From: Candidatus Pelagibacter sp. RS39
GTDB lineage: Bacteria; Pseudomonadota; Alphaproteobacteria; Pelagibacterales; Pelagibacteraceae
Assembly: GCF_002101315.1 (NCBI RefSeq)
Contig: NZ_CP020777.1
Span: forward strand, 186,001 to 250,000
Length of the DNA: 64,000 bases
Direction of reading: 5' to 3'
Part shown: positions 1 through 64,000 of the stretch, piece after piece
Layout: each line of letters opens with the position of its first letter
Numbering within the stretch: the first letter of the stretch is position 1
Translations under genes and position numbers: made by a program
Notes under the pieces: generated by a model
The model's input: the letters and a program-made list of their open reading frames with translations, nothing else
Told to the model about the DNA's origin: nothing
The model's database searches: none

Positions 1-87
1 ATGTGATAAATTAGAAATTAAATTTCTACCAATTATAATTGGATATTTCTCAGAATTAGTTTTAACTATCAGTTTAATTGGCCTCAT
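1..87 (-). CDS. aroB: 3-dehydroquinate synthase, N-terminal fragment (runs off window)
   Basis: Only the first 29 codons are in the window (ATG at 87, reading leftwards). The visible N-terminus, MRPIKLIVKTNSEKYPIIIG, has the strand-turn-strand pattern with a YPIIIG element that opens bacterial AroB proteins. AroB converts DAHP to 3-dehydroquinate, the second step of the shikimate pathway. It overlaps the end of aroK by 14 nt, and the aroK-aroB order is the usual alphaproteobacterial one. The fragment is too short to verify by catalytic residues, so the call rests on this start and the context. Confidence 0.8.
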   Translation of the reverse strand, partial: MRPIKLIVKTNSEKYPIIIGRNLISNLSH

Positions 88-586
88 AAATATCTATGAT
101 TTTTTTTGCGATTTGTTGTTTTGTAAAATTCTCACAATCTATTTTATATAGTGCTTTAGAATAAATAACTGAACGTTTTTTTATGATTTTTATTAGTTCA
201 TTCTTAGTGGAATTAACTGCTAATGGTCTTTTTTTGCTGTTTTTAATCCTTTTTACCAATGTATCGATATTCCAATTAAGCCAAAATGATAAGTGACTTT
301 CTAGAATCTCATTTTTAATTGCTCTAGTTATAAACGCTCCTCCACCAAGTGCAATTACACCTATTTTATTTTTTAAAATATTAAGAGTTATCTTTTTTTC
401 AATATCTCGAAAAGCGTCTTCTCCTTTTATTTCAAAGATTTTTGATATTTTCATTTTTTGATCATTTTCAATTAATTGATCAATATCAAAAAAATTAAGA
501 TTTAGTTTTTTTGAAACTATAGAGCCAATAGAGCTCTTTCCAGAACCCATCATTCCGATAAAAACTAAATTTTTCCTAGATTTCAT
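74..586 (-). CDS. aroK: Shikimate kinase
   Basis: A 170-residue cytoplasmic kinase that phosphorylates shikimate at the 3-OH with ATP. The Walker A loop GMMGSGKSS is at residues 11-19, a DxD-type FFDIDQ follows near residue 34, then the shikimate-binding GGGAF and the lid RPL. The reading frame is open further upstream to 649, but I chose the ATG at 586 because family members start about ten residues before the P-loop. The longer start would also run into the divergent gene at 644. It forms an operon with aroB, whose start overlaps the aroK stop. Confidence 0.93.
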   Translation of the reverse strand: MKSRKNLVFIGMMGSGKSSIGSIVSKKLNLNFFDIDQLIENDQKMKISKIFEIKGEDAFRDIEKKITLNILKNKIGVIALGGGAFITRAIKNEILESHLSFWLNWNIDTLVKRIKNSKKRPLAVNSTKNELIKIIKKRSVIYSKALYKIDCENFTKQQIAKKIIDIYEAN

Positions 587-643
587 AAGTTTCTTTATTG
601 AAAAAACACAAATATGTCTTAATTTGAAATTAATTAAACCTAT

Positions 644-823
644 ATGCAATTTACTAGAAAAACAAGTTATAGCAAAAGTATAATTGGATTATTGATAAAG
701 TTATTAATAATCGCAACTGTATTTATTGGAATAGTTTTTCTTTTAAATAAATTAGACTTTCCAGCACCAAAAAAATCAATTGAAAAAATAATCCCTAATG
801 AAAATTTTAAAATTGTTAAATAA
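644..823 (+). CDS. Small single-span membrane protein, unknown function
   Basis: A 59-codon ORF, ATG at 644 and TAA at 821-823. It has a short basic N-terminus (MQFTRKTSYSK), one hydrophobic segment at about residues 13-34 (IIGLLIKLLIIATVFIGIVF) and a lysine-rich tail ending NENFKIVK. This fits a small inner-membrane protein with a cytoplasmic N-terminus. It starts 57 nt from the divergent aroK start and its last 26 nt overlap the start of the next gene in another frame, which suggests translational coupling with it. I do not recognise the family. The call rests on the clean membrane-protein design and the tight overlap. Confidence 0.6.
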   Translation: MQFTRKTSYSKSIIGLLIKLLIIATVFIGIVFLLNKLDFPAPKKSIEKIIPNENFKIVK

Positions 824-2570
824 AATTTATTTATCAATTCTGATTATCTTTTTCTTTTCAATAGCCAATTCTTTTTCACAAGATGAACCTGTAGATATAT
901 GGAATATTGATAAAGAGCAAATACAAGAAAATTCTGAAAACAAGGAATTAATTTCAATTTCAGAAAGTGAACTTGAAAATGAAAAAATCGACGTTTTTAA
1001 TATGCAAACTAAAGATAGATCTGATTCAATTAAAGTTGATGAAACTCTAAATTCGAAAGAAATTAAAATAATAGGTCTCTACGATCCTGAAGATTTTGGA
1101 TTAAAAATTGATATGTGGTCGAATTCTAATGGTGATCAATTAAAATACCTTTTCTCTAATTTGGCTAAAATAGACTTATCACAAGATGCTTCGGAACTTA
1201 TGAATATTATTTTATTAACCAATGCTTATTATCCCAAAAAAAATATTAGTGAAAAAGATTTTTTAAAAATCAAATCAGATTGGTTGATAAAACATAATGA
1301 CTTAGAGCTGATAGAGGAGTATTTAATCAAGAATGATATTTTAAATTTACACCCTAAACTAAGTAAATATCTAGTTGATAGGTATTTATCCGAGACTCAG
1401 TTTGATAAAGCTTGTAAAATCTTTTTAAATAACTCTGAGCCAATAACAGATAATTATTTATCCAAATTTAATATTTATTGTTTGATAAATAATGGAAAAA
1501 AAGATGAAGCACAATTAATTTTTGATTTAAAAAAAGAATTAGGTTTTAACGATCAGTATTTTGAAAATAAATTGAATTATCTTTTTGGGTATACAAATGA
1601 AATTGATAAAACTATTTCTGAAAAAAGTATTCTAGAGTTTCATTTGGCTCATAAAACAAATCCAGAATTTTCATTTGATCCAAAAGAAAATACTAATCCA
1701 TTAGTATGGAAATATTTAGCTGCTTCAAATTTATTATACGAGACCAATGAAATTGACTTGAATGAATTAGAAAAAATTGAATTAATTGAATTTGCTACAC
1801 ATAACAAGAATTATCTTGAAGATGATTTATTTCAAATTTATAAAAGATTTCAGTTTACGATTGATCAATTTTTGAACGTTAAAACAGTATTCAAATCTTT
1901 AACCAATATTGAAAGTAGGGCACTTTTATACCAAAGTGTATTACTAGAATCTGACATAAATAGAAAAATAGAGTTAATGAAACTTTTAAAAGAAGTATTC
2001 ATCAAGGATAAAATTGGTAATGCTTTTGAAAAAAAACTTAAAGATCTGTTACAAGATATTGAATTAGATCAAATTTCATCAAAGCATACTAGTTTTTATT
2101 TAGAGAATATTAATACTGATGAAAAAAAACAAACTAAAATAAAGTATAATGATGATCTTTTACATCAATCAAAACTTATAAAATATTTTATAGGAGATTA
2201 TAATCAGACAAAAATAGAAAAAGATCTCAACAATTTTCTTAAAAAAATAAAAAAGGATAAAAAATATTCAATTTCAAAAAAGGATATCATTTTAATCGAG
2301 TCATTAAAATCAGATGGAATAAAAATTGATAAGAAGTATGACAATTTATACAAAATTCAAGACTCTGAAATGCCAACAGATATTCAAGTCATGATCAATA
2401 ATAATGATTCAGCTTCAACAATTCTTAGAATTATAGAGGTTATTGGTCAAGATGAGCTAAGCACTTTAGATCAGGATACACTATTTTTTATAATTAGTGC
2501 ACTTAATCAATTAGACATAGACTCTTTACGAAATAAAATTCTATTAAAAGTTCTTCCTTTAAAAGTTTAA
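798..2570 (+). CDS. Large exported helical protein, unknown function
   Basis: A 590-residue protein with an N-terminal signal sequence: lysines, then a hydrophobic core at about residues 10-25, with likely cleavage near SFS|QDEP at residue 27. The remainder is acidic, rich in Glu, Asp, Lys and Asn, and looks mostly alpha-helical, with segments resembling solenoid (TPR-like) packing. No enzyme motif is visible. The gene overlaps the 59-residue membrane protein by 26 nt and precedes def by 23 bp. The pair may work together in the envelope, but that is inference from overlap only. I do not recognise a named family. Confidence 0.8.
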   Translation: MKILKLLNKIYLSILIIFFFSIANSFSQDEPVDIWNIDKEQIQENSENKELISISESELENEKIDVFNMQTKDRSDSIKVDETLNSKEIKIIGLYDPEDFGLKIDMWSNSNGDQLKYLFSNLAKIDLSQDASELMNIILLTNAYYPKKNISEKDFLKIKSDWLIKHNDLELIEEYLIKNDILNLHPKLSKYLVDRYLSETQFDKACKIFLNNSEPITDNYLSKFNIYCLINNGKKDEAQLIFDLKKELGFNDQYFENKLNYLFGYTNEIDKTISEKSILEFHLAHKTNPEFSFDPKENTNPLVWKYLAASNLLYETNEIDLNELEKIELIEFATHNKNYLEDDLFQIYKRFQFTIDQFLNVKTVFKSLTNIESRALLYQSVLLESDINRKIELMKLLKEVFIKDKIGNAFEKKLKDLLQDIELDQISSKHTSFYLENINTDEKKQTKIKYNDDLLHQSKLIKYFIGDYNQTKIEKDLNNFLKKIKKDKKYSISKKDIILIESLKSDGIKIDKKYDNLYKIQDSEMPTDIQVMINNNDSASTILRIIEVIGQDELSTLDQDTLFFIISALNQLDIDSLRNKILLKVLPLKV

Positions 2571-2593
2571 AAATTAGTTTATTTATTTATCTA

Positions 2594-3118
2594 ATGAGCA
2601 TTAAAGATATAATTACAGTTCCTGATGAAACCTTAAAAAAAATCTCAGAACCATTAGAAAAAGTTAGCACTAACGAAAAAAAACTTATTAATGATTTATT
2701 TGATACAATGTACGCCTCGAAAGGCATCGGATTAGCTGCAGTACAAATAGGTATCCTGAAAAGAATTTTAGTAATTGACGTATCTACTAAAGACGAAAAG
2801 AGGGAGCCTCTAAGTTTCATAAATCCTGTTATTAAAAAAGTTAGTAATGAAACCTCAATTTATGAAGAGGGTTGTTTATCAATTCCAGATACATTTATAG
2901 AAATTGAAAGGCCAAAAATTTGTGAAGTGGAGTATATTGATATAAGTGGAGAAAAAAAAAATTTAAAATGTGATGGTCTTTTATCAACTTGTTTACAACA
3001 TGAAATAAATCATTTAGATGGAAAATTGATAATTGACCATTTATCAAAATTAAAAAGAGATATTATCATTAAAAAAATTTCAAAAACAAAAAAAAATCCT
3101 GACAGAATATTAGTTTAA
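2594..3118 (+). CDS. def: Peptide deformylase
   Basis: A 174-residue metalloenzyme that removes the formyl group from nascent protein N-termini. All three signature motifs are present: GIGLAAVQ (residues 44-51), EGCLS (92-96) and HEINH (136-140). These give the metal ligands Cys94, His136 and His140 and the catalytic Glu137. The length is normal for the family. fmt starts 2 nt after the stop, the classical def-fmt pair, so formylation and deformylation are co-expressed; truA continues the operon. Confidence 0.97.
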   Translation: MSIKDIITVPDETLKKISEPLEKVSTNEKKLINDLFDTMYASKGIGLAAVQIGILKRILVIDVSTKDEKREPLSFINPVIKKVSNETSIYEEGCLSIPDTFIEIERPKICEVEYIDISGEKKNLKCDGLLSTCLQHEINHLDGKLIIDHLSKLKRDIIIKKISKTKKNPDRILV

Positions 3119-3120
3119 AA

Positions 3121-4053
3121 ATGCCTAAGAAAATCATCTTTATGGGTACACCCATGTTTGCAGTCCCAATATTGAAATCTCTCTATCAAAATGGTTTTCC
3201 AATAAACTTGGTTTACACGCAACCACCTCAAAAGTCTCACCGAGGTCAGAGGATAAATAAATCACCGGTTCAAGGTATATCGGAAACTTTAAATATAGAA
3301 TTCAGATCTCCACAAAACTTAAAAAACAACACAGAGGAATATGATTTTTTAAAAAAATTGGATGCTGATCTTGCAATTGTTGTAGCCTACGGACAAATAA
3401 TTCCTAAAGAATTTTTAAGTTTAACAAAAAAAGGTTTTATAAATATTCATGCATCTTTACTTCCAAAATGGAGGGGTGCCGCACCCATTCAGAGAGCTAT
3501 AATGAATTTAGACACAGAAACAGGGATCAGTATAATGAAGATCAATGAAGAATTAGATAGTGGACCTGTAAGTAATACTTATAAAATAAAACTTGACCAA
3601 AGTCTCAATGCAAAAGAGGTCTCAGAAAAACTTGCTCTAATAGCAGCGGATAAAATTTTAGATGTTGTAGATGAAATTTTTGAGGGTAAATCAAATTTTG
3701 TTGATCAAGATAATTCTAAAGCAACTTATGCGAAAAAAATTACTAAAAATGAAGGACAAATAGACTGGAAAAGTGATGCTTTAAAAATAATTGGAAAAAT
3801 TAATGGTTTATACCCCTCCCCAGGAGCTTTTTTCAATTTTAATGGCCAAAGATATAAAATTTTAAAAGCAGAAATCGGAAACGGAACTGGTAAAAATGGT
3901 GAGGTTATTTCAGACGATCTTGAAATAGCGTGTGGAGGTGAAAAATCTATTAAAGTTTTTGAAATACAGAGAGAGGGAAAAAAGGTTCAAAAAACAGGAG
4001 AGTTTATGCTCGGATCCCAAATCAGAAAAGGCTCAATCATATCTAATGTTTAG
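3121..4053 (+). CDS. fmt: Methionyl-tRNA formyltransferase
   Basis: A 310-residue enzyme that transfers formyl from 10-formyl-THF to initiator Met-tRNA. The N-terminal formyltransferase fold carries the catalytic triad Asn108, His110 (NIHASLLPKWRGAAPI) and Asp146 (ELDSGP). The C-terminal OB-like domain contains the usual SPGAFF element. It lies 2 nt after def, and its last 8 nt overlap truA. Length and motif order are standard. Confidence 0.97.
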   Translation: MPKKIIFMGTPMFAVPILKSLYQNGFPINLVYTQPPQKSHRGQRINKSPVQGISETLNIEFRSPQNLKNNTEEYDFLKKLDADLAIVVAYGQIIPKEFLSLTKKGFINIHASLLPKWRGAAPIQRAIMNLDTETGISIMKINEELDSGPVSNTYKIKLDQSLNAKEVSEKLALIAADKILDVVDEIFEGKSNFVDQDNSKATYAKKITKNEGQIDWKSDALKIIGKINGLYPSPGAFFNFNGQRYKILKAEIGNGTGKNGEVISDDLEIACGGEKSIKVFEIQREGKKVQKTGEFMLGSQIRKGSIISNV

Positions 4054-4786
4054 ATATCAAATATTGATTGAATATGTGGGTACCGATTTTAGAGGTTGGC
4101 AAATTCAAACAAAAGGCAAAACTATACAAGGTCTTATTCAAGAGAGAATTTCAAAATTATTAAAAGAAAAAACTATTTTGTTTGGTGCTGGAAGACTAGA
4201 TAAAGGAGTACATGCGCTTGAACAATCTGCACATTTTGAGTGTAAAAAAAAAATTGAAAATTTGAATAAATTTGTCAAATCTTTAAATTTTTTTTTAAAC
4301 AAGGAAATGATTACAATTATTAAAATTAAAAAAAGAAGTAAAGATTTTCACGCAAGATTTTCTGCGAGAATGAGAATATATAAATATATAATAATTAATC
4401 GTTTAAGTAGACCTGTATTAGATAAAAATAGAGGATGGCACATTATTAATAAACTCGATTTAATAACAATGAAAAAAGCTGCAAAAAAGTTAGTTGGCAC
4501 AAAGGATTTTTCTACATTCAGAGCTTCTAGTTGTAGAGCCAAAAGTCCAATTAAAACTATGAAATCTGTTAAAGTAAAATCTAGAAATGATAAAATAGAA
4601 ATAGAATTTCAATCTCAATCTTTTCTTCAACAGCAAGTTAGATCAATGGTTGGTTGTTTAAAATATGTAGGCGAAAAAAAATGGACTTTAAAAAAATTTA
4701 GCTTTGTTATGAACTCAAAAAAAAGGATATTGTGTGCACCGCCAGCACCACCTGAAGGACTTTATCTAGCAAGAGTTATTTATTAA
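4046..4786 (+). CDS. truA: tRNA pseudouridine(38-40) synthase
   Basis: A 246-residue pseudouridine synthase for positions 38-40 of the tRNA anticodon arm. The ATG at 4046 was chosen over an in-frame ATG at 3932 because MFRYQILIEYVGTDFRGWQ is the canonical family start; the longer frame lies inside fmt. The catalytic Asp52 is in GAGRLDKGVHA, where most TruA proteins have GAGRTDAGVHA, so the Thr before the catalytic Asp is Leu. The C-terminal region has the expected SFLQQQVRSMVG motif. It overlaps fmt by 8 nt and the convergent SET gene by 21 nt. Confidence 0.95.
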   Translation: MFRYQILIEYVGTDFRGWQIQTKGKTIQGLIQERISKLLKEKTILFGAGRLDKGVHALEQSAHFECKKKIENLNKFVKSLNFFLNKEMITIIKIKKRSKDFHARFSARMRIYKYIIINRLSRPVLDKNRGWHIINKLDLITMKKAAKKLVGTKDFSTFRASSCRAKSPIKTMKSVKVKSRNDKIEIEFQSQSFLQQQVRSMVGCLKYVGEKKWTLKKFSFVMNSKKRILCAPPAPPEGLYLARVIY

Positions 4787-5257
4787 TTTTTTCTTGTTAC
4801 TCATTGCAAACTTTTTATTTATTCTCCATCTAGACTCTGCTCTTACAATATAGCCACAGCAATTTTTTGAACCACATTTGCAAGGAAATTGTTTATAGTC
4901 TTTATCATAACCAAATCCATAATCACATGTAAACTCCTCTCCTTTTTTAATATCGCGAATTGCAGTAATCCATACTTTAAGACCTTTGCCATTATAATCA
5001 CAATTATTATCGCAACTATGGTTTACAAGACCTGCGATATTCCATGAAAAATCTCCATCGAGGGTATATTTTTTATTTAATGTGAATAAGTAAATAGGTT
5101 TTTTATTATCAAACTTGGCTGACTCGTCTACCTCTTTATTTGTAATAATCTTACCAACGTAATTTATTATTTTTGTTCCCTCTTTAATATCGCGCACAGC
5201 ATAAAGGCCTCGTCCTTTCTTATCAATTTTAGATCTTTTAATTCTATAAAGTTTCAT
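4766..5257 (-). CDS. SET-domain protein lysine methyltransferase-like protein with post-SET motif
   Basis: A 163-residue protein almost wholly made of a SET domain: GRG at residues 15-17 (SAM-binding loop), NHSCDNN at 79-85 (pseudoknot core) and CDYG at 111-114. A cysteine-rich post-SET motif CKCGSKNC at 126-133 could bind zinc together with Cys82. Such proteins transfer methyl from SAM to lysine side chains. The substrate here is unknown. Its stop overlaps truA on the other strand, and it lies 30 bp downstream of the HDAC-family gene in the same direction. The compact size is typical of bacterial SET proteins. Confidence 0.9.
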   Translation of the reverse strand: MKLYRIKRSKIDKKGRGLYAVRDIKEGTKIINYVGKIITNKEVDESAKFDNKKPIYLFTLNKKYTLDGDFSWNIAGLVNHSCDNNCDYNGKGLKVWITAIRDIKKGEEFTCDYGFGYDKDYKQFPCKCGSKNCCGYIVRAESRWRINKKFAMSNKKKLINNSC

Positions 5258-5287
5258 GTGAGAGATTTATTATTTACTTTGTTTAAA

Positions 5288-6211
5288 TCAATTGAATTCT
5301 ACAAGTGCGTTAACATGTTCATTGGCACTTTCAGATAACGCATTTAAATCATAACCACCCTCAAGAATAGAAATAGCTTTCCCTTTAGTAAACTCGTTGG
5401 TTGCAGCTAAAGTTCTTCTGGTGATTTCGTAGAAATCTTTTGATTTTAATTTAAACTGAGCTAAAGGATCATCTTTATGTGCATCAAAACCTGCTGAGAA
5501 TATAAGAAAGTCAGGTTTATAATTGATTAATCTATCTAAAACTCTATTGAATGCATTAAAGTATTCATCAGAGTTTGTGCCTGCTGGCAAAGGTATATTC
5601 AAAGAATTATCAAAGTCACCCTTATCTTTGTCCGTACCTCCTCCGGGATAAAAAGGATACTGATGTGTTGATATATATAACGAATTTTTGTTATTACGCA
5701 TGACATCATAATTTCCATTTCCCCAATGCACATCAAAATCTACACATGCTACTCTTTTATATTTATAATTTTTAATCAAATAATTAGTGGCTACTCCAGC
5801 ATTTGATATACAACAAAATCCCATTGCCTTATCCTTTTCCGCATGATGTCCAGGAGGTCTTGCTAAACAAAATGCGTTTTTAAACTCTTTATTTTCAATT
5901 CCATCTATCGCCCTGATTGTTGAGCCAGCAGCATCAAATACTGCTTTTTTACTGTCTGGTGATACGACAGTATCCCCATCTAAAAACTTTAGACCTTGTT
6001 GAGGAAAGGAATTATTTAAGTTACGAATATATTCTTTTGAGTGTGTCATTGCCAATACATCATCAGGCACACTACTTGGTTTTTCCCAAATCAGATCACT
6101 TCTTTTTTTTAATTTTTCTTTTATTGCAATTACTCTTTTAGGTTGTTCAGGATGGCCGTTACCAGTGTCATGTTTTTCATAAGAATCAGAATTTATAATC
6201 GCTGTATTCAT
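5288..6211 (-). CDS. Histone deacetylase-family (acetylpolyamine amidohydrolase-like) hydrolase
   Basis: A 307-residue zinc amidohydrolase. Visible motifs are the HPEQPKR N-terminal box (20-26), catalytic histidines in RPPGHHAE (His122, His123), zinc ligands in DFDVHWGNG (Asp160, His162) and SAGFDAH (Asp243), and the transition-state Tyr in EGGYD (287). Families of this type remove acetyl or acyl groups from lysine, polyamines or small amides. The bacterial substrate cannot be read from sequence. Its start overlaps the stop of dapE by 4 nt, and a SET-domain gene follows. Confidence 0.93.
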   Translation of the reverse strand: MNTAIINSDSYEKHDTGNGHPEQPKRVIAIKEKLKKRSDLIWEKPSSVPDDVLAMTHSKEYIRNLNNSFPQQGLKFLDGDTVVSPDSKKAVFDAAGSTIRAIDGIENKEFKNAFCLARPPGHHAEKDKAMGFCCISNAGVATNYLIKNYKYKRVACVDFDVHWGNGNYDVMRNNKNSLYISTHQYPFYPGGGTDKDKGDFDNSLNIPLPAGTNSDEYFNAFNRVLDRLINYKPDFLIFSAGFDAHKDDPLAQFKLKSKDFYEITRRTLAATNEFTKGKAISILEGGYDLNALSESANEHVNALVEFN

Positions 6212-7365
6212 TTGAAATAATTTTTTAAAATGCTTTCATAAATTTTAGTTAGATTTTTTAAATCTTTTAAAGATACTGCCTCATCAACTTTATGCATAGT
6301 TTTTCCAACTAAACCAAATTCAAGACCAGGACATATAGTTCTTATAAATCTTAAGTCTGAGGTTCCACCTGTTGTAGATAATTTTGGCTTCATTTTTGTT
6401 ATTTTTTTAATGACATTTTGTATCATAAATGTTGTTTTATTAGGTTTTGTTAAAAAAGCTTCACCGGAAACTCTATACTCTATTTTAAATTTTGATTTAT
6501 GTTTTTTAGTTATTTTTCTGAAAATTTTATTAAGTTTTTTTTTAAGAGAAGTTGATGAATGTTTATTGTTAAATCTTATATTAAATGTTGCTTCAGCTAT
6601 TGCTGGAACAACGTTATCTGCAGTATTATTTATATTTATCCGAGTAACTTCTAAGTTTGTAGGCTGAAAATCTTTACTTCCTTTATCAAACTTAATTTCT
6701 TTTAATTCTTTTAAAATATTAACAATTATTGTTGAAGGATTATTTGCTCTAGCAGGATATGCAACATGACCTTGTTGGCCAATTATAGTTAATTTACCAG
6801 TCAAACTTCCCCTACGCCCAATTTTAATCATCTCACCTAATTTATTTGGATTAGTTGGTTCACCAACAAGACAAAAATTTATCTTCTCTTTTCTTTTTTT
6901 TAAATATTCTACAACTTTTTTGGTACCATTTATTGCATCACCCTCTTCATCTCCAGTAATTAATAGACTAATTGATCCATTAAATTTTTCATTTTTTGAT
7001 AAAAAATTGCTTACAGCAGAAACAAAAGCTGCAACAGAACTTTTCATATCATTTGCACCTCTTCCAATTAAATGATTATTTTTTACAGATGGTTTAAATG
7101 GATTTATCGTCCAATCTTTTATATTACCCGGGGGAACAACATCTAGGTGACCCGCATAACAAAAATTAGGTCCTTTTCTTCCCAACCTTGCATATAAATT
7201 TTTAACTGGTTTGAAATCTTTCTCTTTAAATTCAAGTAATTTTGTTTTGAAACCAAGTTTTTTCAATTTTTTTTCTAAAAATTTCATAACCCCAGCGTCT
7301 ACTGGAGTAACAGTTGGAAACCTAATTAGCTCTTTAGCTAATTTTAATTCATTAATTTTTTGCAT
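6208..7365 (-). CDS. dapE: Succinyl-diaminopimelate desuccinylase
   Basis: A 385-residue M20-family di-zinc hydrolase that releases L,L-diaminopimelate for lysine and peptidoglycan synthesis. Metal and catalytic residues are visible: His73 and Asp75 (AGHLDVVPPG), Asp106 (GRGANDMK) and the Glu140-Glu141 pair (TGDEEGD). A dimerisation lid domain sits in the middle and SGTSDLRF-like TTGGTSDLRF near the end. It is 2 nt downstream of dapD, the preceding reaction branch, and overlaps the HDAC-family gene by 4 nt. Confidence 0.96.
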   Translation of the reverse strand: MQKINELKLAKELIRFPTVTPVDAGVMKFLEKKLKKLGFKTKLLEFKEKDFKPVKNLYARLGRKGPNFCYAGHLDVVPPGNIKDWTINPFKPSVKNNHLIGRGANDMKSSVAAFVSAVSNFLSKNEKFNGSISLLITGDEEGDAINGTKKVVEYLKKRKEKINFCLVGEPTNPNKLGEMIKIGRRGSLTGKLTIIGQQGHVAYPARANNPSTIIVNILKELKEIKFDKGSKDFQPTNLEVTRININNTADNVVPAIAEATFNIRFNNKHSSTSLKKKLNKIFRKITKKHKSKFKIEYRVSGEAFLTKPNKTTFMIQNVIKKITKMKPKLSTTGGTSDLRFIRTICPGLEFGLVGKTMHKVDEAVSLKDLKNLTKIYESILKNYFK

Positions 7366-7367
7366 GT

Positions 7368-8195
7368 TTAGTCTCTTAAAAGATCATTAATTGATGTCTT
7401 TGATCTAGTCTTTTCGTCTACTTGCTTGATTATTACTGCACAGCTTAGTGATGGAGCAGATGGATTTTTTTTATCAGGAAGAGAACCTGGTACTACAACT
7501 GAGTATGGAGGAATTTTTCCATACGTGATCTCACCAGTTGATCTATTTACAATTTTTGTAGATTGTGTAATCAGCATTCCCATGCTTAACACAGATCCTT
7601 CTCCAACAATCACTCCTTCAACCACCTCAGACATTGCTCCCAAAAATACATTATCTTCTATTATTGTGGGCAATGCTTGAGCAGGTTCTAGCACCCCCCC
7701 AACTCCTGACCCAGCAGATATGTGACAATTCTCCCCAATCTGACAACAACTACCAGCACGACTGAATGTATCCATCATTGTTTTAGCTCCGATGTAAGCA
7801 CCAATGTTTACATAACATGGCATAAGAACAGCATCTTTACCTACAAATGATCCTTTTCTTACAGGTGAGTTTGGAACCATCCTAAAACCTGCTCTCTCAT
7901 GGTCTTCTTTCGTCCAGCCAGCTGTTTTCCCTTTTAACAAATGTGCCTTATCATACCAACTGGAATAAGGTCCATTTAAATTTTCCATTGGATAGATTCT
8001 AAAACTCAGCATAATTGCTTTCTTTAGGTGTTGATGAGTTACCCATTCTCCATTTATTTTTTCAGCAACTCTTGATTTACCACTATCCAAGTCACTTATT
8101 ACTTGATTGATTGCATCCTTTAAAGATTGATCCGAATTTGGATTCACTTGATCTTTGTTTTCCCAAGCATCATTAATAATTTTTTCTATAGACAT
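7368..8195 (-). CDS. dapD: Tetrahydrodipicolinate N-succinyltransferase
   Basis: A 275-residue succinyl-CoA-dependent transferase of the diaminopimelate pathway. It has a helical N-terminal domain followed by left-handed beta-helix hexapeptide repeats from about residue 110 to 215 (for example VNIGAYIGAKTMMD and GVGGVLEPAQ), and a conserved C-terminal tail (LPDKKNPSAPSLSCAVIIKQ). Start and length match the family. It is co-directional with dapE (2 nt gap) and follows the HAD gene with a 3 nt gap, so it sits in a tight operon. Confidence 0.96.
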   Translation of the reverse strand: MSIEKIINDAWENKDQVNPNSDQSLKDAINQVISDLDSGKSRVAEKINGEWVTHQHLKKAIMLSFRIYPMENLNGPYSSWYDKAHLLKGKTAGWTKEDHERAGFRMVPNSPVRKGSFVGKDAVLMPCYVNIGAYIGAKTMMDTFSRAGSCCQIGENCHISAGSGVGGVLEPAQALPTIIEDNVFLGAMSEVVEGVIVGEGSVLSMGMLITQSTKIVNRSTGEITYGKIPPYSVVVPGSLPDKKNPSAPSLSCAVIIKQVDEKTRSKTSINDLLRD

Positions 8196-8198
8196 AAT

Positions 8199-8891
8199 TT
8201 ATTGACTTTTTAATAACCTTATTTCCTTAAGAAATAAAGACAGATTTTCAATTTTATGAGAAATATAATCTTTATCAGAATCCATCTTACCAAAATGTTC
8301 ATCATTAATTAACCAAACAGTTGCACATCCCCTTTCATAACCAATACTGAGGTTTTTTGCGATATCTTCTATATAAATTGTTTCTTTTGGATTCAATCCA
8401 AATTTTTTGACCATTAAATCAAAAGTTTTAGCCTCAGGTTTTGGCACATACCCAGCATCTTTAATATCAAAAACTTTATCTCTCCCAAAAAGATCATATA
8501 CTCCTAAATGGGTTAAAATATTTTTAGCATGTTCGGCGCTCCCATTTGTAAAAATAAATTTTTCCATATCTAATTTTTCAAGTTCATTTCTCATAATCTT
8601 GTCCTCTTTCATAAATGAAAGATCTATTGTGTGTACATATTTTAGGAATTCTTCTGGGGGTATATCATGATGTATCATTAAACCATTTAAACTAGTATTG
8701 TATTTGTAAAAATAATCAGTCTGTAATTTTTTTGCTTCTTCCATATCTATTTTCAGTCTCTCAGATATGAACATTGTCATTCTTTGTGATACTTGGCCAA
8801 AAACTTTTTCTAAAGAGTAGTTATTGTGTTTACCGTAACAAACTCCATCTAGATCTAATAGAAGATATTTCATTTCTTTAAAATTTTTCAT
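8199..8891 (-). CDS. HAD-superfamily hydrolase, pyrimidine 5'-nucleotidase-like
   Basis: A 230-residue haloacid-dehalogenase-fold phosphatase. The catalytic motif I is DLDGVCY (near residue 13), motif II is FTNGS, the motif III lysine is in YVPKPE, and motif IV is YIEDIAKN. The helical cap and the FTNGSAEHA context resemble the SDT1/pyrimidine 5'-nucleotidase group common in alphaproteobacteria beside argB. The substrate is not certain. Its start overlaps the end of argB by 4 nt, and dapD follows 3 nt after its stop. Confidence 0.85.
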   Translation of the reverse strand: MKNFKEMKYLLLDLDGVCYGKHNNYSLEKVFGQVSQRMTMFISERLKIDMEEAKKLQTDYFYKYNTSLNGLMIHHDIPPEEFLKYVHTIDLSFMKEDKIMRNELEKLDMEKFIFTNGSAEHAKNILTHLGVYDLFGRDKVFDIKDAGYVPKPEAKTFDLMVKKFGLNPKETIYIEDIAKNLSIGYERGCATVWLINDEHFGKMDSDKDYISHKIENLSLFLKEIRLLKSQ

Positions 8892-9736
8892 CTTCTAATC
8901 AAAGTCCCAGAGCCCTTGTCGGAAAAAATTTCAAATAATATAGAGTGTTGTTTTCTACCATCAATTATTCCAACTGCTGTTACTCCATTGTTCACAGCAT
9001 CCAAACAAGTATTAATTTTAGGTATCATACCCTCGGTGATTGTATTATCCTCAATCATTTTCAAAATTTCTGATGAAGAGATTTCATCAATCAGTTTTTT
9101 GTCTTTATCTAAAACTCCTTCGACGTTAGTCATTAATAGCAATCTTCGAGATTTTAATGACTTCGCAATTGCACCTGCAGCTGTATCTCCATTGATATTA
9201 TATGGACGATTGTCATTTCCTAAACCTAATGGTGAAATTATTGGGACTTGTTTTTTATTAAGAATTTTTTTAATCAGATTATTATCAATTTGATTAGGTA
9301 TTCCTACAAATCCAAGCTCTTTAGCCTCTGGAGTTACTTTGATGATATTATTTTTTTTTGTATGAATAGAGACAGCATCAGTTCCAAATTTTTTCAAAGA
9401 GTTAACAATATCATTATTAAAATCAATTAAAACTGACTCAACGATGTTTATAATTTTTTCATCAGTCACCCTTAAGCCTCTGATAAATTTTGATTGGATA
9501 TTTGATTTGTCTAGTTCCCTTTTTATTCTAGGACCTCCTCCATGAACAACTGTAAAAGAAACACCTAATTTATTTAGTATGTTTATATCTGTTATAAAAT
9601 TATCAAATATTTTTCTATCTATAAAAACATTTCCTCCATATTTTATTACGATGAGATCATTTTTATATTTTTCTATGTATTTTGAAACCTCATCTATTGG
9701 TGGTCCATCTTTCGGAAGTATTTTTTCTAAATCCAT
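8888..9736 (-). CDS. argB: Acetylglutamate kinase
   Basis: A 282-residue amino-acid kinase that phosphorylates N-acetylglutamate, the second step of arginine synthesis. Motifs are IVIKYGGNVF (N-terminal nucleotide loop), VHGGGPRI, the arginine-pathway signature FIRGLRVTD, NGDTAAGAIA, and the C-terminal TEGMIPKI. It lies downstream of yidC, with a 29 bp gap that holds a small hairpin (stem 9743-9748 with 9753-9758) but no engB gene. Other arginine genes of this genome are at 39536-41633 and 52495. Confidence 0.96.
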   Translation of the reverse strand: MDLEKILPKDGPPIDEVSKYIEKYKNDLIVIKYGGNVFIDRKIFDNFITDINILNKLGVSFTVVHGGGPRIKRELDKSNIQSKFIRGLRVTDEKIINIVESVLIDFNNDIVNSLKKFGTDAVSIHTKKNNIIKVTPEAKELGFVGIPNQIDNNLIKKILNKKQVPIISPLGLGNDNRPYNINGDTAAGAIAKSLKSRRLLLMTNVEGVLDKDKKLIDEISSSEILKMIEDNTITEGMIPKINTCLDAVNNGVTAVGIIDGRKQHSILFEIFSDKGSGTLIRR

Positions 9737-9765
9737 TTATTTATTGTCTTATGACAATCAATTAT

Positions 9766-11445
9766 TTAAGTGACAGTCTTAACAGTTGTTCTTTTCATAA
9801 TGAACACTTGTTGGGCCATAGTTAGTATATTATTCACAGTCCAATAAATTACCAAACCGCTAGGGAAAGGCGCTAGTATTACAGTTAAAAAAAGTGGAAA
9901 GAACATAAATATTTTAGCCTGCATAGGATCAGTAGGAGCAGGATTTAATTTCTGTTGCACCCACATAGAAACTCCCATTGCAACCGGCCAAGCACCAATC
10001 ATTAAAAATGATGGCACATCATAAGGTAGTAACCCAAATAGATTAAATATACTTGTAGGATCACGTTCACTTAAGTCATGAATCCATCCATAAAAAGGCA
10101 TATGTCTCATTTCTATTGTCACGAATAAAACTTTATACAAAGCAAAAAAAACAGGGATTTGAACAAGAATAGGAAGACATCCTGACATTGGATTTACTTT
10201 TTCTTTTTTATATAGAGCCATCATCTCTTGTTGTAACTTCATTTTATCATTCTTATGAAGTTCTTTTAATCTTGCCATTTCTGGTGTTAGCGCTTTCATT
10301 TTTGCCATGCTCCTAAAAGAAAAATTCGCCAAAGGAAAGAAAACTAAACGTATACAAATTGTTATTGCGATAATTGCTAACCCATAATTTCCGAGTAATT
10401 TAAAGAAATAATCAATACCAAAAAATAGAGGTTTTGTTATGAAATATAAAAAGCCCCAATCAATAACTAAGTCAAACTTATCAATAGCTAAACTTTTTGC
10501 ATAACCGTCAATAACATCCACTCTTTTAGCAGCAACTATTATTTGTAAATTTTCTTCAATAGAACTATTTGGACCTAATTCAAGAGGTTCAGTTGCAATA
10601 AAATTAGCCCTAAATTTATCTTTATAATCAAAGGTTGTTTTAAATTCTTTATTTTTTTGAGGTATTAATGATGTAATCCAATATTTGTCACTTATACCTA
10701 ACCAACCTTTTTGAGCAGTTTTAGCAAATTTCTTTTCTTGAATATCATCATAATCTTCCTCAATTAATTCATCATCTAAAGTTGCAATTAACCCTTCATG
10801 AAGAATTAAAAAGTCAATTATGTCTGGGATCTCATTTCTTATAATTTGACCATAAGAATAAAAGTCATATTTCCCGTTTGTTTTATTAATAACTCTTTGT
10901 TTTATTGAAAATAAATATTTATCATCTAAAGAAATTTCTTTTTCAAAGGTAATTCCTTGATCATTAGTCCAAGATAATTTAATCGGAGAATTTTCAGTTA
11001 ATTTTCTATTTCCTTTAATAGACCAGATAGTCTCTGATGTTGGTATATCTATATTTTTATCTGATGTTACAAATCCACTTTCAATTAAATAGCCTTCTTT
11101 AATATTTCTTGGCCCTAAAAGAGTTATTTTTTCATTACCCTCAAGTTCAACATTATAATTTTTAAAGGTTAGATCATCTATTGCTGCACCTTTTAAAGAT
11201 ATTGAACCAATTACATTAGGATTTTCAAAATCAACTCTCTCACTTTCAGTTAAGGCATCTTTTCTCGAAATCTCAATAAAAGTATCTTTTTGTTCTAAGC
11301 TTGGTGTATCAGTACTTTGTTCAATTTTTTCTTTCTCAACTAGACTTTGATCTGTTGATGATTTTTCAGGAACAAAAAATAATGAATATAAAACTATTAC
11401 TGCCGAAGATAATGCAATAGCTGCTATTGTATTTTTTGAGTCCAT
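9766..11445 (-). CDS. yidC: Membrane protein insertase YidC
   Basis: A 559-residue inner-membrane insertase. It has an N-terminal signal-anchor helix (residues 8-26), a large periplasmic beta domain (about 60-320), then the five-helix insertase core. The core has a hydrophilic cytoplasmic hairpin (MAKMKALTPEMARLKE) and the motif NPMSGCLPILVQIPVFFALY. Its start overlaps the yidD stop (position 11445). The order rpmH-rnpA-yidD-yidC is the classical ribosome/membrane-insertion cluster. It inserts respiratory and ATP-synthase subunits with or without SecYEG. Confidence 0.97.
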   Translation of the reverse strand: MDSKNTIAAIALSSAVIVLYSLFFVPEKSSTDQSLVEKEKIEQSTDTPSLEQKDTFIEISRKDALTESERVDFENPNVIGSISLKGAAIDDLTFKNYNVELEGNEKITLLGPRNIKEGYLIESGFVTSDKNIDIPTSETIWSIKGNRKLTENSPIKLSWTNDQGITFEKEISLDDKYLFSIKQRVINKTNGKYDFYSYGQIIRNEIPDIIDFLILHEGLIATLDDELIEEDYDDIQEKKFAKTAQKGWLGISDKYWITSLIPQKNKEFKTTFDYKDKFRANFIATEPLELGPNSSIEENLQIIVAAKRVDVIDGYAKSLAIDKFDLVIDWGFLYFITKPLFFGIDYFFKLLGNYGLAIIAITICIRLVFFPLANFSFRSMAKMKALTPEMARLKELHKNDKMKLQQEMMALYKKEKVNPMSGCLPILVQIPVFFALYKVLFVTIEMRHMPFYGWIHDLSERDPTSIFNLFGLLPYDVPSFLMIGAWPVAMGVSMWVQQKLNPAPTDPMQAKIFMFFPLFLTVILAPFPSGLVIYWTVNNILTMAQQVFIMKRTTVKTVT

Positions 11446-11684
11446 TATTTTTTTACTTTCATTTCTTTTTTAATTGGATCGAATCCACTATTTCCCCAAG
11501 GATGGCAAGACAAAATTCTTTTAAAACTAAGCATAAGCCCTTTAGAGAAACCATAGGTTTTAAGAGCTTCAATACTATATTCGGAGCAGGTTGGTAGATA
11601 TCTGCACGAGGGGCCAATTAAAGGACTGATTAAATATTTATAGATTTTGATAAATTTGATCAATATCTGCGTAAAAATACTCAT
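11445..11684 (-). CDS. yidD: Membrane protein insertion efficiency factor YidD
   Basis: A 79-residue protein with the diagnostic cysteine motif [11 protein letters not shown] and a [12 protein letters not shown] segment, and an amphipathic N-terminal helix ([15 protein letters not shown]) that binds the inner leaflet. It assists YidC-dependent insertion. It is locked between rnpA (4 nt overlap) and yidC (1 nt overlap), the conserved arrangement. Confidence 0.95.
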
Positions 11685-12025
11685 TTTTTTATTTTATTAA
11701 ATTCTTGAAACAAGGTTTCTTTTATTAATTTAAATTCATTATTTAGCATAGTTGGCTTAGCAATAACAAGATATGAATAATGCAAATTTATTGATATTTT
11801 TTTAAATGCTTCATTCATTATATTTCTTAGACGTCTTTTTATTTTATTCCTCTTCACTGCATTTCCGATTTTTTTCTTTGTTACAAATGAAATGTTCAAC
11901 TTATTTTTATTTTTATCATTTAAATAACCAAAAAAAATTGTGACATATTTATTTGACACCTTTTTTTGCTGAAGTAACTTTCTAAATTCCTCGTTTTTTG
12001 AAAGAGCAAGTATTTTGCTTTTCAT
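11681..12025 (-). CDS. rnpA: Ribonuclease P protein component
   Basis: A 114-residue basic protein that supports the RNase P ribozyme in 5' maturation of tRNAs. The family signature is visible as [19 protein letters not shown] (the RNR motif), following an FVTKK strand. The start codon lies 3 nt after the rpmH stop and the end overlaps yidD by 4 nt. Divergence outside the signature is normal for RnpA. Confidence 0.95.
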
Positions 12026-12028
12026 TGA

Positions 12029-12169
12029 TTAACCAGATACAGTTAACGATTTTCTGCCCCTTGCCCTTCTTCTGGCCAGAAGTTTTTTTCCACCTTTAGT
12101 TTTCATTTTTGATCTAAAACCGTGTTTTCTAGCTCTTTTGATTTTAGAAGGTTGATAAGTTCTTTTCAT
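12029..12169 (-). CDS. rpmH: 50S ribosomal protein L34
   Basis: A 46-codon ORF beginning [20 protein letters not shown] and ending with an [13 protein letters not shown] stretch, a textbook bacterial L34. ATG is at 12167-12169 and TAA at 12029-12031. It is the first gene of the rpmH-rnpA-yidD-yidC unit, with a good promoter about 30 bp upstream. It is small, basic and part of the large subunit. Confidence 0.97.
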
Positions 12170-12202
12170 AAAATGAATTAAATTTATTAAAAATTTCGAT
12201 CT

Positions 12203-12231
12203 TTATAGTAATTAAATATATAAATAGCAAA
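12203..12231 (-). promoter_or_regulatory. Predicted sigma-70 promoter of rpmH operon
   Basis: On the minus strand: -35 TTGCTA (12226-12231), a 17 bp spacer, and -10 TATAAA (12203-12208). This predicts a transcript start near 12196, about 27 nt before the rpmH ATG. Matches are 4/6 and 5/6 to consensus with ideal spacing. In such AT-rich DNA -10-like words are common, so this stays a prediction. Confidence 0.5.
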
Positions 12232-12261
12232 TATAAGATTTTATAAATACTGTATCTAATC

Positions 12262-12984
12262 ATGGAAAAAACTAAAAAAATTAAATTATTTATAGGGTTA
12301 TCTTACCTAGTATTATTGATAATATTTTTACTATTATTTTTTTCAAAATTTAGTCTTCAAGAAATAACATCCTATGATTTCATAAAAAATAACAGATCGT
12401 ATTTGGTTGAACTTAAAAATTCAAATTTATTTCTTGTTTCCTTAGTTTTTTTGTCATTAACAATATTATGGGTATTTCCTTTTTTGGGATTTGGTTCTCC
12501 AGTTGCTTTGATGGGTGGTTTTATTTTGGGTAAATGGATTGGCACTCTTATTGTAGTTTTAGGTTTAAGTATAGGTGCTACTTTTTTATATATTTTTGGA
12601 AATTATTTTCTTAAAGATTTAATTAGAGATAAATTTTTAAACAAATATCAAAACCTTGAAACAAAATTTAAAAAATCAGAATTTATTTATCTTTTAGTCT
12701 ATCGATTTATAGGAGGTATTCCTTGGCAGATTAGTTGTCTATTGCCAACAATATTTAATGTAAGAGCTGTAAATTTTTTCTTTGCAACTTTAATTGGTAT
12801 TATTCCGCAAATATTTTTAGCTGTATCGATTGGAAGTGGCATAGAAAAAATAATTGATAAGAATTTGGAGGCACCAAGATTTTTAGAACTAATATTGTCT
12901 TCTGAGATTTACATACCTGTGATAGGATTTTTTATTTTGGTGATATTAAGTATTATTGGTAGGAAAATATTTTATAAAAATTGA
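12262..12984 (+). CDS. TVP38/TMEM64-family membrane protein
   Basis: A 240-residue polytopic inner-membrane protein of the SNARE-associated/DedA-like superfamily. The conserved core is visible: a GFGSPVALMGGFILGKWIGT re-entrant segment, an arginine-containing YRFIGGIPWQISC motif, and NFFFATLIGIIPQ. Five or six hydrophobic helices are apparent. Homologues act in lipid scrambling or membrane homeostasis, and the bacterial role is unsettled. It is monocistronic, divergent from rpmH, and convergent with the next membrane protein (1 nt gap). Confidence 0.88.
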   Translation: MEKTKKIKLFIGLSYLVLLIIFLLLFFSKFSLQEITSYDFIKNNRSYLVELKNSNLFLVSLVFLSLTILWVFPFLGFGSPVALMGGFILGKWIGTLIVVLGLSIGATFLYIFGNYFLKDLIRDKFLNKYQNLETKFKKSEFIYLLVYRFIGGIPWQISCLLPTIFNVRAVNFFFATLIGIIPQIFLAVSIGSGIEKIIDKNLEAPRFLELILSSEIYIPVIGFFILVILSIIGRKIFYKN

Positions 12985-12985
12985 T

Positions 12986-14224
12986 TTACTCTATATATTT
13001 TTTATGCCATTTCATTATAGGACTTTCTTGAAATAATCTAAAGCTATCAAACCCTATAATTCTTTTACTTGCGTTATACGGTACCTTCCATAAAGGGTTT
13101 GTTCCAATATCTCCGGTTAGACTAGTTTTTGGATTCCATCCAAAACAAAATACTATAAAAAAAATTATATATATATATTTTTTGTTTAAAACTTTTACAA
13201 AAAAATTTTCCAATATTTTATCATTAACAGATACAAGTTTCTTTTTATAAAGATTCAAAAATGAAATAACAGAAAAAGTATAGAATATATTTACTATCCT
13301 GCCCCAATCAGACATCATCATGAATAAAATAAATATCGGTGGTACAACTGAGAACAAAAAAAATTTATCATTTAATCTTTTAAATTGTGAAAATTTAATT
13401 AGTATAAATAGTGGTCCAAAACCAATTAGAATAATTAAAAAGTATCTTAAAAATATTTTGAAATTAAAAAGACTCAAGTTTGCTTGGAATTGATCATATA
13501 TAGTAGATTTGCTCAATAATAGTGCACAAGACATATAACAATTTTCATTAAAATTTTCTTTTAAAAAAAAAGCCATATTTTTATGATCAATTTCAGAAAT
13601 TGGATTGAGAGCAATGTAAATACCTATTAAAATTGCTGGCATAAAAGTGAATAGATATTTAATTAATGATTTATAATTTTTCTCAAAAACACCCTCTATG
13701 TAATCTACTATTAGCCAAAAAATAAAAAAAAAGATTACCGGTTCCCATATCAGCATTAACAAAGGCAGCAAAAAAATTCTAAAATAATTTCTTTGATTGA
13801 AATTTTGAAGTGTTAAATAGAGTAAATAAAAAGAAAAGATAATAATTTCTTTTCTTCCTAAGACTTCAATTTCCGCCACTGGATATAAAAGAAATATAGG
13901 AGTAAATATACTTAATAAGATGATTTTGTTAAATTTAACCGATTTAAAAAAATTTACTAATAATAGATAATATAACCCAATAGAAAAAATTTGAAAAAAA
14001 AGAATTGATTGCCGTAAATTTATATTAAAAAATTCACCAATATTTATAGCAATTTGGCCAATCAAGCCTCTTTTAGTGAATCCACCTTCATAATTTATTA
14101 ACCACTCAGAAACTGTAGAGTCGTTTCCAACATTATATTTTCCATGTAAGTAAAAAACACTAAAAATAAATAATATAGAAATATATAATTTGAAATATTT
14201 AATCGAATTAATTGTATTGTTCAT
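12986..14224 (-). CDS. Polytopic membrane protein, unknown function
   Basis: A 412-residue protein with about ten hydrophobic helices and short polar loops. It lacks recognisable nucleotide-binding or catalytic motifs. The pattern (a large extracytoplasmic loop after residue 200 with NENCYMSC, and Trp/Arg-rich loops) is reminiscent of polysaccharide polymerase or GT-C type proteins, but I cannot assign it. It begins 11 nt after the 3' end of tRNA-Thr on the same strand, a position where transferred genes often settle, and ends 1 nt from the TVP38 gene. I see no integrase nearby. Confidence 0.75.
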   Translation of the reverse strand: MNNTINSIKYFKLYISILFIFSVFYLHGKYNVGNDSTVSEWLINYEGGFTKRGLIGQIAINIGEFFNINLRQSILFFQIFSIGLYYLLLVNFFKSVKFNKIILLSIFTPIFLLYPVAEIEVLGRKEIIIFSFYLLYLTLQNFNQRNYFRIFLLPLLMLIWEPVIFFFIFWLIVDYIEGVFEKNYKSLIKYLFTFMPAILIGIYIALNPISEIDHKNMAFFLKENFNENCYMSCALLLSKSTIYDQFQANLSLFNFKIFLRYFLIILIGFGPLFILIKFSQFKRLNDKFFLFSVVPPIFILFMMMSDWGRIVNIFYTFSVISFLNLYKKKLVSVNDKILENFFVKVLNKKYIYIIFFIVFCFGWNPKTSLTGDIGTNPLWKVPYNASKRIIGFDSFRLFQESPIMKWHKKYIE

Positions 14225-14235
14225 TTTTATGTTAA

Positions 14236-14309
14236 TGGTGCCCTGACTAAGAATCGAACTTAGGATTTATCCTTACCATGGATACGTTATACCACTTAAC
14301 TATCAGGGC
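14236..14309 (-). tRNA. tRNA-Thr (anticodon GGU)
   Basis: A 74-nt cloverleaf on the minus strand. The acceptor GCCCTGA pairs with TCAGGGC, the discriminator is A and CCA is encoded. The D-stem is GTTA/TAAC with loop AGTGGTA. The anticodon stem TATCC/GGATA has loop ATGGTAA, giving anticodon GGT. The T-stem CTAAG/CTTAG has the canonical TTCGATT loop. All stems pair fully. A membrane protein gene starts 11 nt downstream. Confidence 0.95.
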
Positions 14310-14320
14310 AGACTATTTAA

Positions 14321-14339
14321 AATCAATTTATAATTGATT
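14321..14339. repeat. Perfect 8-bp dyad between tRNA-Thr and the small-protein operon
   Basis: AATCAATT (14321-14328), a 3-nt centre, and AATTGATT (14332-14339) form a perfect palindromic site 12 bp upstream of tRNA-Thr. It lies 72 bp before the divergent gene at 14411. It could be an operator or a weak hairpin. AT-rich sequence makes chance dyads fairly likely. Confidence 0.35.
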
Positions 14340-14410
14340 ATATTGTAATTATTTCAAATTATTGCCTTAATTTTTTGGCCAATTTGATTTATATAACATG
14401 AAGGAATTTT

Positions 14411-14611
14411 ATGGGTATTCATTACGATTATAAGTCTACAAAAAGTGCTAAACTTATGGAAAAGCAAGCTAAAAGAGAGAAAAAGCTTGCTGAGAGAAAA
14501 GCAAAACGTTTAGCTAAAGAGGGTATTAAAAAAGAGAGCGATAAAGATAAGGTCCTAGATGCATCAAAACCAATTACTCTAGATTTTTTAACTAATCCAA
14601 ATAAAAAATGA
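14411..14611 (+). CDS. Small highly charged protein, unknown function
   Basis: A 66-residue protein: an N-terminal MGIHYDYKSTKSAKLM, then a long Lys/Glu/Arg helix (about residues 17-45, coiled-coil-like AKREKKLAERKAKRLAKEG) and a short ending [13 protein letters not shown]. There is no membrane segment. A ribosome-binding-like AAGGAA precedes the ATG. Its TGA overlaps the ATG of the next small ORF (ATGA), so the two are coupled. I do not recognise a named family; it may bind RNA or the ribosome given its charge, but this is inference. Confidence 0.75.
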   Translation: MGIHYDYKSTKSAKLMEKQAKREKKLAERKAKRLAKEGIKKESDKDKVLDASKPITLDFLTNPNKK

Positions 14612-14709
14612 AGACAAAAGGTAAAAATGAGCGATTGAGTTCGGCCCTTAAAAAAAATTTAAAAAAAAGAAAACTTTTTCAAAAAAAAAATAAAAAGAAA
14701 AATAGATAA
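14608..14709 (+). CDS. 33-residue basic microprotein upstream of dcd
   Basis: A short ORF with ATG at 14608 (ATGA overlap with the previous stop) and TAA at 14707-14709, sharing its last A with the ATG of dcd. The product is [20 protein letters not shown] followed by [13 protein letters not shown]. The [15 protein letters not shown] core resembles a short conserved alphaproteobacterial protein with an ERLaaALraNLKRRK-like core that I remember near murA. Tight coupling on both sides supports translation. Function unknown; nucleic-acid binding is plausible. Confidence 0.65.
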
Positions 14710-15269
14710 TGTCTATCCAGCCCGATTCTTGGATTAAAAAAATGTGTAAAGAAAACAATATGATCGAACCATTTTTAGATCATCAAGTTTCTGAGGGGAA
14801 AATATCTTATGGCCTTAGCAGTATGGGTTATGACGTGAGGATCTCAGATGAGTACAGAATATTTACTAATGTAAACAGTTCTTTAGTGGATCCTAAAAAT
14901 TTTTCAGAGGATAATTTTATTGAGAGGAAAGGACCTCATTGTATAATTCCACCAAATTCTTTTGTTTTAGCTAAAACAGTTGAGTATTTTAGAATACCAA
15001 AAGATGTTTTATGTATTTGTGTTGGAAAAAGTACTTATGCTCGTACAGGTATTATTTGTAATGTAACACCAATAGAGAATGAATTTGAAGGAAATATAGT
15101 TATAGAACTAAGCAATACTACGCCAAATCCCGCAAAAATATATTCTAACGAGGGTATAGCTCAATTCTTATTTTTTAAATCGGATACCCAACCGGAGACG
15201 ACATATAAGTCTAAGAATGGCAAATATCAGGGGCAAACTACAATTCAGGTAGCAAAAATAAAAAAATAA
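14709..15269 (+). CDS. dcd: dCTP deaminase
   Basis: A 186-residue trimeric enzyme that deaminates dCTP to dUTP for thymidylate supply and pool control. Motifs are [14 protein letters not shown] near residues 33-46, [22 protein letters not shown] (substrate contacts Ser and Arg), [17 protein letters not shown] with the catalytic Glu, and a C-terminal GKYQGQ that closes over the nucleotide. The start overlaps the preceding microprotein stop, and murA follows after 3 nt. Confidence 0.96.
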
Positions 15270-15272
15270 TTT

Positions 15273-16535
15273 ATGGATAAGTTTTCTATTGAAGGCCCAA
15301 GTAGGATAAGGGGAGAAGTTGAAATTTCAGGATCCAAAAATTCCTCACTTCCAATTTTAGCGGCAACTTTACTTTTCAATAAACCAGTTGTGATAAAAAA
15401 TTTACCAAGAGTAAAGGATATTAATACGATGATAAATTTGTTAAGATCTTTAGGCTCAAAAATTATTTTATCTAAAGATAGAAGAATTGCTAAAATACAT
15501 AATAAAACAAAACTAAAAACGTTTGCAAGTTATTCACTTGTTAAAACAATGAGAGGTTCAATTTTGGTATTAGGTCCTCTAATTTCAAAATATTATAAAT
15601 CAAAAATTTCCTTACCTGGTGGATGTTTAATTGGAGCAAGACCAATAAATTATCATTTAGACTCTTTGAAAAAACTTGGGATGAGCTATGTTTTAAAAGA
15701 TGGATATATTATAGCCAAATCCAAAGGCAAATTAAAAGGAACAACTATTAAGTTTCCTAAATTGACTGTAGGAGCTACAGAGAATTCTATTATAGCTGCT
15801 TGTTTAGCAAAAGGGACTACTATCTTAAAAAATTGCGCTATTGAACCTGAAATAAAAGATTTAACTAATTTTTTAAATTCTGCAGGAGCAAAGATTTCCT
15901 GGATTGGGAGAACGTGTAAGATTGTTGGAATAAACACTTTAAATCCAACAGAGTACTCGGTAATGGCTGACAGAATAGAGGCTGGTACTTTTTGTGTTGC
16001 TGCAACACTGGCAAAAGGGAACCTTAAAATATCAAATTTTGATCCAAAAATTATAAACACAGAAATGGGATTATTAAAAAAATTTGGTGCGAAAATAAAA
16101 GTACATAAAGAAAAAATTTTTATTAAAGGTCCCGAAAAAATTAGATTTATTAAAAAAATAAAAACTAAAGAATATCCAGGTGTAGCAACTGATCTACAAT
16201 CGCAAATTATGGTTTTGATGTGTAAAGCAAATGGAAAAGGTTCTATAACTGAAAATATATTTGAAAATAGATTTATGCATGTAGCAGAACTTCGCAGACT
16301 TGGTGCAAAAATTGATGTAAAGAATAATCAAGCACATATATATGGAAACACAAAATTTATAGGTGCTGAATTAATGTCTAGTGATTTAAGAGCATCGGTT
16401 TCATTGGTTTTGGCAGCGATGGTTTCTAAAGGCAAATCAATAATTAATAGGATTTATCATTTAGACCGTGGTTATGAAAATATTGAGCATAAATTAAAAA
16501 AAATTGGAGTTAAAATAAAAAGAATAAAACAGTGA
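15273..16535 (+). CDS. murA: UDP-N-acetylglucosamine 1-carboxyvinyltransferase
   Basis: A 420-residue enzyme of the first committed peptidoglycan step, transferring enolpyruvate from PEP to UDP-GlcNAc. Lys22-Asn23 are in SGSKNSSLP, and the catalytic Cys118 lies in the mobile loop PGGCLIGARP, so this is a fosfomycin-sensitive type active site. The DRIEAGTF and DLRAS motifs are also present. The stop overlaps the DUF2948 gene by 4 nt, the usual alphaproteobacterial murA-DUF2948-hisD order. Confidence 0.97.
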   Translation: MDKFSIEGPSRIRGEVEISGSKNSSLPILAATLLFNKPVVIKNLPRVKDINTMINLLRSLGSKIILSKDRRIAKIHNKTKLKTFASYSLVKTMRGSILVLGPLISKYYKSKISLPGGCLIGARPINYHLDSLKKLGMSYVLKDGYIIAKSKGKLKGTTIKFPKLTVGATENSIIAACLAKGTTILKNCAIEPEIKDLTNFLNSAGAKISWIGRTCKIVGINTLNPTEYSVMADRIEAGTFCVAATLAKGNLKISNFDPKIINTEMGLLKKFGAKIKVHKEKIFIKGPEKIRFIKKIKTKEYPGVATDLQSQIMVLMCKANGKGSITENIFENRFMHVAELRRLGAKIDVKNNQAHIYGNTKFIGAELMSSDLRASVSLVLAAMVSKGKSIINRIYHLDRGYENIEHKLKKIGVKIKRIKQ

Positions 16536-16924
16536 GCAAATACTTAGCTAAAATTATTGCTAATGATCATGAGGGATTGCAAGTGATTTCAGCATGTGTA
16601 TCAGGTTCAAAAACAAAAGTTGATAATATTAAGTATTTAGCATCAAGCAAAGTTTTTTTAGTATCGATCGAAAGAATTAAAATTGAGTCCGATCAAAAGA
16701 ATAAGAAAATAAACAGCATTTGCAGATTTGATTTTGTTGATAAGGTTAAATCCAAAAATATTGATCAAACAAATAAAGAAGAAATATTAAATTTAATTGG
16801 TATCGATTATTTGAAAAATAAAGATGATTATGAAATAAATTTAATTTTTGATAATAATAGTCACATTGTTTTGACTACAGAAACAATTGAAGTAAGGTTA
16901 GAGGATCAAAATGAGATTAGATAA
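16532..16924 (+). CDS. DUF2948 family protein
   Basis: A 130-residue soluble protein recognised by its start (LAKIIANDHEGLQVISACVS) and its fixed alphaproteobacterial position between murA and hisD. It has a central ERI(K)-containing strand and a C-terminal IVLTTETIEVRLEDQNE. No catalytic motif is evident and the function is unknown in the family. It overlaps murA by 4 nt and precedes hisD by 2 nt. Confidence 0.85.
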   Translation: MSKYLAKIIANDHEGLQVISACVSGSKTKVDNIKYLASSKVFLVSIERIKIESDQKNKKINSICRFDFVDKVKSKNIDQTNKEEILNLIGIDYLKNKDDYEINLIFDNNSHIVLTTETIEVRLEDQNEIR

Positions 16925-16926
16925 AT

Positions 16927-18210
16927 ATGAAAATATTAAATACTAAATTAAGAAATTTTAATAAAAAGTTAGATGATTTATTATTAAAAAGGAAAACCAA
17001 AGTTCAAACGAGCTCTGTGTCTGTTATAAAAATTATTGAAGAAGTTAAAAAAAATGGAGACAAAGCATTGTTAAAGTATGAAAAAAAATTTAATCAAAAC
17101 AGAATAATTAAACCGAGTCTGAGACAAATTAGACGATCTATAAAATCTTTAGATCCTAAAGTAAAAAATGCCATCGATCTAGCTTATTCAAGAATTTATA
17201 AGTTTCATTCACTACAAAAATTTAAAGATATTTCTTACACAGATAAATTTAAAAATAAATTAGAATATAAGTATTTACCAATTGAGTCAGTCGCAATTTA
17301 TGTACCAGGTTCATCCGCGTCTTATCCTTCAAGTGTTTTAATGAATGCTGTCCCTGCGATAGTTGCAGGAGTAAAAAGAATAATTATGATTAATCCAGGA
17401 TATAAGGGAAAACAAAATGCCGCTGTATTATATGCAGCTAAAAAATGTAAAATTAAAGAAATATATTCTATTGGTGGCCCATCAGCAATTGCAGCAGTTG
17501 CTTATGGAACAAAAAAAATTAATAGGGTGAATAAAATTGTGGGTCCTGGCAATATGTATGTAGCAGCAGCTAAAAAGGAAGTTTTTGGAGACGTTGGAGT
17601 TGAAGGAATGATAGCTGGACCATCAGAAGTAACAGTTGTTGGCGATAGATTTTCTAATCCAGACTGGATAGCAAGTGATCTTATTGGTCAAGCAGAACAC
17701 GATGAACTCGCTCAATGTATATTAATTTCAAAAAGTAGAGATTTGATAATTCAAACTAAAGCCGAAATTTCAAAACAATTAAAAAAAATTCCAAGAACGG
17801 CTATTGCAAGAAAAAGTTTATTAAATAATGGAATTTTAATTCAAGTAAGTTCAGACAATCAAATAATTGATATTGTAAATAAAATTGCTCCTGAGCACTT
17901 AGAATTGAATGTAAAAAATTACAAATCTTTAATTTCAAGAATTAAAAATGCTGGTTCTATTTGTTTAGGAAAATATGCTGTGATGGCAATGACTGACTAT
18001 AATGCTGGTTCAAACCATATATTACCAACCAATGGTTCAGCTAAATTTTCAAGCGGCATAAGTGTTAACGAATTTTACAAAAGAATTTCATATATAAATT
18101 TATCAAAAAAGGGTATTGAAAAGCTTGGACCATCAGTTATAACTCTTGCAAATTATGAAGGGTTAGCTGGACACGCTCAATCTGTGAAAAAAAGAATTAG
18201 GAGAAAATAA
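16927..18210 (+). CDS. hisD: Histidinol dehydrogenase
   Basis: A 427-residue Zn-dependent NAD enzyme that oxidises histidinol to histidine in two steps. Visible motifs are [49 protein letters not shown], the catalytic [12 protein letters not shown] segment with the zinc ligands Gln and His, the general-base APEHLEL, and [10 protein letters not shown] near the end. It sits between DUF2948 and infA, with gaps of 2 nt on both sides. Confidence 0.97.
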
Positions 18211-18212
18211 AT

Positions 18213-18428
18213 TTGTCAAAACAAGATTTACTTGAATTCAAAGGTAAAGTAACTGACTTGTTACCTAATGCAATGTTTAGAGTTCAATTAGAGAATGGCC
18301 ATGTAGTAACAGCACATACCGCAGGCAAATTGAGAAAAAATAGAATTCGAGTATTACAAGGTGATAATGTGACTGTGGAAATGACACCTTATGACCTTAC
18401 TAAAGGCAGAATTATCTTTAGAGGATAA
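18213..18428 (+). CDS. infA: Translation initiation factor IF-1
   Basis: A 71-residue OB-fold protein that blocks the ribosomal A site during initiation. The sequence [29 protein letters not shown] is typical, ending KGRIIFRG. The start codon is TTG at 18213, fixed by the family N-terminus; an in-frame ATG occurs only far inside. It is translated 2 nt after hisD and followed by tRNA-Phe 6 nt beyond its stop. Confidence 0.96.
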
Positions 18429-18434
18429 CTTTTT

Positions 18435-18509
18435 GCCTCGGTAGCTCAGGAGTAGAGCAGAGCCCTGAAAAGGCTTGTGTCGGAGGTGCGAATCCTTCCC
18501 GAGGCACCA
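18435..18509 (+). tRNA. tRNA-Phe (anticodon GAA)
   Basis: A 75-nt cloverleaf: acceptor GCCTCGG/CCGAGGC, discriminator A, encoded CCA. The D-stem is GCTC/GAGC with loop AGGAGTA, the anticodon stem GAGCC/GGCTT has loop CTGAAAA (GAA), and the T-stem GGAGG/CCTTC has loop TGCGAAT. Unusually, the D-loop lacks the GG pair (AGTA instead of GGTA) and T-loop position 55 is G rather than T. The same combination appears in tRNA-His nearby. Confidence 0.93.
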
Positions 18510-18584
18510 TCAAAACATCTTGAAATTAATATACAAAGAAATTAACTTCTATCTATAATAAATAACAAAAGGAAGAGTAAAAAG

Positions 18585-18797
18585 ATGAGTACAATTCAAG
18601 GAAAAGTAAAGTGGTTTAATGGTAAAAAAGGGTATGGATTTATTGAGAGAGACGACAAAGAAAAAGATGCCTTTGTTCATGCCAGCGCAGTAAAAGCTGC
18701 TGGAATGAGATTTCTAAATGAAGGAGATAAGTTAGAATTTACATTAGAGGACGGTCCAAAAGGCCCTTCAGCAGTAAATTTAAAAAAATTAGATTAA
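18585..18797 (+). CDS. Cold shock domain protein (CspA family)
   Basis: A 70-residue single OB-fold nucleic-acid-binding protein. RNP1 is KGYGFIER (about 15-22) and RNP2 is DAFVHAS (28-34), and VKWFNGKKG opens the domain. Family members act as RNA chaperones. A clear Shine-Dalgarno GGAAGAG lies about 8 nt before the ATG, and a TATAAT word at 18554-18559 could be its -10. A strong terminator directly follows, so it is a monocistronic unit. Confidence 0.95.
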
Positions 18798-18811
18798 TTT
18801 AAATATTTTAT

Positions 18812-18854
18812 AAGGACGTTTTCTTAGAAATTAGGAAAACGTCCTTTTCTTTTT
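18812..18854 (+). terminator. Rho-independent terminator of the cold shock gene
   Basis: A perfect 12-bp stem, AAGGACGTTTTC (18812-18823) with GAAAACGTCCTT (18835-18846), an 11-nt loop, and a T-rich tail TTCTTTTT (18847-18854). It begins 14 nt after the cold shock stop codon. It is the clearest intrinsic terminator in the window. Confidence 0.9.
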
Positions 18855-18893
18855 AGGGTTGAATAATTTTAATTTTTGTCTAAAACGCTGCTC

Positions 18894-18995
18894 ATGAATA
18901 TTAGTGAAATAAATTACAGATTAAATTCAGGTACTTTTAGACTTGCTCTAAGAGGAACTAATAGAGGTGTGCACTCTCATTTCCATGCTGGCTAA
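18894..18995 (+). CDS. Candidate 33-codon leader peptide with His codon cluster
   Basis: ATG at 18894, TAA at 18993-18995. The peptide ends GVHSHFHAG: three His codons within five positions. It lies between the cold shock terminator and tRNA-His/hisS/hisZ/hisG. An 8-bp perfect inverted repeat, GTCTAAAA (18878-18885) and TTTTAGAC (18935-18942), flanks its start. A 6-bp tetraloop hairpin (18987-19002) holds its stop codon in the loop. No good Shine-Dalgarno and no canonical downstream terminator are visible, and a TATAAT word at 19019-19024 might start transcription after it. It could be a regulatory leader, a small protein, or non-coding. Confidence 0.4.
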   Translation: MNISEINYRLNSGTFRLALRGTNRGVHSHFHAG

Positions 18996-19064
18996 AGCTA
19001 GCGAATAATCATTTATATTATAATTTTAAATAACAACAAAATAAGATAAAACAAAAAAGGATAT

Positions 19065-19138
19065 GCCTTGATGGTGAAATAGTATCACGTCGGTTTGTGG
19101 ATCCGAAGTCGTAGGAGCGTAACCTACTCAAGGTACCA
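19065..19138 (+). tRNA. tRNA-His (anticodon GUG), lacking G-1
   Basis: A 74-nt cloverleaf: acceptor GCCTTGA/TCAAGGT (first pair G-U), discriminator A, encoded CCA. The D-stem is GTGA/TCAC with loop AATAGTA, and the anticodon stem TCGGT/TCCGA has one T-T mismatch and loop TTGTGGA. The T-stem GTAGG/CCTAC has the atypical loop AGCGTAA. The base before the acceptor is T and position 73 is A, so the usual G-1:C73 identity pair is not encoded; this loss is known in a group of alphaproteobacteria. hisS begins 4 nt downstream, so the tRNA and its synthetase probably share a transcript. Confidence 0.9.
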
Positions 19139-19142
19139 AAAA

Positions 19143-20540
19143 ATGAATAAAGAAAATAAATTAATTCCTGGATTACCCTCAGGTTTTGAAGATAGATGGA
19201 ATAAAAAATTACTTCTCAAAAAAAGACTATTAAGGGTCATTGAGAAAAATTTTATTAAATATGGATTTGATCCATTAGAAACACCATCATTCGAAATAAG
19301 TTCAAATATAGGCTCCTTTCTTGCAGAGGATGAGAATAATCCTATGTCTGATGTGTTTACATTCGATGACGGTGAAAAGAATATTACTTTAAGATATGAT
19401 TTATCAAGTCCACTTGCTAGATTTGTTGCACAGAATAATCAAGAGCTTCCCTCAATATATAAAAGATATGCAATTCAAAATGTATTCAGAAATGAAAAAT
19501 CTGGAAATGCCAGGTATAGGGAATTTACTCAAGCAGATTGTGATATAGTTGGAAACGTTAATCCAGCACAAGCCAATGCCGAGTTATGTAATTTGATCTC
19601 AAATACTTTGGTAGATTGTGGTTTAAAAAAAGATCAATTTACCATCAATGTTAGTAATAGAAAAATTGTTCAAGGTTTGATTGAGGATTTGAAAATTGAA
19701 AATGAAAAACAAATTAAAGTAATGAGAGCCATAGATAAACTTGATAAACCTGGGTTTGGTTTAAAGGGTGTTGAAGAATTACTAAAAAAAGAGAGAAAAG
19801 ATAAAAGTGGAGCTATAACAAAAGGAGCAAACTTAAGTGATGAGCAAGCTTCAAAAATCTTAAATTTTTTAAAAATTAAAGATTTAGAGGAACTTAAAGA
19901 AAATTTTAAAAATCCTATTACCCAAGAGGGTATTAAAGAATTAGAAGAATTATTTAAAGTTTTAAACTTTGGAAATTGCTCTGATCAAGTAAAAACTAAT
20001 TTTACAATAGTTAGAGGTCTAGATTATTACGATGGGTTTTGTGTTGAAACAAATCTAAATTTTAAAGCAAAAAATATTAAGGGTAAGGAAGTGGATATTG
20101 GAAGTATTTGCTCAGGTGGACAGTATAATAAATTAATTTCAAGATTTAAGGGTGTAGATATTCCAGGGACAGGTGTGAGTATTGGTGTTGATAGATTGTT
20201 ATTTGCAATGATGCAATTAAATCAAATAGAAGTTGATACACAAAATCCAGTTATTGTTTGTGTAATGGATGAAAAATATTTAAAAAATTATTACGAAATT
20301 TTGGATAATTTAAGAAAAAATAATATCAATTCTGAAATATTTTTGGATAGTAAAAAAAATCTAGGTAAGCAACTTACTTATGCTAACAAAAGAGAATGTC
20401 CAGTCGCAGTTATCTGTGGTGAAAATGAGTTTAAGAATAATAAAATAACATTAAAATATCTACTGGGGACTAAAGGGGAAAATAACCAAATCACATTTCC
20501 AAAAGAGAATTTAATAAATGAAATTAAAAAATTTATCTGA
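19143..20540 (+). CDS. hisS: Histidyl-tRNA synthetase
   Basis: A 465-residue class II synthetase. The ATG at 19143 (MNKENKLIPGLPSGFEDRW) was chosen because an upstream in-frame start at 19095 lies within tRNA-His. Motif 2 is FRNEKSGNARYREFTQADCD, similar to the alphaproteobacterial type that charges tRNA-His without G-1. The histidine loop and motif 3 region GTGVSIGVDRL are present, followed by the C-terminal anticodon-binding domain. It is slightly longer than E. coli HisRS, as usual for this type. Its end overlaps hisZ by 23 nt. Confidence 0.96.
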   Translation: MNKENKLIPGLPSGFEDRWNKKLLLKKRLLRVIEKNFIKYGFDPLETPSFEISSNIGSFLAEDENNPMSDVFTFDDGEKNITLRYDLSSPLARFVAQNNQELPSIYKRYAIQNVFRNEKSGNARYREFTQADCDIVGNVNPAQANAELCNLISNTLVDCGLKKDQFTINVSNRKIVQGLIEDLKIENEKQIKVMRAIDKLDKPGFGLKGVEELLKKERKDKSGAITKGANLSDEQASKILNFLKIKDLEELKENFKNPITQEGIKELEELFKVLNFGNCSDQVKTNFTIVRGLDYYDGFCVETNLNFKAKNIKGKEVDIGSICSGGQYNKLISRFKGVDIPGTGVSIGVDRLLFAMMQLNQIEVDTQNPVIVCVMDEKYLKNYYEILDNLRKNNINSEIFLDSKKNLGKQLTYANKRECPVAVICGENEFKNNKITLKYLLGTKGENNQITFPKENLINEIKKFI

Positions 20541-21576
20541 AAAAATCCTTAGATCAGTTCAGTCTAAAGGATTTAAATATATTGAATTACCTTCAGTTAT
20601 CGAGACTAGTCATATAGTTCAAAGGTCTGGGGAGAGTTTTAGAAAATTTATTTTTTCATTTACAGATCAGACAGGTAATGAATTATGTTTAAGACCTGAT
20701 CTTACCATTGCGTCTTGTCTTAGATATTTAGAAAACAATCTAAAAGGTAAAGAAAAAATATTTTATAGTGGACAGGCTTATAGAAAATCTCAAAATAAAA
20801 AAAACTCTATAATTCGAAATCAAGTTGGTTTTGAGATTATAGGATCAAAAGATGAAAAAAATGACGATAAAGAAATAATAAATACATCACTTAAATCGCT
20901 TAAAAATTTGAAATTTTCTACAGGTACGCTCACTATTGGCAATGTGGAGATTTTTAATCTTCTAATGTCTAAATTAGATATACCAAAAAGATGGAAATTA
21001 AGACTTACGAGACATTTTTGGCGAGAGGAATATTTCAGTGATTTATTAAAAAGATTAGAGACAAATTCTGATGTAGACCCAACTATTGTTGAGGTTGATA
21101 GAAGAAGATATTTAAAAATGTTAAAGGATGATCAATCATCAGTTGTTGCAAGCAGAACATTAAAAGAAATTCTAGAGAGATTTGATAAAAAAATTAAGGA
21201 TCCAAGGAGAGCAAGTAAAGGAAGCAATACATCAAAAATCATTAAAGAGTTTTTGAAAATTAAATGCCCAATAAATAAAGCTGCAAAGGAGTTAAATAAA
21301 TTTTTTAAAAAATATAAAATAAACCTTTTTGTCGATCAGAAATATTTTCCTATATCAAAAAATAAAATATCTAAATTGAATGTAGTTTTCTCAACCGCCT
21401 TTGGTAGACAATTAGAATATTATACTGGTATAGTTTTTAAAATAGACATCAAATCAAAGTCGAAAATTATTAATTGTTGTAATGGTGGTCGTTATGACAG
21501 ATTAATTTCTGATCTTGGTTCAAAAAAACATGTGCCAGCAGTTGGAGCAGCTCTTAACTTAAACTCTCAATTATGA
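20518..21576 (+). CDS. hisZ: ATP phosphoribosyltransferase regulatory subunit HisZ
   Basis: A 352-residue HisRS-like protein without aminoacylation function: it keeps class II-like segments (LRPDLTIASCLRYL, YRKSQ, FGRQLEYYTGIVF, CNGGRYDRLI) but lacks the anticodon domain. It activates and confers feedback control on the short HisG, encoded right after (4 nt overlap). It overlaps hisS by 23 nt, so a synthetase, its paralogue and the first histidine enzyme are translated in series. Confidence 0.92.
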   Translation: MKLKNLSEKILRSVQSKGFKYIELPSVIETSHIVQRSGESFRKFIFSFTDQTGNELCLRPDLTIASCLRYLENNLKGKEKIFYSGQAYRKSQNKKNSIIRNQVGFEIIGSKDEKNDDKEIINTSLKSLKNLKFSTGTLTIGNVEIFNLLMSKLDIPKRWKLRLTRHFWREEYFSDLLKRLETNSDVDPTIVEVDRRRYLKMLKDDQSSVVASRTLKEILERFDKKIKDPRRASKGSNTSKIIKEFLKIKCPINKAAKELNKFFKKYKINLFVDQKYFPISKNKISKLNVVFSTAFGRQLEYYTGIVFKIDIKSKSKIINCCNGGRYDRLISDLGSKKHVPAVGAALNLNSQL

Positions 21577-22259
21577 AAAATTTAATAAATATAGGAATAC
21601 CTAGTAAGGGGCGGTTGAGAAAAGATGTTTTAAAAACTTTTTCTAAAAAGAAATTAAAGCTTATTTCTGAGCGAGGGGAAAGAGATTTGATAGGTTCAAT
21701 AAAAAATAAATCAAACATAAAAATTTTATATTTGCACGCTAGAGAAATTATTGAAAGATTAGGAGATGGCTCTTTAGATATTGGCTTCTCTGGCTTTGAT
21801 TTATTAAAAGAAAGTGAGATAAATACTCAAAACAAAATAAATGTTATTAAAAAACTTGATTTTGGAAATGCTAATTTAGTTGTAGCTATACCGGATCCTT
21901 GGATTGATGTTCAAACAATAGCTGACCTTGAGGAAATCGCATTTGAATTTAGAGATAAAAAGAAAAAAAGATTAAGAGTTGCAACCAAGTATCCAAATTT
22001 GACTAGGGATTTTTTATTTTCTAAAGGTGTTACCCAATTTAAATTGGTTGATAGTTTAGGAGCAACCGAAGCATACCCTTTCACTGGTTCAGCTGAATTA
22101 ATTACAGACATAACATCTACAGGTGAGACTCTTAGAGCAAATAACCTACGTATATTGAAAGATGGAGAAATCTTAAAATCTCAAGCTTGTATTTTTACTT
22201 CAAAAAAAAATAGTAAAAAAAAAGGTTTAAAAAACTTTGTTAAATTACTTTCTAAGTAA
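21573..22259 (+). CDS. hisG: ATP phosphoribosyltransferase, short form
   Basis: A 228-residue catalytic subunit that condenses ATP with PRPP in the first histidine step. It starts NIGIPSKGRLRKD and shows the lobes with DIGFSGFDLL, RVATKYPNLTRDF and the PRPP-binding region near ELITDITSTGETLRANNL. The length is that of the short HisG_S form, which lacks the C-terminal regulatory domain and needs HisZ; hisZ is immediately upstream. Gene-end spacing to rmuC is 63 bp. Confidence 0.96.
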   Translation: MKNLINIGIPSKGRLRKDVLKTFSKKKLKLISERGERDLIGSIKNKSNIKILYLHAREIIERLGDGSLDIGFSGFDLLKESEINTQNKINVIKKLDFGNANLVVAIPDPWIDVQTIADLEEIAFEFRDKKKKRLRVATKYPNLTRDFLFSKGVTQFKLVDSLGATEAYPFTGSAELITDITSTGETLRANNLRILKDGEILKSQACIFTSKKNSKKKGLKNFVKLLSK

Positions 22260-22322
22260 TTTATTTATAATCAATTTTGAATTATATTTGATATTTAAAT
22301 AATCACGTATATCTTAGAACAC

Positions 22323-23420
22323 ATGGATACGATTCTACTAATTATTTTAATTATACTGCTTGTTGCAACTTTAGGTATTTTATACTTAAATTTAAAATCA
22401 AAGCCTAAAAATGAAAACGATAATAAAGAAGCTGAAGAATTAGCAAATTTAAATGCTGAAATAGTGAGGTTAAAAGACAGCCTTAATTCTACAATCAATA
22501 CATCCCTAAGTTCGATGTCTAATTCATTTAACTCTTTATCAACTGGGGTTACAAAAGATATGACTGAGGCCTTAACCAAAGTAGATGAGAAGGTTGGAAA
22601 CTTTAATGAACAAGTAAAATTATTAAATCAAAGCCAAGAGGGGATTACTAAAATTTTAGCAGGGGTTAAAAAGTATGGAACTCTAGCTGAATATTCTTTG
22701 GATGCTTTAATTAAAGATTTATTACCTGCGTCTCAATATATGACCAATGTCAAAATGAAAGAAGATACAAGTGAAAACGTAGAATTTGCAATCAAGCTTC
22801 AAGGAGATGTTTTGGTTCCAGTAGACTCTCATTTTCCAATAGAAAAATTTAAGACAATTACAGATGCGCACGAGGCAGATGATAAGAAGGCAGTTGCTGA
22901 TGCTAGAACAAAATTAGCAAGCGCATTTAAGGCTAAAGCAAAAAGTGTTATGGAAAAATATATTGTTCCACCAAAAACTTCAAATTTTGCAATAGTGTAC
23001 GCTCCTACAGAAAGTCTTTATAAAGAATTAACTGAGTATCAAGACCCAAGCACTAAAGAGCTATTAACTCAAGAGTTAATGAAAAAATATAAAATAGTAA
23101 TTTGTGGCCCGAATACTCTTTCAGCTTATTTACAGTCTTTACACATGGGCTTCCAGTCTCTTAAAATTTCAAAACACGCAACAGAGATTTATGATCATTT
23201 AAAAACTATAAGTACGAGATTTTCTAGTCATTTTGATAATATTTATAAATTAAGAAAAAAACTTGAAGAGGCTATGACAGTTGTTGATAGTTTTGGAAAA
23301 GATGCAAGGTCAATTACTAGAACTTTAGAAAATATAAAAGATCCCGAGCAAGTTGAAAAAGCTGTTCTAACAGAGAACGTTGAGAGTTTCGTTGAAAGAA
23401 ATAAACAAATCAAAAAATAA
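22323..23420 (+). CDS. rmuC: DNA recombination protein RmuC homologue
   Basis: A 365-residue protein with an N-terminal membrane anchor (residues 3-24, ILLIILIILLVATLGILYL), a predicted coiled-coil (about 35-110), and the RmuC nuclease-like domain. The domain has KYGTLAEYSLDALIKDLLP, ALKLQGDVLVPVDSHFPIEKF-like residues and FAIVYAPTESLY. Family members limit inversions at short repeats, and the fold is related to restriction-type nucleases. It is followed within 37 bp by an MGME1-like nuclease and then exonuclease I in the same direction. Confidence 0.93.
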   Translation: MDTILLIILIILLVATLGILYLNLKSKPKNENDNKEAEELANLNAEIVRLKDSLNSTINTSLSSMSNSFNSLSTGVTKDMTEALTKVDEKVGNFNEQVKLLNQSQEGITKILAGVKKYGTLAEYSLDALIKDLLPASQYMTNVKMKEDTSENVEFAIKLQGDVLVPVDSHFPIEKFKTITDAHEADDKKAVADARTKLASAFKAKAKSVMEKYIVPPKTSNFAIVYAPTESLYKELTEYQDPSTKELLTQELMKKYKIVICGPNTLSAYLQSLHMGFQSLKISKHATEIYDHLKTISTRFSSHFDNIYKLRKKLEEAMTVVDSFGKDARSITRTLENIKDPEQVEKAVLTENVESFVERNKQIKK

Positions 23421-23457
23421 TTTCTTTTTTCAGAAAATACCGACTATAAGAAATCAC

Positions 23458-24144
23458 ATGCGTTGGAACAAAAAATACGACTATCCTAAAAGTTCAAGAG
23501 CAACAGAAGATGGAATAAGAAGATACGTATTAGGAGAAGCAAAGTTACCGAGTGTAACTTCAATACTTGATGCAACTAAATCCGAGGAAGATAAAGCAGC
23601 TTTAGCAAACTGGAGAGAGAGAACCGGTCACAAAGAAGCTGAAGCTATAACAAAGGCAGCAAGTAGCAGAGGCTCTCAAATGCACAGCTATTTAGAGTCT
23701 TTTCTTTTAGGTAGAGAAAATTTGAGTTTCTTTGAAGACAATGAACAATATAAAAAAATGGCAAAAGAAATTATTGATAAGGGCTTAACAAATAGATTAG
23801 AGGAAATATATGGGGTGGAGTGCACTATGCATTATCCTGAGAGATATGCAGGCACAGCAGACTGTGTGGGCGTTTATGAAGGAAAAGAAACAATAATTGA
23901 TTTCAAGCAGTCCAACAAACCAAAAAAAGCTGAGTATATAGATTCTTGGTTTTTACAAACTGCGGCTTACTCTTTAGCGCATAATGTTGTTTACAATTCA
24001 AACATTAATGCATGTGTTATTCTAGTTTGCACAGTTGATAATTTGTTTCAAGAGTTTAAGATTCAAGGGCCCGAACTAATAACGTATCAAAATTTGTTTC
24101 TAGGTAGATTAAAAAAGTTTAATGAAATGAATAATTTAGTTTAA
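23458..24144 (+). CDS. PD-(D/E)XK exonuclease resembling mitochondrial MGME1
   Basis: A 228-residue RecB-type nuclease. The ATG at 23458 was preferred over an in-frame start at 23380, which lies inside rmuC. Catalytic residues are Asp135 (GTADCVGVY), Asp148 and Lys150 (IIDFK), with a likely Glu121 and Gln167 in FLQTAAY. An N-terminal LPSVTSIL and a GSQMHSYLES helix precede them. The D-x12-D-x-K spacing matches what I recall for human MGME1 (Asp238, Asp251, Lys253), a single-strand exonuclease acting on mitochondrial DNA ends. sbcB follows 6 nt later. The in-cell substrate is inferred to be single-stranded DNA ends. Confidence 0.82.
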   Translation: MRWNKKYDYPKSSRATEDGIRRYVLGEAKLPSVTSILDATKSEEDKAALANWRERTGHKEAEAITKAASSRGSQMHSYLESFLLGRENLSFFEDNEQYKKMAKEIIDKGLTNRLEEIYGVECTMHYPERYAGTADCVGVYEGKETIIDFKQSNKPKKAEYIDSWFLQTAAYSLAHNVVYNSNINACVILVCTVDNLFQEFKIQGPELITYQNLFLGRLKKFNEMNNLV

Positions 24145-24150
24145 TTTAAA

Positions 24151-25587
24151 ATGGATAAAATTGTAATTTACGATACCGAAACTACGAATTCAACAATATG
24201 GGGATCCATTATTGAAGTTGGGGCTGTTGTAGTTGATAAAAATTTAAAAGAAATTGGGAAGTTAAATATAAGGGGGCGAATGCCAGAAGGTGAGGTGCCA
24301 AGTGCAAAGGCTTTACTTGTAAATTCAACCAGTATTGATTTATTAACTAAAGGTAACTATTCACATTATGATTTCTTAGGTGCTGTTGAAAATTTTTTCT
24401 CTAAATGTGCCCCAGCAATGTTTATGGGGTGGTCAAATTTAAATTTTGATCGAAGGATGTTTCATTTCAATTTTTTTAAGGGTAATCGTTATCCTTACGC
24501 TACTCACTCATCACCTAACAGTGAACATGATGGTTTACATATAGCTAGGGCAGCACAAACATTAAATTCTGAAACTTTAAAAACAGAATTAACTGAAGCA
24601 GGAAACCCAAGTCTAGCATTAGAATCTTTATCAAGAATGCAAGGTTTCGACACCTCAGCAAGTCACACTGCCTATGTAGATGCTCAAAATTCATTAAAGG
24701 TCCTTCGAATTATTAAAGATAAACATAAAGAAAATTGGGAAACATTTTTAAAAACATCAACTAAAACAAGCGTAGAAACGTTTTTAAAAAATGAAGGCAT
24801 ATATTCTATTTTTGAAAATGTGAAAGGTAGAAATATGATGTATCTTACTAGCACACTACATCCTAATCACTGTTTTCATCCATCTTATGCATCGTGGGGA
24901 TATGTTTGGGATTTAAGAAGAGATCCAGAACCACTATTAAAATTACCGGTTAATCAATTGAGAGATATTTTAAAAAAATATAGTCCTAAGGCTTTAAGAG
25001 TTTTAAAAACAAATAAAGCTCCAGTAATTTTAGACAAAGAGTTTGCCTTAAAACAAAAACCTTATTTAGATTTAGATTTAGAAACAATTAAAAAACGTGC
25101 ACAAATGGTGAGAAATAGTGAAAATTTTTGTAAAAATATACAAATTATAAATAGAGAGGCTGCAGAGGAAAAAGAGCAAACTAAAACACAAGAAGATCTA
25201 TTACCTGAAGAAACTTTGTATGAAAAATTTATTCCTAATAAAGATACTGCTCTTTTTAAAACCTGGCACAGCTCATCTTGGGAAGATAAGTTGAGATTGC
25301 TAGATAAATTTCAAGATAAAAGATGTAGTTGGTTTGGTCAAAAAATTATTTATCAAGAGGCACCGCAAATTTTACCACCTGATTTATATAAAAATATTAA
25401 AAGTGAAATTGCTAGACGTATACTAAGCAAAAATAAGGAGAAGTGGCAAACGGTAAATATGGCATATAATGAGATTGACTATTTGAGAGATCAAGCAGAT
25501 AAAAGAGATGATAAAATTGAATTAAATAAATTAGATGAAATTAACGATTTTATTATGTCTATTGAAAAGAAATATGAAATTGCCTAG
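24151..25587 (+). CDS. sbcB: Exodeoxyribonuclease I
   Basis: A 478-residue 3'-5' single-strand exonuclease. Motif I DTETT gives Asp8 and Glu10, NLNFDRRMF is the ExoII region, and SHTAYVDAQNS is the DEDDh-type ExoIII region with its His and Asp. The C-terminal half follows E. coli ExoI order: an HPNHCFHP segment, DLRRDPEPLLKL, and a linker with NKAPVIL. The length equals E. coli SbcB (475). It ends a three-gene DNA-processing run with rmuC and the MGME1-like gene. Confidence 0.92.
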   Translation: MDKIVIYDTETTNSTIWGSIIEVGAVVVDKNLKEIGKLNIRGRMPEGEVPSAKALLVNSTSIDLLTKGNYSHYDFLGAVENFFSKCAPAMFMGWSNLNFDRRMFHFNFFKGNRYPYATHSSPNSEHDGLHIARAAQTLNSETLKTELTEAGNPSLALESLSRMQGFDTSASHTAYVDAQNSLKVLRIIKDKHKENWETFLKTSTKTSVETFLKNEGIYSIFENVKGRNMMYLTSTLHPNHCFHPSYASWGYVWDLRRDPEPLLKLPVNQLRDILKKYSPKALRVLKTNKAPVILDKEFALKQKPYLDLDLETIKKRAQMVRNSENFCKNIQIINREAAEEKEQTKTQEDLLPEETLYEKFIPNKDTALFKTWHSSSWEDKLRLLDKFQDKRCSWFGQKIIYQEAPQILPPDLYKNIKSEIARRILSKNKEKWQTVNMAYNEIDYLRDQADKRDDKIELNKLDEINDFIMSIEKKYEIA

Positions 25588-25621
25588 TTGACTTTAAGAT
25601 ACAAGTTTATAGAAAGGATTT

Positions 25622-25939
25622 ATGCTAATAGATTTTAAAGATGAAGATTTTGAAAACAAAATTAAAAGTGAAGACGTTTCGGTAATCCAGTTTAGTGCAG
25701 CTTGGTGTGGGCCTTGTAAGTCTTTAAAACCAATTATGGACAAGCTTGCTATTGAATATAAAGACAAGGCTGGTTTTTATTACGCTGATATAGAAGATGG
25801 TGGTATTAATACTGGAAGTGCTGCAGGAATAAGAGGTGTTCCAACAGTGATAATCTATAAAAAAGGTGTTGAGGTTGATAGAAAAGTTGGTGGCGTACCA
25901 GAAAGTCATATGAAAGAGTTTTTAGAAAAAAATATCTAA
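25622..25939 (+). CDS. trxA: Thioredoxin
   Basis: A 105-residue thioredoxin fold with active site WCGPCK (Cys29 and Cys32), the cis-Pro region GVPTVIIYKKG and a C-terminal helix. It is a soluble cytoplasmic disulfide reductant; no signal peptide is present. AAAGGA lies before the ATG as Shine-Dalgarno. It is convergent with folC, with a 4-nt overlap of the stop regions, as in other alphaproteobacteria where trxA sits near folC. Confidence 0.94.
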   Translation: MLIDFKDEDFENKIKSEDVSVIQFSAAWCGPCKSLKPIMDKLAIEYKDKAGFYYADIEDGGINTGSAAGIRGVPTVIIYKKGVEVDRKVGGVPESHMKEFLEKNI

Positions 25940-27201
25940 TTTAAGTTTAATATTTCGCCAGCTAAATACAAAGATCCTGTAATTATTATCATATCATTTT
26001 CTTTAAGTGTTAAGGACTTAATTGCTTTCTCAACATTGTCCTCGTATCTAGCATTAAAAACATTTTGAAATTTTTCTTTTAATTTTTTACCACTGATAGC
26101 GTTTTGCTGATTAGGGATATCAACAGTGGTTAGAGACGATATATCTTTAAAGTGGCTAATATATTCTTCATGATTTTTATTAGACATCATTCCTATAATA
26201 AAATGCTTATTACAATCTAAGGTTTGGAGATATTCATTTAAAACTCTAGCACCATCCTCATTATGACTTCCATCTAATAGCAATTTGTTATTTTTGATTA
26301 AATCTTTGATTTTTCCAGACTTTATTTCTTGTAATCTGCCAATATTTTCTATTTTGGTAATTCCTTTTTTTATATCATCATCTTTAATTTCTAAATTTAG
26401 TTGTCTAATCGTTGCTATTGCTGTTGAAATATTTTCTAACTGAAACTGTCCAAGAATATTTGGTAATGGGAGTTTTAAGCCACCAAATTTATCTTCATAA
26501 TAAAAAAAACCATTCTCTCCATTAGAATAACTATAATCTTCATTAAAAAACAATTTGTTAGATAAGTTTTTAGAAATTGATTTTTTGATACTTTCAGTTG
26601 TTTCAACTGAGTTTTGTTTAGATACAATTATATTAGAATTTAAAAGAGAGGATGTTTTTTCAAATACAATTTTTTCTATAGTTTGTTGACCCTTTGGTAA
26701 CCAATCGAGGTGATCTTTACTAATAGAGCATACAATACTTGCTAAATTATTTTTTAGTATATTGGTGGCGTCAAACCTATGAAACAAACCTGCCTCTATT
26801 AAATTAATATTATTGGGATATTGAGCAGCTTTATAGAAATAACAAGCAGATAAAGCCTCAAAAAAAGTTAAAGGATTTTGATCATTTATTTTTTCAACTT
26901 CTTCAAAAAGATCAATTAATTCATCATCACTAAGCATATTGTTATTAAAAACAAATCTCTCATTAATTTTTTGAATGTGAGGACTCGTATAAACATTGCA
27001 TTTTACTTTTGCTTCTTTGAGAATCGAAAAAATTGCATTAATGGTAGATTGCTTACCATTTGTCCCTACTACTGATATTGCTTTTATTTTTTCTTGAGGA
27101 TTACCTAATTTTTCACAAAGAATCTTTATACGATCTAAACTTAAATCTATTTCTTTAGGATGCAGCTTTTGTAAGTGACTGACTATCTTCTGAAGTTTCA
27201 T
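25936..27201 (-). CDS. folC: Dihydrofolate/folylpolyglutamate synthase
   Basis: A 421-residue Mur-ligase-type ATP enzyme that adds glutamate to dihydropteroate and folates. The P-loop is GTNGKQST, where the usual third glycine is Gln. SPHIQKINERF, EAGLFHRFDATN (usually EVGLGGRxDATN), KDHLDWL and the LDGSHNEDGA motif follow. The divergence is moderate, yet all landmark motifs are recognisable. The start overlaps the accD end by 47 nt, an unusually long overlap, and it closes the long minus-strand block that begins at rnd. Confidence 0.9.
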   Translation of the reverse strand: MKLQKIVSHLQKLHPKEIDLSLDRIKILCEKLGNPQEKIKAISVVGTNGKQSTINAIFSILKEAKVKCNVYTSPHIQKINERFVFNNNMLSDDELIDLFEEVEKINDQNPLTFFEALSACYFYKAAQYPNNINLIEAGLFHRFDATNILKNNLASIVCSISKDHLDWLPKGQQTIEKIVFEKTSSLLNSNIIVSKQNSVETTESIKKSISKNLSNKLFFNEDYSYSNGENGFFYYEDKFGGLKLPLPNILGQFQLENISTAIATIRQLNLEIKDDDIKKGITKIENIGRLQEIKSGKIKDLIKNNKLLLDGSHNEDGARVLNEYLQTLDCNKHFIIGMMSNKNHEEYISHFKDISSLTTVDIPNQQNAISGKKLKEKFQNVFNARYEDNVEKAIKSLTLKENDMIIITGSLYLAGEILNLN

Positions 27202-28087
27202 TTTCTTCAGTGCTTATAACAGGTTTCTTATTTAATAGAATTGAAATTAAAATTCCAATTTTTTCTTGAAGATCTTTTCTATCGAGAATTAAGTCCACAA
27301 ATCCAGTTTTCTGAACATAAGAGCTCTTTTGAAAATTTTCCGGCAAACTTTCTTTTACAGTTCCTTCTATAACTCGAGCCCCAGCAAAAGCAATTAAAGC
27401 GTGATCTGACTCTGCAATGTGTAAATCTCCCAACATCGCATAAGAGGCGGTAATTCCACCAGCAGTCGGATCAGTTAAACAAACCAGATAAGGAAGATTA
27501 TTTTTTTTTAGTTCGTTAATAGCCATTGTTGTTCTTGTCATTTGAGATAATGAAATCAAACTTTCCATCATTCTCATTCCTCCTCCAGAACTAAAACAAA
27601 TAAAAGGAGTTTTGTTTTCGATGGCATGCTGAATACCATATAGAAATGCCTCACCCTCTGCAGCTGCCATTGAGGCACCCAAAAATTCAAAATCAGATGC
27701 AACAGCAGTAACTTTAATATTATTAATAGAACCAGAAACAACCATCATGCCACAATCCAGTCCTGTTTTTTTTCTGGCACTTTTTAATCTATCTTTATAA
27801 GATTTAGAGTCTGTCCAATCTAGTGGATCATCTTTTGGAATTGGTGTTTTAAAAATTTCATAATTATTTTTTCCAAAAAAAATGTCAAATCGTTGTTTTG
27901 GATTTATTCTGTGGTGTTTATTGCAATCAGGACACACCCAAAGATTTTCCTCTAAATCTTTTTTTAAAATTGGTCCTTTACAGCAGCTAGTCCAATCGCT
28001 ATTTGCAATTTCTTCTTTAGTTGCTCTTTTATGAATAGCTGTTTTTATTTTTTCACCAGCTTTAATTATTTTTGTTATCCAATTCAT
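27155..28087 (-). CDS. accD: Acetyl-CoA carboxylase carboxyltransferase subunit beta
   Basis: A 310-residue subunit that with AccA transfers CO2 from carboxybiotin to acetyl-CoA. The N-terminal zinc-ribbon region reads WTSCCKGPI then VCPDC: the second Cys pair is CxxC, while the first is an adjacent CC instead of CxxC. The crotonase-fold core has FSSGGGMRMMES, LTDPTAGGITASYAMLGD and FAGARVIEGT. The last 15 residues are variable and overlap folC. It lies directly after trpA (4 nt overlap). accA is at 48794 on the other strand. Confidence 0.95.
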   Translation of the reverse strand: MNWITKIIKAGEKIKTAIHKRATKEEIANSDWTSCCKGPILKKDLEENLWVCPDCNKHHRINPKQRFDIFFGKNNYEIFKTPIPKDDPLDWTDSKSYKDRLKSARKKTGLDCGMMVVSGSINNIKVTAVASDFEFLGASMAAAEGEAFLYGIQHAIENKTPFICFSSGGGMRMMESLISLSQMTRTTMAINELKKNNLPYLVCLTDPTAGGITASYAMLGDLHIAESDHALIAFAGARVIEGTVKESLPENFQKSSYVQKTGFVDLILDRKDLQEKIGILISILLNKKPVISTEENETSEDSQSLTKAAS

Positions 28088-28884
28088 TTAATTTTTTTTT
28101 TTAATCTATTTACGACATTATAAACATTTGTGACCGGATTTTGTCTTTTTTTTATAGAATTAGTTATTTCTCTACAAATAGCACTTCCAACAACTAAACC
28201 ATCGGCTTTTTTGAGTGATTTTATAGTTTTTTCAGTGATACCAAAACCAATCACAACATTTTTTTTCGAGTTGACTTTTTTTATTTTATCATAGTTAGAC
28301 AATATTTCTTTAGAGGAAACTTTAAGCTTTCCTCCAGTAGTAGAAAGCATCGATATGAAATAAATCATTTCATGCGAGTCTTTAATTATTTTTTTTAACC
28401 TATTTTTAGTTGTAGTTGGTGATAGTAGTTGAATAAAAAATATTGATCTGTTTTTGCATTTACTTGCAAATTTCTTATTTTCAGGCCAAGGCAAATCTAC
28501 AACTATTAATCCATTAACTCCTGAAATTTTACATTTTCTTAAAAATTCGTTTTCACCATATTGAAAGATCATATTATAGTACCCCATCAATATAACTGGT
28601 TTATTTTTATCAAATTTTTTAAAATCTTTCACAATTTTAAAAATATCATTAATTTTAACTCCATTTTTGATTGCTCTATATGAGCTTGTTTGAATTTGAC
28701 TTCCATCAGCAACTGGAGTGTTGTGAGGCACGCCAATCTCCAATATATCAACTTTTTTAGAGATTGATTTTAATATTTCCAAGGATTGTTTTTTTGTACT
28801 ATCTCCAGCTACAGTATAAGTCAACAAAGCAGGTCTATTTTCACTTTTAGCTTTTTTAAATGCATGACTGATTGGATTAGACAT
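28084..28884 (-). CDS. trpA: Tryptophan synthase alpha chain, divergent
   Basis: A 266-residue TIM barrel that normally cleaves indole-3-glycerol phosphate. Glu49 (LEIGVP), Asp60 (VADG), Tyr175 and Thr183 (STTGG), and the phosphate-binding GFGI and VGSA motifs, are in canonical places, so lyase chemistry looks intact. However, the loop normally written FSDPLADG is HNTPVADG: Asp56, which contacts the beta chain Lys167 in the Salmonella enzyme, is Thr. The partner TrpB lacks that Lys. It overlaps trpB by 8 nt and accD by 4 nt. Confidence 0.85.
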   Translation of the reverse strand: MSNPISHAFKKAKSENRPALLTYTVAGDSTKKQSLEILKSISKKVDILEIGVPHNTPVADGSQIQTSSYRAIKNGVKINDIFKIVKDFKKFDKNKPVILMGYYNMIFQYGENEFLRKCKISGVNGLIVVDLPWPENKKFASKCKNRSIFFIQLLSPTTTKNRLKKIIKDSHEMIYFISMLSTTGGKLKVSSKEILSNYDKIKKVNSKKNVVIGFGITEKTIKSLKKADGLVVGSAICREITNSIKKRQNPVTNVYNVVNRLKKKIK

Positions 28885-30112
28885 ATTTTTTTCCTAATCT
28901 CTTCTCTATAATTCCTCGATCTTTGTAAGCATCTCCACAACTATTGACTACAACAATTGTATCTTTACTAAATCTTTTTGACTCAGCTATTGCAACTGAG
29001 AAAGCATGACTTGGTTCCAATGAAGGTCTTAATTTTTCAAATTTTGTTACCAGTTTGTAAGCGTTTAATGCTTCTTCATCACTTGCTGCAGTGTATCTTG
29101 CTCTTTTTGTGTCTTTAAGAAAACAATGAAGTGGGGAGATACCCGGGTAATCTAGTCCAGCAGAAATTGACTCTGTTTCTTCTATTTGACCATCAGTATT
29201 TTGATTTACATATTGAGCTGCACCATGAAGAATTCCTATTTTAGATCCATATGTTAGTGGTGCTGCATGTTTTTTACTTTTTGTTGGTCCACCAGCTTCT
29301 ACACCAATAAATTCACACTGTTTTTTGTCGTAATCCATAAACTCATTCCAAAAACCAAAACTAGAACTTCCTCCTCCAACACAATTATAAAGTTTGAGTT
29401 TCTTTGGAACTGATCCAAACTCATCAACTAATTGAGTTTTTAATTCTCTTGATATTTGACTTGTGCTCCATCCACAGATACGAACGAAAACAGCTGGGCC
29501 AACAGTGCTGCCAACACACATTGCAACTTTATCACAATTTGCAACCCAGTAACGCATGCACTCAGATACAGCATCTACGAGAGTTTGACTTCCAGAATAT
29601 ACAGGAATAACTTCCGCTCCATTTTTTTTCATTGCTCTTACATTGGGTTGTTGTCTTCGAATATCTTTCGCACCCATGAAAATCTTGCATTTTAAACCAA
29701 ATTTTTTGGCTGCCATACTTAACATTTTACCTGCATACCCAGCACCAGTGTCTCCACAAATAACTTTTTTTCCAGAACGCTTTGCAAGTAAACAATGGAC
29801 AGTTGCATTATAAATTTTATGTGCACCCCCATTTGCATCAGATACAACTTTAGACCAAATTTGAGCCCCCCCCACATGTTTTGTTAAATTTTCTAATTTG
29901 ATAAAACGAGTAGGACTGCCAACCCAATTTTTAAAATACTTATCTCTTTCATTTATAAACTTTTTATCTTTCTTGAGTTTATTAAAAAGAATTTCTAAAT
30001 CTTCGATCGGTTTTTTTAATGTTTCGGGGACAAAGTTCCCCCCAAATTTACCTCCCCAAAATCCCTGTTTATCACCTTGATCTATTACTGGAATTCGTTT
30101 TTTAAGTTTCAT
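28877..30112 (-). CDS. trpB: Tryptophan synthase beta chain-like PLP enzyme, divergent active site
   Basis: A 411-residue fold-type II PLP protein, clearly TrpB-derived: start GFWGGKFGGNFVPETL, PLP lysine Lys99 in GGAHKIYN, GGGS phosphate loop, and DGQIEETESISAGLDYP. Key positions differ from canonical TrpB: catalytic Glu109 is Asp121 (DTGAGYAG for ETGAGQHG), Lys167 is Val179 (TLVDA for TLKDA), Ser377 is Cys392, GPxPxP is GPAVFV, KREDLN is KVVSDAN, and GSNAIG is GSSSFG. It could still make tryptophan or have shifted substrates. It sits between trpF (4 nt overlap) and trpA (8 nt overlap). Confidence 0.8.
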   Translation of the reverse strand: MKLKKRIPVIDQGDKQGFWGGKFGGNFVPETLKKPIEDLEILFNKLKKDKKFINERDKYFKNWVGSPTRFIKLENLTKHVGGAQIWSKVVSDANGGAHKIYNATVHCLLAKRSGKKVICGDTGAGYAGKMLSMAAKKFGLKCKIFMGAKDIRRQQPNVRAMKKNGAEVIPVYSGSQTLVDAVSECMRYWVANCDKVAMCVGSTVGPAVFVRICGWSTSQISRELKTQLVDEFGSVPKKLKLYNCVGGGSSSFGFWNEFMDYDKKQCEFIGVEAGGPTKSKKHAAPLTYGSKIGILHGAAQYVNQNTDGQIEETESISAGLDYPGISPLHCFLKDTKRARYTAASDEEALNAYKLVTKFEKLRPSLEPSHAFSVAIAESKRFSKDTIVVVNSCGDAYKDRGIIEKRLGKKYV

Positions 30113-30726
30113 GTATTTGCAAATAATTTTAACAATCTATCAATTTTATTTATATCTTTTTTTCCCTCATTATTTTCAATCGATCCAGATAAATCAATTA
30201 TGAAGTCTTTATTTTTAAAATTAGGAATATCATCTATTTGAATATTTCCTGCAATCATTTTATTTATCGTACTAGGTACCTGTTCTAATAGCTTATGATC
30301 AAAGCTCTCAGACTTATGGTAACCCTTCGAGTCAAAAAGAATTATATCTGAGATTTTTAAATAATCTTTATATCTTTCCACGTCCTCCTTATTTGAAATT
30401 GTAAGGGCTGAAATTATCTTAATTTTGTACTTTTCCTTAATTTCAAAAGTTCTCAAAGGGTCAACATCATAAAGCTGGTAATAATCAAAATTAAGATCTT
30501 TAATTTTTTCTAATAATTGGTTTGTTGGACTCACAAGCACTGAAACAAAATTAGTTTGTTTTCTGTTAACATTAACCAAATTTTTTAGATTTTCATATGT
30601 AACATACCTTTTGCTGTTTTCATAATTTGTGATGAAACCGATAAATTTTGGCGGATATGGATGATTTAAAATATAATTCAAAGTTTCGGGATCTGAGATC
30701 CCACAAATTTTTAAACCTTTGATCAT
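30109..30726 (-). CDS. trpF: Phosphoribosylanthranilate isomerase, divergent
   Basis: A 205-residue TIM barrel. The catalytic set is retained: Cys8 (KICGI), Arg40 (SKRYV) and Asp132 (LFDSK). Several family motifs are altered: QLHG is QLYD, the GGTG loop after the Asp is absent (SKGYHKSESFD), AGGL is AGNI and SSGVE is LSGSIE. The enzyme normally isomerises PRA to CdRP in tryptophan synthesis. It overlaps pyrF and trpB by 4 nt each, keeping the alphaproteobacterial trpF-trpB-trpA-accD order. Divergence parallels that of the two neighbours. Confidence 0.78.
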   Translation of the reverse strand: MIKGLKICGISDPETLNYILNHPYPPKFIGFITNYENSKRYVTYENLKNLVNVNRKQTNFVSVLVSPTNQLLEKIKDLNFDYYQLYDVDPLRTFEIKEKYKIKIISALTISNKEDVERYKDYLKISDIILFDSKGYHKSESFDHKLLEQVPSTINKMIAGNIQIDDIPNFKNKDFIIDLSGSIENNEGKKDINKIDRLLKLFANT

Positions 30727-31400
30727 TGACTTAAATGATCAATTAATGTTTGGATATTTTTTCTTATGTTGCCTTTTGTTATTGGCCTTCCTATCACAAG
30801 CCAATCACTACCATTCTCATAAGCTTGTCTTGGAGTAACAACTCTTTTTTGATCATTTGTTTTAGTATTAAATCTTATTCCTGGGGTAATTATTTCTTTT
30901 TTGAAGAATTTTTTAACAATTTTAACTTCTCGTGCACTACACACAATAGCATCTAAGTTAGCTTTTTTTGCTAATTTAGCTTGATGTGCTACTAGTTGAT
31001 TGATATTTTTACTGTAACCAATCTCTTTTAAAGATTTATTATTTAAAGAAGTAAGTGTTGTGACACCTATTAATTTTATTTTTCCAGATACTTTTTTACT
31101 AGCTTTTAAAGCCTCTAAGCCAGAACTTATATGTATAGTCAGGTAATTAACATTCAAATCTTTTATTGCTTTAATAGTCGATACACAAGTATTTGGAATA
31201 TCATGAATTTTAATATCAGCAAATATTATCTTTTTTTTAATTTTAGATAAGAAAACTCTTCCATATTTTGAGTTTAAAAATTCTAAACCAAATTTATATC
31301 CAATATTTAATTTTCTACTTTGTGTTTCTTTTATAATTTTTTTAATTTTTAAAATATTAGTACTATCACAAGCAACAAATATTTTATTTTTTTTCATCAT
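30723..31400 (-). CDS. pyrF: Orotidine 5'-phosphate decarboxylase
   Basis: A 225-residue barrel of the last UMP step. The catalytic DIKIHDIPNT motif holds the Asp-Lys-Asp set, VACDS opens strand 1, and TPGIRF and the phosphate-binding SDWLVIGRPIT end the barrel. It overlaps ihfB by 17 nt upstream and trpF by 4 nt downstream; the ihfB-pyrF-trpF order is common in alphaproteobacteria. Confidence 0.95.
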   Translation of the reverse strand: MMKKNKIFVACDSTNILKIKKIIKETQSRKLNIGYKFGLEFLNSKYGRVFLSKIKKKIIFADIKIHDIPNTCVSTIKAIKDLNVNYLTIHISSGLEALKASKKVSGKIKLIGVTTLTSLNNKSLKEIGYSKNINQLVAHQAKLAKKANLDAIVCSAREVKIVKKFFKKEIITPGIRFNTKTNDQKRVVTPRQAYENGSDWLVIGRPITKGNIRKNIQTLIDHLSQ

Positions 31401-31677
31401 TTAAAATTTTAAACAAATCTTTTGACATTTTGAAGTGAATTGTTTTTTTTTCAGGCGTATGAATTTTTTTATTTGTTTTGGGGTTTCTTGATATTCTAGC
31501 TTTTTGAATTTTAGTTGAAAAAACTCCAAATCCTCTCAATTCAACTCTTTCTGTACGTTTAAGTGAATTTTTTATTTCTTTTAGAATGATATTTAAGAAT
31601 TTCTCTAAATCTTTTTTTAAAAAATTAGGATAGTTTTTTGATAATTGTTTTAAAAGCTTTGATTTTACAATCGCCAA
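31384..31677 (-). CDS. ihfB: Integration host factor subunit beta
   Basis: A 97-residue DNA-bending protein of the HU/IHF family. The arm signature RVELRGFGVFSTK and the intercalating proline arm SRNPKTNKKIHTPEKK are clear, with a basic helical N-terminus. It is assigned as IHF beta rather than HU because of its position directly after rpsA (2 nt). Its partner IhfA is not in the window. Confidence 0.9.
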   Translation of the reverse strand: MAIVKSKLLKQLSKNYPNFLKKDLEKFLNIILKEIKNSLKRTERVELRGFGVFSTKIQKARISRNPKTNKKIHTPEKKTIHFKMSKDLFKILNDEKK

Positions 31678-31679
31678 TT

Positions 31680-33401
31680 TTATTTTTTATTTTTTTTGTT
31701 TAGATCCTCAGATAGAGTTGAAAATGGAAGGTTCTTTCCAGACCCTTCTGATCCATATTTTTCCAAAGCCTCTTTTTTTTGTAATTCCTCTAATAACTTT
31801 ATACTTAAAGTTACTTTTCTTTTATTAAAATCTATTTCAGAAACTGCACAGTCGATTCTTTCTCCACCGGTAAATCTAGAGGTCCTAGCATCCGCAGGGT
31901 TTATTGCAATCTGATTTTTTTTAATTATAAAATCCATCTCACACTCCTCTGGTCTTACAATTAGTCCTTTATTATCTGTGGAAACAATTTTAACAGTTAT
32001 TATATCATTTACCTTAATGTCTTTAAACCAGTCAAATGGGTCTGGTTGAGTTTGTTTTAAACCAACTCTTATTTTTTGATCACTAGTCTTTATCTCTAAA
32101 ACTTTTACTTTAATTTTATCACCTTTATTAAATTTTTTTAATTCCTCCTCACCATTTTCTAGATAAGTCAAATCATTACAGTGTAAAAAAGCATCAATAT
32201 CTGAATTTTCTACATTAACAAATAAAGAGTATTCGTTTTTATTCACAACTTCTCCATCTACTTCAGTTCCAACAGGATACTTTTTCTCAAAAGCTTCAAA
32301 AGGGTTTTCCTTGGTCAGCTTGTGAGAAATTGCAACACGTCTTTTTGTTTTATCAATTTCAGTTATTACACAGTCAATTTCATCACCAACATTAAACATT
32401 TTTTTCACAGAAATGTTTTTTTTGATCCAACTAATTTCACTAGAGTGTAATAGCGTTGTTAATCCCGGCTCTAATTCACAAAACGCTCCAAAGTCCATAA
32501 TCTTAACTACTTTTGCCTTATAGATTTTATTTAACTCATAGTTTTCAATATGTTCGAATGGGTCGGGTGATAACTGTTTGATGGAACAACCAACCTGTAA
32601 TTTCTCTTTATCAACACTAATAACTTTCAAATTATGTTTTTCACCAATATTAAATATTTCATCAGGATGACTAACTCGACTATATGAAATTTCTTGAAGA
32701 TGGACTAGAACATCTAGTTCATTGTTTACATTAAAAAAACATCCAAAAGAACTATAACCTTTTACTTCTGCATCTTTTATAATGTCACCTACTTTATACT
32801 TTTCAATAATTTTTGCTTTATCTTCTTTTTTAAATGTTGATATTATTTCTCTTCTTGAAACACATGCATTTCCTCTAATTTTATCTAATTTTATTAATGC
32901 AAATTTTTGTGGTTCGTTCATAAGATGATCTATATTCTTAAGAGGTTTATCACTAATTTGCGACCCTGGTAAAAACATGAGGGAACCTGTGTCCAAATGT
33001 TCTACAATACATCCACCTTTACACTTTGATGTAATTTTACCCATGATGGGCTCTTTTTTCTCATATGCCTCAACAAGTTTGTCCCAACCTTTGATTTTTT
33101 GAGCTTTACTTGCTGATACTACAACATCACCATTCTTATCTTCTATTTTTTCTAAAAGTACTGAAATTGTTTGACCTATTGCAATATTTTTTGCAAGGCC
33201 CATGCTCTTAAGTTCATTAATATCAAGAACTGGTTCGCTCTTTAACCCTTCTATAAATAAAAAAACAAATTTCTCAGTTATTTTATTTATTTTACCTTCG
33301 ATGATTTTTCCTTCCTCAATAGTATTTTTTGTAAATTGATTGTTAAGTAATTTTTCAAATTCTTTAGAAGCTGGGTTTGAAAGGTCTTTGTATATTTCCA
33401 T
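31680..33401 (-). CDS. rpsA: 30S ribosomal protein S1
   Basis: A 573-residue protein of six S1-type OB repeats, from about residue 30 to 540. Each carries the pattern G-xx-F-x-x-V-x-x-x-G-x-x-H (for example GKITSKCKGGCIVEHLDT and YKAKVVKIMDFGAFCELEPG). It docks on the 30S subunit and recruits mRNA, important where Shine-Dalgarno sites are weak as here. The first gene of the S1-ihfB run, it has a 169-bp upstream gap without a coding sequence; cmk, often found there, is missing. Confidence 0.97.
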   Translation of the reverse strand: MEIYKDLSNPASKEFEKLLNNQFTKNTIEEGKIIEGKINKITEKFVFLFIEGLKSEPVLDINELKSMGLAKNIAIGQTISVLLEKIEDKNGDVVVSASKAQKIKGWDKLVEAYEKKEPIMGKITSKCKGGCIVEHLDTGSLMFLPGSQISDKPLKNIDHLMNEPQKFALIKLDKIRGNACVSRREIISTFKKEDKAKIIEKYKVGDIIKDAEVKGYSSFGCFFNVNNELDVLVHLQEISYSRVSHPDEIFNIGEKHNLKVISVDKEKLQVGCSIKQLSPDPFEHIENYELNKIYKAKVVKIMDFGAFCELEPGLTTLLHSSEISWIKKNISVKKMFNVGDEIDCVITEIDKTKRRVAISHKLTKENPFEAFEKKYPVGTEVDGEVVNKNEYSLFVNVENSDIDAFLHCNDLTYLENGEEELKKFNKGDKIKVKVLEIKTSDQKIRVGLKQTQPDPFDWFKDIKVNDIITVKIVSTDNKGLIVRPEECEMDFIIKKNQIAINPADARTSRFTGGERIDCAVSEIDFNKRKVTLSIKLLEELQKKEALEKYGSEGSGKNLPFSTLSEDLNKKNKK

Positions 33402-33570
33402 TTATAAATTTGTTTATTGTATCCTTAATGTTAATTTTTTAAAAAACTCCGAATATTTAGATAAAATAATGGTTTTAATCAAGAATGAAATTTAGCAAAA
33501 TCATTGAAAAATATTATATTTTACAAAAATATTTTTAATTTTTCTGATTATTTCAACTTTAAAGAAAAAA

Positions 33571-34896
33571 TTAGTCTATTTTTGCACCTAAATGATGAAT
33601 TTTTTCTAAAAATGAGGGGAACGACGTATTTATAGAATCTTTATCAAATATTTGCCATTCTCCCCCAAATGAAAGTGCAGCAATAACGCTTGTCATAAAA
33701 ACTCTATGATCTTTTAGAAAATTTTTAATGATAATTTTTTTATTAATCTTTAAGTTTGGATTACCAAAAATCTTAATACTATTTCTGTTAACCACATTTT
33801 TAATACCAATTTTGTTAAGGATTATGGAGCCCCATTTGAGTCTAGGACTTTCCTTTTGGTTTAACTCAGATAAATCTTTAAAATAGGAAACTCCTTTTGC
33901 TTTAGCAGCAACCAAAAAGATCAATAAAAATTCATCAATTGCTGAACTATTTAATTTTATAGGACAATTGATTGATTTAATTTTGTTTGTGCTTTTGATA
34001 CTCAAGTCAGCAATTTTTTCACCTTTATAGTTTTTTATATTAGATCTTAAAATTTTGATACCCATAAGTTTGAGAATAGAGAGCAGTCCTATTCTAGATG
34101 GATTTATATTTACGTTCTTTATTTTAAGTCTAGAATTTTTTGCTAGCACAGTTAATACAATAAAAAAAGCTGCCGAGCTAATGTCTGAAGGTATATTATA
34201 GTTTAATGCAGGTATATTATGCTTGCCAGTAATTTTTATAATATCAAAGTTATCTCTTTTTCTAATTTTTATTGGTAACTTTAAGTGTTTAAATAACAAT
34301 TCACTATGATCCCTTGATTTTTTAGCTTTGATTATAGTCTCACCAAAAGTATTTAAAGCAGCAAACATCACAGCGCTTTTACATTGAGCAGATCCTTTAT
34401 TTTCAAAGTATTTTATTGGTTTTGAGTGGTCTGTTCCTTGGATTTTAATTGGAAGCTTACCGTCGTTACTATTAAATTTTGCTCCAAATTTTTCCAATGG
34501 GTTTATAACTCTAAGAAAATCTCTTTTTGACAAACTTCTATCTCCTTTTAGTCTTATTTTTTTTTTTGAGTGAGCTAATAAACCCAATATAAGTCTAGCT
34601 AGGGTACCTGAATTTCCAGCATCTAAAATTAAATTATCTTTATATTTGAATCCATTTAGACCTAAACCTTTTATTTCACAAAAATTTTTTGAAATCTTTA
34701 TTTTTACTCCAAGTTTTTTTAAACAATTTAAAGTGCTTATAACATCTTCTGATAGCAACAAATTTGATGCTCTACTTTTTTTAGAAGATTGTGAAGATAA
34801 TAAAGCCCACCTTATTGATAAACTTTTATCGCCATCTATTAATAATTTTTTGCTAAATCCATTAATTTTATTCTTTATTTTTACAAAATTAGACAT
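33571..34896 (-). CDS. aroA: 3-phosphoshikimate 1-carboxyvinyltransferase (EPSP synthase)
   Basis: A 441-residue two-domain enzyme joining PEP to shikimate 3-phosphate. Motifs are DGDKSLSIRWALLSS (usual PGDKSISHRALL), LDAGNSGTLARL, KGDRSLSKRDF, KSAVMFAAL, IPSDISSAAFF and the C-terminal RVFMTSVIAAL (usual DHRxAM, with DHR present). The Gly of the NSGT loop is standard. It follows lptB by 9 bp; the downstream gap to rpsA holds no gene. Confidence 0.95.
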   Translation of the reverse strand: MSNFVKIKNKINGFSKKLLIDGDKSLSIRWALLSSQSSKKSRASNLLLSEDVISTLNCLKKLGVKIKISKNFCEIKGLGLNGFKYKDNLILDAGNSGTLARLILGLLAHSKKKIRLKGDRSLSKRDFLRVINPLEKFGAKFNSNDGKLPIKIQGTDHSKPIKYFENKGSAQCKSAVMFAALNTFGETIIKAKKSRDHSELLFKHLKLPIKIRKRDNFDIIKITGKHNIPALNYNIPSDISSAAFFIVLTVLAKNSRLKIKNVNINPSRIGLLSILKLMGIKILRSNIKNYKGEKIADLSIKSTNKIKSINCPIKLNSSAIDEFLLIFLVAAKAKGVSYFKDLSELNQKESPRLKWGSIILNKIGIKNVVNRNSIKIFGNPNLKINKKIIIKNFLKDHRVFMTSVIAALSFGGEWQIFDKDSINTSFPSFLEKIHHLGAKID

Positions 34897-34905
34897 TGAA
34901 ATAAA

Positions 34906-35682
34906 TTAACTTATTTTAAAAGATTCACCGAAGTAGGCGTTTTGTGCATCGATATTTTTAATGAGATTATTAGGAGTATCCTTTGCAATCACTCTCCCAT
35001 TAGATAATACAATTGCTAGATCCACGCAAGTTAACAGATCTCTCGCTTGATGGTCACATAAAATTATTGAAATATTATTTTGAGTTTGTAAATCAACAAT
35101 TATTTGCTGGAGGTTCTTAATTGTCATAATATCTAAAGCTGCGAAAGGTTCGTCTAGTAATAAAATTTTAGGATTGCTTAATAATGCTAAAGAAATTACT
35201 AATCGTTTTTTTTGTCCCCCAGATAGAAATTCAGCCTTTATATTTTGTAATGGCTCAAGTTCAAACTTTGAAATTAAAAGGTTTATTTTTTCATCTCTTA
35301 ATTTTTTATCTTCTATTACTATTTCGCTTATTGCTTTTAAATTTTCTCTTAAAGTAAGATCATGAAAATAACCTCCATGTTGAGGCACATATCCAATTTT
35401 GTAGTTTTTTGTTCGATAAAATATAGGATCTTGTGTTACATTTTTTTTTTCTATAAATACAGATCCATAATTTGGCTTTAACAACCCTATAATTAGGTTG
35501 AAAATTGTAGATTTACCAACTCCATTAGGTCCTAATAATCCAAGAATTTCACCCTGGTTTAAACTTAGACTTAAATCTTCTAAAATCTTACGCTTACCAA
35601 AATATAAAGAAATTTTATCTAATCTTAACAACTCCTTTTCTTGCTTAAAGTTTTTAATACGAAATTTTTTAATAATCGCCAT
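34906..35682 (-). CDS. lptB: LPS export ABC transporter ATP-binding protein LptB
   Basis: A 258-residue ABC ATPase that powers LPS extraction from the inner membrane. Walker A is LGPNGVGKST, the Q-loop is in VPQHGGYF, the signature is LSGGQKKRLVI, Walker B is ILLLDEPFAALD, and the H-loop is LCDHQ. It is 2 nt after lptC. Usually lptA lies between these and rpoN follows; neither is here. The transmembrane partners LptF/G are outside the window. Confidence 0.94.
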   Translation of the reverse strand: MAIIKKFRIKNFKQEKELLRLDKISLYFGKRKILEDLSLSLNQGEILGLLGPNGVGKSTIFNLIIGLLKPNYGSVFIEKKNVTQDPIFYRTKNYKIGYVPQHGGYFHDLTLRENLKAISEIVIEDKKLRDEKINLLISKFELEPLQNIKAEFLSGGQKKRLVISLALLSNPKILLLDEPFAALDIMTIKNLQQIIVDLQTQNNISIILCDHQARDLLTCVDLAIVLSNGRVIAKDTPNNLIKNIDAQNAYFGESFKIS

Positions 35683-35684
35683 AA

Positions 35685-36287
35685 TCAGTATTTGCTTGTA
35701 ATATTTACTTTATCTTTTTTGTTTATCATAGATATTTTTAATTTTTTATCTAATAAGTCAATCTCGACTTTATCTGCTTTAATTTTTGTATTTTCATTGA
35801 CATAGTAAACATTTTGTAAAATTTCTATTAAATTAGATTCAAAGTTTAGATTTAAAATTTCAGAATTTATAGTTTGATTTCCATATTTAACATTAACTTT
35901 TTCCTTAAAAACAGTATTATTATTTATTTTATTATAATTGGCTGTTTTAGAGTAAATATAAATAACTTCTTGATTTTCCCTGGTTACCTCAGCATTTACC
36001 TCAAAAAGCTGAACTTCATTTAATTTATCTTCTTTTAAAGTAGCTGATTGAGCATTAACTGTATATTTGTTGCCCAATAAATCTTCAGAAATGTATTTTA
36101 AATTTTCAATAATATTTTTATCATTATTTTTTTGATTTACCTCAGAATTTTTTGTTTCTATTGTTTTTTCGGATATATTATTTTCAACTTTTGTTACGTC
36201 TTGAGTAAAATATTTAAAATAAAATAAAAAACTAACTAAAAAAAGTAAAATTAATAAACTGTACTGGAAAATTTTTTTAATATCCAT
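35685..36287 (-). CDS. lptC: LPS export protein LptC-like (periplasmic, membrane-anchored)
   Basis: A 200-residue protein with a single N-terminal hydrophobic helix (residues 7-28), an Asn/Lys/Glu-rich linker (30-60), and an OstA/LptC-type beta-jellyroll (LLGNKYTVNAQSATLKEDKL, INSEILNLNFESNLIEILQNVYY). LptC bridges LptBFG to LptA. The anchor and the order kdsD-lptC-lptB favour LptC over LptA. Whether this one protein also replaces LptA is open, since no separate lptA is present at this locus. Confidence 0.8.
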   Translation of the reverse strand: MDIKKIFQYSLLILLFLVSFLFYFKYFTQDVTKVENNISEKTIETKNSEVNQKNNDKNIIENLKYISEDLLGNKYTVNAQSATLKEDKLNEVQLFEVNAEVTRENQEVIYIYSKTANYNKINNNTVFKEKVNVKYGNQTINSEILNLNFESNLIEILQNVYYVNENTKIKADKVEIDLLDKKLKISMINKKDKVNITSKY

Positions 36288-36292
36288 TTATA

Positions 36293-37276
36293 TTAATAAA
36301 TTTTTCTATTCAAAATATTATGAATGTGCAAAATTCCTACAGTAATAAATTTTTTTTTATTTTCATAAACACACAGACTGGTAATTTTTTTTTCATTCAT
36401 TATAGCAAGAGCTTTTGTAGCTAATATATCCTTATCTACTTTTATCGGATTTTTTGTCATTACGTCTTTAACTTTTAGAAATTTAAGGTTTAAATTTTTT
36501 AAATTAAATCTCCTTACTTGACCATCAGTAATGATCCCAGTTGTATAATTTTTTTTATTTCTAACAATTAGCGTACCTAATTTTTTTTCTGTCATGATCT
36601 TTAATGCTTTAGTCATCGATTTATTTTCATCGATAAAAGGTATTTTTTCTTTTGTCAGCATCAAATCTTGCGCAGTCTTTAATTTTTCCCCGAGGCTTCC
36701 AGCGGGATGGAATTTTTTGAAATCCAAGTTATTTATTTTTTTCTTTTTTAAAGTTGAAATAGCCAGAGCATCTCCAATACTTAGTTGATTTATTGTACTA
36801 GAGGTTGGTATCATTTCTAGACCAGCTTCTTTAACCTCTGGTGTAATTAAACCAATGTCACTGTTTTTATACAAATCTGAATTTTTTTTTGATGTAATAC
36901 CAATTAACAAAACTTTATTTCTGTTTGCATAATTAATTATATTTTTTAATTCAATGGAGTTTCCAGAATAACTTATTAAAATTAAAACATCTTTTCTTGA
37001 GATGCTACCCATGTTCCCATGAGAACAGTCATTTGCTGAAAGAGAAAATGAAGGTGTCCCAATTGATGAAAGAGTTGCAGAAATCTTGCCAGCGATAATC
37101 CCACTTTTTCCAACTCCACATAAGATTACTTTTGATTGACAATTTACAATTGCATTTACAGCTTTATCAAAGTTTTTATTAAGAGCTTTTTTTAGTTTCC
37201 GCAAAGCTTTGATTTCTAAATCGATAACTTCCTTTGCAATTTTTCTATAATTTGTATTTTTATTTAATGAGCCCAT
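36293..37276 (-). CDS. kdsD: Arabinose-5-phosphate isomerase
   Basis: A 327-residue enzyme making arabinose 5-phosphate for Kdo. It has an N-terminal SIS domain (CGVGKSGIIAGKISATLSS, SYSGNSIELKNII, MIPTSSTINQLSIGDALA) followed by two CBS repeats (about 200-325: MLTKEKIPFIDENKSM, and MTKNPIKVDKDILA). It starts the lipid A/Kdo export group and overlaps the rnd end by 13 nt. kdsB, the next Kdo enzyme, is at 42274. Confidence 0.94.
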   Translation of the reverse strand: MGSLNKNTNYRKIAKEVIDLEIKALRKLKKALNKNFDKAVNAIVNCQSKVILCGVGKSGIIAGKISATLSSIGTPSFSLSANDCSHGNMGSISRKDVLILISYSGNSIELKNIINYANRNKVLLIGITSKKNSDLYKNSDIGLITPEVKEAGLEMIPTSSTINQLSIGDALAISTLKKKKINNLDFKKFHPAGSLGEKLKTAQDLMLTKEKIPFIDENKSMTKALKIMTEKKLGTLIVRNKKNYTTGIITDGQVRRFNLKNLNLKFLKVKDVMTKNPIKVDKDILATKALAIMNEKKITSLCVYENKKKFITVGILHIHNILNRKIY

Positions 37277-37869
37277 ATATCATCTTTGAATAAAGCAAGG
37301 TCTAAATCGACTCTTGTTTTTAAAAATTTAAGACATTCTTTATATAATTCAAATCTATTTTCTCGTACGAGAATTTTTTCAAGCTCCTCGTGAATCTTAT
37401 GTAAATAAATTACATCGTTTGCACAATATTTTAATTGCGCAGGTGTTAGTTCTCCACCAAAATCAGAGCTTTGAAATTGTTTGTTAATATCAACGTTTAT
37501 AAATTCTTTAATTAGTGTCTTTAATGAATGATTATCAGAATAGGACCTAGATAGTTTTGAGGCAATTTTTGTATCCAATATATTATTAGTTTCAGTTTTT
37601 AAATAAAATTTAATAAAAGCCAAATCTGCTCTCCCATAATGAAAAATTTTCTTAATCTTATCATTTTGTAAGACCCTGATTAGATTTGGGGCTTTATAAT
37701 TAATTCTATCAAGTTGAATGATGTGTGCATCTGAATTACCACTTGAGATTTGAATAAGACATAATGGATCACGTCTTATATTTAACCCCATAAATTCACC
37801 ATCTACAGCTATTAAATTGCCTAAATCTATATCATCTGGTAAGTCATTTTTGTGAAGTTTAATATCCAT
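37264..37869 (-). CDS. rnd: Ribonuclease D-like 3'-5' exonuclease (no HRDC domain)
   Basis: A 201-residue DEDD exonuclease. ExoI is AVDGEFMG (Asp23, Glu25), ExoII lies around HYGRADLAF, and ExoIII is YCANDVIYL, the DEDDy type. The protein stops after the nuclease domain and has no C-terminal HRDC domains, which is the standard short form in alphaproteobacteria. A role in tRNA 3' trimming is inferred from the family. It overlaps kdsD by 13 nt and is divergent from the NDUFA9-like gene. Confidence 0.9.
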   Translation of the reverse strand: MDIKLHKNDLPDDIDLGNLIAVDGEFMGLNIRRDPLCLIQISSGNSDAHIIQLDRINYKAPNLIRVLQNDKIKKIFHYGRADLAFIKFYLKTETNNILDTKIASKLSRSYSDNHSLKTLIKEFINVDINKQFQSSDFGGELTPAQLKYCANDVIYLHKIHEELEKILVRENRFELYKECLKFLKTRVDLDLALFKDDIWAH

Positions 37870-37890
37870 ATTTTACTATAACATATATAT

Positions 37891-38874
37891 ATGAATGCAA
37901 AAAATTGTCTAATATTTGGTGGAAGTGGTCAAATTGGAAGTTCTCTAATTAGAAAACTGACAAAAAATAACATTAAGGTTACAGTAGTAACGAGAAATAT
38001 TCATCAAAAAGGTCTAAAAATAAAAACACAAGCAAATGCGGGGTATATAGATATTGTAGAAGCAAACGTTTTTGAAGAAAAAAAGATAGAAAAATTATTT
38101 ATTGAAGCAGATTGCTGTATAAATTTAATAGGTATTTTGTTTGAAAAAAAAAGAGGAAATACTTTCAAAAATATTCATACAATTTTTCCAAAGTTAATAG
38201 CCAAACTTTGTAAAAAACATAATTTAGATAATTTTATTCATGTTTCTGCATTGGGAGTAAATGAAGCGGTAGATTCTAAATATGCAATCTCAAAACTTGA
38301 AGGTGAAAAAAATATTTTAGACAATTTTTCAAAAAGTACAATTTTGAGACCATCTATAATTTTCTCAAATTCTGACAATTTTAGCACTCAATTCATGACC
38401 TTATTGAGCAGACTTCCAGTTTTTCCATTATATTACTCGGGAAAAACAAGTTTCATGCCGATACATTGTTCAGATTTAACTGATATAATTTATCATATAA
38501 TCTCCGAAGGCTCAGAGTCGCAAATAATTGAATGCGTTGGTCCTGAAAAATTAACTTTTAAAGAGATTTTAGAAATACTCTTAAATTTGATTAATAAAAA
38601 AAGATTATTAATACCCTTTCCATTAACATTAGCTAAATTGTCTGCCAAATTATTTCAATTACTTCCTAAGCCACTTCTCACTGAAGATCAACTTAGATTA
38701 TTAAAATATGATAATGTCCCCTCAGGTAAATACAAAACTAATTTTGATTTAGGTTTACCTAGTAAGCTAAAATTTAAAGAGGAAGTAGAGAAATATGCTT
38801 TTATGTGGAGGGATGGTGGACAATTTTCGACTAAAAAATATGAATCTGAAAATGTAAAAAAAAATAATATCTAA
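37891..38874 (+). CDS. NDUFA9-like NAD(P)-binding protein (complex I-associated type)
   Basis: A 327-residue atypical short-chain dehydrogenase. It has a Rossmann GGSGQIGSS motif at residues 9-17, HVSALGVNE, a YAISKLEGE active-site-like Tyr-x-x-x-Lys, ILRPSIIFS, and a membrane-tethering C-terminal region. It resembles the 39-kDa/NDUFA9 accessory subunit of complex I, widespread in alphaproteobacteria. Cofactor binding is likely, and enzymatic activity is not shown for the family. It is convergent with gcrA, with no gap. Confidence 0.88.
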   Translation: MNAKNCLIFGGSGQIGSSLIRKLTKNNIKVTVVTRNIHQKGLKIKTQANAGYIDIVEANVFEEKKIEKLFIEADCCINLIGILFEKKRGNTFKNIHTIFPKLIAKLCKKHNLDNFIHVSALGVNEAVDSKYAISKLEGEKNILDNFSKSTILRPSIIFSNSDNFSTQFMTLLSRLPVFPLYYSGKTSFMPIHCSDLTDIIYHIISEGSESQIIECVGPEKLTFKEILEILLNLINKKRLLIPFPLTLAKLSAKLFQLLPKPLLTEDQLRLLKYDNVPSGKYKTNFDLGLPSKLKFKEEVEKYAFMWRDGGQFSTKKYESENVKKNNI

Positions 38875-39369
38875 TTAGCCAGTTTGAATTTTCTTTTCAA
38901 CATATTCATGGATAACTTCTTTATCATTGCTATCTTCTTTTTTACCTTTTGGTTGATAAGCATAAAGCAAATGAAGTTTACAATAAGAAAAATCTTTTAA
39001 AGATGTTCTTCCACAAAAATAAAAAGATTTTTCATCAGGATGACCAATAGGCCATTTGCATGAATTATCATTTAGCTCCTCCAGTTGTTTTGGATTTTCT
39101 GGCTCAAAATCTTTCTCAATTATTAAAGATTTAAATCTATTTTTTCTACCTTTGCCCGTTTTAATTTTGTTACTTCCCTGATATTGTTTTGAGTTCTGAT
39201 TAATACTTGAAGATCTGGTCTTAATTTTAGCAGAAAGATTTAATCTATGAGCTTTCCCAATAACTGCATTACGACTTATTCCACCTATTATCTCTGCAAT
39301 TTGACTTGCAGTATTGCCTTTACCCCAAAGCTCTCTCAATTTTTCAACTTTTTCTTCAGTCCAACTCAT
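38875..39369 (-). CDS. gcrA: GcrA-family cell cycle regulator
   Basis: A 164-residue protein. The N-terminal helix-turn-helix WTEEKVEKLRELWGKGNTAS with RNAVIGKAHRL (about 1-45) is the GcrA DNA-binding domain that senses methylated GANTC. A basic linker follows, and a C-terminal sigma-70-binding part has CKWPIGHP and a Cys/His cluster FCGRTSLKDFSYCKLH. It is a transcription cofactor with sigma-70 in alphaproteobacteria. Its partner methylase CcrM is not in the window. The 166-bp upstream gap to argD holds the two divergent promoters. Confidence 0.92.
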   Translation of the reverse strand: MSWTEEKVEKLRELWGKGNTASQIAEIIGGISRNAVIGKAHRLNLSAKIKTRSSSINQNSKQYQGSNKIKTGKGRKNRFKSLIIEKDFEPENPKQLEELNDNSCKWPIGHPDEKSFYFCGRTSLKDFSYCKLHLLYAYQPKGKKEDSNDKEVIHEYVEKKIQTG

Positions 39370-39489
39370 TTAAAACTACATAATGTGTTAATTAAAATAT
39401 GTAATACTATATAGGGGTTTTAATAAGATAATAACAAGCTGATATTTACAGTTATTAACAAAAAAATGAAAAAAAATTTCAATCCTGAC

Positions 39490-39517
39490 TTGTATCAATG
39501 AAATCTTTAAATATAGA
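39490..39517 (+). promoter_or_regulatory. Possible sigma-70 promoter of argD-argF
   Basis: TTGTAT (39490-39495), a 16-bp spacer and TATAGA (39512-39517), ending 18 bp before the argD ATG. Matches are modest and the DNA is AT-rich, so this is tentative. Confidence 0.3.
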
Positions 39518-39535
39518 AGTATATTAATAAATTTT

Positions 39536-40702
39536 ATGACCTATTTAGCAAAAAATTATAATAGAAAAAAAATCTCTTTTAAGTATGGAAAGGGAAGCTA
39601 CCTATACACAAAAGATAATAAAAAGTATTTAGATTTTGTTCAAGGTATAGCAGTTAATTCTCTAGGACACGCACATCCAAAACTAATAAAAACAATAAAT
39701 AGTCAATCAAAAAAACTTTGGCATGTTTCAAATGCTTTTCAAATCCCTGAGGGAGAAAAATTGGCTAAAAAAATATGCCAAAAAACATTTGCAGATTTTG
39801 TAATGTTTCAAAATAGTGGAGCAGAAGCTACAGAGGCAGCAATTAAAGTGGCTAGAAGATATTTTTATTCTATTGGAAAACCAGATAAAAATAGAATTTT
39901 ATGTGTAAAAAACTCATTTCATGGAAGAACTTTAGCTGCAATTTATGCCAGTGGATCTAAAAAAATGACAGAGGGATTTGGCCCAAAAATATCAGGATTT
40001 GATCATTTTAGATTTGGAGACCACAAATCGCTCAAAAAAAAGATTACAAAAAAAACTGCAGCCATAATGATTGAACCAATCATGGGTGAAGGAGGGATTA
40101 AAGTAATTCCAGACTGGTGTTTAAAAGAATTAAGAAAATTATGTAATAAGAAAAAAATATTATTGATTTTAGATGAAGTGCAGTGTGGAATCTCAAGAAC
40201 AGGAAGCTTTTTTTCATTTGAAAAGTCAAAGATTAAACCTGATATTGTTCCAATCGCAAAGGGAATAGGTGGTGGATTTCCACTAGGCGCTGTTTTAATG
40301 AATAAAAAAGTTGCCTCTGGAATGGTACCCGGAACCCATGGTTCCACTTTTGGTGGTAACCCTCTGGCTATGGCTGTTGGGAATACAGTAATGGATATAG
40401 TTTCAAGTAAAAAATTTTTGAAAAATGTTGAAAATCTATCAAAATATTTTCTTATTGAATTAAAAAATATTCAAGAGATATATCCACATATAATTAAGAG
40501 TATAAGAGGAAAAGGTTTCCTAATAGGAATTCAATTACATAAAGATCAAACAACTTTTATAAAAAAACTCATGGAAAATAGATTGCTCACAATAAGAGCT
40601 TCAGAAAATGTTATTCGTATACTTCCTCCGTTAAATGTGAAAAAAAGTGATCTGGATCTTTCTTTAAAAATTATAAATAAAGTTTGTAAAGAACTTAATT
40701 AG
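39536..40702 (+). CDS. argD: Acetylornithine aminotransferase
   Basis: A 388-residue PLP class III aminotransferase making N-acetylornithine. The PLP lysine is in PIAKGIGGGFPLGA, with LDEVQCGISRTG as the cofactor-contacting Asp segment, NSGAEATEAAIKVAR early and HGSTFGGNPLA late. The start MTYLAKNYNRKKISF fits the family. argF begins 1 nt after its stop, so the two form an operon. It may also serve succinyl-diaminopimelate transamination, as known for ArgD in some bacteria, supplying the dap pathway. Confidence 0.94.
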   Translation: MTYLAKNYNRKKISFKYGKGSYLYTKDNKKYLDFVQGIAVNSLGHAHPKLIKTINSQSKKLWHVSNAFQIPEGEKLAKKICQKTFADFVMFQNSGAEATEAAIKVARRYFYSIGKPDKNRILCVKNSFHGRTLAAIYASGSKKMTEGFGPKISGFDHFRFGDHKSLKKKITKKTAAIMIEPIMGEGGIKVIPDWCLKELRKLCNKKKILLILDEVQCGISRTGSFFSFEKSKIKPDIVPIAKGIGGGFPLGAVLMNKKVASGMVPGTHGSTFGGNPLAMAVGNTVMDIVSSKKFLKNVENLSKYFLIELKNIQEIYPHIIKSIRGKGFLIGIQLHKDQTTFIKKLMENRLLTIRASENVIRILPPLNVKKSDLDLSLKIINKVCKELN

Positions 40703-40703
40703 A

Positions 40704-41633
40704 ATGAAAAATTTTATAAACTTAAAAGATATTCCCGTAAGTGACTTAAAAAAAATTCTTATTGATGCAAAAAGACGAAAAAAATGGAGAAAAAAATTAG
40801 ATAATCTTCAGATTGACAAAGGGGCACCCTTAAAAGGAAAGTTATTAATACAAATGTTTGAAAAATCTAGCCTGAGAACTAGATTGAGTTTTTATTTAGC
40901 AATTAAGCAACTGGGTGGTAGCACCTTAACACTTAGACCAGATGAACTTCATTTGTCAAAGGGTGGAGAAAGCATTCAAGACACAGCTAAAATTTTATCT
41001 AATTTTGGAAACGCTTTTATGCTTAGAACCGATAGTGATGAAAAACTAGAGGAATTTAAAAAATATTTATCTATACCTATTATAAATGGCTTAAGCCCTA
41101 GTTCCCATCCTACCCAAATTTTATCAGATATTTTTACTGTGGAGGAAATTAAAAAAAAAACAATATCAACCTTGAATATTACTTGGATAGGTGACTCTAA
41201 TAATGTTTTAAATTCCTTAATTGCTGCCTCAATAAAGTTTTCATTCAAACTGAGTATTGGATGTCCAAAAAAATATAAACCAAGTAAAAAAATAATTAGA
41301 TATATTGAAGATAATAAAAATAAAATCCACTTTTTTAATGATGCAAATAAAGCAGCAAAAGGAGCAGATGTTATTTTTTCGGATAAAGTAATTTCTATGA
41401 ATGATAAAGTGAATAAATCAAAAAAATTGAATCAATTTAAAAAATTTAAGATAAATAAAAAATTAATGAGCTTTGCAAAAAAAGATTGCATTTTTCTTCA
41501 TTGCTTGCCTAGAGGTAAAGAGGTAGATGATAATGTTTTCTTGAGCAAACAATCAAAAGTATGGCAACAAGCTCTTAACAGGGTCCATGTTCAAAAATCT
41601 ATATTACTTTATTGTTTTGGAAAATTAAGGTAA
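40704..41633 (+). CDS. argF: Ornithine carbamoyltransferase
   Basis: A 309-residue transcarbamylase producing citrulline. The carbamoyl phosphate loop reads FEKSSLRTR, where ornithine enzymes usually have STRTR; HPTQ and DPTQxLAD-like SSHPTQILSD and the HCLPRGKEV motif are present. The ornithine SMG loop reads ISMNDK. The Leu in SLRTR is reminiscent of N-acyl-ornithine transcarbamylases, so the exact acceptor is less certain, although ArgJ at 52495 would supply free ornithine. Its end overlaps the convergent cytochrome c gene by 9 nt. Confidence 0.9.
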   Translation: MKNFINLKDIPVSDLKKILIDAKRRKKWRKKLDNLQIDKGAPLKGKLLIQMFEKSSLRTRLSFYLAIKQLGGSTLTLRPDELHLSKGGESIQDTAKILSNFGNAFMLRTDSDEKLEEFKKYLSIPIINGLSPSSHPTQILSDIFTVEEIKKKTISTLNITWIGDSNNVLNSLIAASIKFSFKLSIGCPKKYKPSKKIIRYIEDNKNKIHFFNDANKAAKGADVIFSDKVISMNDKVNKSKKLNQFKKFKINKKLMSFAKKDCIFLHCLPRGKEVDDNVFLSKQSKVWQQALNRVHVQKSILLYCFGKLR

Positions 41634-42167
41634 TGGCAATGGATTATCTGAATTTTGATTTAAGTACAAAATAACAGAGGCTCTATCTTTTTCTTTTCTT
41701 AACCCAGCGAAAGCCATTTTTGTTCCTTTAATCCATTTAGCTGGTTTAACTAGGTATCCGTTAAGTTCTTCAAAAGTCCAGGCTTTTCCGTAGGCTGCAA
41801 GAGCTTTAGAATATTTATAATCACTTACAGCACCCACATCTCTACCAACGACATTATACAATGCTGGACCAATATTATTTTTTCCACCTTTTACAATAGA
41901 GTGACATGCAGCACATTTTTTAAAAACCTTTTCTCCAGTGGCAATATCTCCCATAGCGATTAGTGCAGCGATATCAATTTTATCTTCGGTTGCTTGTGAA
42001 CTTGTTTCCGAACTTGCAACAGTAGTCTGCTCTACCTCAACTGAGTAACCAGGTGTTTCAGGCTTTTCAACATGAAAGATAACATTTGAAAGCTTTCCAA
42101 TACCTATTATTAGAAGTGCTACCATTAATATTGCAGCTATTATTTTATTTAGCTCGAAAGAATCCAT
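41625..42167 (-). CDS. cycM: Membrane-anchored class I cytochrome c (CycM-type)
   Basis: A 180-residue protein with an uncleaved N-terminal anchor (residues 8-30), a Ser/Thr/Glu-rich linker (40-62), and a cytochrome c domain. Haem attachment is CAACH (Cys85, Cys88, His89) and the Met ligand is in GTKMAFAG near residue 150. GPALYNVVGR is typical of the alphaproteobacterial c2/c552 class. It shuttles electrons from bc1 to the terminal oxidase while tethered to the membrane. It is convergent with argF and divergent from kdsB. Confidence 0.92.
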   Translation of the reverse strand: MDSFELNKIIAAILMVALLIIGIGKLSNVIFHVEKPETPGYSVEVEQTTVASSETSSQATEDKIDIAALIAMGDIATGEKVFKKCAACHSIVKGGKNNIGPALYNVVGRDVGAVSDYKYSKALAAYGKAWTFEELNGYLVKPAKWIKGTKMAFAGLRKEKDRASVILYLNQNSDNPLPLP

Positions 42168-42273
42168 TTCTTAAAATTATTTTGAACATATAGCACTATA
42201 AATATAAAATTGCTTATATTTTTAATGTACATTTTTGCCTCTATTTATATTGTAATGAAAAATTGAAAGAAAA

Positions 42274-43008
42274 ATGAAGACATTAGTTATAATTCCTTCT
42301 AGGTTATCAGCATCAAGATTACCTGGCAAACCTTTGCTGAAAATTAATGGATTATCTATTATTTCTCATGTTTACAAAACTGCTCTACAGGCTGATATTG
42401 GAGAGGTATTTGTTGCTGCAGAAGATCAAGAAATTGTAGAAGATGTAAGAAAGAATGGTGGAGAAGCAATTCTAACAAGTAATAATCATAAATCAGGAAC
42501 TGATAGAATTTACGAAGCATTGGTTAAGCTAGGTAGAAAAGATGCAGAATTAGTGATGAATCTACAGGGCGACGAACCATTGATGAATGTTGAGGATATT
42601 CAAAATTTAAATAGCAACATGATTAAGACCAAGCGTGATTTGGGAACCTTGGCAGCAAAAATCAATGATAAAAAAATTTTTGAAAATCATAATATTGTTA
42701 AAGTAATTACAGAAGAAAGTTTAGATCATACAAAATTTCCTCGAGCATTAAATTTTATGAGAAAATTAGACAATGAAAATAGTCAGACTTATCATCATTT
42801 AGGAATTTACTGTTATAATGTAGAAATCTTGAAAAAATTTATTTCTTTTAAACAGTCTCAAAACGAAATTAAAAATAGATTAGAGCAGTTAAGAGCATTA
42901 GATAATAATATAAATATTAACGTAGCTCTTGCAAAATCATCACCAATTGGAGTAGATACTGAAGAGGATTTTATGGCTATAAAAAAAATTATGGAATATA
43001 AGTCTTAA
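42274..43008 (+). CDS. kdsB: 3-deoxy-manno-octulosonate cytidylyltransferase
   Basis: A 244-residue nucleotidyltransferase activating Kdo as CMP-Kdo. It shows IPSRLSASRLPGKPL (N-terminal nucleotide loop), NLQGDEPLM, a central HHLGIYCYN and EQLRALDNN. The stop TAA shares its last base with the pheA ATG (TAATG). With kdsD at 36293 it shows that this genome keeps Kdo-containing LPS synthesis. Confidence 0.95.
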   Translation: MKTLVIIPSRLSASRLPGKPLLKINGLSIISHVYKTALQADIGEVFVAAEDQEIVEDVRKNGGEAILTSNNHKSGTDRIYEALVKLGRKDAELVMNLQGDEPLMNVEDIQNLNSNMIKTKRDLGTLAAKINDKKIFENHNIVKVITEESLDHTKFPRALNFMRKLDNENSQTYHHLGIYCYNVEILKKFISFKQSQNEIKNRLEQLRALDNNININVALAKSSPIGVDTEEDFMAIKKIMEYKS

Positions 43009-43844
43009 TGAGTAAAATTTATTTTCAAGGAACTTTTGGAGCTTATTCACACTTAGCTGCTTTATCCATTGATCCTAAAGCTGAAGTTGTGCCTTGTAAA
43101 ACTTTTGATGATTGTTTTGTCCAAGCATCAAAAGATACAAATTCAAAAATTATAATTCCAGAGTCTAATAGAATTACTGGTAACATTGGAATTGAATATT
43201 TAATATTTGAATACAGACTAAACATTTATGCAGAGTATTTTCAAAAAATAGAACATAATTTATTGGGGATACCTGGAACTAAAGTTTCAGAGATCAAAGA
43301 TGTTTATTCTCATGCCCAAGCACTTTCACAATGTTCAAAATTTATAAAATCTAATAATCTCACTGAACATGTAAGAGCTGACACGGCTGGATCTGCAGAG
43401 ATGGTTTCAATAAGCAAAGATAAATCTAAAGCTGCAATAGCCTCTTCATTAAGTGCTAAAACATATAATTTAGAAATTATAAAAAACAATATTGAGAATG
43501 AGAAAGGAAATTTAACAAGATTTCTTGTTATGGGTAAAAAAATATTACAACCTGAATTTAGTGGAAAAAAATATATTACTTCTTTTTTATTTAAATTAAA
43601 AAGTAAACCTGCAGCCCTGTATCAATCTTTAGGTGGGTTTGCTATTAATGGAGTAAATCTAACAAAGTTGCAGAGTTATCCTGAAAAAAATTCTTTCGAC
43701 TCTTTTTTCTTTTTATGTGATTTAGATGGTCATATTGAAGAGCCAAGAGTACAAAAATCACTTGAAGATTTAGGATTACATTGCCAAGATTTTCACGTCC
43801 TAGGTGTTTTTGAAGCTGACAAACAGAGAGAAATAAATAAATAA
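43008..43844 (+). CDS. pheA: Prephenate dehydratase
   Basis: A 278-residue enzyme converting prephenate to phenylpyruvate. The periplasmic-binding-like PDT domain covers about residues 3-180 (YFQGTFGAYSHLAA, ESNRITGNIG, TRFLVMGK), followed by a C-terminal ACT regulatory domain (PAALYQSLGGFAINGVNLTK) that senses phenylalanine in the family. There is no chorismate mutase domain, the usual alphaproteobacterial form. It is coupled to kdsB by a 1-nt overlap; the SRP RNA lies just downstream. Confidence 0.94.
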   Translation: MSKIYFQGTFGAYSHLAALSIDPKAEVVPCKTFDDCFVQASKDTNSKIIIPESNRITGNIGIEYLIFEYRLNIYAEYFQKIEHNLLGIPGTKVSEIKDVYSHAQALSQCSKFIKSNNLTEHVRADTAGSAEMVSISKDKSKAAIASSLSAKTYNLEIIKNNIENEKGNLTRFLVMGKKILQPEFSGKKYITSFLFKLKSKPAALYQSLGGFAINGVNLTKLQSYPEKNSFDSFFFLCDLDGHIEEPRVQKSLEDLGLHCQDFHVLGVFEADKQREINK

Positions 43845-43850
43845 CTTTTC

Positions 43851-43880
43851 TTGTAGATAAGAAATTATTACTGTTATAAT
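43851..43880 (+). promoter_or_regulatory. Predicted promoter of the SRP RNA gene
   Basis: -35-like TTGTAG (43851-43856), an 18-bp spacer and a perfect -10 TATAAT (43875-43880) place the transcript start at about 43887, exactly where the SRP RNA stem begins. Confidence 0.55.
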
Positions 43881-43886
43881 AGTTTT

Positions 43887-43970
43887 GGAGGCTAGAGGTG
43901 GATGCTGCTTGAACCCGACCAGATCTTAACGGAAGCAGTCGTAAAGACAGTTTTTCAGGTTCTAGTCTCC
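43887..43970 (+). ncRNA. ffs: Signal recognition particle 4.5S RNA
   Basis: A small-type bacterial SRP RNA of about 84 nt. The ends GGAGGCTAGA (43887-43896) and TCTAGTCTCC (43961-43970) pair with one G-U. The conserved Ffh-binding core is visible as GCTGCTTGAACCCGACCAG on the 5' side and GGAAGCAG on the 3' side. The apical tetraloop is UAAC (43927-43930) closed by a U-G pair, not the common GGAA; it belongs to the URRC class. The position before dnaX is typical for alphaproteobacteria. Confidence 0.9.
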
Positions 43971-43978
43971 TCGTAAAT

Positions 43979-45622
43979 ATGAGCAATGATACAAAAGTAT
44001 TAGCACTTAAATATAGACCACAAAATTTTGATGATCTTATTGGTCAAGATGTAGTTGCAGAAACTATAACAAATTCAATAGTGGCTAATAAAGTTCCTAA
44101 TGCATATTTATTCACTGGAATTAGAGGAGTTGGAAAAACCACTATAGCAAGAATAGTTGCTAAGGCACTTAATTGTAAAAATGGAATTCAAAAAAATTGT
44201 CAAAATAAATGTGATAATTGTCAGGCGATAACTAATTCTAATCATATTGATGTTTTAGAAATGGATGCTGCGAGCAGAACCGGTGTAGACGATGTTAGAG
44301 AATTAATTGAGTTTTCTAGATATGGACCAACTTCATCAAAGTATAAAATTTTTATAATTGATGAGGTTCATATGTTGAGCAAACAAGCATTTAATGCCCT
44401 TTTAAAAACTTTAGAAGAACCACCAGAATATCTAAAGTTTATTTTTGCAACAACTGAAATAAAAAAGATTCCAGTTACAGTTATATCAAGATGTCAAAGA
44501 TTTGATTTATCAAGAATTAAATCGTCTGAATTATTCAATTATATCAAAAATATTAAAGATAAAGAGGGAGGCAAAATCACTGATGATGCATTAAAATTAA
44601 TAGTAAAAATTTCGGAAGGTTCAGTAAGAGATGCACTATCCTTATTAGATAGAGCATTGTTAACTTTAGATTCTAAAACTGAATTAGATTTAAAAACAGC
44701 ACAAAAAATTTTTGGTTTTTTTGATAAATCACAATTAATCGATTTATTTGAATTTATTCTTAACGGAGATGAGATTAAAGTTATAGAGATTTATAGAAAA
44801 ATTTATGACCAAGGTGTTGAGCCAAAAATCTTTATCAATGATTTCTTAGAATTACTTTATTACTTTAAAAATATTAAGTCATTAACATTAGAAAGCACAA
44901 ATTTCTCATTAAATGACCAAGAATTTCAAAGGATCAAAGATTTAAATAAAAATCTTGATCCGAGCGTATTGATTTTATTTTGGCAATTTACAATATCGAC
45001 TCTTGATGAACTCGTTATAGTTTCAAATCAACATTTATCAATGGAGATGTTTTTGTTAAGGCTGATATATTTAAGTTCGATAAAATTGGAGAAAAATACA
45101 GATATAAATTCTTTAAGCGAAAATCCAGTTATAGATAAAGAAATTTATGATCAATCAAAACCAATAAATCAAATTAAGAATATTTATCAAGAAGAAAAAA
45201 GTAAACCAGAAATTCATAAAGAAATTAAATCTGAAAAAAAAATATTTATTAATAACTTGGAAAAGTTAATACAGACTTGTGTTGATAAAAAAGAAATTAA
45301 ACTTAAGTATGAATTGGAAAAAAACGTTAATCTTGTAAAATTTGAAAAAAATATAATTGAGATATCTTTTAATGAAAATTTAGATAAAAATTTTGTTAAA
45401 GAACTTTCCTCAAAACTTTTTGAATGGACAGGTGAGAGATGGATGATTTCATTTAGTCAATTAAAAGGTGACGTTTCAATGAAAGAAAAAAGACAAGAAA
45501 TAAAGAAATCTTTAATAGAAGAAATAAAAAGTTCAAAAACTTATAAAGATGTAATAAAAAATTTTCCTGACGCAGAATTAATTGATGTTAATTTAAATAA
45601 AGAGGATGAGCCTCATGACTGA
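43979..45622 (+). CDS. dnaX: DNA polymerase III subunits gamma/tau
   Basis: A 547-residue AAA+ clamp-loader ATPase. It starts LALKYRPQNFDDLIGQD. Walker A is GIRGVGKTT (about 48-56), followed by a four-Cys zinc module (CKNG..CQNKCDNC), Walker B IIDEVHMLS, and sensor TTEIKKIP. Domain III lies in the middle, and a Lys/Glu-rich tail (about 380-547) corresponds to tau domains IV-V. I see no obvious frameshift signal for a gamma form, but slippery A runs are abundant. It is followed by ybaB (8 nt overlap) and recR. Confidence 0.95.
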   Translation: MSNDTKVLALKYRPQNFDDLIGQDVVAETITNSIVANKVPNAYLFTGIRGVGKTTIARIVAKALNCKNGIQKNCQNKCDNCQAITNSNHIDVLEMDAASRTGVDDVRELIEFSRYGPTSSKYKIFIIDEVHMLSKQAFNALLKTLEEPPEYLKFIFATTEIKKIPVTVISRCQRFDLSRIKSSELFNYIKNIKDKEGGKITDDALKLIVKISEGSVRDALSLLDRALLTLDSKTELDLKTAQKIFGFFDKSQLIDLFEFILNGDEIKVIEIYRKIYDQGVEPKIFINDFLELLYYFKNIKSLTLESTNFSLNDQEFQRIKDLNKNLDPSVLILFWQFTISTLDELVIVSNQHLSMEMFLLRLIYLSSIKLEKNTDINSLSENPVIDKEIYDQSKPINQIKNIYQEEKSKPEIHKEIKSEKKIFINNLEKLIQTCVDKKEIKLKYELEKNVNLVKFEKNIIEISFNENLDKNFVKELSSKLFEWTGERWMISFSQLKGDVSMKEKRQEIKKSLIEEIKSSKTYKDVIKNFPDAELIDVNLNKEDEPHD

Positions 45623-45932
45623 TTTTACAAAAATTTTAGATAAAGCAAAAGAACTTGAGTCTAAAATGAAAGAAAGTCAAAAAAAAATTAAGGAAATCAG
45701 AGTTGAGGGAGTTTCAGGTTCAAATTCAGTAAAAGTAATTCTTGATGGAGAGGGAGAGATGCAATCAATCAAATTATCAGAGGAAATCATGAAAGAAGAT
45801 AAAACTATAATAGAAGATTTAATAGTTGCTGCTCATAATAGCGCTAAGTCACAACTTAAAACAAAAACAGCTGAAGAAATTTCAAAAGCAACAGGTGGGC
45901 TTGGGATACCTGGATTTAAGTGGCCACTATAG
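45615..45932 (+). CDS. ybaB: Nucleoid-associated protein YbaB/EbfC
   Basis: A 105-residue homodimeric DNA-binding protein: an N-terminal long helix (MTDFTKILDKAKELESKM), a beta hairpin with SNSVKVILDGEGEMQSIK, and a C-terminal TGGLGIPGFKWPL. The ATG at 45615 was chosen over 45606 because GAGG sits 9 nt before it and family members begin with the helix. It lies between dnaX and recR as in most bacteria. Confidence 0.92.
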   Translation: MTDFTKILDKAKELESKMKESQKKIKEIRVEGVSGSNSVKVILDGEGEMQSIKLSEEIMKEDKTIIEDLIVAAHNSAKSQLKTKTAEEISKATGGLGIPGFKWPL

Positions 45933-45935
45933 TAA

Positions 45936-46547
45936 ATGCAAAATATCTCAGAGATAGAAGAACTTATTAAGTTGATATCAAAATTACCAGGTCTGGGACC
46001 TAAATCTGCAAAAAGAATTGTTTTAAAATTAGTAAATAATAGAAATGAGCTTGTAAAGCCGTTGGCGAATACTTTGGCTCAAGTTTATAAAAATGTTGTG
46101 AGATGTAATTTATGTGGCACCTTAAAGTCTAATTTAGCCGGATGTTCAAATTGTGAGAATACAAAAAATAAATTTACAAAAATTTGTGTAGTTGAAGATA
46201 TTGCTGATCAGTGGTCGATAGAAAATTCAAATATTTTTCAGGGTTATTTTCATATTTTAGGTGGAACGATATCATCTGCTGGTAATAAAAAAGAAGATTT
46301 ATTAATCAATTCTTTGATTGAAAGAGTAAAGAAAGAGAAAATTGATGAAGTTATTTTAGCAACTAGTGCAACAGTAGAAGGTCAAACAACGGCATTTTAT
46401 ATACAAGATAGTTTAAAAGATACAAATGCTAAGATTACAAAATTAGCGCAAGGTCTGCCAGTTGGTGGCGAAATAGAGAGTCTTGATGATGGTACTTTGC
46501 TTTCTGCTTTTAAAAATAGATCTAAATTAAACTCTAATTCAAGTTAA
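45936..46547 (+). CDS. recR: Recombination mediator RecR
   Basis: A 203-residue ring-forming protein. It has a helix-hairpin-helix [13 protein letters not shown] (about 17-29), a C4 zinc finger [17 protein letters not shown], and a Toprim domain with CVVEDIAD and [15 protein letters not shown], and ends with [15 protein letters not shown]. It loads RecA at gaps together with RecO/RecF. It closes the ffs-dnaX-ybaB-recR unit and overlaps the convergent glcB end by 9 nt. Confidence 0.96.
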
Positions 46548-48695
46548 TTTTTTTTTTAATCGATTTAAATGTAATAGTGGCTCCGTGTATCCTGAAGGTT
46601 GATCTTTTCCTTTAAAAATAAGTTCACATGCAGTTTGAAATGCTATGGACCTATCATAATCAGTGCTCATTTTAATATAATTTCGATCATTCTCATTTTG
46701 TTTGTCCACAATCTTTGCCATTTCTTTCATTATTTCTATGACTTGTATCTTTGTTGTAACACCGTGATGTACCCAGTTTGCAATATGTTGAGAAGAAATC
46801 CTTAAGGTTGCCCTGTCTTCCATCAACCCAACATTGTTTATGTCTGGTACTTTAGAACAACCTATACCTTGATCAATCCATCTTACAACGTAACCAAGTA
46901 ATGTCTGAGCAGAATTTGAGATTTCTCTATTAATTTCATCAACTGACCAATTCGGTCTGTCTGCAATAGGAATAGTAAGTAGATCATCAATATTTGCCTT
47001 TTCTCTTTTGGCTAATTTTTTTTGAACATCAAAAATATTAATTTCATGATAATGTAAAGCATGAAGAGCTGCCGCAGTTGGAGACGGAACCCACGCACAA
47101 TTTGCTCCCGCTTTAAGATGACCAGTTTTTTGATCTAACATATCTTTCATCTTATCAGGCATAGCCCACATTCCTTTACCTATTTGAGCTTTACCTGAAA
47201 AGCCACAGGCTAAACCTATATCAACATTGTTATTTTCATAAGCCCCAATCCATTTTGAGGATTTCATATCACCCTTTTTAATCATTGGTCCTGCTTCCAT
47301 TGATGTGTGCATTTCATCACCTGTACGATCAAGGAAACCAGTATTAATAAAGAAAACTCTATGTTTTAAGGTTCTGATACACTCCTTAAGATTTGATGAC
47401 GTTCTTCTTTCTTCGTCCATAATTCCAATTTTACAGGTGTATTTTTTTAATTTAAGTATCTCTTCAACTTTAGTAAAGATTTCATTTGTAAATGCTGTTT
47501 CGTCTGGACCATGCATCTTTGGTTTTACAATATATATCGAACCAGTTCTTGAATTTCCTTTTTTTTTAATATCCTGAAGAGCTGCTGCAGTTGTTATAAA
47601 AGCATCCATCAATCCCTCTGGAATTTCACTTCCATCTTTCAATATTATAGAGGGATTAGTCATCAAATGACCAACATTTCTAATTAATAAAAGACTTCTA
47701 CCATGTAATTTTAATCCTTTTCCTTCTTTTGAAATGTAACTTCTGTTTGGATTCAGTTTTCTCTCTAATGTTTTTCCCTCTTTTTCAAACCGTGTGACTA
47801 GATCACCCTTCATTAATCCAAGCCAATTTCTATAACAGCTCACTTTATCTTGAGCGTCCACTGCTGCAACGCTGTCTTCATTATCACATATTGTTGAAAC
47901 TGCAGATTCTAGTATTATGTCACTTATTCCTGCATGATCCTGCTGAGCACTAAAAGCTCTTGGATTTTTAAGTATTTCAATATGAAGGTTATTATTTTTT
48001 AATATTATTGCGGATGGGTTATCTGCTTCACCTCGATGACCAATAAATTTACTTGCATCTTTCAAAGTTGTCACATCAATACCTTTTAAAATTTTTAAAT
48101 TTTTATCTTGAATTGCAATTCCAGTTATTTTTTTCCAGCTAAAATCCTTTAAAGCAAAATATTTATCTAAAAATTCCCTACCATACTTAATTACAATCTC
48201 TCCTCGTTCCGGATCATATCTTTCTGACGTGCTATCTTCAGATGCTTCGATTGCATCAGTACCATACAAACTATCGTACAAACTCATCCATCTTGCATTA
48301 GCAGCATTCAAAGCGTAACGAGCATTCATAATTGGAACAACTAATTGAGGTCCAGCTATTGTAGCGATCTCTTCGTCAATATCACTTGTTTCAATTTTAA
48401 AATCAGGACCTTCATCTTTTAAATAGCCTATTTCTTTTAAAAAATTTTTGTATTCTTTAATTTGAATGTCTTTTCCTTTGTTATCAATGTGCCATTTATC
48501 AATTTTTTTTTGAAGTGTTTCTCTAAAAACAATCAGTTCTTTATTTTTAGGAGCTAGTTCATGAACTGCTTTGTCAAAATCTTTCCAGAATTTTTCTGGG
48601 GAAATATCAGTGCCATTAAATAACTCATTATTTACGAAATGTAATAATTCTTCTGATACCTTAAGATTGCCAATAGAATGATATTTTGATGTCAT
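46539..48695 (-). CDS. glcB: Malate synthase G
   Basis: A 718-residue single-chain enzyme joining glyoxylate and acetyl-CoA to malate. Typical G-type motifs are [15 protein letters not shown], the early INAxxxRW-like region, [26 protein letters not shown] with the Mg-binding Glu, HTSMEAGPM, and a C-terminal catalytic segment [17 protein letters not shown] holding the general-base Asp. In cultured SAR11 strains the gene is reported to be under a glycine riboswitch; the 98-bp upstream gap here shows none. It is divergent from accA. Confidence 0.95.
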
Positions 48696-48793
48696 CTGGA
48701 AATATTTAAACCCTAGTTTGTTTAAGTCAAATACATAATAGTATCATAGACATTTTATTGTCATTTTTCTTATATAAGTATAATCATATTAAT

Positions 48794-49891
48794 ATGAAAA
48801 ATTATTTAAATTTTGAAACAGATATAAAAAATCTTGAAAATGAATTAGAAAAATTAAAAGATCCTTTTAATCAAGAAGGGTTGACAGAAGTCGATACAAA
48901 AAAAATTTCTAAAACTCAGGAAGAAATAGATGAGAAGCTAAGAAATATTTATGAGAATTTAGATCCCTGGCAAATTACATTAGTTGCAAGGCACGAGGAT
49001 AGACCTAAATCTAAGTTTTTTATTGATAACTTGTTTGAAGATTTTATCCCATTAGAGGGTGATAGATATTATGGAGAAGACAAATCGGTTATTTCAGGCT
49101 TTGCAAAATTTAAAGGTCAATCAGTATTAGTAATTGGTCAAGAAAAGGGTGAAAATTTAGAAGCTAGAATTGAGAGAAACTTTGGCATGATGAGACCAGA
49201 GGGTTATAGAAAAACTATTAGACTAATGGAACTAGCAGATAGGTTTAATATTCCAATTATATCTTTTATTGATACTCCTGGTGCATATCCAGGAGTGGGG
49301 GCAGAGGAAAGAGGACAAGCAGAAGCAATCGCCAAGTCAATCGAGTGTTGTATGAAACTCAAAGTCCCAACTTTAGCTATAGTGATAGGTGAAGGTGGTT
49401 CAGGTGGAGCAATAGCTCTTGCATCATCAAATAAAGTTTTAATGCTTGAGAATGCAATTTATTCAGTAATATCACCTGAGGGATGTGCAACTATATTGTG
49501 GAGAGATCCAAAAAAAATGCTGGATGCTGCAAAAGCAATGAAGTTATCTGCTAAAGATTTATTGGAGCTAAATATTATTGATGAAATAATTCCAGAACCC
49601 TTAGGTGGCGCTCATAGAGACAGAGATATAATTCTTGAAAATATAAGGAATTCTATTTCTCAAAATTTAGATTTTTTTAAAACCTTAACTTCTGAAGAAA
49701 TTCTTAATCATAGAAAAGATAAATTCTTAAAAATTGGAAGAAGTAAAGGATTTGTATCTAGTCCAGAAAGCCTAAGTGCAATTCAAACTTCTGGATTAGA
49801 TTTTAAAGAAATAATTAAATCCAAAAAAAATATTGCAATAGCTGTAGCAACGATAGTTATCATAGCTGCTCTGACTTTATTTATTTTATAG
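48794..49891 (+). CDS. accA: Acetyl-CoA carboxylase carboxyltransferase subunit alpha with C-terminal membrane tail
   Basis: A 365-residue subunit. The ATG at 48794 (MKNYLNFETDIKNLENELEK) matches the family start; the frame is open to 48758. Core motifs are LARHEDRP, IGQEKGE, FIDTPGAYPGVGAEERGQAEAIA and GEGGSGGAIAL. The usual protein ends near residue 320. Here residues about 321-365 add an extension ending in Lys-rich KSKK and a 20-residue hydrophobic segment (346-365, NIAIAVATIVIIAALTLFIL), which predicts a tail anchor in the inner membrane. accD at 27155 is the partner. Confidence 0.93.
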   Translation: MKNYLNFETDIKNLENELEKLKDPFNQEGLTEVDTKKISKTQEEIDEKLRNIYENLDPWQITLVARHEDRPKSKFFIDNLFEDFIPLEGDRYYGEDKSVISGFAKFKGQSVLVIGQEKGENLEARIERNFGMMRPEGYRKTIRLMELADRFNIPIISFIDTPGAYPGVGAEERGQAEAIAKSIECCMKLKVPTLAIVIGEGGSGGAIALASSNKVLMLENAIYSVISPEGCATILWRDPKKMLDAAKAMKLSAKDLLELNIIDEIIPEPLGGAHRDRDIILENIRNSISQNLDFFKTLTSEEILNHRKDKFLKIGRSKGFVSSPESLSAIQTSGLDFKEIIKSKKNIAIAVATIVIIAALTLFIL

Positions 49892-52429
49892 AGCTCCACA
49901 ACATTTCTTGAATTTTTTACCAGATCCACATGGACAAGGATCATTTCTACTCGTTTTTTTGTTAAGGTTTTTAAATTTTTCTTTTAATTGTCTCTGGTTT
50001 ATTTCTTCAGTTGGTTCATTATAAACTTTAAGATTCATCAATATTTTTACATAATCTAATTTTAATTTGTCTAATAAATTAGAGAATAAATCAAAAGCTT
50101 CTTTTTTATATTCTATAAGAGGATCTCTTTGTCCATATGATCTAAGACCAACAACTTGTCTTAATTGTTCTAAATATTGAATGTGAGATTTCCAATTAAA
50201 ATCAATGGATTGTAAGAGAATTCTTTTTTCTAATTCTTTTGATTGATTTACCCCAAGAATTTTAGACCTCTCTTCTCTAGCAAATTTGAATTTTTCAAAA
50301 ATTTTCTCTCTTAGTTTTGCGTCGCTTAAAGATATTAATTCATCATATTCATTATCGTTTAGACTTTTTCCGAAAATAGTTTTTAATCTATTACTAAACT
50401 CATTATTTTTAGGATTCGATAATTTTTGAATTTTTAGGCTTATTATGTTGTCCACTATTTCTGATAAAAAATTATCTGAATAATCAAAAATTTTTTCACT
50501 ATCCATAGCATCTTTTCTTTGTGAAAATATCACATGTCTTTGATCATTTAAAACATTGTCAAATTTTATAAGGGTTTTTCTAATATCAAAATTTCGTGCC
50601 TCAACTTTTTGTTGTGCTCTCTCTAGCGCCTTATTTATCCATGGGTGATCTATACTTTCACCATCTTTCAAGCCAAGTTTTTGAAGAATATTGTTCATAG
50701 ACTCGGATCCAAAAATTCTCATAAGATCATCCTCTAAACTTACATAAAAAATAGAGCTTCCTTCATCTCCTTGTCTACCCGATCTTCCTCTTGCCTGATT
50801 GTCTACTCTCCTAGACTCCATTCTTTCAGTTCCAATAACAAATAAACCTCCTATAGATTTAATATAATCTTTATTTTTTTTGAGTTGATTGTCCTCAATT
50901 GATCCTTTTTTTCCACCTAACTGGATATCTACACCTCTACCAGAAATGCTTGTTGTAATTATCACTGATTTGGCTTTTCCTGCATTAGCTATAATCTCTG
51001 CCTCATTTTCATGATTCTTAGCATTCAATACGGTGTGCTTAATCTTTTCTTGTGTAAGTAATTTGGAATATATCTCAGATTTACTTACGCTAGACGTGAA
51101 GACTAAAAGAGGTTGGCTGTTTTCGTGGCAATCTTTAATTTTTTTAATGATCGCATCATTTTTTTCTGCTTCTGTTCGAAAAATTTGATCATTGAAATCT
51201 TTTCTTATCATCTCTTTATTAGTTGGAATTACAATTACATTCAGATTATAGATTTCAAAAAACTCCTCAGACTCTGTAGCGGCTGTACCTGTACATCCCG
51301 ATATCTTTTTATAAAGTTTAAAATAATTCTGATAAGTGATAGAAGCTAACGTTTGATTTTCCGCCTGTATCTCAATTTTTTCCTTAGCCTCAATAGCTTG
51401 GTGGAGACCATCACCAAATCTTCTGCCCTCTAATATTCGACCTGTCAATTCATCCACAATTTTGATGCTGTTATCTTTAACGAGGTAATCTTTATCTTTT
51501 TTAAATAGATGATTTGCTTTTAAGGACTGATTCACAAAATGAACTAAATCAAGATTTTCTGGATCATAAAAATTATTGTTTTTTAAAACTCCTGCATTAG
51601 AAAATAAACTTTCAATATGGTTAATACCTTCATTAGTTAATAAAATATTCCTGTCTTTTTCATCAACCTCAAAATCATTTTTATTAAGTAGTTTTATTAC
51701 TTTGTCTACTGCAATATATTGATTAGTTTTATCTTCTGCAGCCCCTGAAATTACCAAAGGAGTTCTTGCTTCATCAATTAGACAAGAGTCTATTTCATCA
51801 ACTATTGCAAAATGGTGTCCTCTTTGAACCATTTCATCTTTTGAATATTTCATATTATCTCGAAGATAATCAAATCCTAATTCACTGTTCGTTGCGTAAG
51901 TAATATCGCAATCATAATTTTTCTTTCTTTCCTCATCGTTTTGATCATTATTTATATAGCCCGATGTTAAGCCCAAAAAACTAAAAATTTTTCCCATCTC
52001 CAAAGAGTCTCTTTTCGCCAGATAGTCATTTACTGTAACAATATGAACTCCTTTTCCTTCCAAAGCATTTAAATATGCAGCTAGAGCAATCGTAAGAGTT
52101 TTACCTTCTCCAGTTCTCATTTCTGCTATCTTATTTTCATGTAGAACAACTCCACCAATTATTTGAACATCGAAATGTCTCTCATTTCTCGATCTTAAAG
52201 AGGCTTCTCTTACTAAAGCAAAAGCTTCAGGTAAAATTTCGTTTAGGGAGGCTCCTTTTTGAATTTTCTCTTTTAATTTAATCGTTTTCTCAGGAAACTC
52301 TTTATCATTAAGTCTTTTTATATTTTCCTCTAAAAGATTGATTTGGTCTACTATTTTACCAATCCTATCTAGCTCTTTTTTATTGCCAGATTTAATAAAT
52401 TTTGAAATAAAGTTTAGAGGATTAAACAT
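49886..52429 (-). CDS. secA: Preprotein translocase ATPase SecA
   Basis: An 847-residue motor that drives export through SecYEG. It shows Walker A MRTGEGKT, DYLAKRDS, DEIDSCLIDEARTPL, a preprotein cross-linking domain, NBD2 with TSISGRGVDI and ARGRSGRQGD, and the helical scaffold/wing. The C-terminal zinc SEC-C motif NDPCPCGSGKKFKKCCG, which binds SecB, is intact. It overlaps the accA stop by 6 nt on the opposite strand and is divergent from argJ. Confidence 0.97.
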   Translation of the reverse strand: MFNPLNFISKFIKSGNKKELDRIGKIVDQINLLEENIKRLNDKEFPEKTIKLKEKIQKGASLNEILPEAFALVREASLRSRNERHFDVQIIGGVVLHENKIAEMRTGEGKTLTIALAAYLNALEGKGVHIVTVNDYLAKRDSLEMGKIFSFLGLTSGYINNDQNDEERKKNYDCDITYATNSELGFDYLRDNMKYSKDEMVQRGHHFAIVDEIDSCLIDEARTPLVISGAAEDKTNQYIAVDKVIKLLNKNDFEVDEKDRNILLTNEGINHIESLFSNAGVLKNNNFYDPENLDLVHFVNQSLKANHLFKKDKDYLVKDNSIKIVDELTGRILEGRRFGDGLHQAIEAKEKIEIQAENQTLASITYQNYFKLYKKISGCTGTAATESEEFFEIYNLNVIVIPTNKEMIRKDFNDQIFRTEAEKNDAIIKKIKDCHENSQPLLVFTSSVSKSEIYSKLLTQEKIKHTVLNAKNHENEAEIIANAGKAKSVIITTSISGRGVDIQLGGKKGSIEDNQLKKNKDYIKSIGGLFVIGTERMESRRVDNQARGRSGRQGDEGSSIFYVSLEDDLMRIFGSESMNNILQKLGLKDGESIDHPWINKALERAQQKVEARNFDIRKTLIKFDNVLNDQRHVIFSQRKDAMDSEKIFDYSDNFLSEIVDNIISLKIQKLSNPKNNEFSNRLKTIFGKSLNDNEYDELISLSDAKLREKIFEKFKFAREERSKILGVNQSKELEKRILLQSIDFNWKSHIQYLEQLRQVVGLRSYGQRDPLIEYKKEAFDLFSNLLDKLKLDYVKILMNLKVYNEPTEEINQRQLKEKFKNLNKKTSRNDPCPCGSGKKFKKCCGAL

Positions 52430-52494
52430 TAGTTTTTGATATACATTTTAATTACAACTTTTAATATAGTTATTTAACTGAAATTTTAAATATC

Positions 52495-53796
52495 ATGCGT
52501 ATTAATTTATCAAATTTTTTAACCTCAAAATCTCATGATCGAAAAATGGGGCAATACCAAGACCTTGATCACCTAGATGGTTTAGCAATATCTTCAGTTA
52601 GTGCTAATTTATACAATTCTAAAAGAGATGATTTAGCAATGTTCTACTTTCGTGATGGTGCAAATTTTGCATCACTTTATACACAGTCTAAAATTTTGTC
52701 AGAAAATATTAAATGGAATTTAAGTCAAAAAACTCAAAAAATTTTTTCACTTATAGTCAATACTAGAAATGCAAACTCATTTACAGGAGAGCAAGGTTAT
52801 AAAAGTATGCAGCATCTAGCAGACTTAATTTCAAAACAATTAACAGAAAAACAAAAAGAAGATGAAAACGATCCTAAAATAATTAAACCAAAGAATCTTA
52901 TTTTTGGGTGTACCGGAACAATTGGGGAAAAATTTCCTGAAGAAAAAATTAGGTCAAAAATTCCAGAACTCATAAAAAATATTAAATATACTCAAAACAA
53001 ATATATTTGGATGAAAGTTGCTCTATCAATAATGACAACTGACACACAGCCAAAAATAGCAATGGAGGAATGTAAAATTGGAAGTACAGCTATTAAGATT
53101 TATGGAGTAGCAAAAGGTTCCGGCATGATACAACCAAATATGGCAACCACACTAGCGTATGTTTTCACTGATGCTGATATTTCTAATGATGTACTAAAAA
53201 AGCTTCTAAAAAAAAATATTGAGAATACTTTTAATGCTATTTCGTGTGATAGCGATACCAGTACTAATGATATGATTTCAATTTTCTCTACAGGAAAAGC
53301 AAAGAACACTCCAATAAAAACAATTAATGATAAAAAGATTAAGTCATTTGATGAGGCCCTGAACAGTCTATTGTTAAATCTTGCGAAAAGAGTGGTGGCC
53401 GATGGAGAAGGAGCCTCAAAATTTATAACAATAAATGTGTTAAACTCTAAATCTGAGCATGATGCAAAAAAGATTGGTTTTTCGATTGCTAATTCTCCAT
53501 TAGTAAAAACTGCAATTGCAGGCGAGGACCCAAATTGGGGTAGAATAATTATGGCAATTGGAAAATCCGATGTTGATATAAATTTAAATAAATTATCAAT
53601 AAAATTTGGTGATTTGGTAATCGTAAGTAAAGGTAAAATTCATAATCAGTACGATGAGATTGAAGCCGCAAAATATATGAAGGGCCTAGATATTAATCTT
53701 AGTGTTGATATTGGAAATGGAAAAAAAAGTTTTACAGTTTACACTATGGATTTAACCAACGAATATATCAAAATTAATTCAGATTACAGAAGTTAG
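52495..53796 (+). CDS. argJ: Glutamate N-acetyltransferase / ornithine acetyltransferase
   Basis: A 433-residue self-cleaving N-terminal-nucleophile enzyme that moves acetyl from N-acetylornithine to glutamate, releasing ornithine. The autocleavage site is GMIQPNMA|Thr218, the oxyanion motif is CTGTIGEKFP, and TAIAGEDPNWGRI and SDYRS at the C-terminus match the family. NTRNANSFTG replaces the usual NSGNANAxTG. It completes the set argB, argD, argF in the window and is not in an operon with them; DUF1178 follows 40 bp later. Confidence 0.94.
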   Translation: MRINLSNFLTSKSHDRKMGQYQDLDHLDGLAISSVSANLYNSKRDDLAMFYFRDGANFASLYTQSKILSENIKWNLSQKTQKIFSLIVNTRNANSFTGEQGYKSMQHLADLISKQLTEKQKEDENDPKIIKPKNLIFGCTGTIGEKFPEEKIRSKIPELIKNIKYTQNKYIWMKVALSIMTTDTQPKIAMEECKIGSTAIKIYGVAKGSGMIQPNMATTLAYVFTDADISNDVLKKLLKKNIENTFNAISCDSDTSTNDMISIFSTGKAKNTPIKTINDKKIKSFDEALNSLLLNLAKRVVADGEGASKFITINVLNSKSEHDAKKIGFSIANSPLVKTAIAGEDPNWGRIIMAIGKSDVDINLNKLSIKFGDLVIVSKGKIHNQYDEIEAAKYMKGLDINLSVDIGNGKKSFTVYTMDLTNEYIKINSDYRS

Positions 53797-53836
53797 CTAC
53801 ATTGAAATTTTGTATAATAGTAATTAAATAAGCATT

Positions 53837-54268
53837 ATGATTAAATATAATTTAATATGCAAAAAGTGCGAACTAACCTTCGACAGCTGGTTTGCATCTT
53901 CAAAAGAATACGATAAGCTTAAAAAGCAAAAGTTGATCAATTGTCATAGTTGTGGATCTCTAAAAGTAGAAAAAAATTTGATGGCACCAAAATTAATTAG
54001 TGAGAGTTTTAAACATAAAAATGAAAAAAAAGATCTAATTAAATATCAAAAAATAAAGAAAACTATAAATGAATATCAAAAATTTATTAAGAAAAACTTT
54101 GATTATGTTGGTGAAAACTTTGCTTATGAGGCAAGATCAATACATTATAACAATAAGAAAAAAGATAAAGGCATCTACGGCACTGCTTCAAAACAAGACT
54201 TAAAAGAACTTAAAGAGGAGGGCATTGATGCCCAGATGGTTCCATGGTTTGAGAAAGAAAACAATTAA
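53837..54268 (+). CDS. DUF1178 family zinc-ribbon protein
   Basis: A 143-residue soluble protein. Two Cys pairs, CKKC (8-11) and CHSC (36-39), form a zinc ribbon, with FDSWFASSKEYD between them. The C-terminal half ends with RSIHYNNKKKDKGIYGTAS and a DAQMVPWF tail, characteristic of DUF1178 in alphaproteobacteria. The function is unknown. It follows argJ and overlaps the convergent ubiG end by 4 nt. Confidence 0.88.
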   Translation: MIKYNLICKKCELTFDSWFASSKEYDKLKKQKLINCHSCGSLKVEKNLMAPKLISESFKHKNEKKDLIKYQKIKKTINEYQKFIKKNFDYVGENFAYEARSIHYNNKKKDKGIYGTASKQDLKELKEEGIDAQMVPWFEKENN

Positions 54269-54993
54269 TTTTTAATAAATTTAGCAATGTAATTTACAGA
54301 TTTATCATTACCTACACTCCACTTATTCTTTAATAAATTAAAATTCATTCCATCTATCTTGTCTAATGTTAGATCATTTTTTTTAAGTATTGAAATTAAT
54401 TCCTCAGGTTTTATAAACTTTTCCCATTCATGTGTCCCTATTGGAAGCCAACGCAATACATATTCAGCTCCTACTATTGCAAAAATATAAGATTTTAATG
54501 TTTTGTTTAAAGTTGCAACAAACATAAGTCCATTTTTTTTTAAAAGTTTACAGCAGGATTTTAAAAAAAAATTCACATCCTCAACATGTTCTACAATTTC
54601 CATATTTAAGATTACATCGAATTTATCTTTTGTATTAAATTTTTCTGGGGATGAGCAAAAATAATCTATTTGAAGATTATTTTTTTCTGAATGGAGTTTT
54701 GCAACTTTGATATTCTTATCAGATGCATCAATGCCGGTCACCTTAGCACCCAACCTGCACATTGGTTCTGATAATAAACCCCCACCACATCCTACATCTA
54801 AAATTTTGATATTTTTAAGGGGTGTCTTATTATAATCAAGCTTAAATGTCTTAATAACATTTTCTTTTATGTATGAAATTCTAATTGGGTTAAATTTATG
54901 CAATGGTTTAAATTTACCTTCAGGATCCCACCATTCTTCAGCAATTTTAGAAAATTTTTCTATTTCTTTTTTATTTATTGTGTTATTTTTCAT
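54265..54993 (-). CDS. ubiG: Ubiquinone biosynthesis O-methyltransferase
   Basis: A 242-residue class I SAM methyltransferase performing both O-methylations of ubiquinone synthesis. The AEEWWDPEGKFKPLHKFNPIR start, SAM motif ILDVGCGGGLLSEP (about residue 64-77), VEHVEDVNFFL and GTHEWEKFIKP near the end identify UbiG. It is divergent from lysC (67 bp), a common alphaproteobacterial arrangement. Confidence 0.95.
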   Translation of the reverse strand: MKNNTINKKEIEKFSKIAEEWWDPEGKFKPLHKFNPIRISYIKENVIKTFKLDYNKTPLKNIKILDVGCGGGLLSEPMCRLGAKVTGIDASDKNIKVAKLHSEKNNLQIDYFCSSPEKFNTKDKFDVILNMEIVEHVEDVNFFLKSCCKLLKKNGLMFVATLNKTLKSYIFAIVGAEYVLRWLPIGTHEWEKFIKPEELISILKKNDLTLDKIDGMNFNLLKNKWSVGNDKSVNYIAKFIKN

Positions 54994-55060
54994 TTAAAGT
55001 TGACTTTATATTCAACATGTATTTATTCAATATTTTTTAAACTTAAAAGATTATTTTATC

Positions 55061-56281
55061 ATGAAAATTGTCGTATTAAAATTTGGAGGTACATCAGTTG
55101 GCACTATAAAAAAAATAAAAAGAGTTGCTAAAATAATTATTGATTACAAAAAGAAAAACTACAAGGTTATTGTGGTTTCCTCAGCTATGAGTGGTGTGAC
55201 AAATGAGTTAATAAAAAAATCATTTGAGATAAGTAATGGTTTTTCCGAGTCAGAACATGATGTTTTGGTTTCTTCGGGTGAACAAGTAGCCTGTTCTTTA
55301 ATAGCCGGACGATTAATCCATGATGGGTATGAGTCCAGATCTTGGCTATCTTGGCAAATTCCAATTTTGACTAAAGGAAAATATAAAAACTCAAGGATTA
55401 ATCAAATCAATAAAGGAAATATTATAAAATATTTAAAAAAAGGTGGTATACCGGTGGTCACTGGCTTTCAGGGACTAAATGATGAAAATAGAATTACGAC
55501 TATAGGAAGAGGTGGATCTGACGCAAGTGCAATTATGCTTGCTAAGTTTTTTAAAGCAGAGAGGTGTATAATCTATACAGATGTAGAAGGAGTATATACA
55601 ACTGATCCTAATAAATTGAAAAATGCAAAAAAAATTAAAACAATCTCATATGAAGAAATGTTGGAGATGGCATCACTTGGCGCGAAAGTTATGCAGCCAG
55701 TTTCTATACAAGATGCCAGATTAAATAGAATTGATATCGAGGTAAGATCATCTTTTTCCAAAAAATCAGGTACATTAATTACTAAAAGGTCTAATATTAT
55801 AAATAATAAAATTGTTACTGGAATATCTTCAACTCAAAATGACTCAAAAGTCTCCCTTATAGGTGTGAGGGATAAACCTGGAGTTGCTGCGGCTATTTTT
55901 AAACCACTATCTAAAAATTTGATAAATGTTGATATGGTTGTGCAAAATATTTCTGCTAATGGAAAAGAAACAGATTTAACATTTACAATTAAAACAGATG
56001 ACTTAAATAAAACAAAAAAGATTATTCAACAAAACAAAACTATTAATTATAGAAAATTACTTTTTGAAAAAGGTGTTTCTAAAATTTCAGTAATTGGGGT
56101 TGGTATGATAACAACACCTGGTGTTACATTTAGAATGTTTCAATCATTGGCAAATGAAAAAATAAACATCAAAGTAATCTCAACATCCGAAATTAAAATT
56201 TCAGTTTTAATTGATAAAAAGAATACACAAAAAGCTTTGATTGCGCTTCATAAAGAATTTAAATTAGACAAAAAAAAATGA
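55061..56281 (+). CDS. lysC: Aspartate kinase
   Basis: A 406-residue kinase starting the aspartate pathway to lysine, threonine and methionine. KFGGTSVG is at residues 7-14, VTGFQGLN and [12 protein letters not shown] mark the kinase domain, and SLGAKVMQP follows. Two C-terminal ACT domains (about 260-400; [14 protein letters not shown] and [19 protein letters not shown]) give feedback control in the family. ispG starts 4 nt inside its end. dapD and dapE act further down the same route. Confidence 0.96.
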
Positions 56282-57378
56282 GTATTAGACCCTTTAGAGA
56301 CATAAAAAGAAGAAAAACTAGAGAGATTAATGTTGGGAAAGTAAAAGTTGGAGGAGAGAGTCCTATATCAGTTCAATCAATGACCAATACTCTTACAACA
56401 GATATAAAAGCTACAATTAAGCAAATTAATGAAATAAGCTCAGAGGGAGCTGATATAGTAAGAGTTTCTTGTCCTGATGAACCGTCATCAAAAGCATTAA
56501 AAGAAATAATCAAGCATGTTGATGTACCTATAGTTGCTGATATTCATTTCCATTATAAAAGAGCAATCGAAGCTGCTGAAGGCGGTGCTAGCTGTTTAAG
56601 AATAAATCCTGGAAATATTGGAAGTAAAGATAAAATTAAAGAAGTTGTTAAAGCTGCAGTTGATCATAATTGCTCGATAAGAGTTGGTGTTAATGCTGGA
56701 TCTTTAGAAAAAGATATATTAGAAAAATATAGAGAACCTTGTCCAGAAGCATTAGTTGAGAGTGCTATAAGAAATATTAAAATACTCGAGGACGAAAATT
56801 TTCAAAATTTAAAGATAAGTGTAAAGTCATCAGATGTTTTTTTATCAATTGAAGCGTACAGACAATTATCAAAAACAACAGATTATCCGCTACATTTAGG
56901 GATTACAGAGGCAGGAGGCTTTATACCAGGAAGTGTAAAATCCTCGATTGGCCTAGGAACATTGCTTCTAGAAGGTATTGGTGACACTATTAGAATTTCT
57001 TTGTCAGATAATCCCGTCGAGGAAGTCAAAATTGGAAATGAAATACTAAAATCCCTGAATTTAAGGGAGAGGGGAGTTAAAATAATTTCCTGCCCTTCAT
57101 GTGCAAGACAAGGCTTTGAAGTTATTGAAACTGTGAAAATTTTGGAAAAAAAACTTTCTCATATAAAAACTCCAATTACTTTATCTGTAATTGGTTGTGT
57201 AGTTAATGGTCCTGGAGAAGCAGCTTTAACAGATGTAGGAATAACTGGAGGTAAAAAAGGAAATAATATGCTCTATTTATCTGGAGTGCAGTCCAAAAAA
57301 ATTTCTACAAGCGATATGATAGATAAGGTAGTGAGCGAGGTTGAAAAAAAAGCATCTGAAATAAAGAATTCGAAATGA
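56278..57378 (+). CDS. ispG: 4-hydroxy-3-methylbut-2-enyl diphosphate synthase
   Basis: A 366-residue iron-sulfur enzyme of the MEP isoprenoid pathway. N-terminal TIM barrel: [33 protein letters not shown] and LGITEAGG. C-terminal 4Fe-4S domain with the cysteines in SCPSCARQ and [11 protein letters not shown]. It is wedged between lysC (4 nt overlap) and prfA (4 nt overlap), where many alphaproteobacteria carry ptsP. Confidence 0.95.
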
Positions 57379-58448
57379 TACCATTAAAAACAGTTAACGA
57401 TTTAATTAATAAACATACATTATTAGAAAAAGAATTATCCTCTGCAGAAATTGACAAAAACTCATTTGCTGAAAAATCTAAAGAATACGCGGAGCTAAAT
57501 GAAATTATTAAAATTGCTAAATTTTATATCTCTTTTGAAAAAAATAAAAAAGAAATTCAAGCAATTTTAGAGGACAAAAATTCAGATACAGAAATGATCA
57601 AAATGGCTGAAACAGAATTGATTGATCTAGAAACTCAAAAAGAAAAAAATGAAAAAAGATTAAAATTATTTCTATTGCCTAAGGATGAAGCAGATAAAAA
57701 AAATGCAATTATTGAAATTAGGGCAGGAACAGGTGGCTTAGAAGCTAGCTTGTTTGCTTCAGATCTTTTTAAGATGTATGAAAAAGTAAGTAACAAAAAA
57801 AAATGGAGCCTTGAATTAATTTCAATTTCTAGAAGCGAGGCCGGTGGTTTAAAAGAAGTAATTGCATCTATAAAAGGAAATAATATTTATTCTACTTTGA
57901 AATATGAGAGTGGAGTTCATAGAGTACAAAGAGTACCAGATACTGAAACACAGGGTAGAGTTCATACATCTGCTGCGACAGTTGCAGTTTTACCAGAGGC
58001 TGAAGAGGTTGATTTAAAGATTAATGAAAGTGATCTTAGAATTGATGTCTTTAGAGCTGGAGGTCCAGGAGGGCAATCAGTAAACACTACTGATAGCGCT
58101 GTTAGAATTACTCATATTCCAACAGGAATATCTGTTTCTCAACAAGATGAAAAATCTCAACATAAGAACAAAGCTAAAGGGATGAAAATTTTAAGATCTA
58201 GATTGTATGAACTTGAAAGGTCTAGAATTGAAAATGAAAGATCCAAAGACAGGAAAAGTAAAATAGGCTCAGGTGATAGGTCAGAAAGAATAAGAACTTA
58301 CAATTTTCCCCAAGGAAGGGTTACTGATCATAGAATAAATTTAACACTTCATAAGCTTGAAGAATTTTTAGAAGGTGAAGTATTCGATGAAATGATTGAG
58401 GCATTAACCCTTCAAGCACAAGAAGAAAGTTTAAATACTCTAAACTAA
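57375..58448 (+). CDS. prfA: Peptide chain release factor 1
   Basis: A 357-residue class I release factor reading UAA and UAG. The catalytic GGQ lies in [16 protein letters not shown] (about residues 230-245), preceded by the domain with [16 protein letters not shown]. The C-terminal helices have [16 protein letters not shown]. It overlaps ispG by 4 nt and shares one base with prmC, which methylates the GGQ glutamine, so enzyme and substrate are co-translated. Confidence 0.97.
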
Positions 58449-59290
58449 TGAATATTGAAGTTGCAATTAAAGAAGCTAGCAAAGAATTGAAAAATAATCG
58501 AATAGAATCAGCTTTATTAGACAGTGAACTATTACTTTCTTCTGTAATTAAAAAAGACAGAAAGTTTATTTTATTAAATCTTGATAAAGAACTTGATCAA
58601 AATGATCACGATAACTTTAAAGATTTAATTTTAAAACGATCTAGAGGAAAACCACTAGCATACTTAACTGGTACCAAGTCCTTTTGGAAGGATAATTTTA
58701 AAGTAAATGAAAAAGTTTTAATTCCTAGACCAGATACAGAAATAATAATAGAACAAGTTTTAAAAATTTACAAAAATAAGGACTATATTAATTTTTTGGA
58801 GGTTGGAGTTGGTTCAGGATGTATAGCTCTTTCAATCTTAAAAGAAAAAAAGTCTTTTTTTGGAACTGGTATAGATTTAAGTCAAGATTGTATTGAAATT
58901 TGTAAATATAATGCAAAAAAACTTGGTGTTAATAATAGAATAAAATTACTTAAATCAGATGTTGACAATTTAATTTTTCGCAAATATGATTTAATTATTT
59001 CTAATCCTCCTTACATTAAAAAGTTTGATTTGAATAAATTAGATAGGGAAGTGATTGATTATGAGCCAAAAATGGCTTTAGATGGTGGTTTAGAAGGCTT
59101 ATCAGTTATCAGAATGGTAATAAAAAAATCATCTGAGTTAATTAAAACACATGGCAGACTAGTTTTGGAAATTGGACATGATCAAAAAGAATTAGTAAAA
59201 AAAATGTTAAAGGATAATAATTTTTACGTCAATAGAACTTTAAAAGATCTAGCCAAAAATGATCGATGTATAATTAGTACAAAAAAATAA
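58448..59290 (+). CDS. prmC: Peptide chain release factor glutamine methyltransferase
   Basis: A 280-residue SAM methyltransferase. It has an N-terminal helical domain (DSELLLSSVI, RGKPLAYLTG), then the SAM site FLEVGVGSGCIALSI and the glutamine-binding motif SNPPYI (about 179-184). It modifies the GGQ glutamine of RF1 and RF2. It is one base overlapped with prfA and 5 nt before the DUF4167 gene. Confidence 0.95.
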   Translation: MNIEVAIKEASKELKNNRIESALLDSELLLSSVIKKDRKFILLNLDKELDQNDHDNFKDLILKRSRGKPLAYLTGTKSFWKDNFKVNEKVLIPRPDTEIIIEQVLKIYKNKDYINFLEVGVGSGCIALSILKEKKSFFGTGIDLSQDCIEICKYNAKKLGVNNRIKLLKSDVDNLIFRKYDLIISNPPYIKKFDLNKLDREVIDYEPKMALDGGLEGLSVIRMVIKKSSELIKTHGRLVLEIGHDQKELVKKMLKDNNFYVNRTLKDLAKNDRCIISTKK

Positions 59291-59295
59291 ATTTT

Positions 59296-59697
59296 ATGGT
59301 TACATTCAGAAATAATAATAATATCAGAAGAAACAATTTTAGAAGAAACGATAGAGGTTTTAAATCTAATACAGATAGACCTAAATATGGTTCTAATTTT
59401 TCAAAAAATGAAAATTTTCAGAGAAAATCCCCAGGCAGAAACAATCATAATGCATCAAAATTAATTGAAAAATATAGTAATCTTGCAAGAGAAGCTCTAT
59501 CTAGTGGAGATAAGATTTTATCAGAGAACTATTTTCAACATGCTGATCATTTTACTAGAATTTTAAATGATCAAGATGCTCAAAGAAAACTAAATTCAAT
59601 AAGTAATGATCAATCTGAATCTAAACAAAATATAGTTGAAGTGAATAAAGAACAAAAAGATACTGACGAAAAAAAAACCTTAACTCCAATTAAATAA
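59296..59697 (+). CDS. DUF4167 domain protein, Asn/Arg-rich
   Basis: A 133-residue basic protein. An Asn/Arg-rich disordered N-terminus (about 1-50: RNNNNIRRNNFRRNDRG) precedes the conserved helical DUF4167 block (KYSNLAREALSSGDKILSEN, YFQHADHFTRIL), then an acidic/Lys tail. It is found after prmC across alphaproteobacteria. RNA binding is a reasonable guess from the RN-rich tail but unproven. Confidence 0.88.
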   Translation: MVTFRNNNNIRRNNFRRNDRGFKSNTDRPKYGSNFSKNENFQRKSPGRNNHNASKLIEKYSNLAREALSSGDKILSENYFQHADHFTRILNDQDAQRKLNSISNDQSESKQNIVEVNKEQKDTDEKKTLTPIK

Positions 59698-59713
59698 AAA
59701 TTTATCTAAAAAA

Positions 59714-61006
59714 TCAATTAAGACCAACAATTTTTTCAGACTTTAATACATTTAACTTAATCTTTTGAGTTTCAAATATTTTTCTTTGTTCTCCTTTAAG
59801 AATTTTTCCAGAAGGAAGCTTTAAGGTTTGAGAATTAACTCTTTTGCCATTAATTAGAACTTCATAGTGCAAATGTGGTCCTGTAGATTTTCCTGTCGAT
59901 CCAACATATCCAATTGTTTGCCCTTGTTTAACTCTAACACCACTCCTAATTCCTTTAGCGAATTTTGACATATGAGCATATATTGTTTGATAGGTTGAAT
60001 TATGTTTTATAACTACACAATTTCCGCCTCCACCGCACCAACCTGCCTTTTTAACAACTCCTGATCCAGATGCCATTATTGGTGTTCCTGTTGGAGCAGC
60101 AAAGTCAGTACCTTTATGCATTTTATTAAATCCATCAATTGGATGTTTTCTCATTCCAAAGGGAGAGGAAAGTCTTGCCCCGTTAATCGGGGTTTTCATT
60201 AGAGCTTTTTCAACACTCTTACCATTCCTATCATAATGCCCAGCATTTTTTTCCTCATCAAAATAAAAAAGTGAATTATCTTCACCGCTTAAAATCAAAT
60301 TTGCAAATAAAATGTTTCCTGTTTCAATTAATTTTTTGTTTTCATCAACATAAGCCTCATACATAATCTGAAATTTATCTCTTTTTCTAATATCCCTTTG
60401 AAAATCAACTTGAAAACCATAAATTCTAGCAAACTCAATTATTATATTTGGTGGTACTTTCTGACTCCTCGCTGATCTATAAAGGCTGTTAAGAATTGAG
60501 CTTTCATTATAAATTACTTTTTTTTCTAATTTCGTCAAAACAATTTCTTGTTTAAAATTTTTTTTACTTGTGTCTTGGGTCAGAATAATTCTCTCTTTAT
60601 TAGATATTTGGAATATAAATTCCTGTATTGAGTTATCAGTTTGATCAATAATAAAATGTATCTTTTGATTAGTATTCAATCTGTTCACATTAAACTTGTT
60701 ATTGATTTTTTCTTTGATAATAGAAATTTCATCTTTATTTAAAGAATAATATTCAAGAATCTCCATAAAAGTTTCTCCTTCTCTAACCTTATGGGAGATT
60801 TTTTTAAATCTTGGTTCAAATTTTTCAAAAAAATGATTTACTGTTTTCTTAAAGTAAAAGTTTTCAATAATTTTTTTATAACTATTGTTAATTCTGTTTT
60901 TTGTTTGATTATGGTAGATTGTAAAAATACTTGTTAAAATAATTAATATTATTAAGGCTAGAATTTCGTTTTTTACTTTTAATTTTATATTGAACTTTTT
61001 GATCAT
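59714..61006 (-). CDS. M23-family murein endopeptidase, membrane-anchored
   Basis: A 430-residue envelope protein. The ATG at 61006 is used; the frame also has a TTG at 61027. It has a transmembrane anchor at about residues 14-34, a LysM/OapA-like element (KVREGETFMEILEYY), a beta-rich middle, and a C-terminal LytM/M23 domain with zinc ligands in MHKGTDFAAP, HMSKF and PHLHYEV. GWCGGGGNCVVIKH is typical. It likely cuts peptidoglycan cross-links during growth or division. It is convergent with DUF4167. Confidence 0.9.
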   Translation of the reverse strand: MIKKFNIKLKVKNEILALIILIILTSIFTIYHNQTKNRINNSYKKIIENFYFKKTVNHFFEKFEPRFKKISHKVREGETFMEILEYYSLNKDEISIIKEKINNKFNVNRLNTNQKIHFIIDQTDNSIQEFIFQISNKERIILTQDTSKKNFKQEIVLTKLEKKVIYNESSILNSLYRSARSQKVPPNIIIEFARIYGFQVDFQRDIRKRDKFQIMYEAYVDENKKLIETGNILFANLILSGEDNSLFYFDEEKNAGHYDRNGKSVEKALMKTPINGARLSSPFGMRKHPIDGFNKMHKGTDFAAPTGTPIMASGSGVVKKAGWCGGGGNCVVIKHNSTYQTIYAHMSKFAKGIRSGVRVKQGQTIGYVGSTGKSTGPHLHYEVLINGKRVNSQTLKLPSGKILKGEQRKIFETQKIKLNVLKSEKIVGLN

Positions 61007-61107
61007 TGAAAGTTTTTGAATTATCAATTATTAGTTTAACCATGAAAGAAAATCAAAAAAAACCCCTAAAATTAAGGCTTTTTTATCCAATTTTTAATCA
61101 TAATTGC

Positions 61108-61135
61108 TTGCTTTCCTATCATTTTAGCCTATAAG
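61108..61135 (+). promoter_or_regulatory. Predicted rRNA operon promoter
   Basis: TTGCTT (61108-61113), a 16-bp spacer, TATAAG (61130-61135), with a start near 61142. It is the best -35/-10 pair in the gap before 16S and sits about 200 bp upstream of the mature RNA, leaving room for a leader. The -35 word resembles the TTGCTA of the rpmH promoter. Confidence 0.4.
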
Positions 61136-61342
61136 CACTGAACTTCCTCAAATAAATTATTGTTAATACAATAAATTATTATGGATCATTGAGCCTTTTT
61201 GCTCAATTAGCTATTTTAAAAGTGAAAATTTAAGAAGAGAAGTGTGGACGGTTAAGGTTACCAAAAATTTGTCGTACACACTTCAACATCATATAAATTT
61301 TATTCTTAGAATTTATATGGAAGCTAGTGTGCGCCGTTTTTA
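61136..61342 (+). other. rRNA leader region with hairpins and boxA-like element
   Basis: This 207-bp stretch, part of the gene-free gap 61028-61342, holds no ORF of note. It contains a 7-bp hairpin ATTGAGC/GCTCAAT (61188-61194, 61201-61207) overlapping a boxA-like TGCTCAATTA at 61200, which could serve antitermination. It also has the 5' arm of the 16S processing stem (61231-61255), and a 9-bp hairpin ATATAAATT/AATTTATAT (61291-61299, 61310-61318) just before 16S. A GAAGTGTG (61239-61246) within the 5' arm can alternatively pair with CACACTTC (61277-61284). Confidence 0.55.
61231..61255 (+). repeat. 5' arm of 16S precursor processing stem
   Basis: The 25 nt pair with 62868-62892 on the far side of 16S: 24 of 25 positions pair, two of them as G-U, with one mismatch. 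Such a stem brackets pre-16S and is the known type of RNase III target. Confidence 0.85.
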
Positions 61343-62816
<1,474 letters not shown>

Positions 62817-62867
62817 CTAAGGATGAATAAAAGTAAAATTTTATTCTAAAAAATAAACAGGTTAATG

Positions 62868-62892
62868 TTGACCGTCCTCATTTCTCTTCTTA
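62868..62892 (+). repeat. 3' arm of 16S precursor processing stem
   Basis: This segment pairs with 61231-61255 over 25 positions (one mismatch, two G-U). It lies 51 nt after the 16S 3' end and 24 nt before tRNA-Ile. Confidence 0.85.
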
Positions 62893-62916
62893 AGATTTAG
62901 TGTTTCTCTTGAATGG

Positions 62917-62993
62917 GGGCCGGTAGCTCAGTTGGTTAGAGCACACCCTTGATAAGGGTGGGGTCGAAAGTTCGAGTCTTTCTCGGCCCACCA
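62917..62993 (+). tRNA. tRNA-Ile (anticodon GAU)
   Basis: A 77-nt cloverleaf in the 16S-23S spacer. The acceptor is GGGCCGG/TCGGCCC, with A73 and encoded CCA. The anticodon stem CACCC/GGGTG has loop TTGATAA (GAT). The D-loop AGTTGGTTA and T-loop TTCGAGT are canonical. The spacer pair Ile-Ala is the typical bacterial one. Confidence 0.97.
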
Positions 62994-63009
62994 ATCTATA
63001 AAATATAAT

Positions 63010-63085
63010 GGGGGATTAGCTCAGCTGGGAGAGCGCCTGATTTGCATTCAGGAGGTCAGCGGTTCGATCCCGCTATCCTCCACCA
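63010..63085 (+). tRNA. tRNA-Ala (anticodon UGC)
   Basis: A 76-nt cloverleaf 16 nt after tRNA-Ile. The acceptor GGGGGAT/ATCCTCC (one G-U), with A73 and encoded CCA. The anticodon stem is CCTGA/TCAGG with loop TTTGCAT (TGC). The T-loop TTCGATC is canonical. Confidence 0.97.
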
Positions 63086-63141
63086 AAACACTTAGTTATC
63101 TAAAATTGTAAATAAAATAATTAATATCAATATCTATATCC

Positions 63142-63171
63142 GAACATTAGAAATGTTATTAGCTAATGTTC
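63142..63171 (+). other. Hairpin in the tRNA-Ala to 23S spacer
   Basis: A perfect 9-bp stem, GAACATTAG (63142-63150) with CTAATGTTC (63163-63171), and a 12-nt loop. A second 7-bp stem CACAGAA/TTCTGTG (63191-63197, 63203-63209) lies just before 23S. Both are likely structural or processing elements of the precursor. Confidence 0.6.
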
Positions 63172-63213
63172 AAATAAAAATTTGATTCAACACAGAATTT
63201 TTTTCTGTGCATA

Positions 63214-64000
<787 letters not shown>

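Follow-up and report, generated by a model that had tools for sequence, protein, structure and literature searches.

The trpB and trpA genes of Candidatus Pelagibacter sp. RS39 probably encode a working, order-specific tryptophan synthase, rather than a decayed one, in which indole activation and subunit coupling have been remodelled. The pair belongs to a TrpBA type of SAR11 that is called D-type here. On the branch leading to this type, TrpB and TrpA changed jointly at many positions that are otherwise invariant, and the new states are maintained by strong purifying selection. The residues involved include Glu109 of TrpB and the salt bridge between Asp56 of TrpA and Lys167 of TrpB, to which a central part in catalysis and allostery is ascribed, mostly on the strength of studies of the Salmonella enzyme. 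Since the D-type lacks both, yet is conserved and seems to function, it serves as a natural test of what tryptophan synthase needs. SAR11 are the most abundant bacteria in the ocean. Because of this abundance the D-type may rank with the most common tryptophan synthases of the planet, though the protein studied here scores below the curated cut-off for its family.

A divergent trpB_1 cluster from the Sargasso Sea and P. ubique has been noticed before (Kagan et al., 2008; PMC2395257). It represents the same gene group and order, and the single trpB was inferred there to be functional. However, the available part of that paper does not go into residue changes, the pairing of subunits or a second or third SAR11 trpBA type. 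Our literature searches found no published residue analysis of the cluster, nor did they turn up a paper dealing with E109D or with natural variation at the catalytic Glu.

The trp Locus and the Family of Its Products

The window (the whole 64,000-nucleotide stretch analysed) comes from a complete 1.2-Mb SAR11 genome. Its minus strand carries three overlapping open reading frames, trpF (30109-30726), trpB (28877-30112, 411 aa) and trpA (28084-28884, 266 aa). They are followed on the same strand by accD (27155-28087) and, downstream of it, folC (25936-27201). The open reading frame coordinates thus bear out the position before accD-folC that the preliminary description had given for the trio. 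The genome as a whole has one trpA and one trpB, with an intact trpEGDC cluster located elsewhere. The genome search that had been proposed for a second, canonical trpB or trpA was run across the complete sequence and found none. The trio completes an ordinary tryptophan pathway, with trpBA as the sole tryptophan synthase of the cell.

Family searches place the TrpA well above the TIGR00262 cut-off (207.9 bits vs 102.35) and the TrpB below that of TIGR00263 (374 bits vs 392.45). Other D-type TrpBs, at 370-406 bits, straddle the latter threshold. Nevertheless, the TrpB is 39% identical to that of E. coli, its best PDB matches are TrpB1 proteins and it has the TrpB1 fold (AF2 pLDDT 91.9; TM 0.89-0.92 against solved TrpB structures). 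Indeed, the single-chain AF2 models of both subunits have normal folds. The D-type shares with TrpB1/TrpA of Salmonella, E. coli and Pyrococcus furiosus its fold, gene pair, PLP lysine, serine-handling residues, alpha-subunit catalytic acids and operon position. Another natural divergent beta subunit is TrpB2 (COG1350). However, TrpB2 keeps E109 and shares about 25% identity with the TrpB of the window. The latter scores 93 and 87 bits against TrpB2-like models, far short of their cut-offs (519 and 366). In a few SAR11 genomes a TrpB2 is present in addition.

Residues Changed and Residues Kept

Numbering against the Salmonella enzyme confirms the substitutions that had been listed. In TrpB, Asp121 (codon 29750..29752, minus strand as for all codons below) corresponds to Glu109, Tyr126 (29735..29737) to Gln114, Val179 (29576..29578) to Lys167 and Asp394 (28931..28933) to Arg379. 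The motifs DTGAGYAG, GPAVFV and KVVSDAN likewise stand as described. In TrpA, the catalytic Glu49 (28738..28740) and Asp60 (28705..28707) are kept, as is Thr183, and Thr56 (28717..28719) replaces Asp56. Both partners of the interface salt bridge are therefore gone from the window pair, and no D-type pair is charged at these positions. One listed change has lost its significance. Cys392, the equivalent of Ser377, is no special change, as Cys is the usual alphaproteobacterial residue there and occurs in 24 of 32 canonical sequences.

The D-type retains the TrpB1 hallmarks and other residues that handle serine and PLP. These are K87 (Lys99, codon 29816..29818, the PLP lysine), T110-G-A-G113 (TGAG), R141, the GGGS motif (G232-S235), D305 and E350. 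What has been replaced as a set coincides with known contacts in indole activation (E109D), the closed-state network (Q114Y and R148A/S) and signalling. The last of these comprises D56T/A with K167V, which removes the alpha-beta salt bridge, and alphaG181S at a loop-L6 contact. H115A and R379D also separate the D-type from TrpB1/TrpA. Asp occupies position 109 in all 113 related SAR11 sequences in which this site is covered, and every one of them also has K167V, whereas Glu109 is kept in 56 of 56 TrpBs examined outside the order. This recurrence rules out sequencing error, which had been raised as a possible explanation.

Natural change at the Glu109-equivalent residue is also known from the plant TSB-like proteins (PMC12727527). 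This brings up the idea that the D-type TrpB merely activates TrpA to yield free indole, as TSB-like does. Such a role is extremely improbable. TSB-like has lost the acid (Ala, Ser or Pro), has Glu in place of Asp305 and is a paralogue that makes no tryptophan beside a normal TSB. In contrast, the window protein has Asp at both 109 and 305, and the cell has no TrpB besides the D-type.

Selection, Covariation, and Exchange of Subunit Pairs

The D-type is present in about 223 of the 248 genomes surveyed in the order. Genomes that have trpC and lack trpA or trpB (e.g., G095 and G107) occur at about the number expected from incompleteness, and in G168 and G277 the contig terminates at or within trpA. 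The preliminary description held that if all SAR11 shared these residues with normal activity they would amount to a lineage quirk. The sharing is largely borne out, and this is a lineage trait. Is it then simply that small, AT-rich, fast-evolving genomes tolerate a sloppier tryptophan synthase, with changes that carry no special meaning? SAR11 proteins are generally divergent (AccD is only about 35-42% identical to that of other alphaproteobacteria), and this would fit, as would the spread of the trait across the lineage. However, drift of this kind is improbable. Changes that became fixed anew at class-invariant sites number 30 of 149 in TrpB and 4 of 42 in TrpA, whereas three neighbouring genes have none (AccD 0/38, PyrF 0/45 and TrpF 0/27; 0/110 in total), an excess with a Fisher value of 2.9e-8. 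Moreover, the new residues are themselves invariant (113 of 113 at position 109) and dN/dS is very low, at 0.03-0.08 for TrpB and 0.08-0.16 for TrpA. The trait is constrained and probably functional. The refixed sites are not significantly concentrated in the COMM domain (102-189; p=0.5). They are enriched in 74-236 (p=0.001), a region picked after the list had been seen.

Drift also does not explain why alpha56 and beta167 are matched in every pair. Among 150 paired sequences, which are related to each other and so are not independent events, the combinations are D/K (30), E/K (7), T/V (91), A/V (18), C/V (2) and T/L (2). There is either a charge pair or two uncharged residues, and the mixed state is never seen. 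The same matching is evident when whole subunits are typed, which for canonical TrpA is meaningful only within SAR11 because E. coli was the sole canonical reference. There are 112 D/D, 8 H/H and 2 T3/T3 pairs and no mixed ones, and the TrpA and TrpB trees each recover the same divergent clades. The covariation, the unmixed types and the shared clades make altered alpha-beta coupling in the D-type likely. They also strongly support the interface co-evolution that had been suggested from the window alone.

All typed SAR11 pairs lie between trpF and accD. The further divergent types occupy this same locus in other SAR11 genomes and are exchanged as matched pairs, leaving the accD flank unmoved. 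Such matched cassettes amount to a natural experiment in subunit co-evolution, and they are also a new start for TrpB engineering. Could the D-type pair itself have entered a SAR11 ancestor as a unit from an unsampled lineage, so that its changes arose outside SAR11, with its function as proposed above? The clear exchange of matched pairs within SAR11 and the very long stem branches (1.42 for TrpB and 1.6 for TrpA) are in keeping with such an origin, which is possible but somewhat doubtful. A search of 397 genomes from the phylum outside SAR11 found no relative above 45% identity, the best 80 matches in a set of 84,980 species genomes all come from Pelagibacteraceae, and the gene order is ancestral. 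Viral contigs offer no D-type relative either. Carriage of the trpBA cassette by viruses was considered and rejected because IMG/VR has no related contig. TrpB identity in phage records reaches at most about 41% among the matches listed, and these are mostly short, unannotated records.

The deep-branching relatives L004 and L164 carry only part of the changes, with Met114 and Arg148. Together with the D-type they form a series that can reveal which of these contacts the enzyme requires and the order in which replacement is possible.

Function and a Possible Mechanism

The preliminary description ended with the suggestion of altered coupling or another substrate. The second option is not upheld, given the complete trp pathway, the lack of a second trpB or trpA in the genome and the growth of a SAR11 strain with a single trpB without tryptophan. 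That strain, HTCC1062, has one trpB, which the available part of Kagan et al. (2008; PMC2395257) assigns to this divergent cluster, and it grows in defined medium with no tryptophan added (PMC5069961; PMC5764234). The D-type is considered a functional tryptophan synthase because of the intact pathway, the sole trpBA, purifying selection and this growth phenotype. It is probably not a new pathway.

Nevertheless, the D-type might mainly condense another nucleophile, or use a donor other than serine such as phosphoserine or acetylserine, with tryptophan only one of several products. The catalytic Glu and the side chains of the carboxylate loop are changed (E109D, Q114Y, and H115A), and the changes have been refixed rather than drifting. 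E105 mutants of Thermotoga maritima TrpB, which are altered at the equivalent catalytic residue, use phenols. However, these engineered variants (TmTyrS and Tm9D8 E105G) were made in the laboratory from a beta subunit that works alone, and they have no acid at the altered position. The D-type still has an acid at position 109 and the Asp at 305, and its TrpA retains both catalytic acids. The genome has no other TrpB, the D-type ends a complete trp pathway, and a strain with this type alone grows without tryptophan. A main activity other than tryptophan synthesis is therefore unlikely by a wide measure.

How might a functional D-type synthase work? Reportedly, going by the title of a 1992 paper by Brzovic, E109D alters the specificity and activity of the Salmonella enzyme. 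From the sequences we infer that the D-type compensates for this substitution. Asp121 would still provide a carboxylate to indole N1, acting from a reshaped pocket (N89Y, Q114Y, H115A, P196V, and P198V). Packing would bring about alpha-beta closure together with contacts that are retained (betaR175, alphaT183, and betaD305-R141), in place of the alpha56-beta167 bridge. If coupling is type-specific in this manner, neither subunit could be exchanged without the other, in line with the look of the swapped trpBA cassettes. A literature search found no published assay or kinetics of a D-type enzyme.

A bolder version is that the coupling logic itself differs. With both the alpha56-beta167 switch and the closed-state lock of Gln114 and Arg148 gone, alpha and beta turnover might be gated only loosely or through a new set of contacts, and the Asp-based indole pocket might accept other nucleophiles. 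This is rather unlikely. If true, one of the most common marine tryptophan synthases would depart from textbook allosteric channelling.

TrpF

TrpF, a phosphoribosylanthranilate isomerase, was originally grouped with TrpB and TrpA as a third changed partner. It keeps Cys8, Arg40, and Asp132, as had been noted, and with the catalytic Cys8 and Asp132 present it scores above the Pfam cut-off and below those of NCBIfam. The absence of the GGTG (GGxG) loop is real. However, loop-less TrpF is common to members of the genus regardless of their TrpBA type. TrpF is therefore rejected as a co-evolved partner and is best seen as an operon member unlinked to the TrpBA change. D-type carriers from another family retain the loop.

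A conserved tryptophan synthase variant in SAR11

Family models assign the proteins of three minus-strand genes, trpF (30109-30726), trpB (28877-30112) and trpA (28084-28884), as TrpF, TrpB and TrpA, and the TrpB score falls under the curated TrpB cut-off. Every residue singled out in a preliminary description was found at its given number, and one of them, Cys392 (S377C), proved to be an ordinary residue rather than a notable change. That description also called for a search for a second, canonical trpB/trpA. There is none in the complete 1.2 Mb genome, which holds one TrpA and one TrpB, the sole further TrpB-model match being a generic PLP enzyme (25 bits). Since trpE, trpG, trpD and trpC are also intact and adjacent to one another (about C1:589.7-593.5 kb), the tryptophan pathway is complete and terminates in the trp genes of the window.

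The window-type pair (D-type, with Asp121 at the position of betaGlu109) is a real, conserved, order-specific tryptophan synthase variant. Among 248 genomes of the SAR11 order with a completeness of 85% or more, 243 have a match. Types assigned by reading E-values are D-type in about 223, two other divergent types, H-type and T3, in seven and two, and a canonical form and an H relative in one each; the remaining genomes have weak generic matches only, or none. D-type is also carried by G064, presumably the freshwater strain LSUCC0530. Bit scores are 370-406 for D-type SAR11 TrpB and 549-659 for full-length main TrpB of the class outside the order, and among the matches listed from 399 genomes of the phylum, minus two from SAR11, none exceeds 45% identity to the window TrpB. 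Outside the order Glu109 is kept in 56/56 TrpBs inspected and Lys167 in 55/55 readable ones. The divergent cluster itself has been known since 2008 (Kagan et al.). No account of the remodelling at residue level, of the strict pairing between alpha56 and beta167 or of the exchange of matched cassettes was found in the open-licence literature searched.

Residue changes and selection

Across 113 D-type TrpB sequences (E. coli numbering), E109D, H115A, K167V, N171S, T190S and N236S are fixed, and N89Y, Q114Y, R148A/S, P196V/I, P198V and R379D occur in nearly all. Unchanged are H86, K87, T110-G113, D138, R141, N145, R175, G232-S235, D305 and E350. D-type TrpA retains E49, D60, Y175, T183, G184, F212, G213 and S235, with F54H, D56T/A, G181S and further loop L2 positions altered. 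In the closed state of the enzyme betaGln114 is bonded to Asn145 and Arg148 (PMC9512447). Two deep-branching D-type sequences (L004, L164) combine Asp109 and Val167 with Met114 and Arg148, a pattern suggesting that Arg148 was lost after the catalytic and interface changes.

What if sharing across SAR11 makes all this a lineage quirk, as the preliminary description allowed? The residues are indeed a lineage trait, given the distribution of D-type, but not a mere quirk, and the changes are not drift. Counting sites invariant in 50 outside sequences, changed in D-type and with the new state at 95% or above, 30 of 149 are refixed in TrpB and four of 42 in TrpA. Neighbouring-gene controls have none (AccD 0/38, PyrF 0/45, TrpF 0/27; Fisher 2.9e-8 for TrpB versus these controls). 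Between the window and close relatives dN/dS is low, 0.03-0.08 for TrpB and 0.08-0.16 for TrpA.

Covariation at the subunit interface

Tryptophan synthase is known to signal through contacts at alphaL2 Asp56, alphaL6 Gly181 and the COMM-domain position of betaLys167 (PMC6608616). Tabulated by genome, alpha56/beta167 states are D/K 30, E/K 7, T/V 91, A/V 18, C/V 2 and T/L 2, with no mixed charged/uncharged pair among them, although these counts come from related sequences and so are not independent events. The trees suggest that the charge pair was lost separately at least twice, in D-type and in T3, and that the E/K of H-type is a single conservative change of it. Co-evolution at the interface, as first proposed, is thus upheld by this strict pairing and by the absence of mixed TrpB/TrpA types in SAR11 (112 D/D, 8 H/H, 2 T3/T3).

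Function

The TrpB of G065 (L155), a genome we take to be that of HTCC1062, is D-type. P. ubique HTCC1062 has one trpB only, of the divergent cluster, and Kagan et al. (2008; PMC2395257) assumed it to be functional. Artificial seawater supplemented with vitamins, glycine, glycine betaine, pyruvate and DMSP supports growth of this strain (PMC5069961), and HTCC1062 is said to produce all 20 amino acids once its special requirements are met (PMC5764234). Taken together, these points make it very probable that the D-type enzyme synthesizes tryptophan in vivo.

AF2 models have normal folds, with low confidence at the alphaL2 and alphaL6 loops, and their closest matches among solved structures are TrpA and TrpB of the ordinary kind. 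Serine activation would be expected to proceed as usual, with TrpA delivering indole. The Asp121 carboxylate would act in place of Glu109, with Tyr101, Tyr126 and Ala127 (positions 89, 114 and 115) reshaping the pocket, and subunit signalling would have to rely on contacts besides alpha56-beta167. To judge by a paper's title, the Salmonella E109D mutant reportedly has altered specificity and activity.

Exchange of matched pairs

Seven members of the window's genus have the H-type pair, at L005 and L157-L161 (G012, presumably HIMB5, G221, G228, G173, G108 and G071) and at L148 (G022). Its identity to the window is about 36% for TrpB and 29% for TrpA. In the six genomes with residues tabulated, betaGlu109 and betaLys167 are retained, Glu stands at alphaD56 and at catalytic alphaD60, and betaD305 is Gln or Thr. 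The H relative, in G050 of another family, has Glu at alpha56, Asn at beta305 and Asp at alpha60. T3 (L165 in G097, L166 in G202) has beta167 Leu, alpha56 Thr, Met114 and Ile148. It is also very divergent, on a very long branch, with ETGAS replacing ETGAG.

The H-type, G050 and T3 pairs occupy the D-type locus, with trpF or pyrF on one side, accD on the other and SAR11 genes around, and the three types form separate, strongly supported groups in both the TrpB and TrpA trees. Together with the unmixed types, this is consistent with trpB and trpA being replaced only jointly, in matched pairs.

The rpsA-ihf-pyrF-trpF-trpBA-accD-folC region (25936-33401 and related loci) is mosaic within the genus. 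Identities to the window among its members (AccD, 27155-28087, 44-99%; PyrF about 44-86%) are mutually out of step, as if several genes from rpsA to folC (25936-27201) had been exchanged. A few SAR11 genomes have an extra, unlinked TrpB2. The three fetched (L169-L171, from G202, G173 and G221) all come from H-type or T3 genomes, and TrpB2 is also present in some others. In several genomes a contig ends at or inside trpB/trpA (L202 in G168, L207 in G277, matches in G088, G138 and G240), possibly a sign of assembly problems where the site is variable.

The TrpF loop

Absence of the TrpF GGTG loop, initially grouped with the TrpBA changes, holds for every member of the window's genus that was sampled, but its link to those changes does not: GGxG is missing beside D-type, H-type and T3 trpBA alike, and is present in most D-type carriers of family f2. 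Loop loss is, from these comparisons, a separate, genus-level change. In TrpF of the window's genus SKGYHKSESFDH stands where the loop would be, and TrpF of other family f1 members (L153) has a further, different form.
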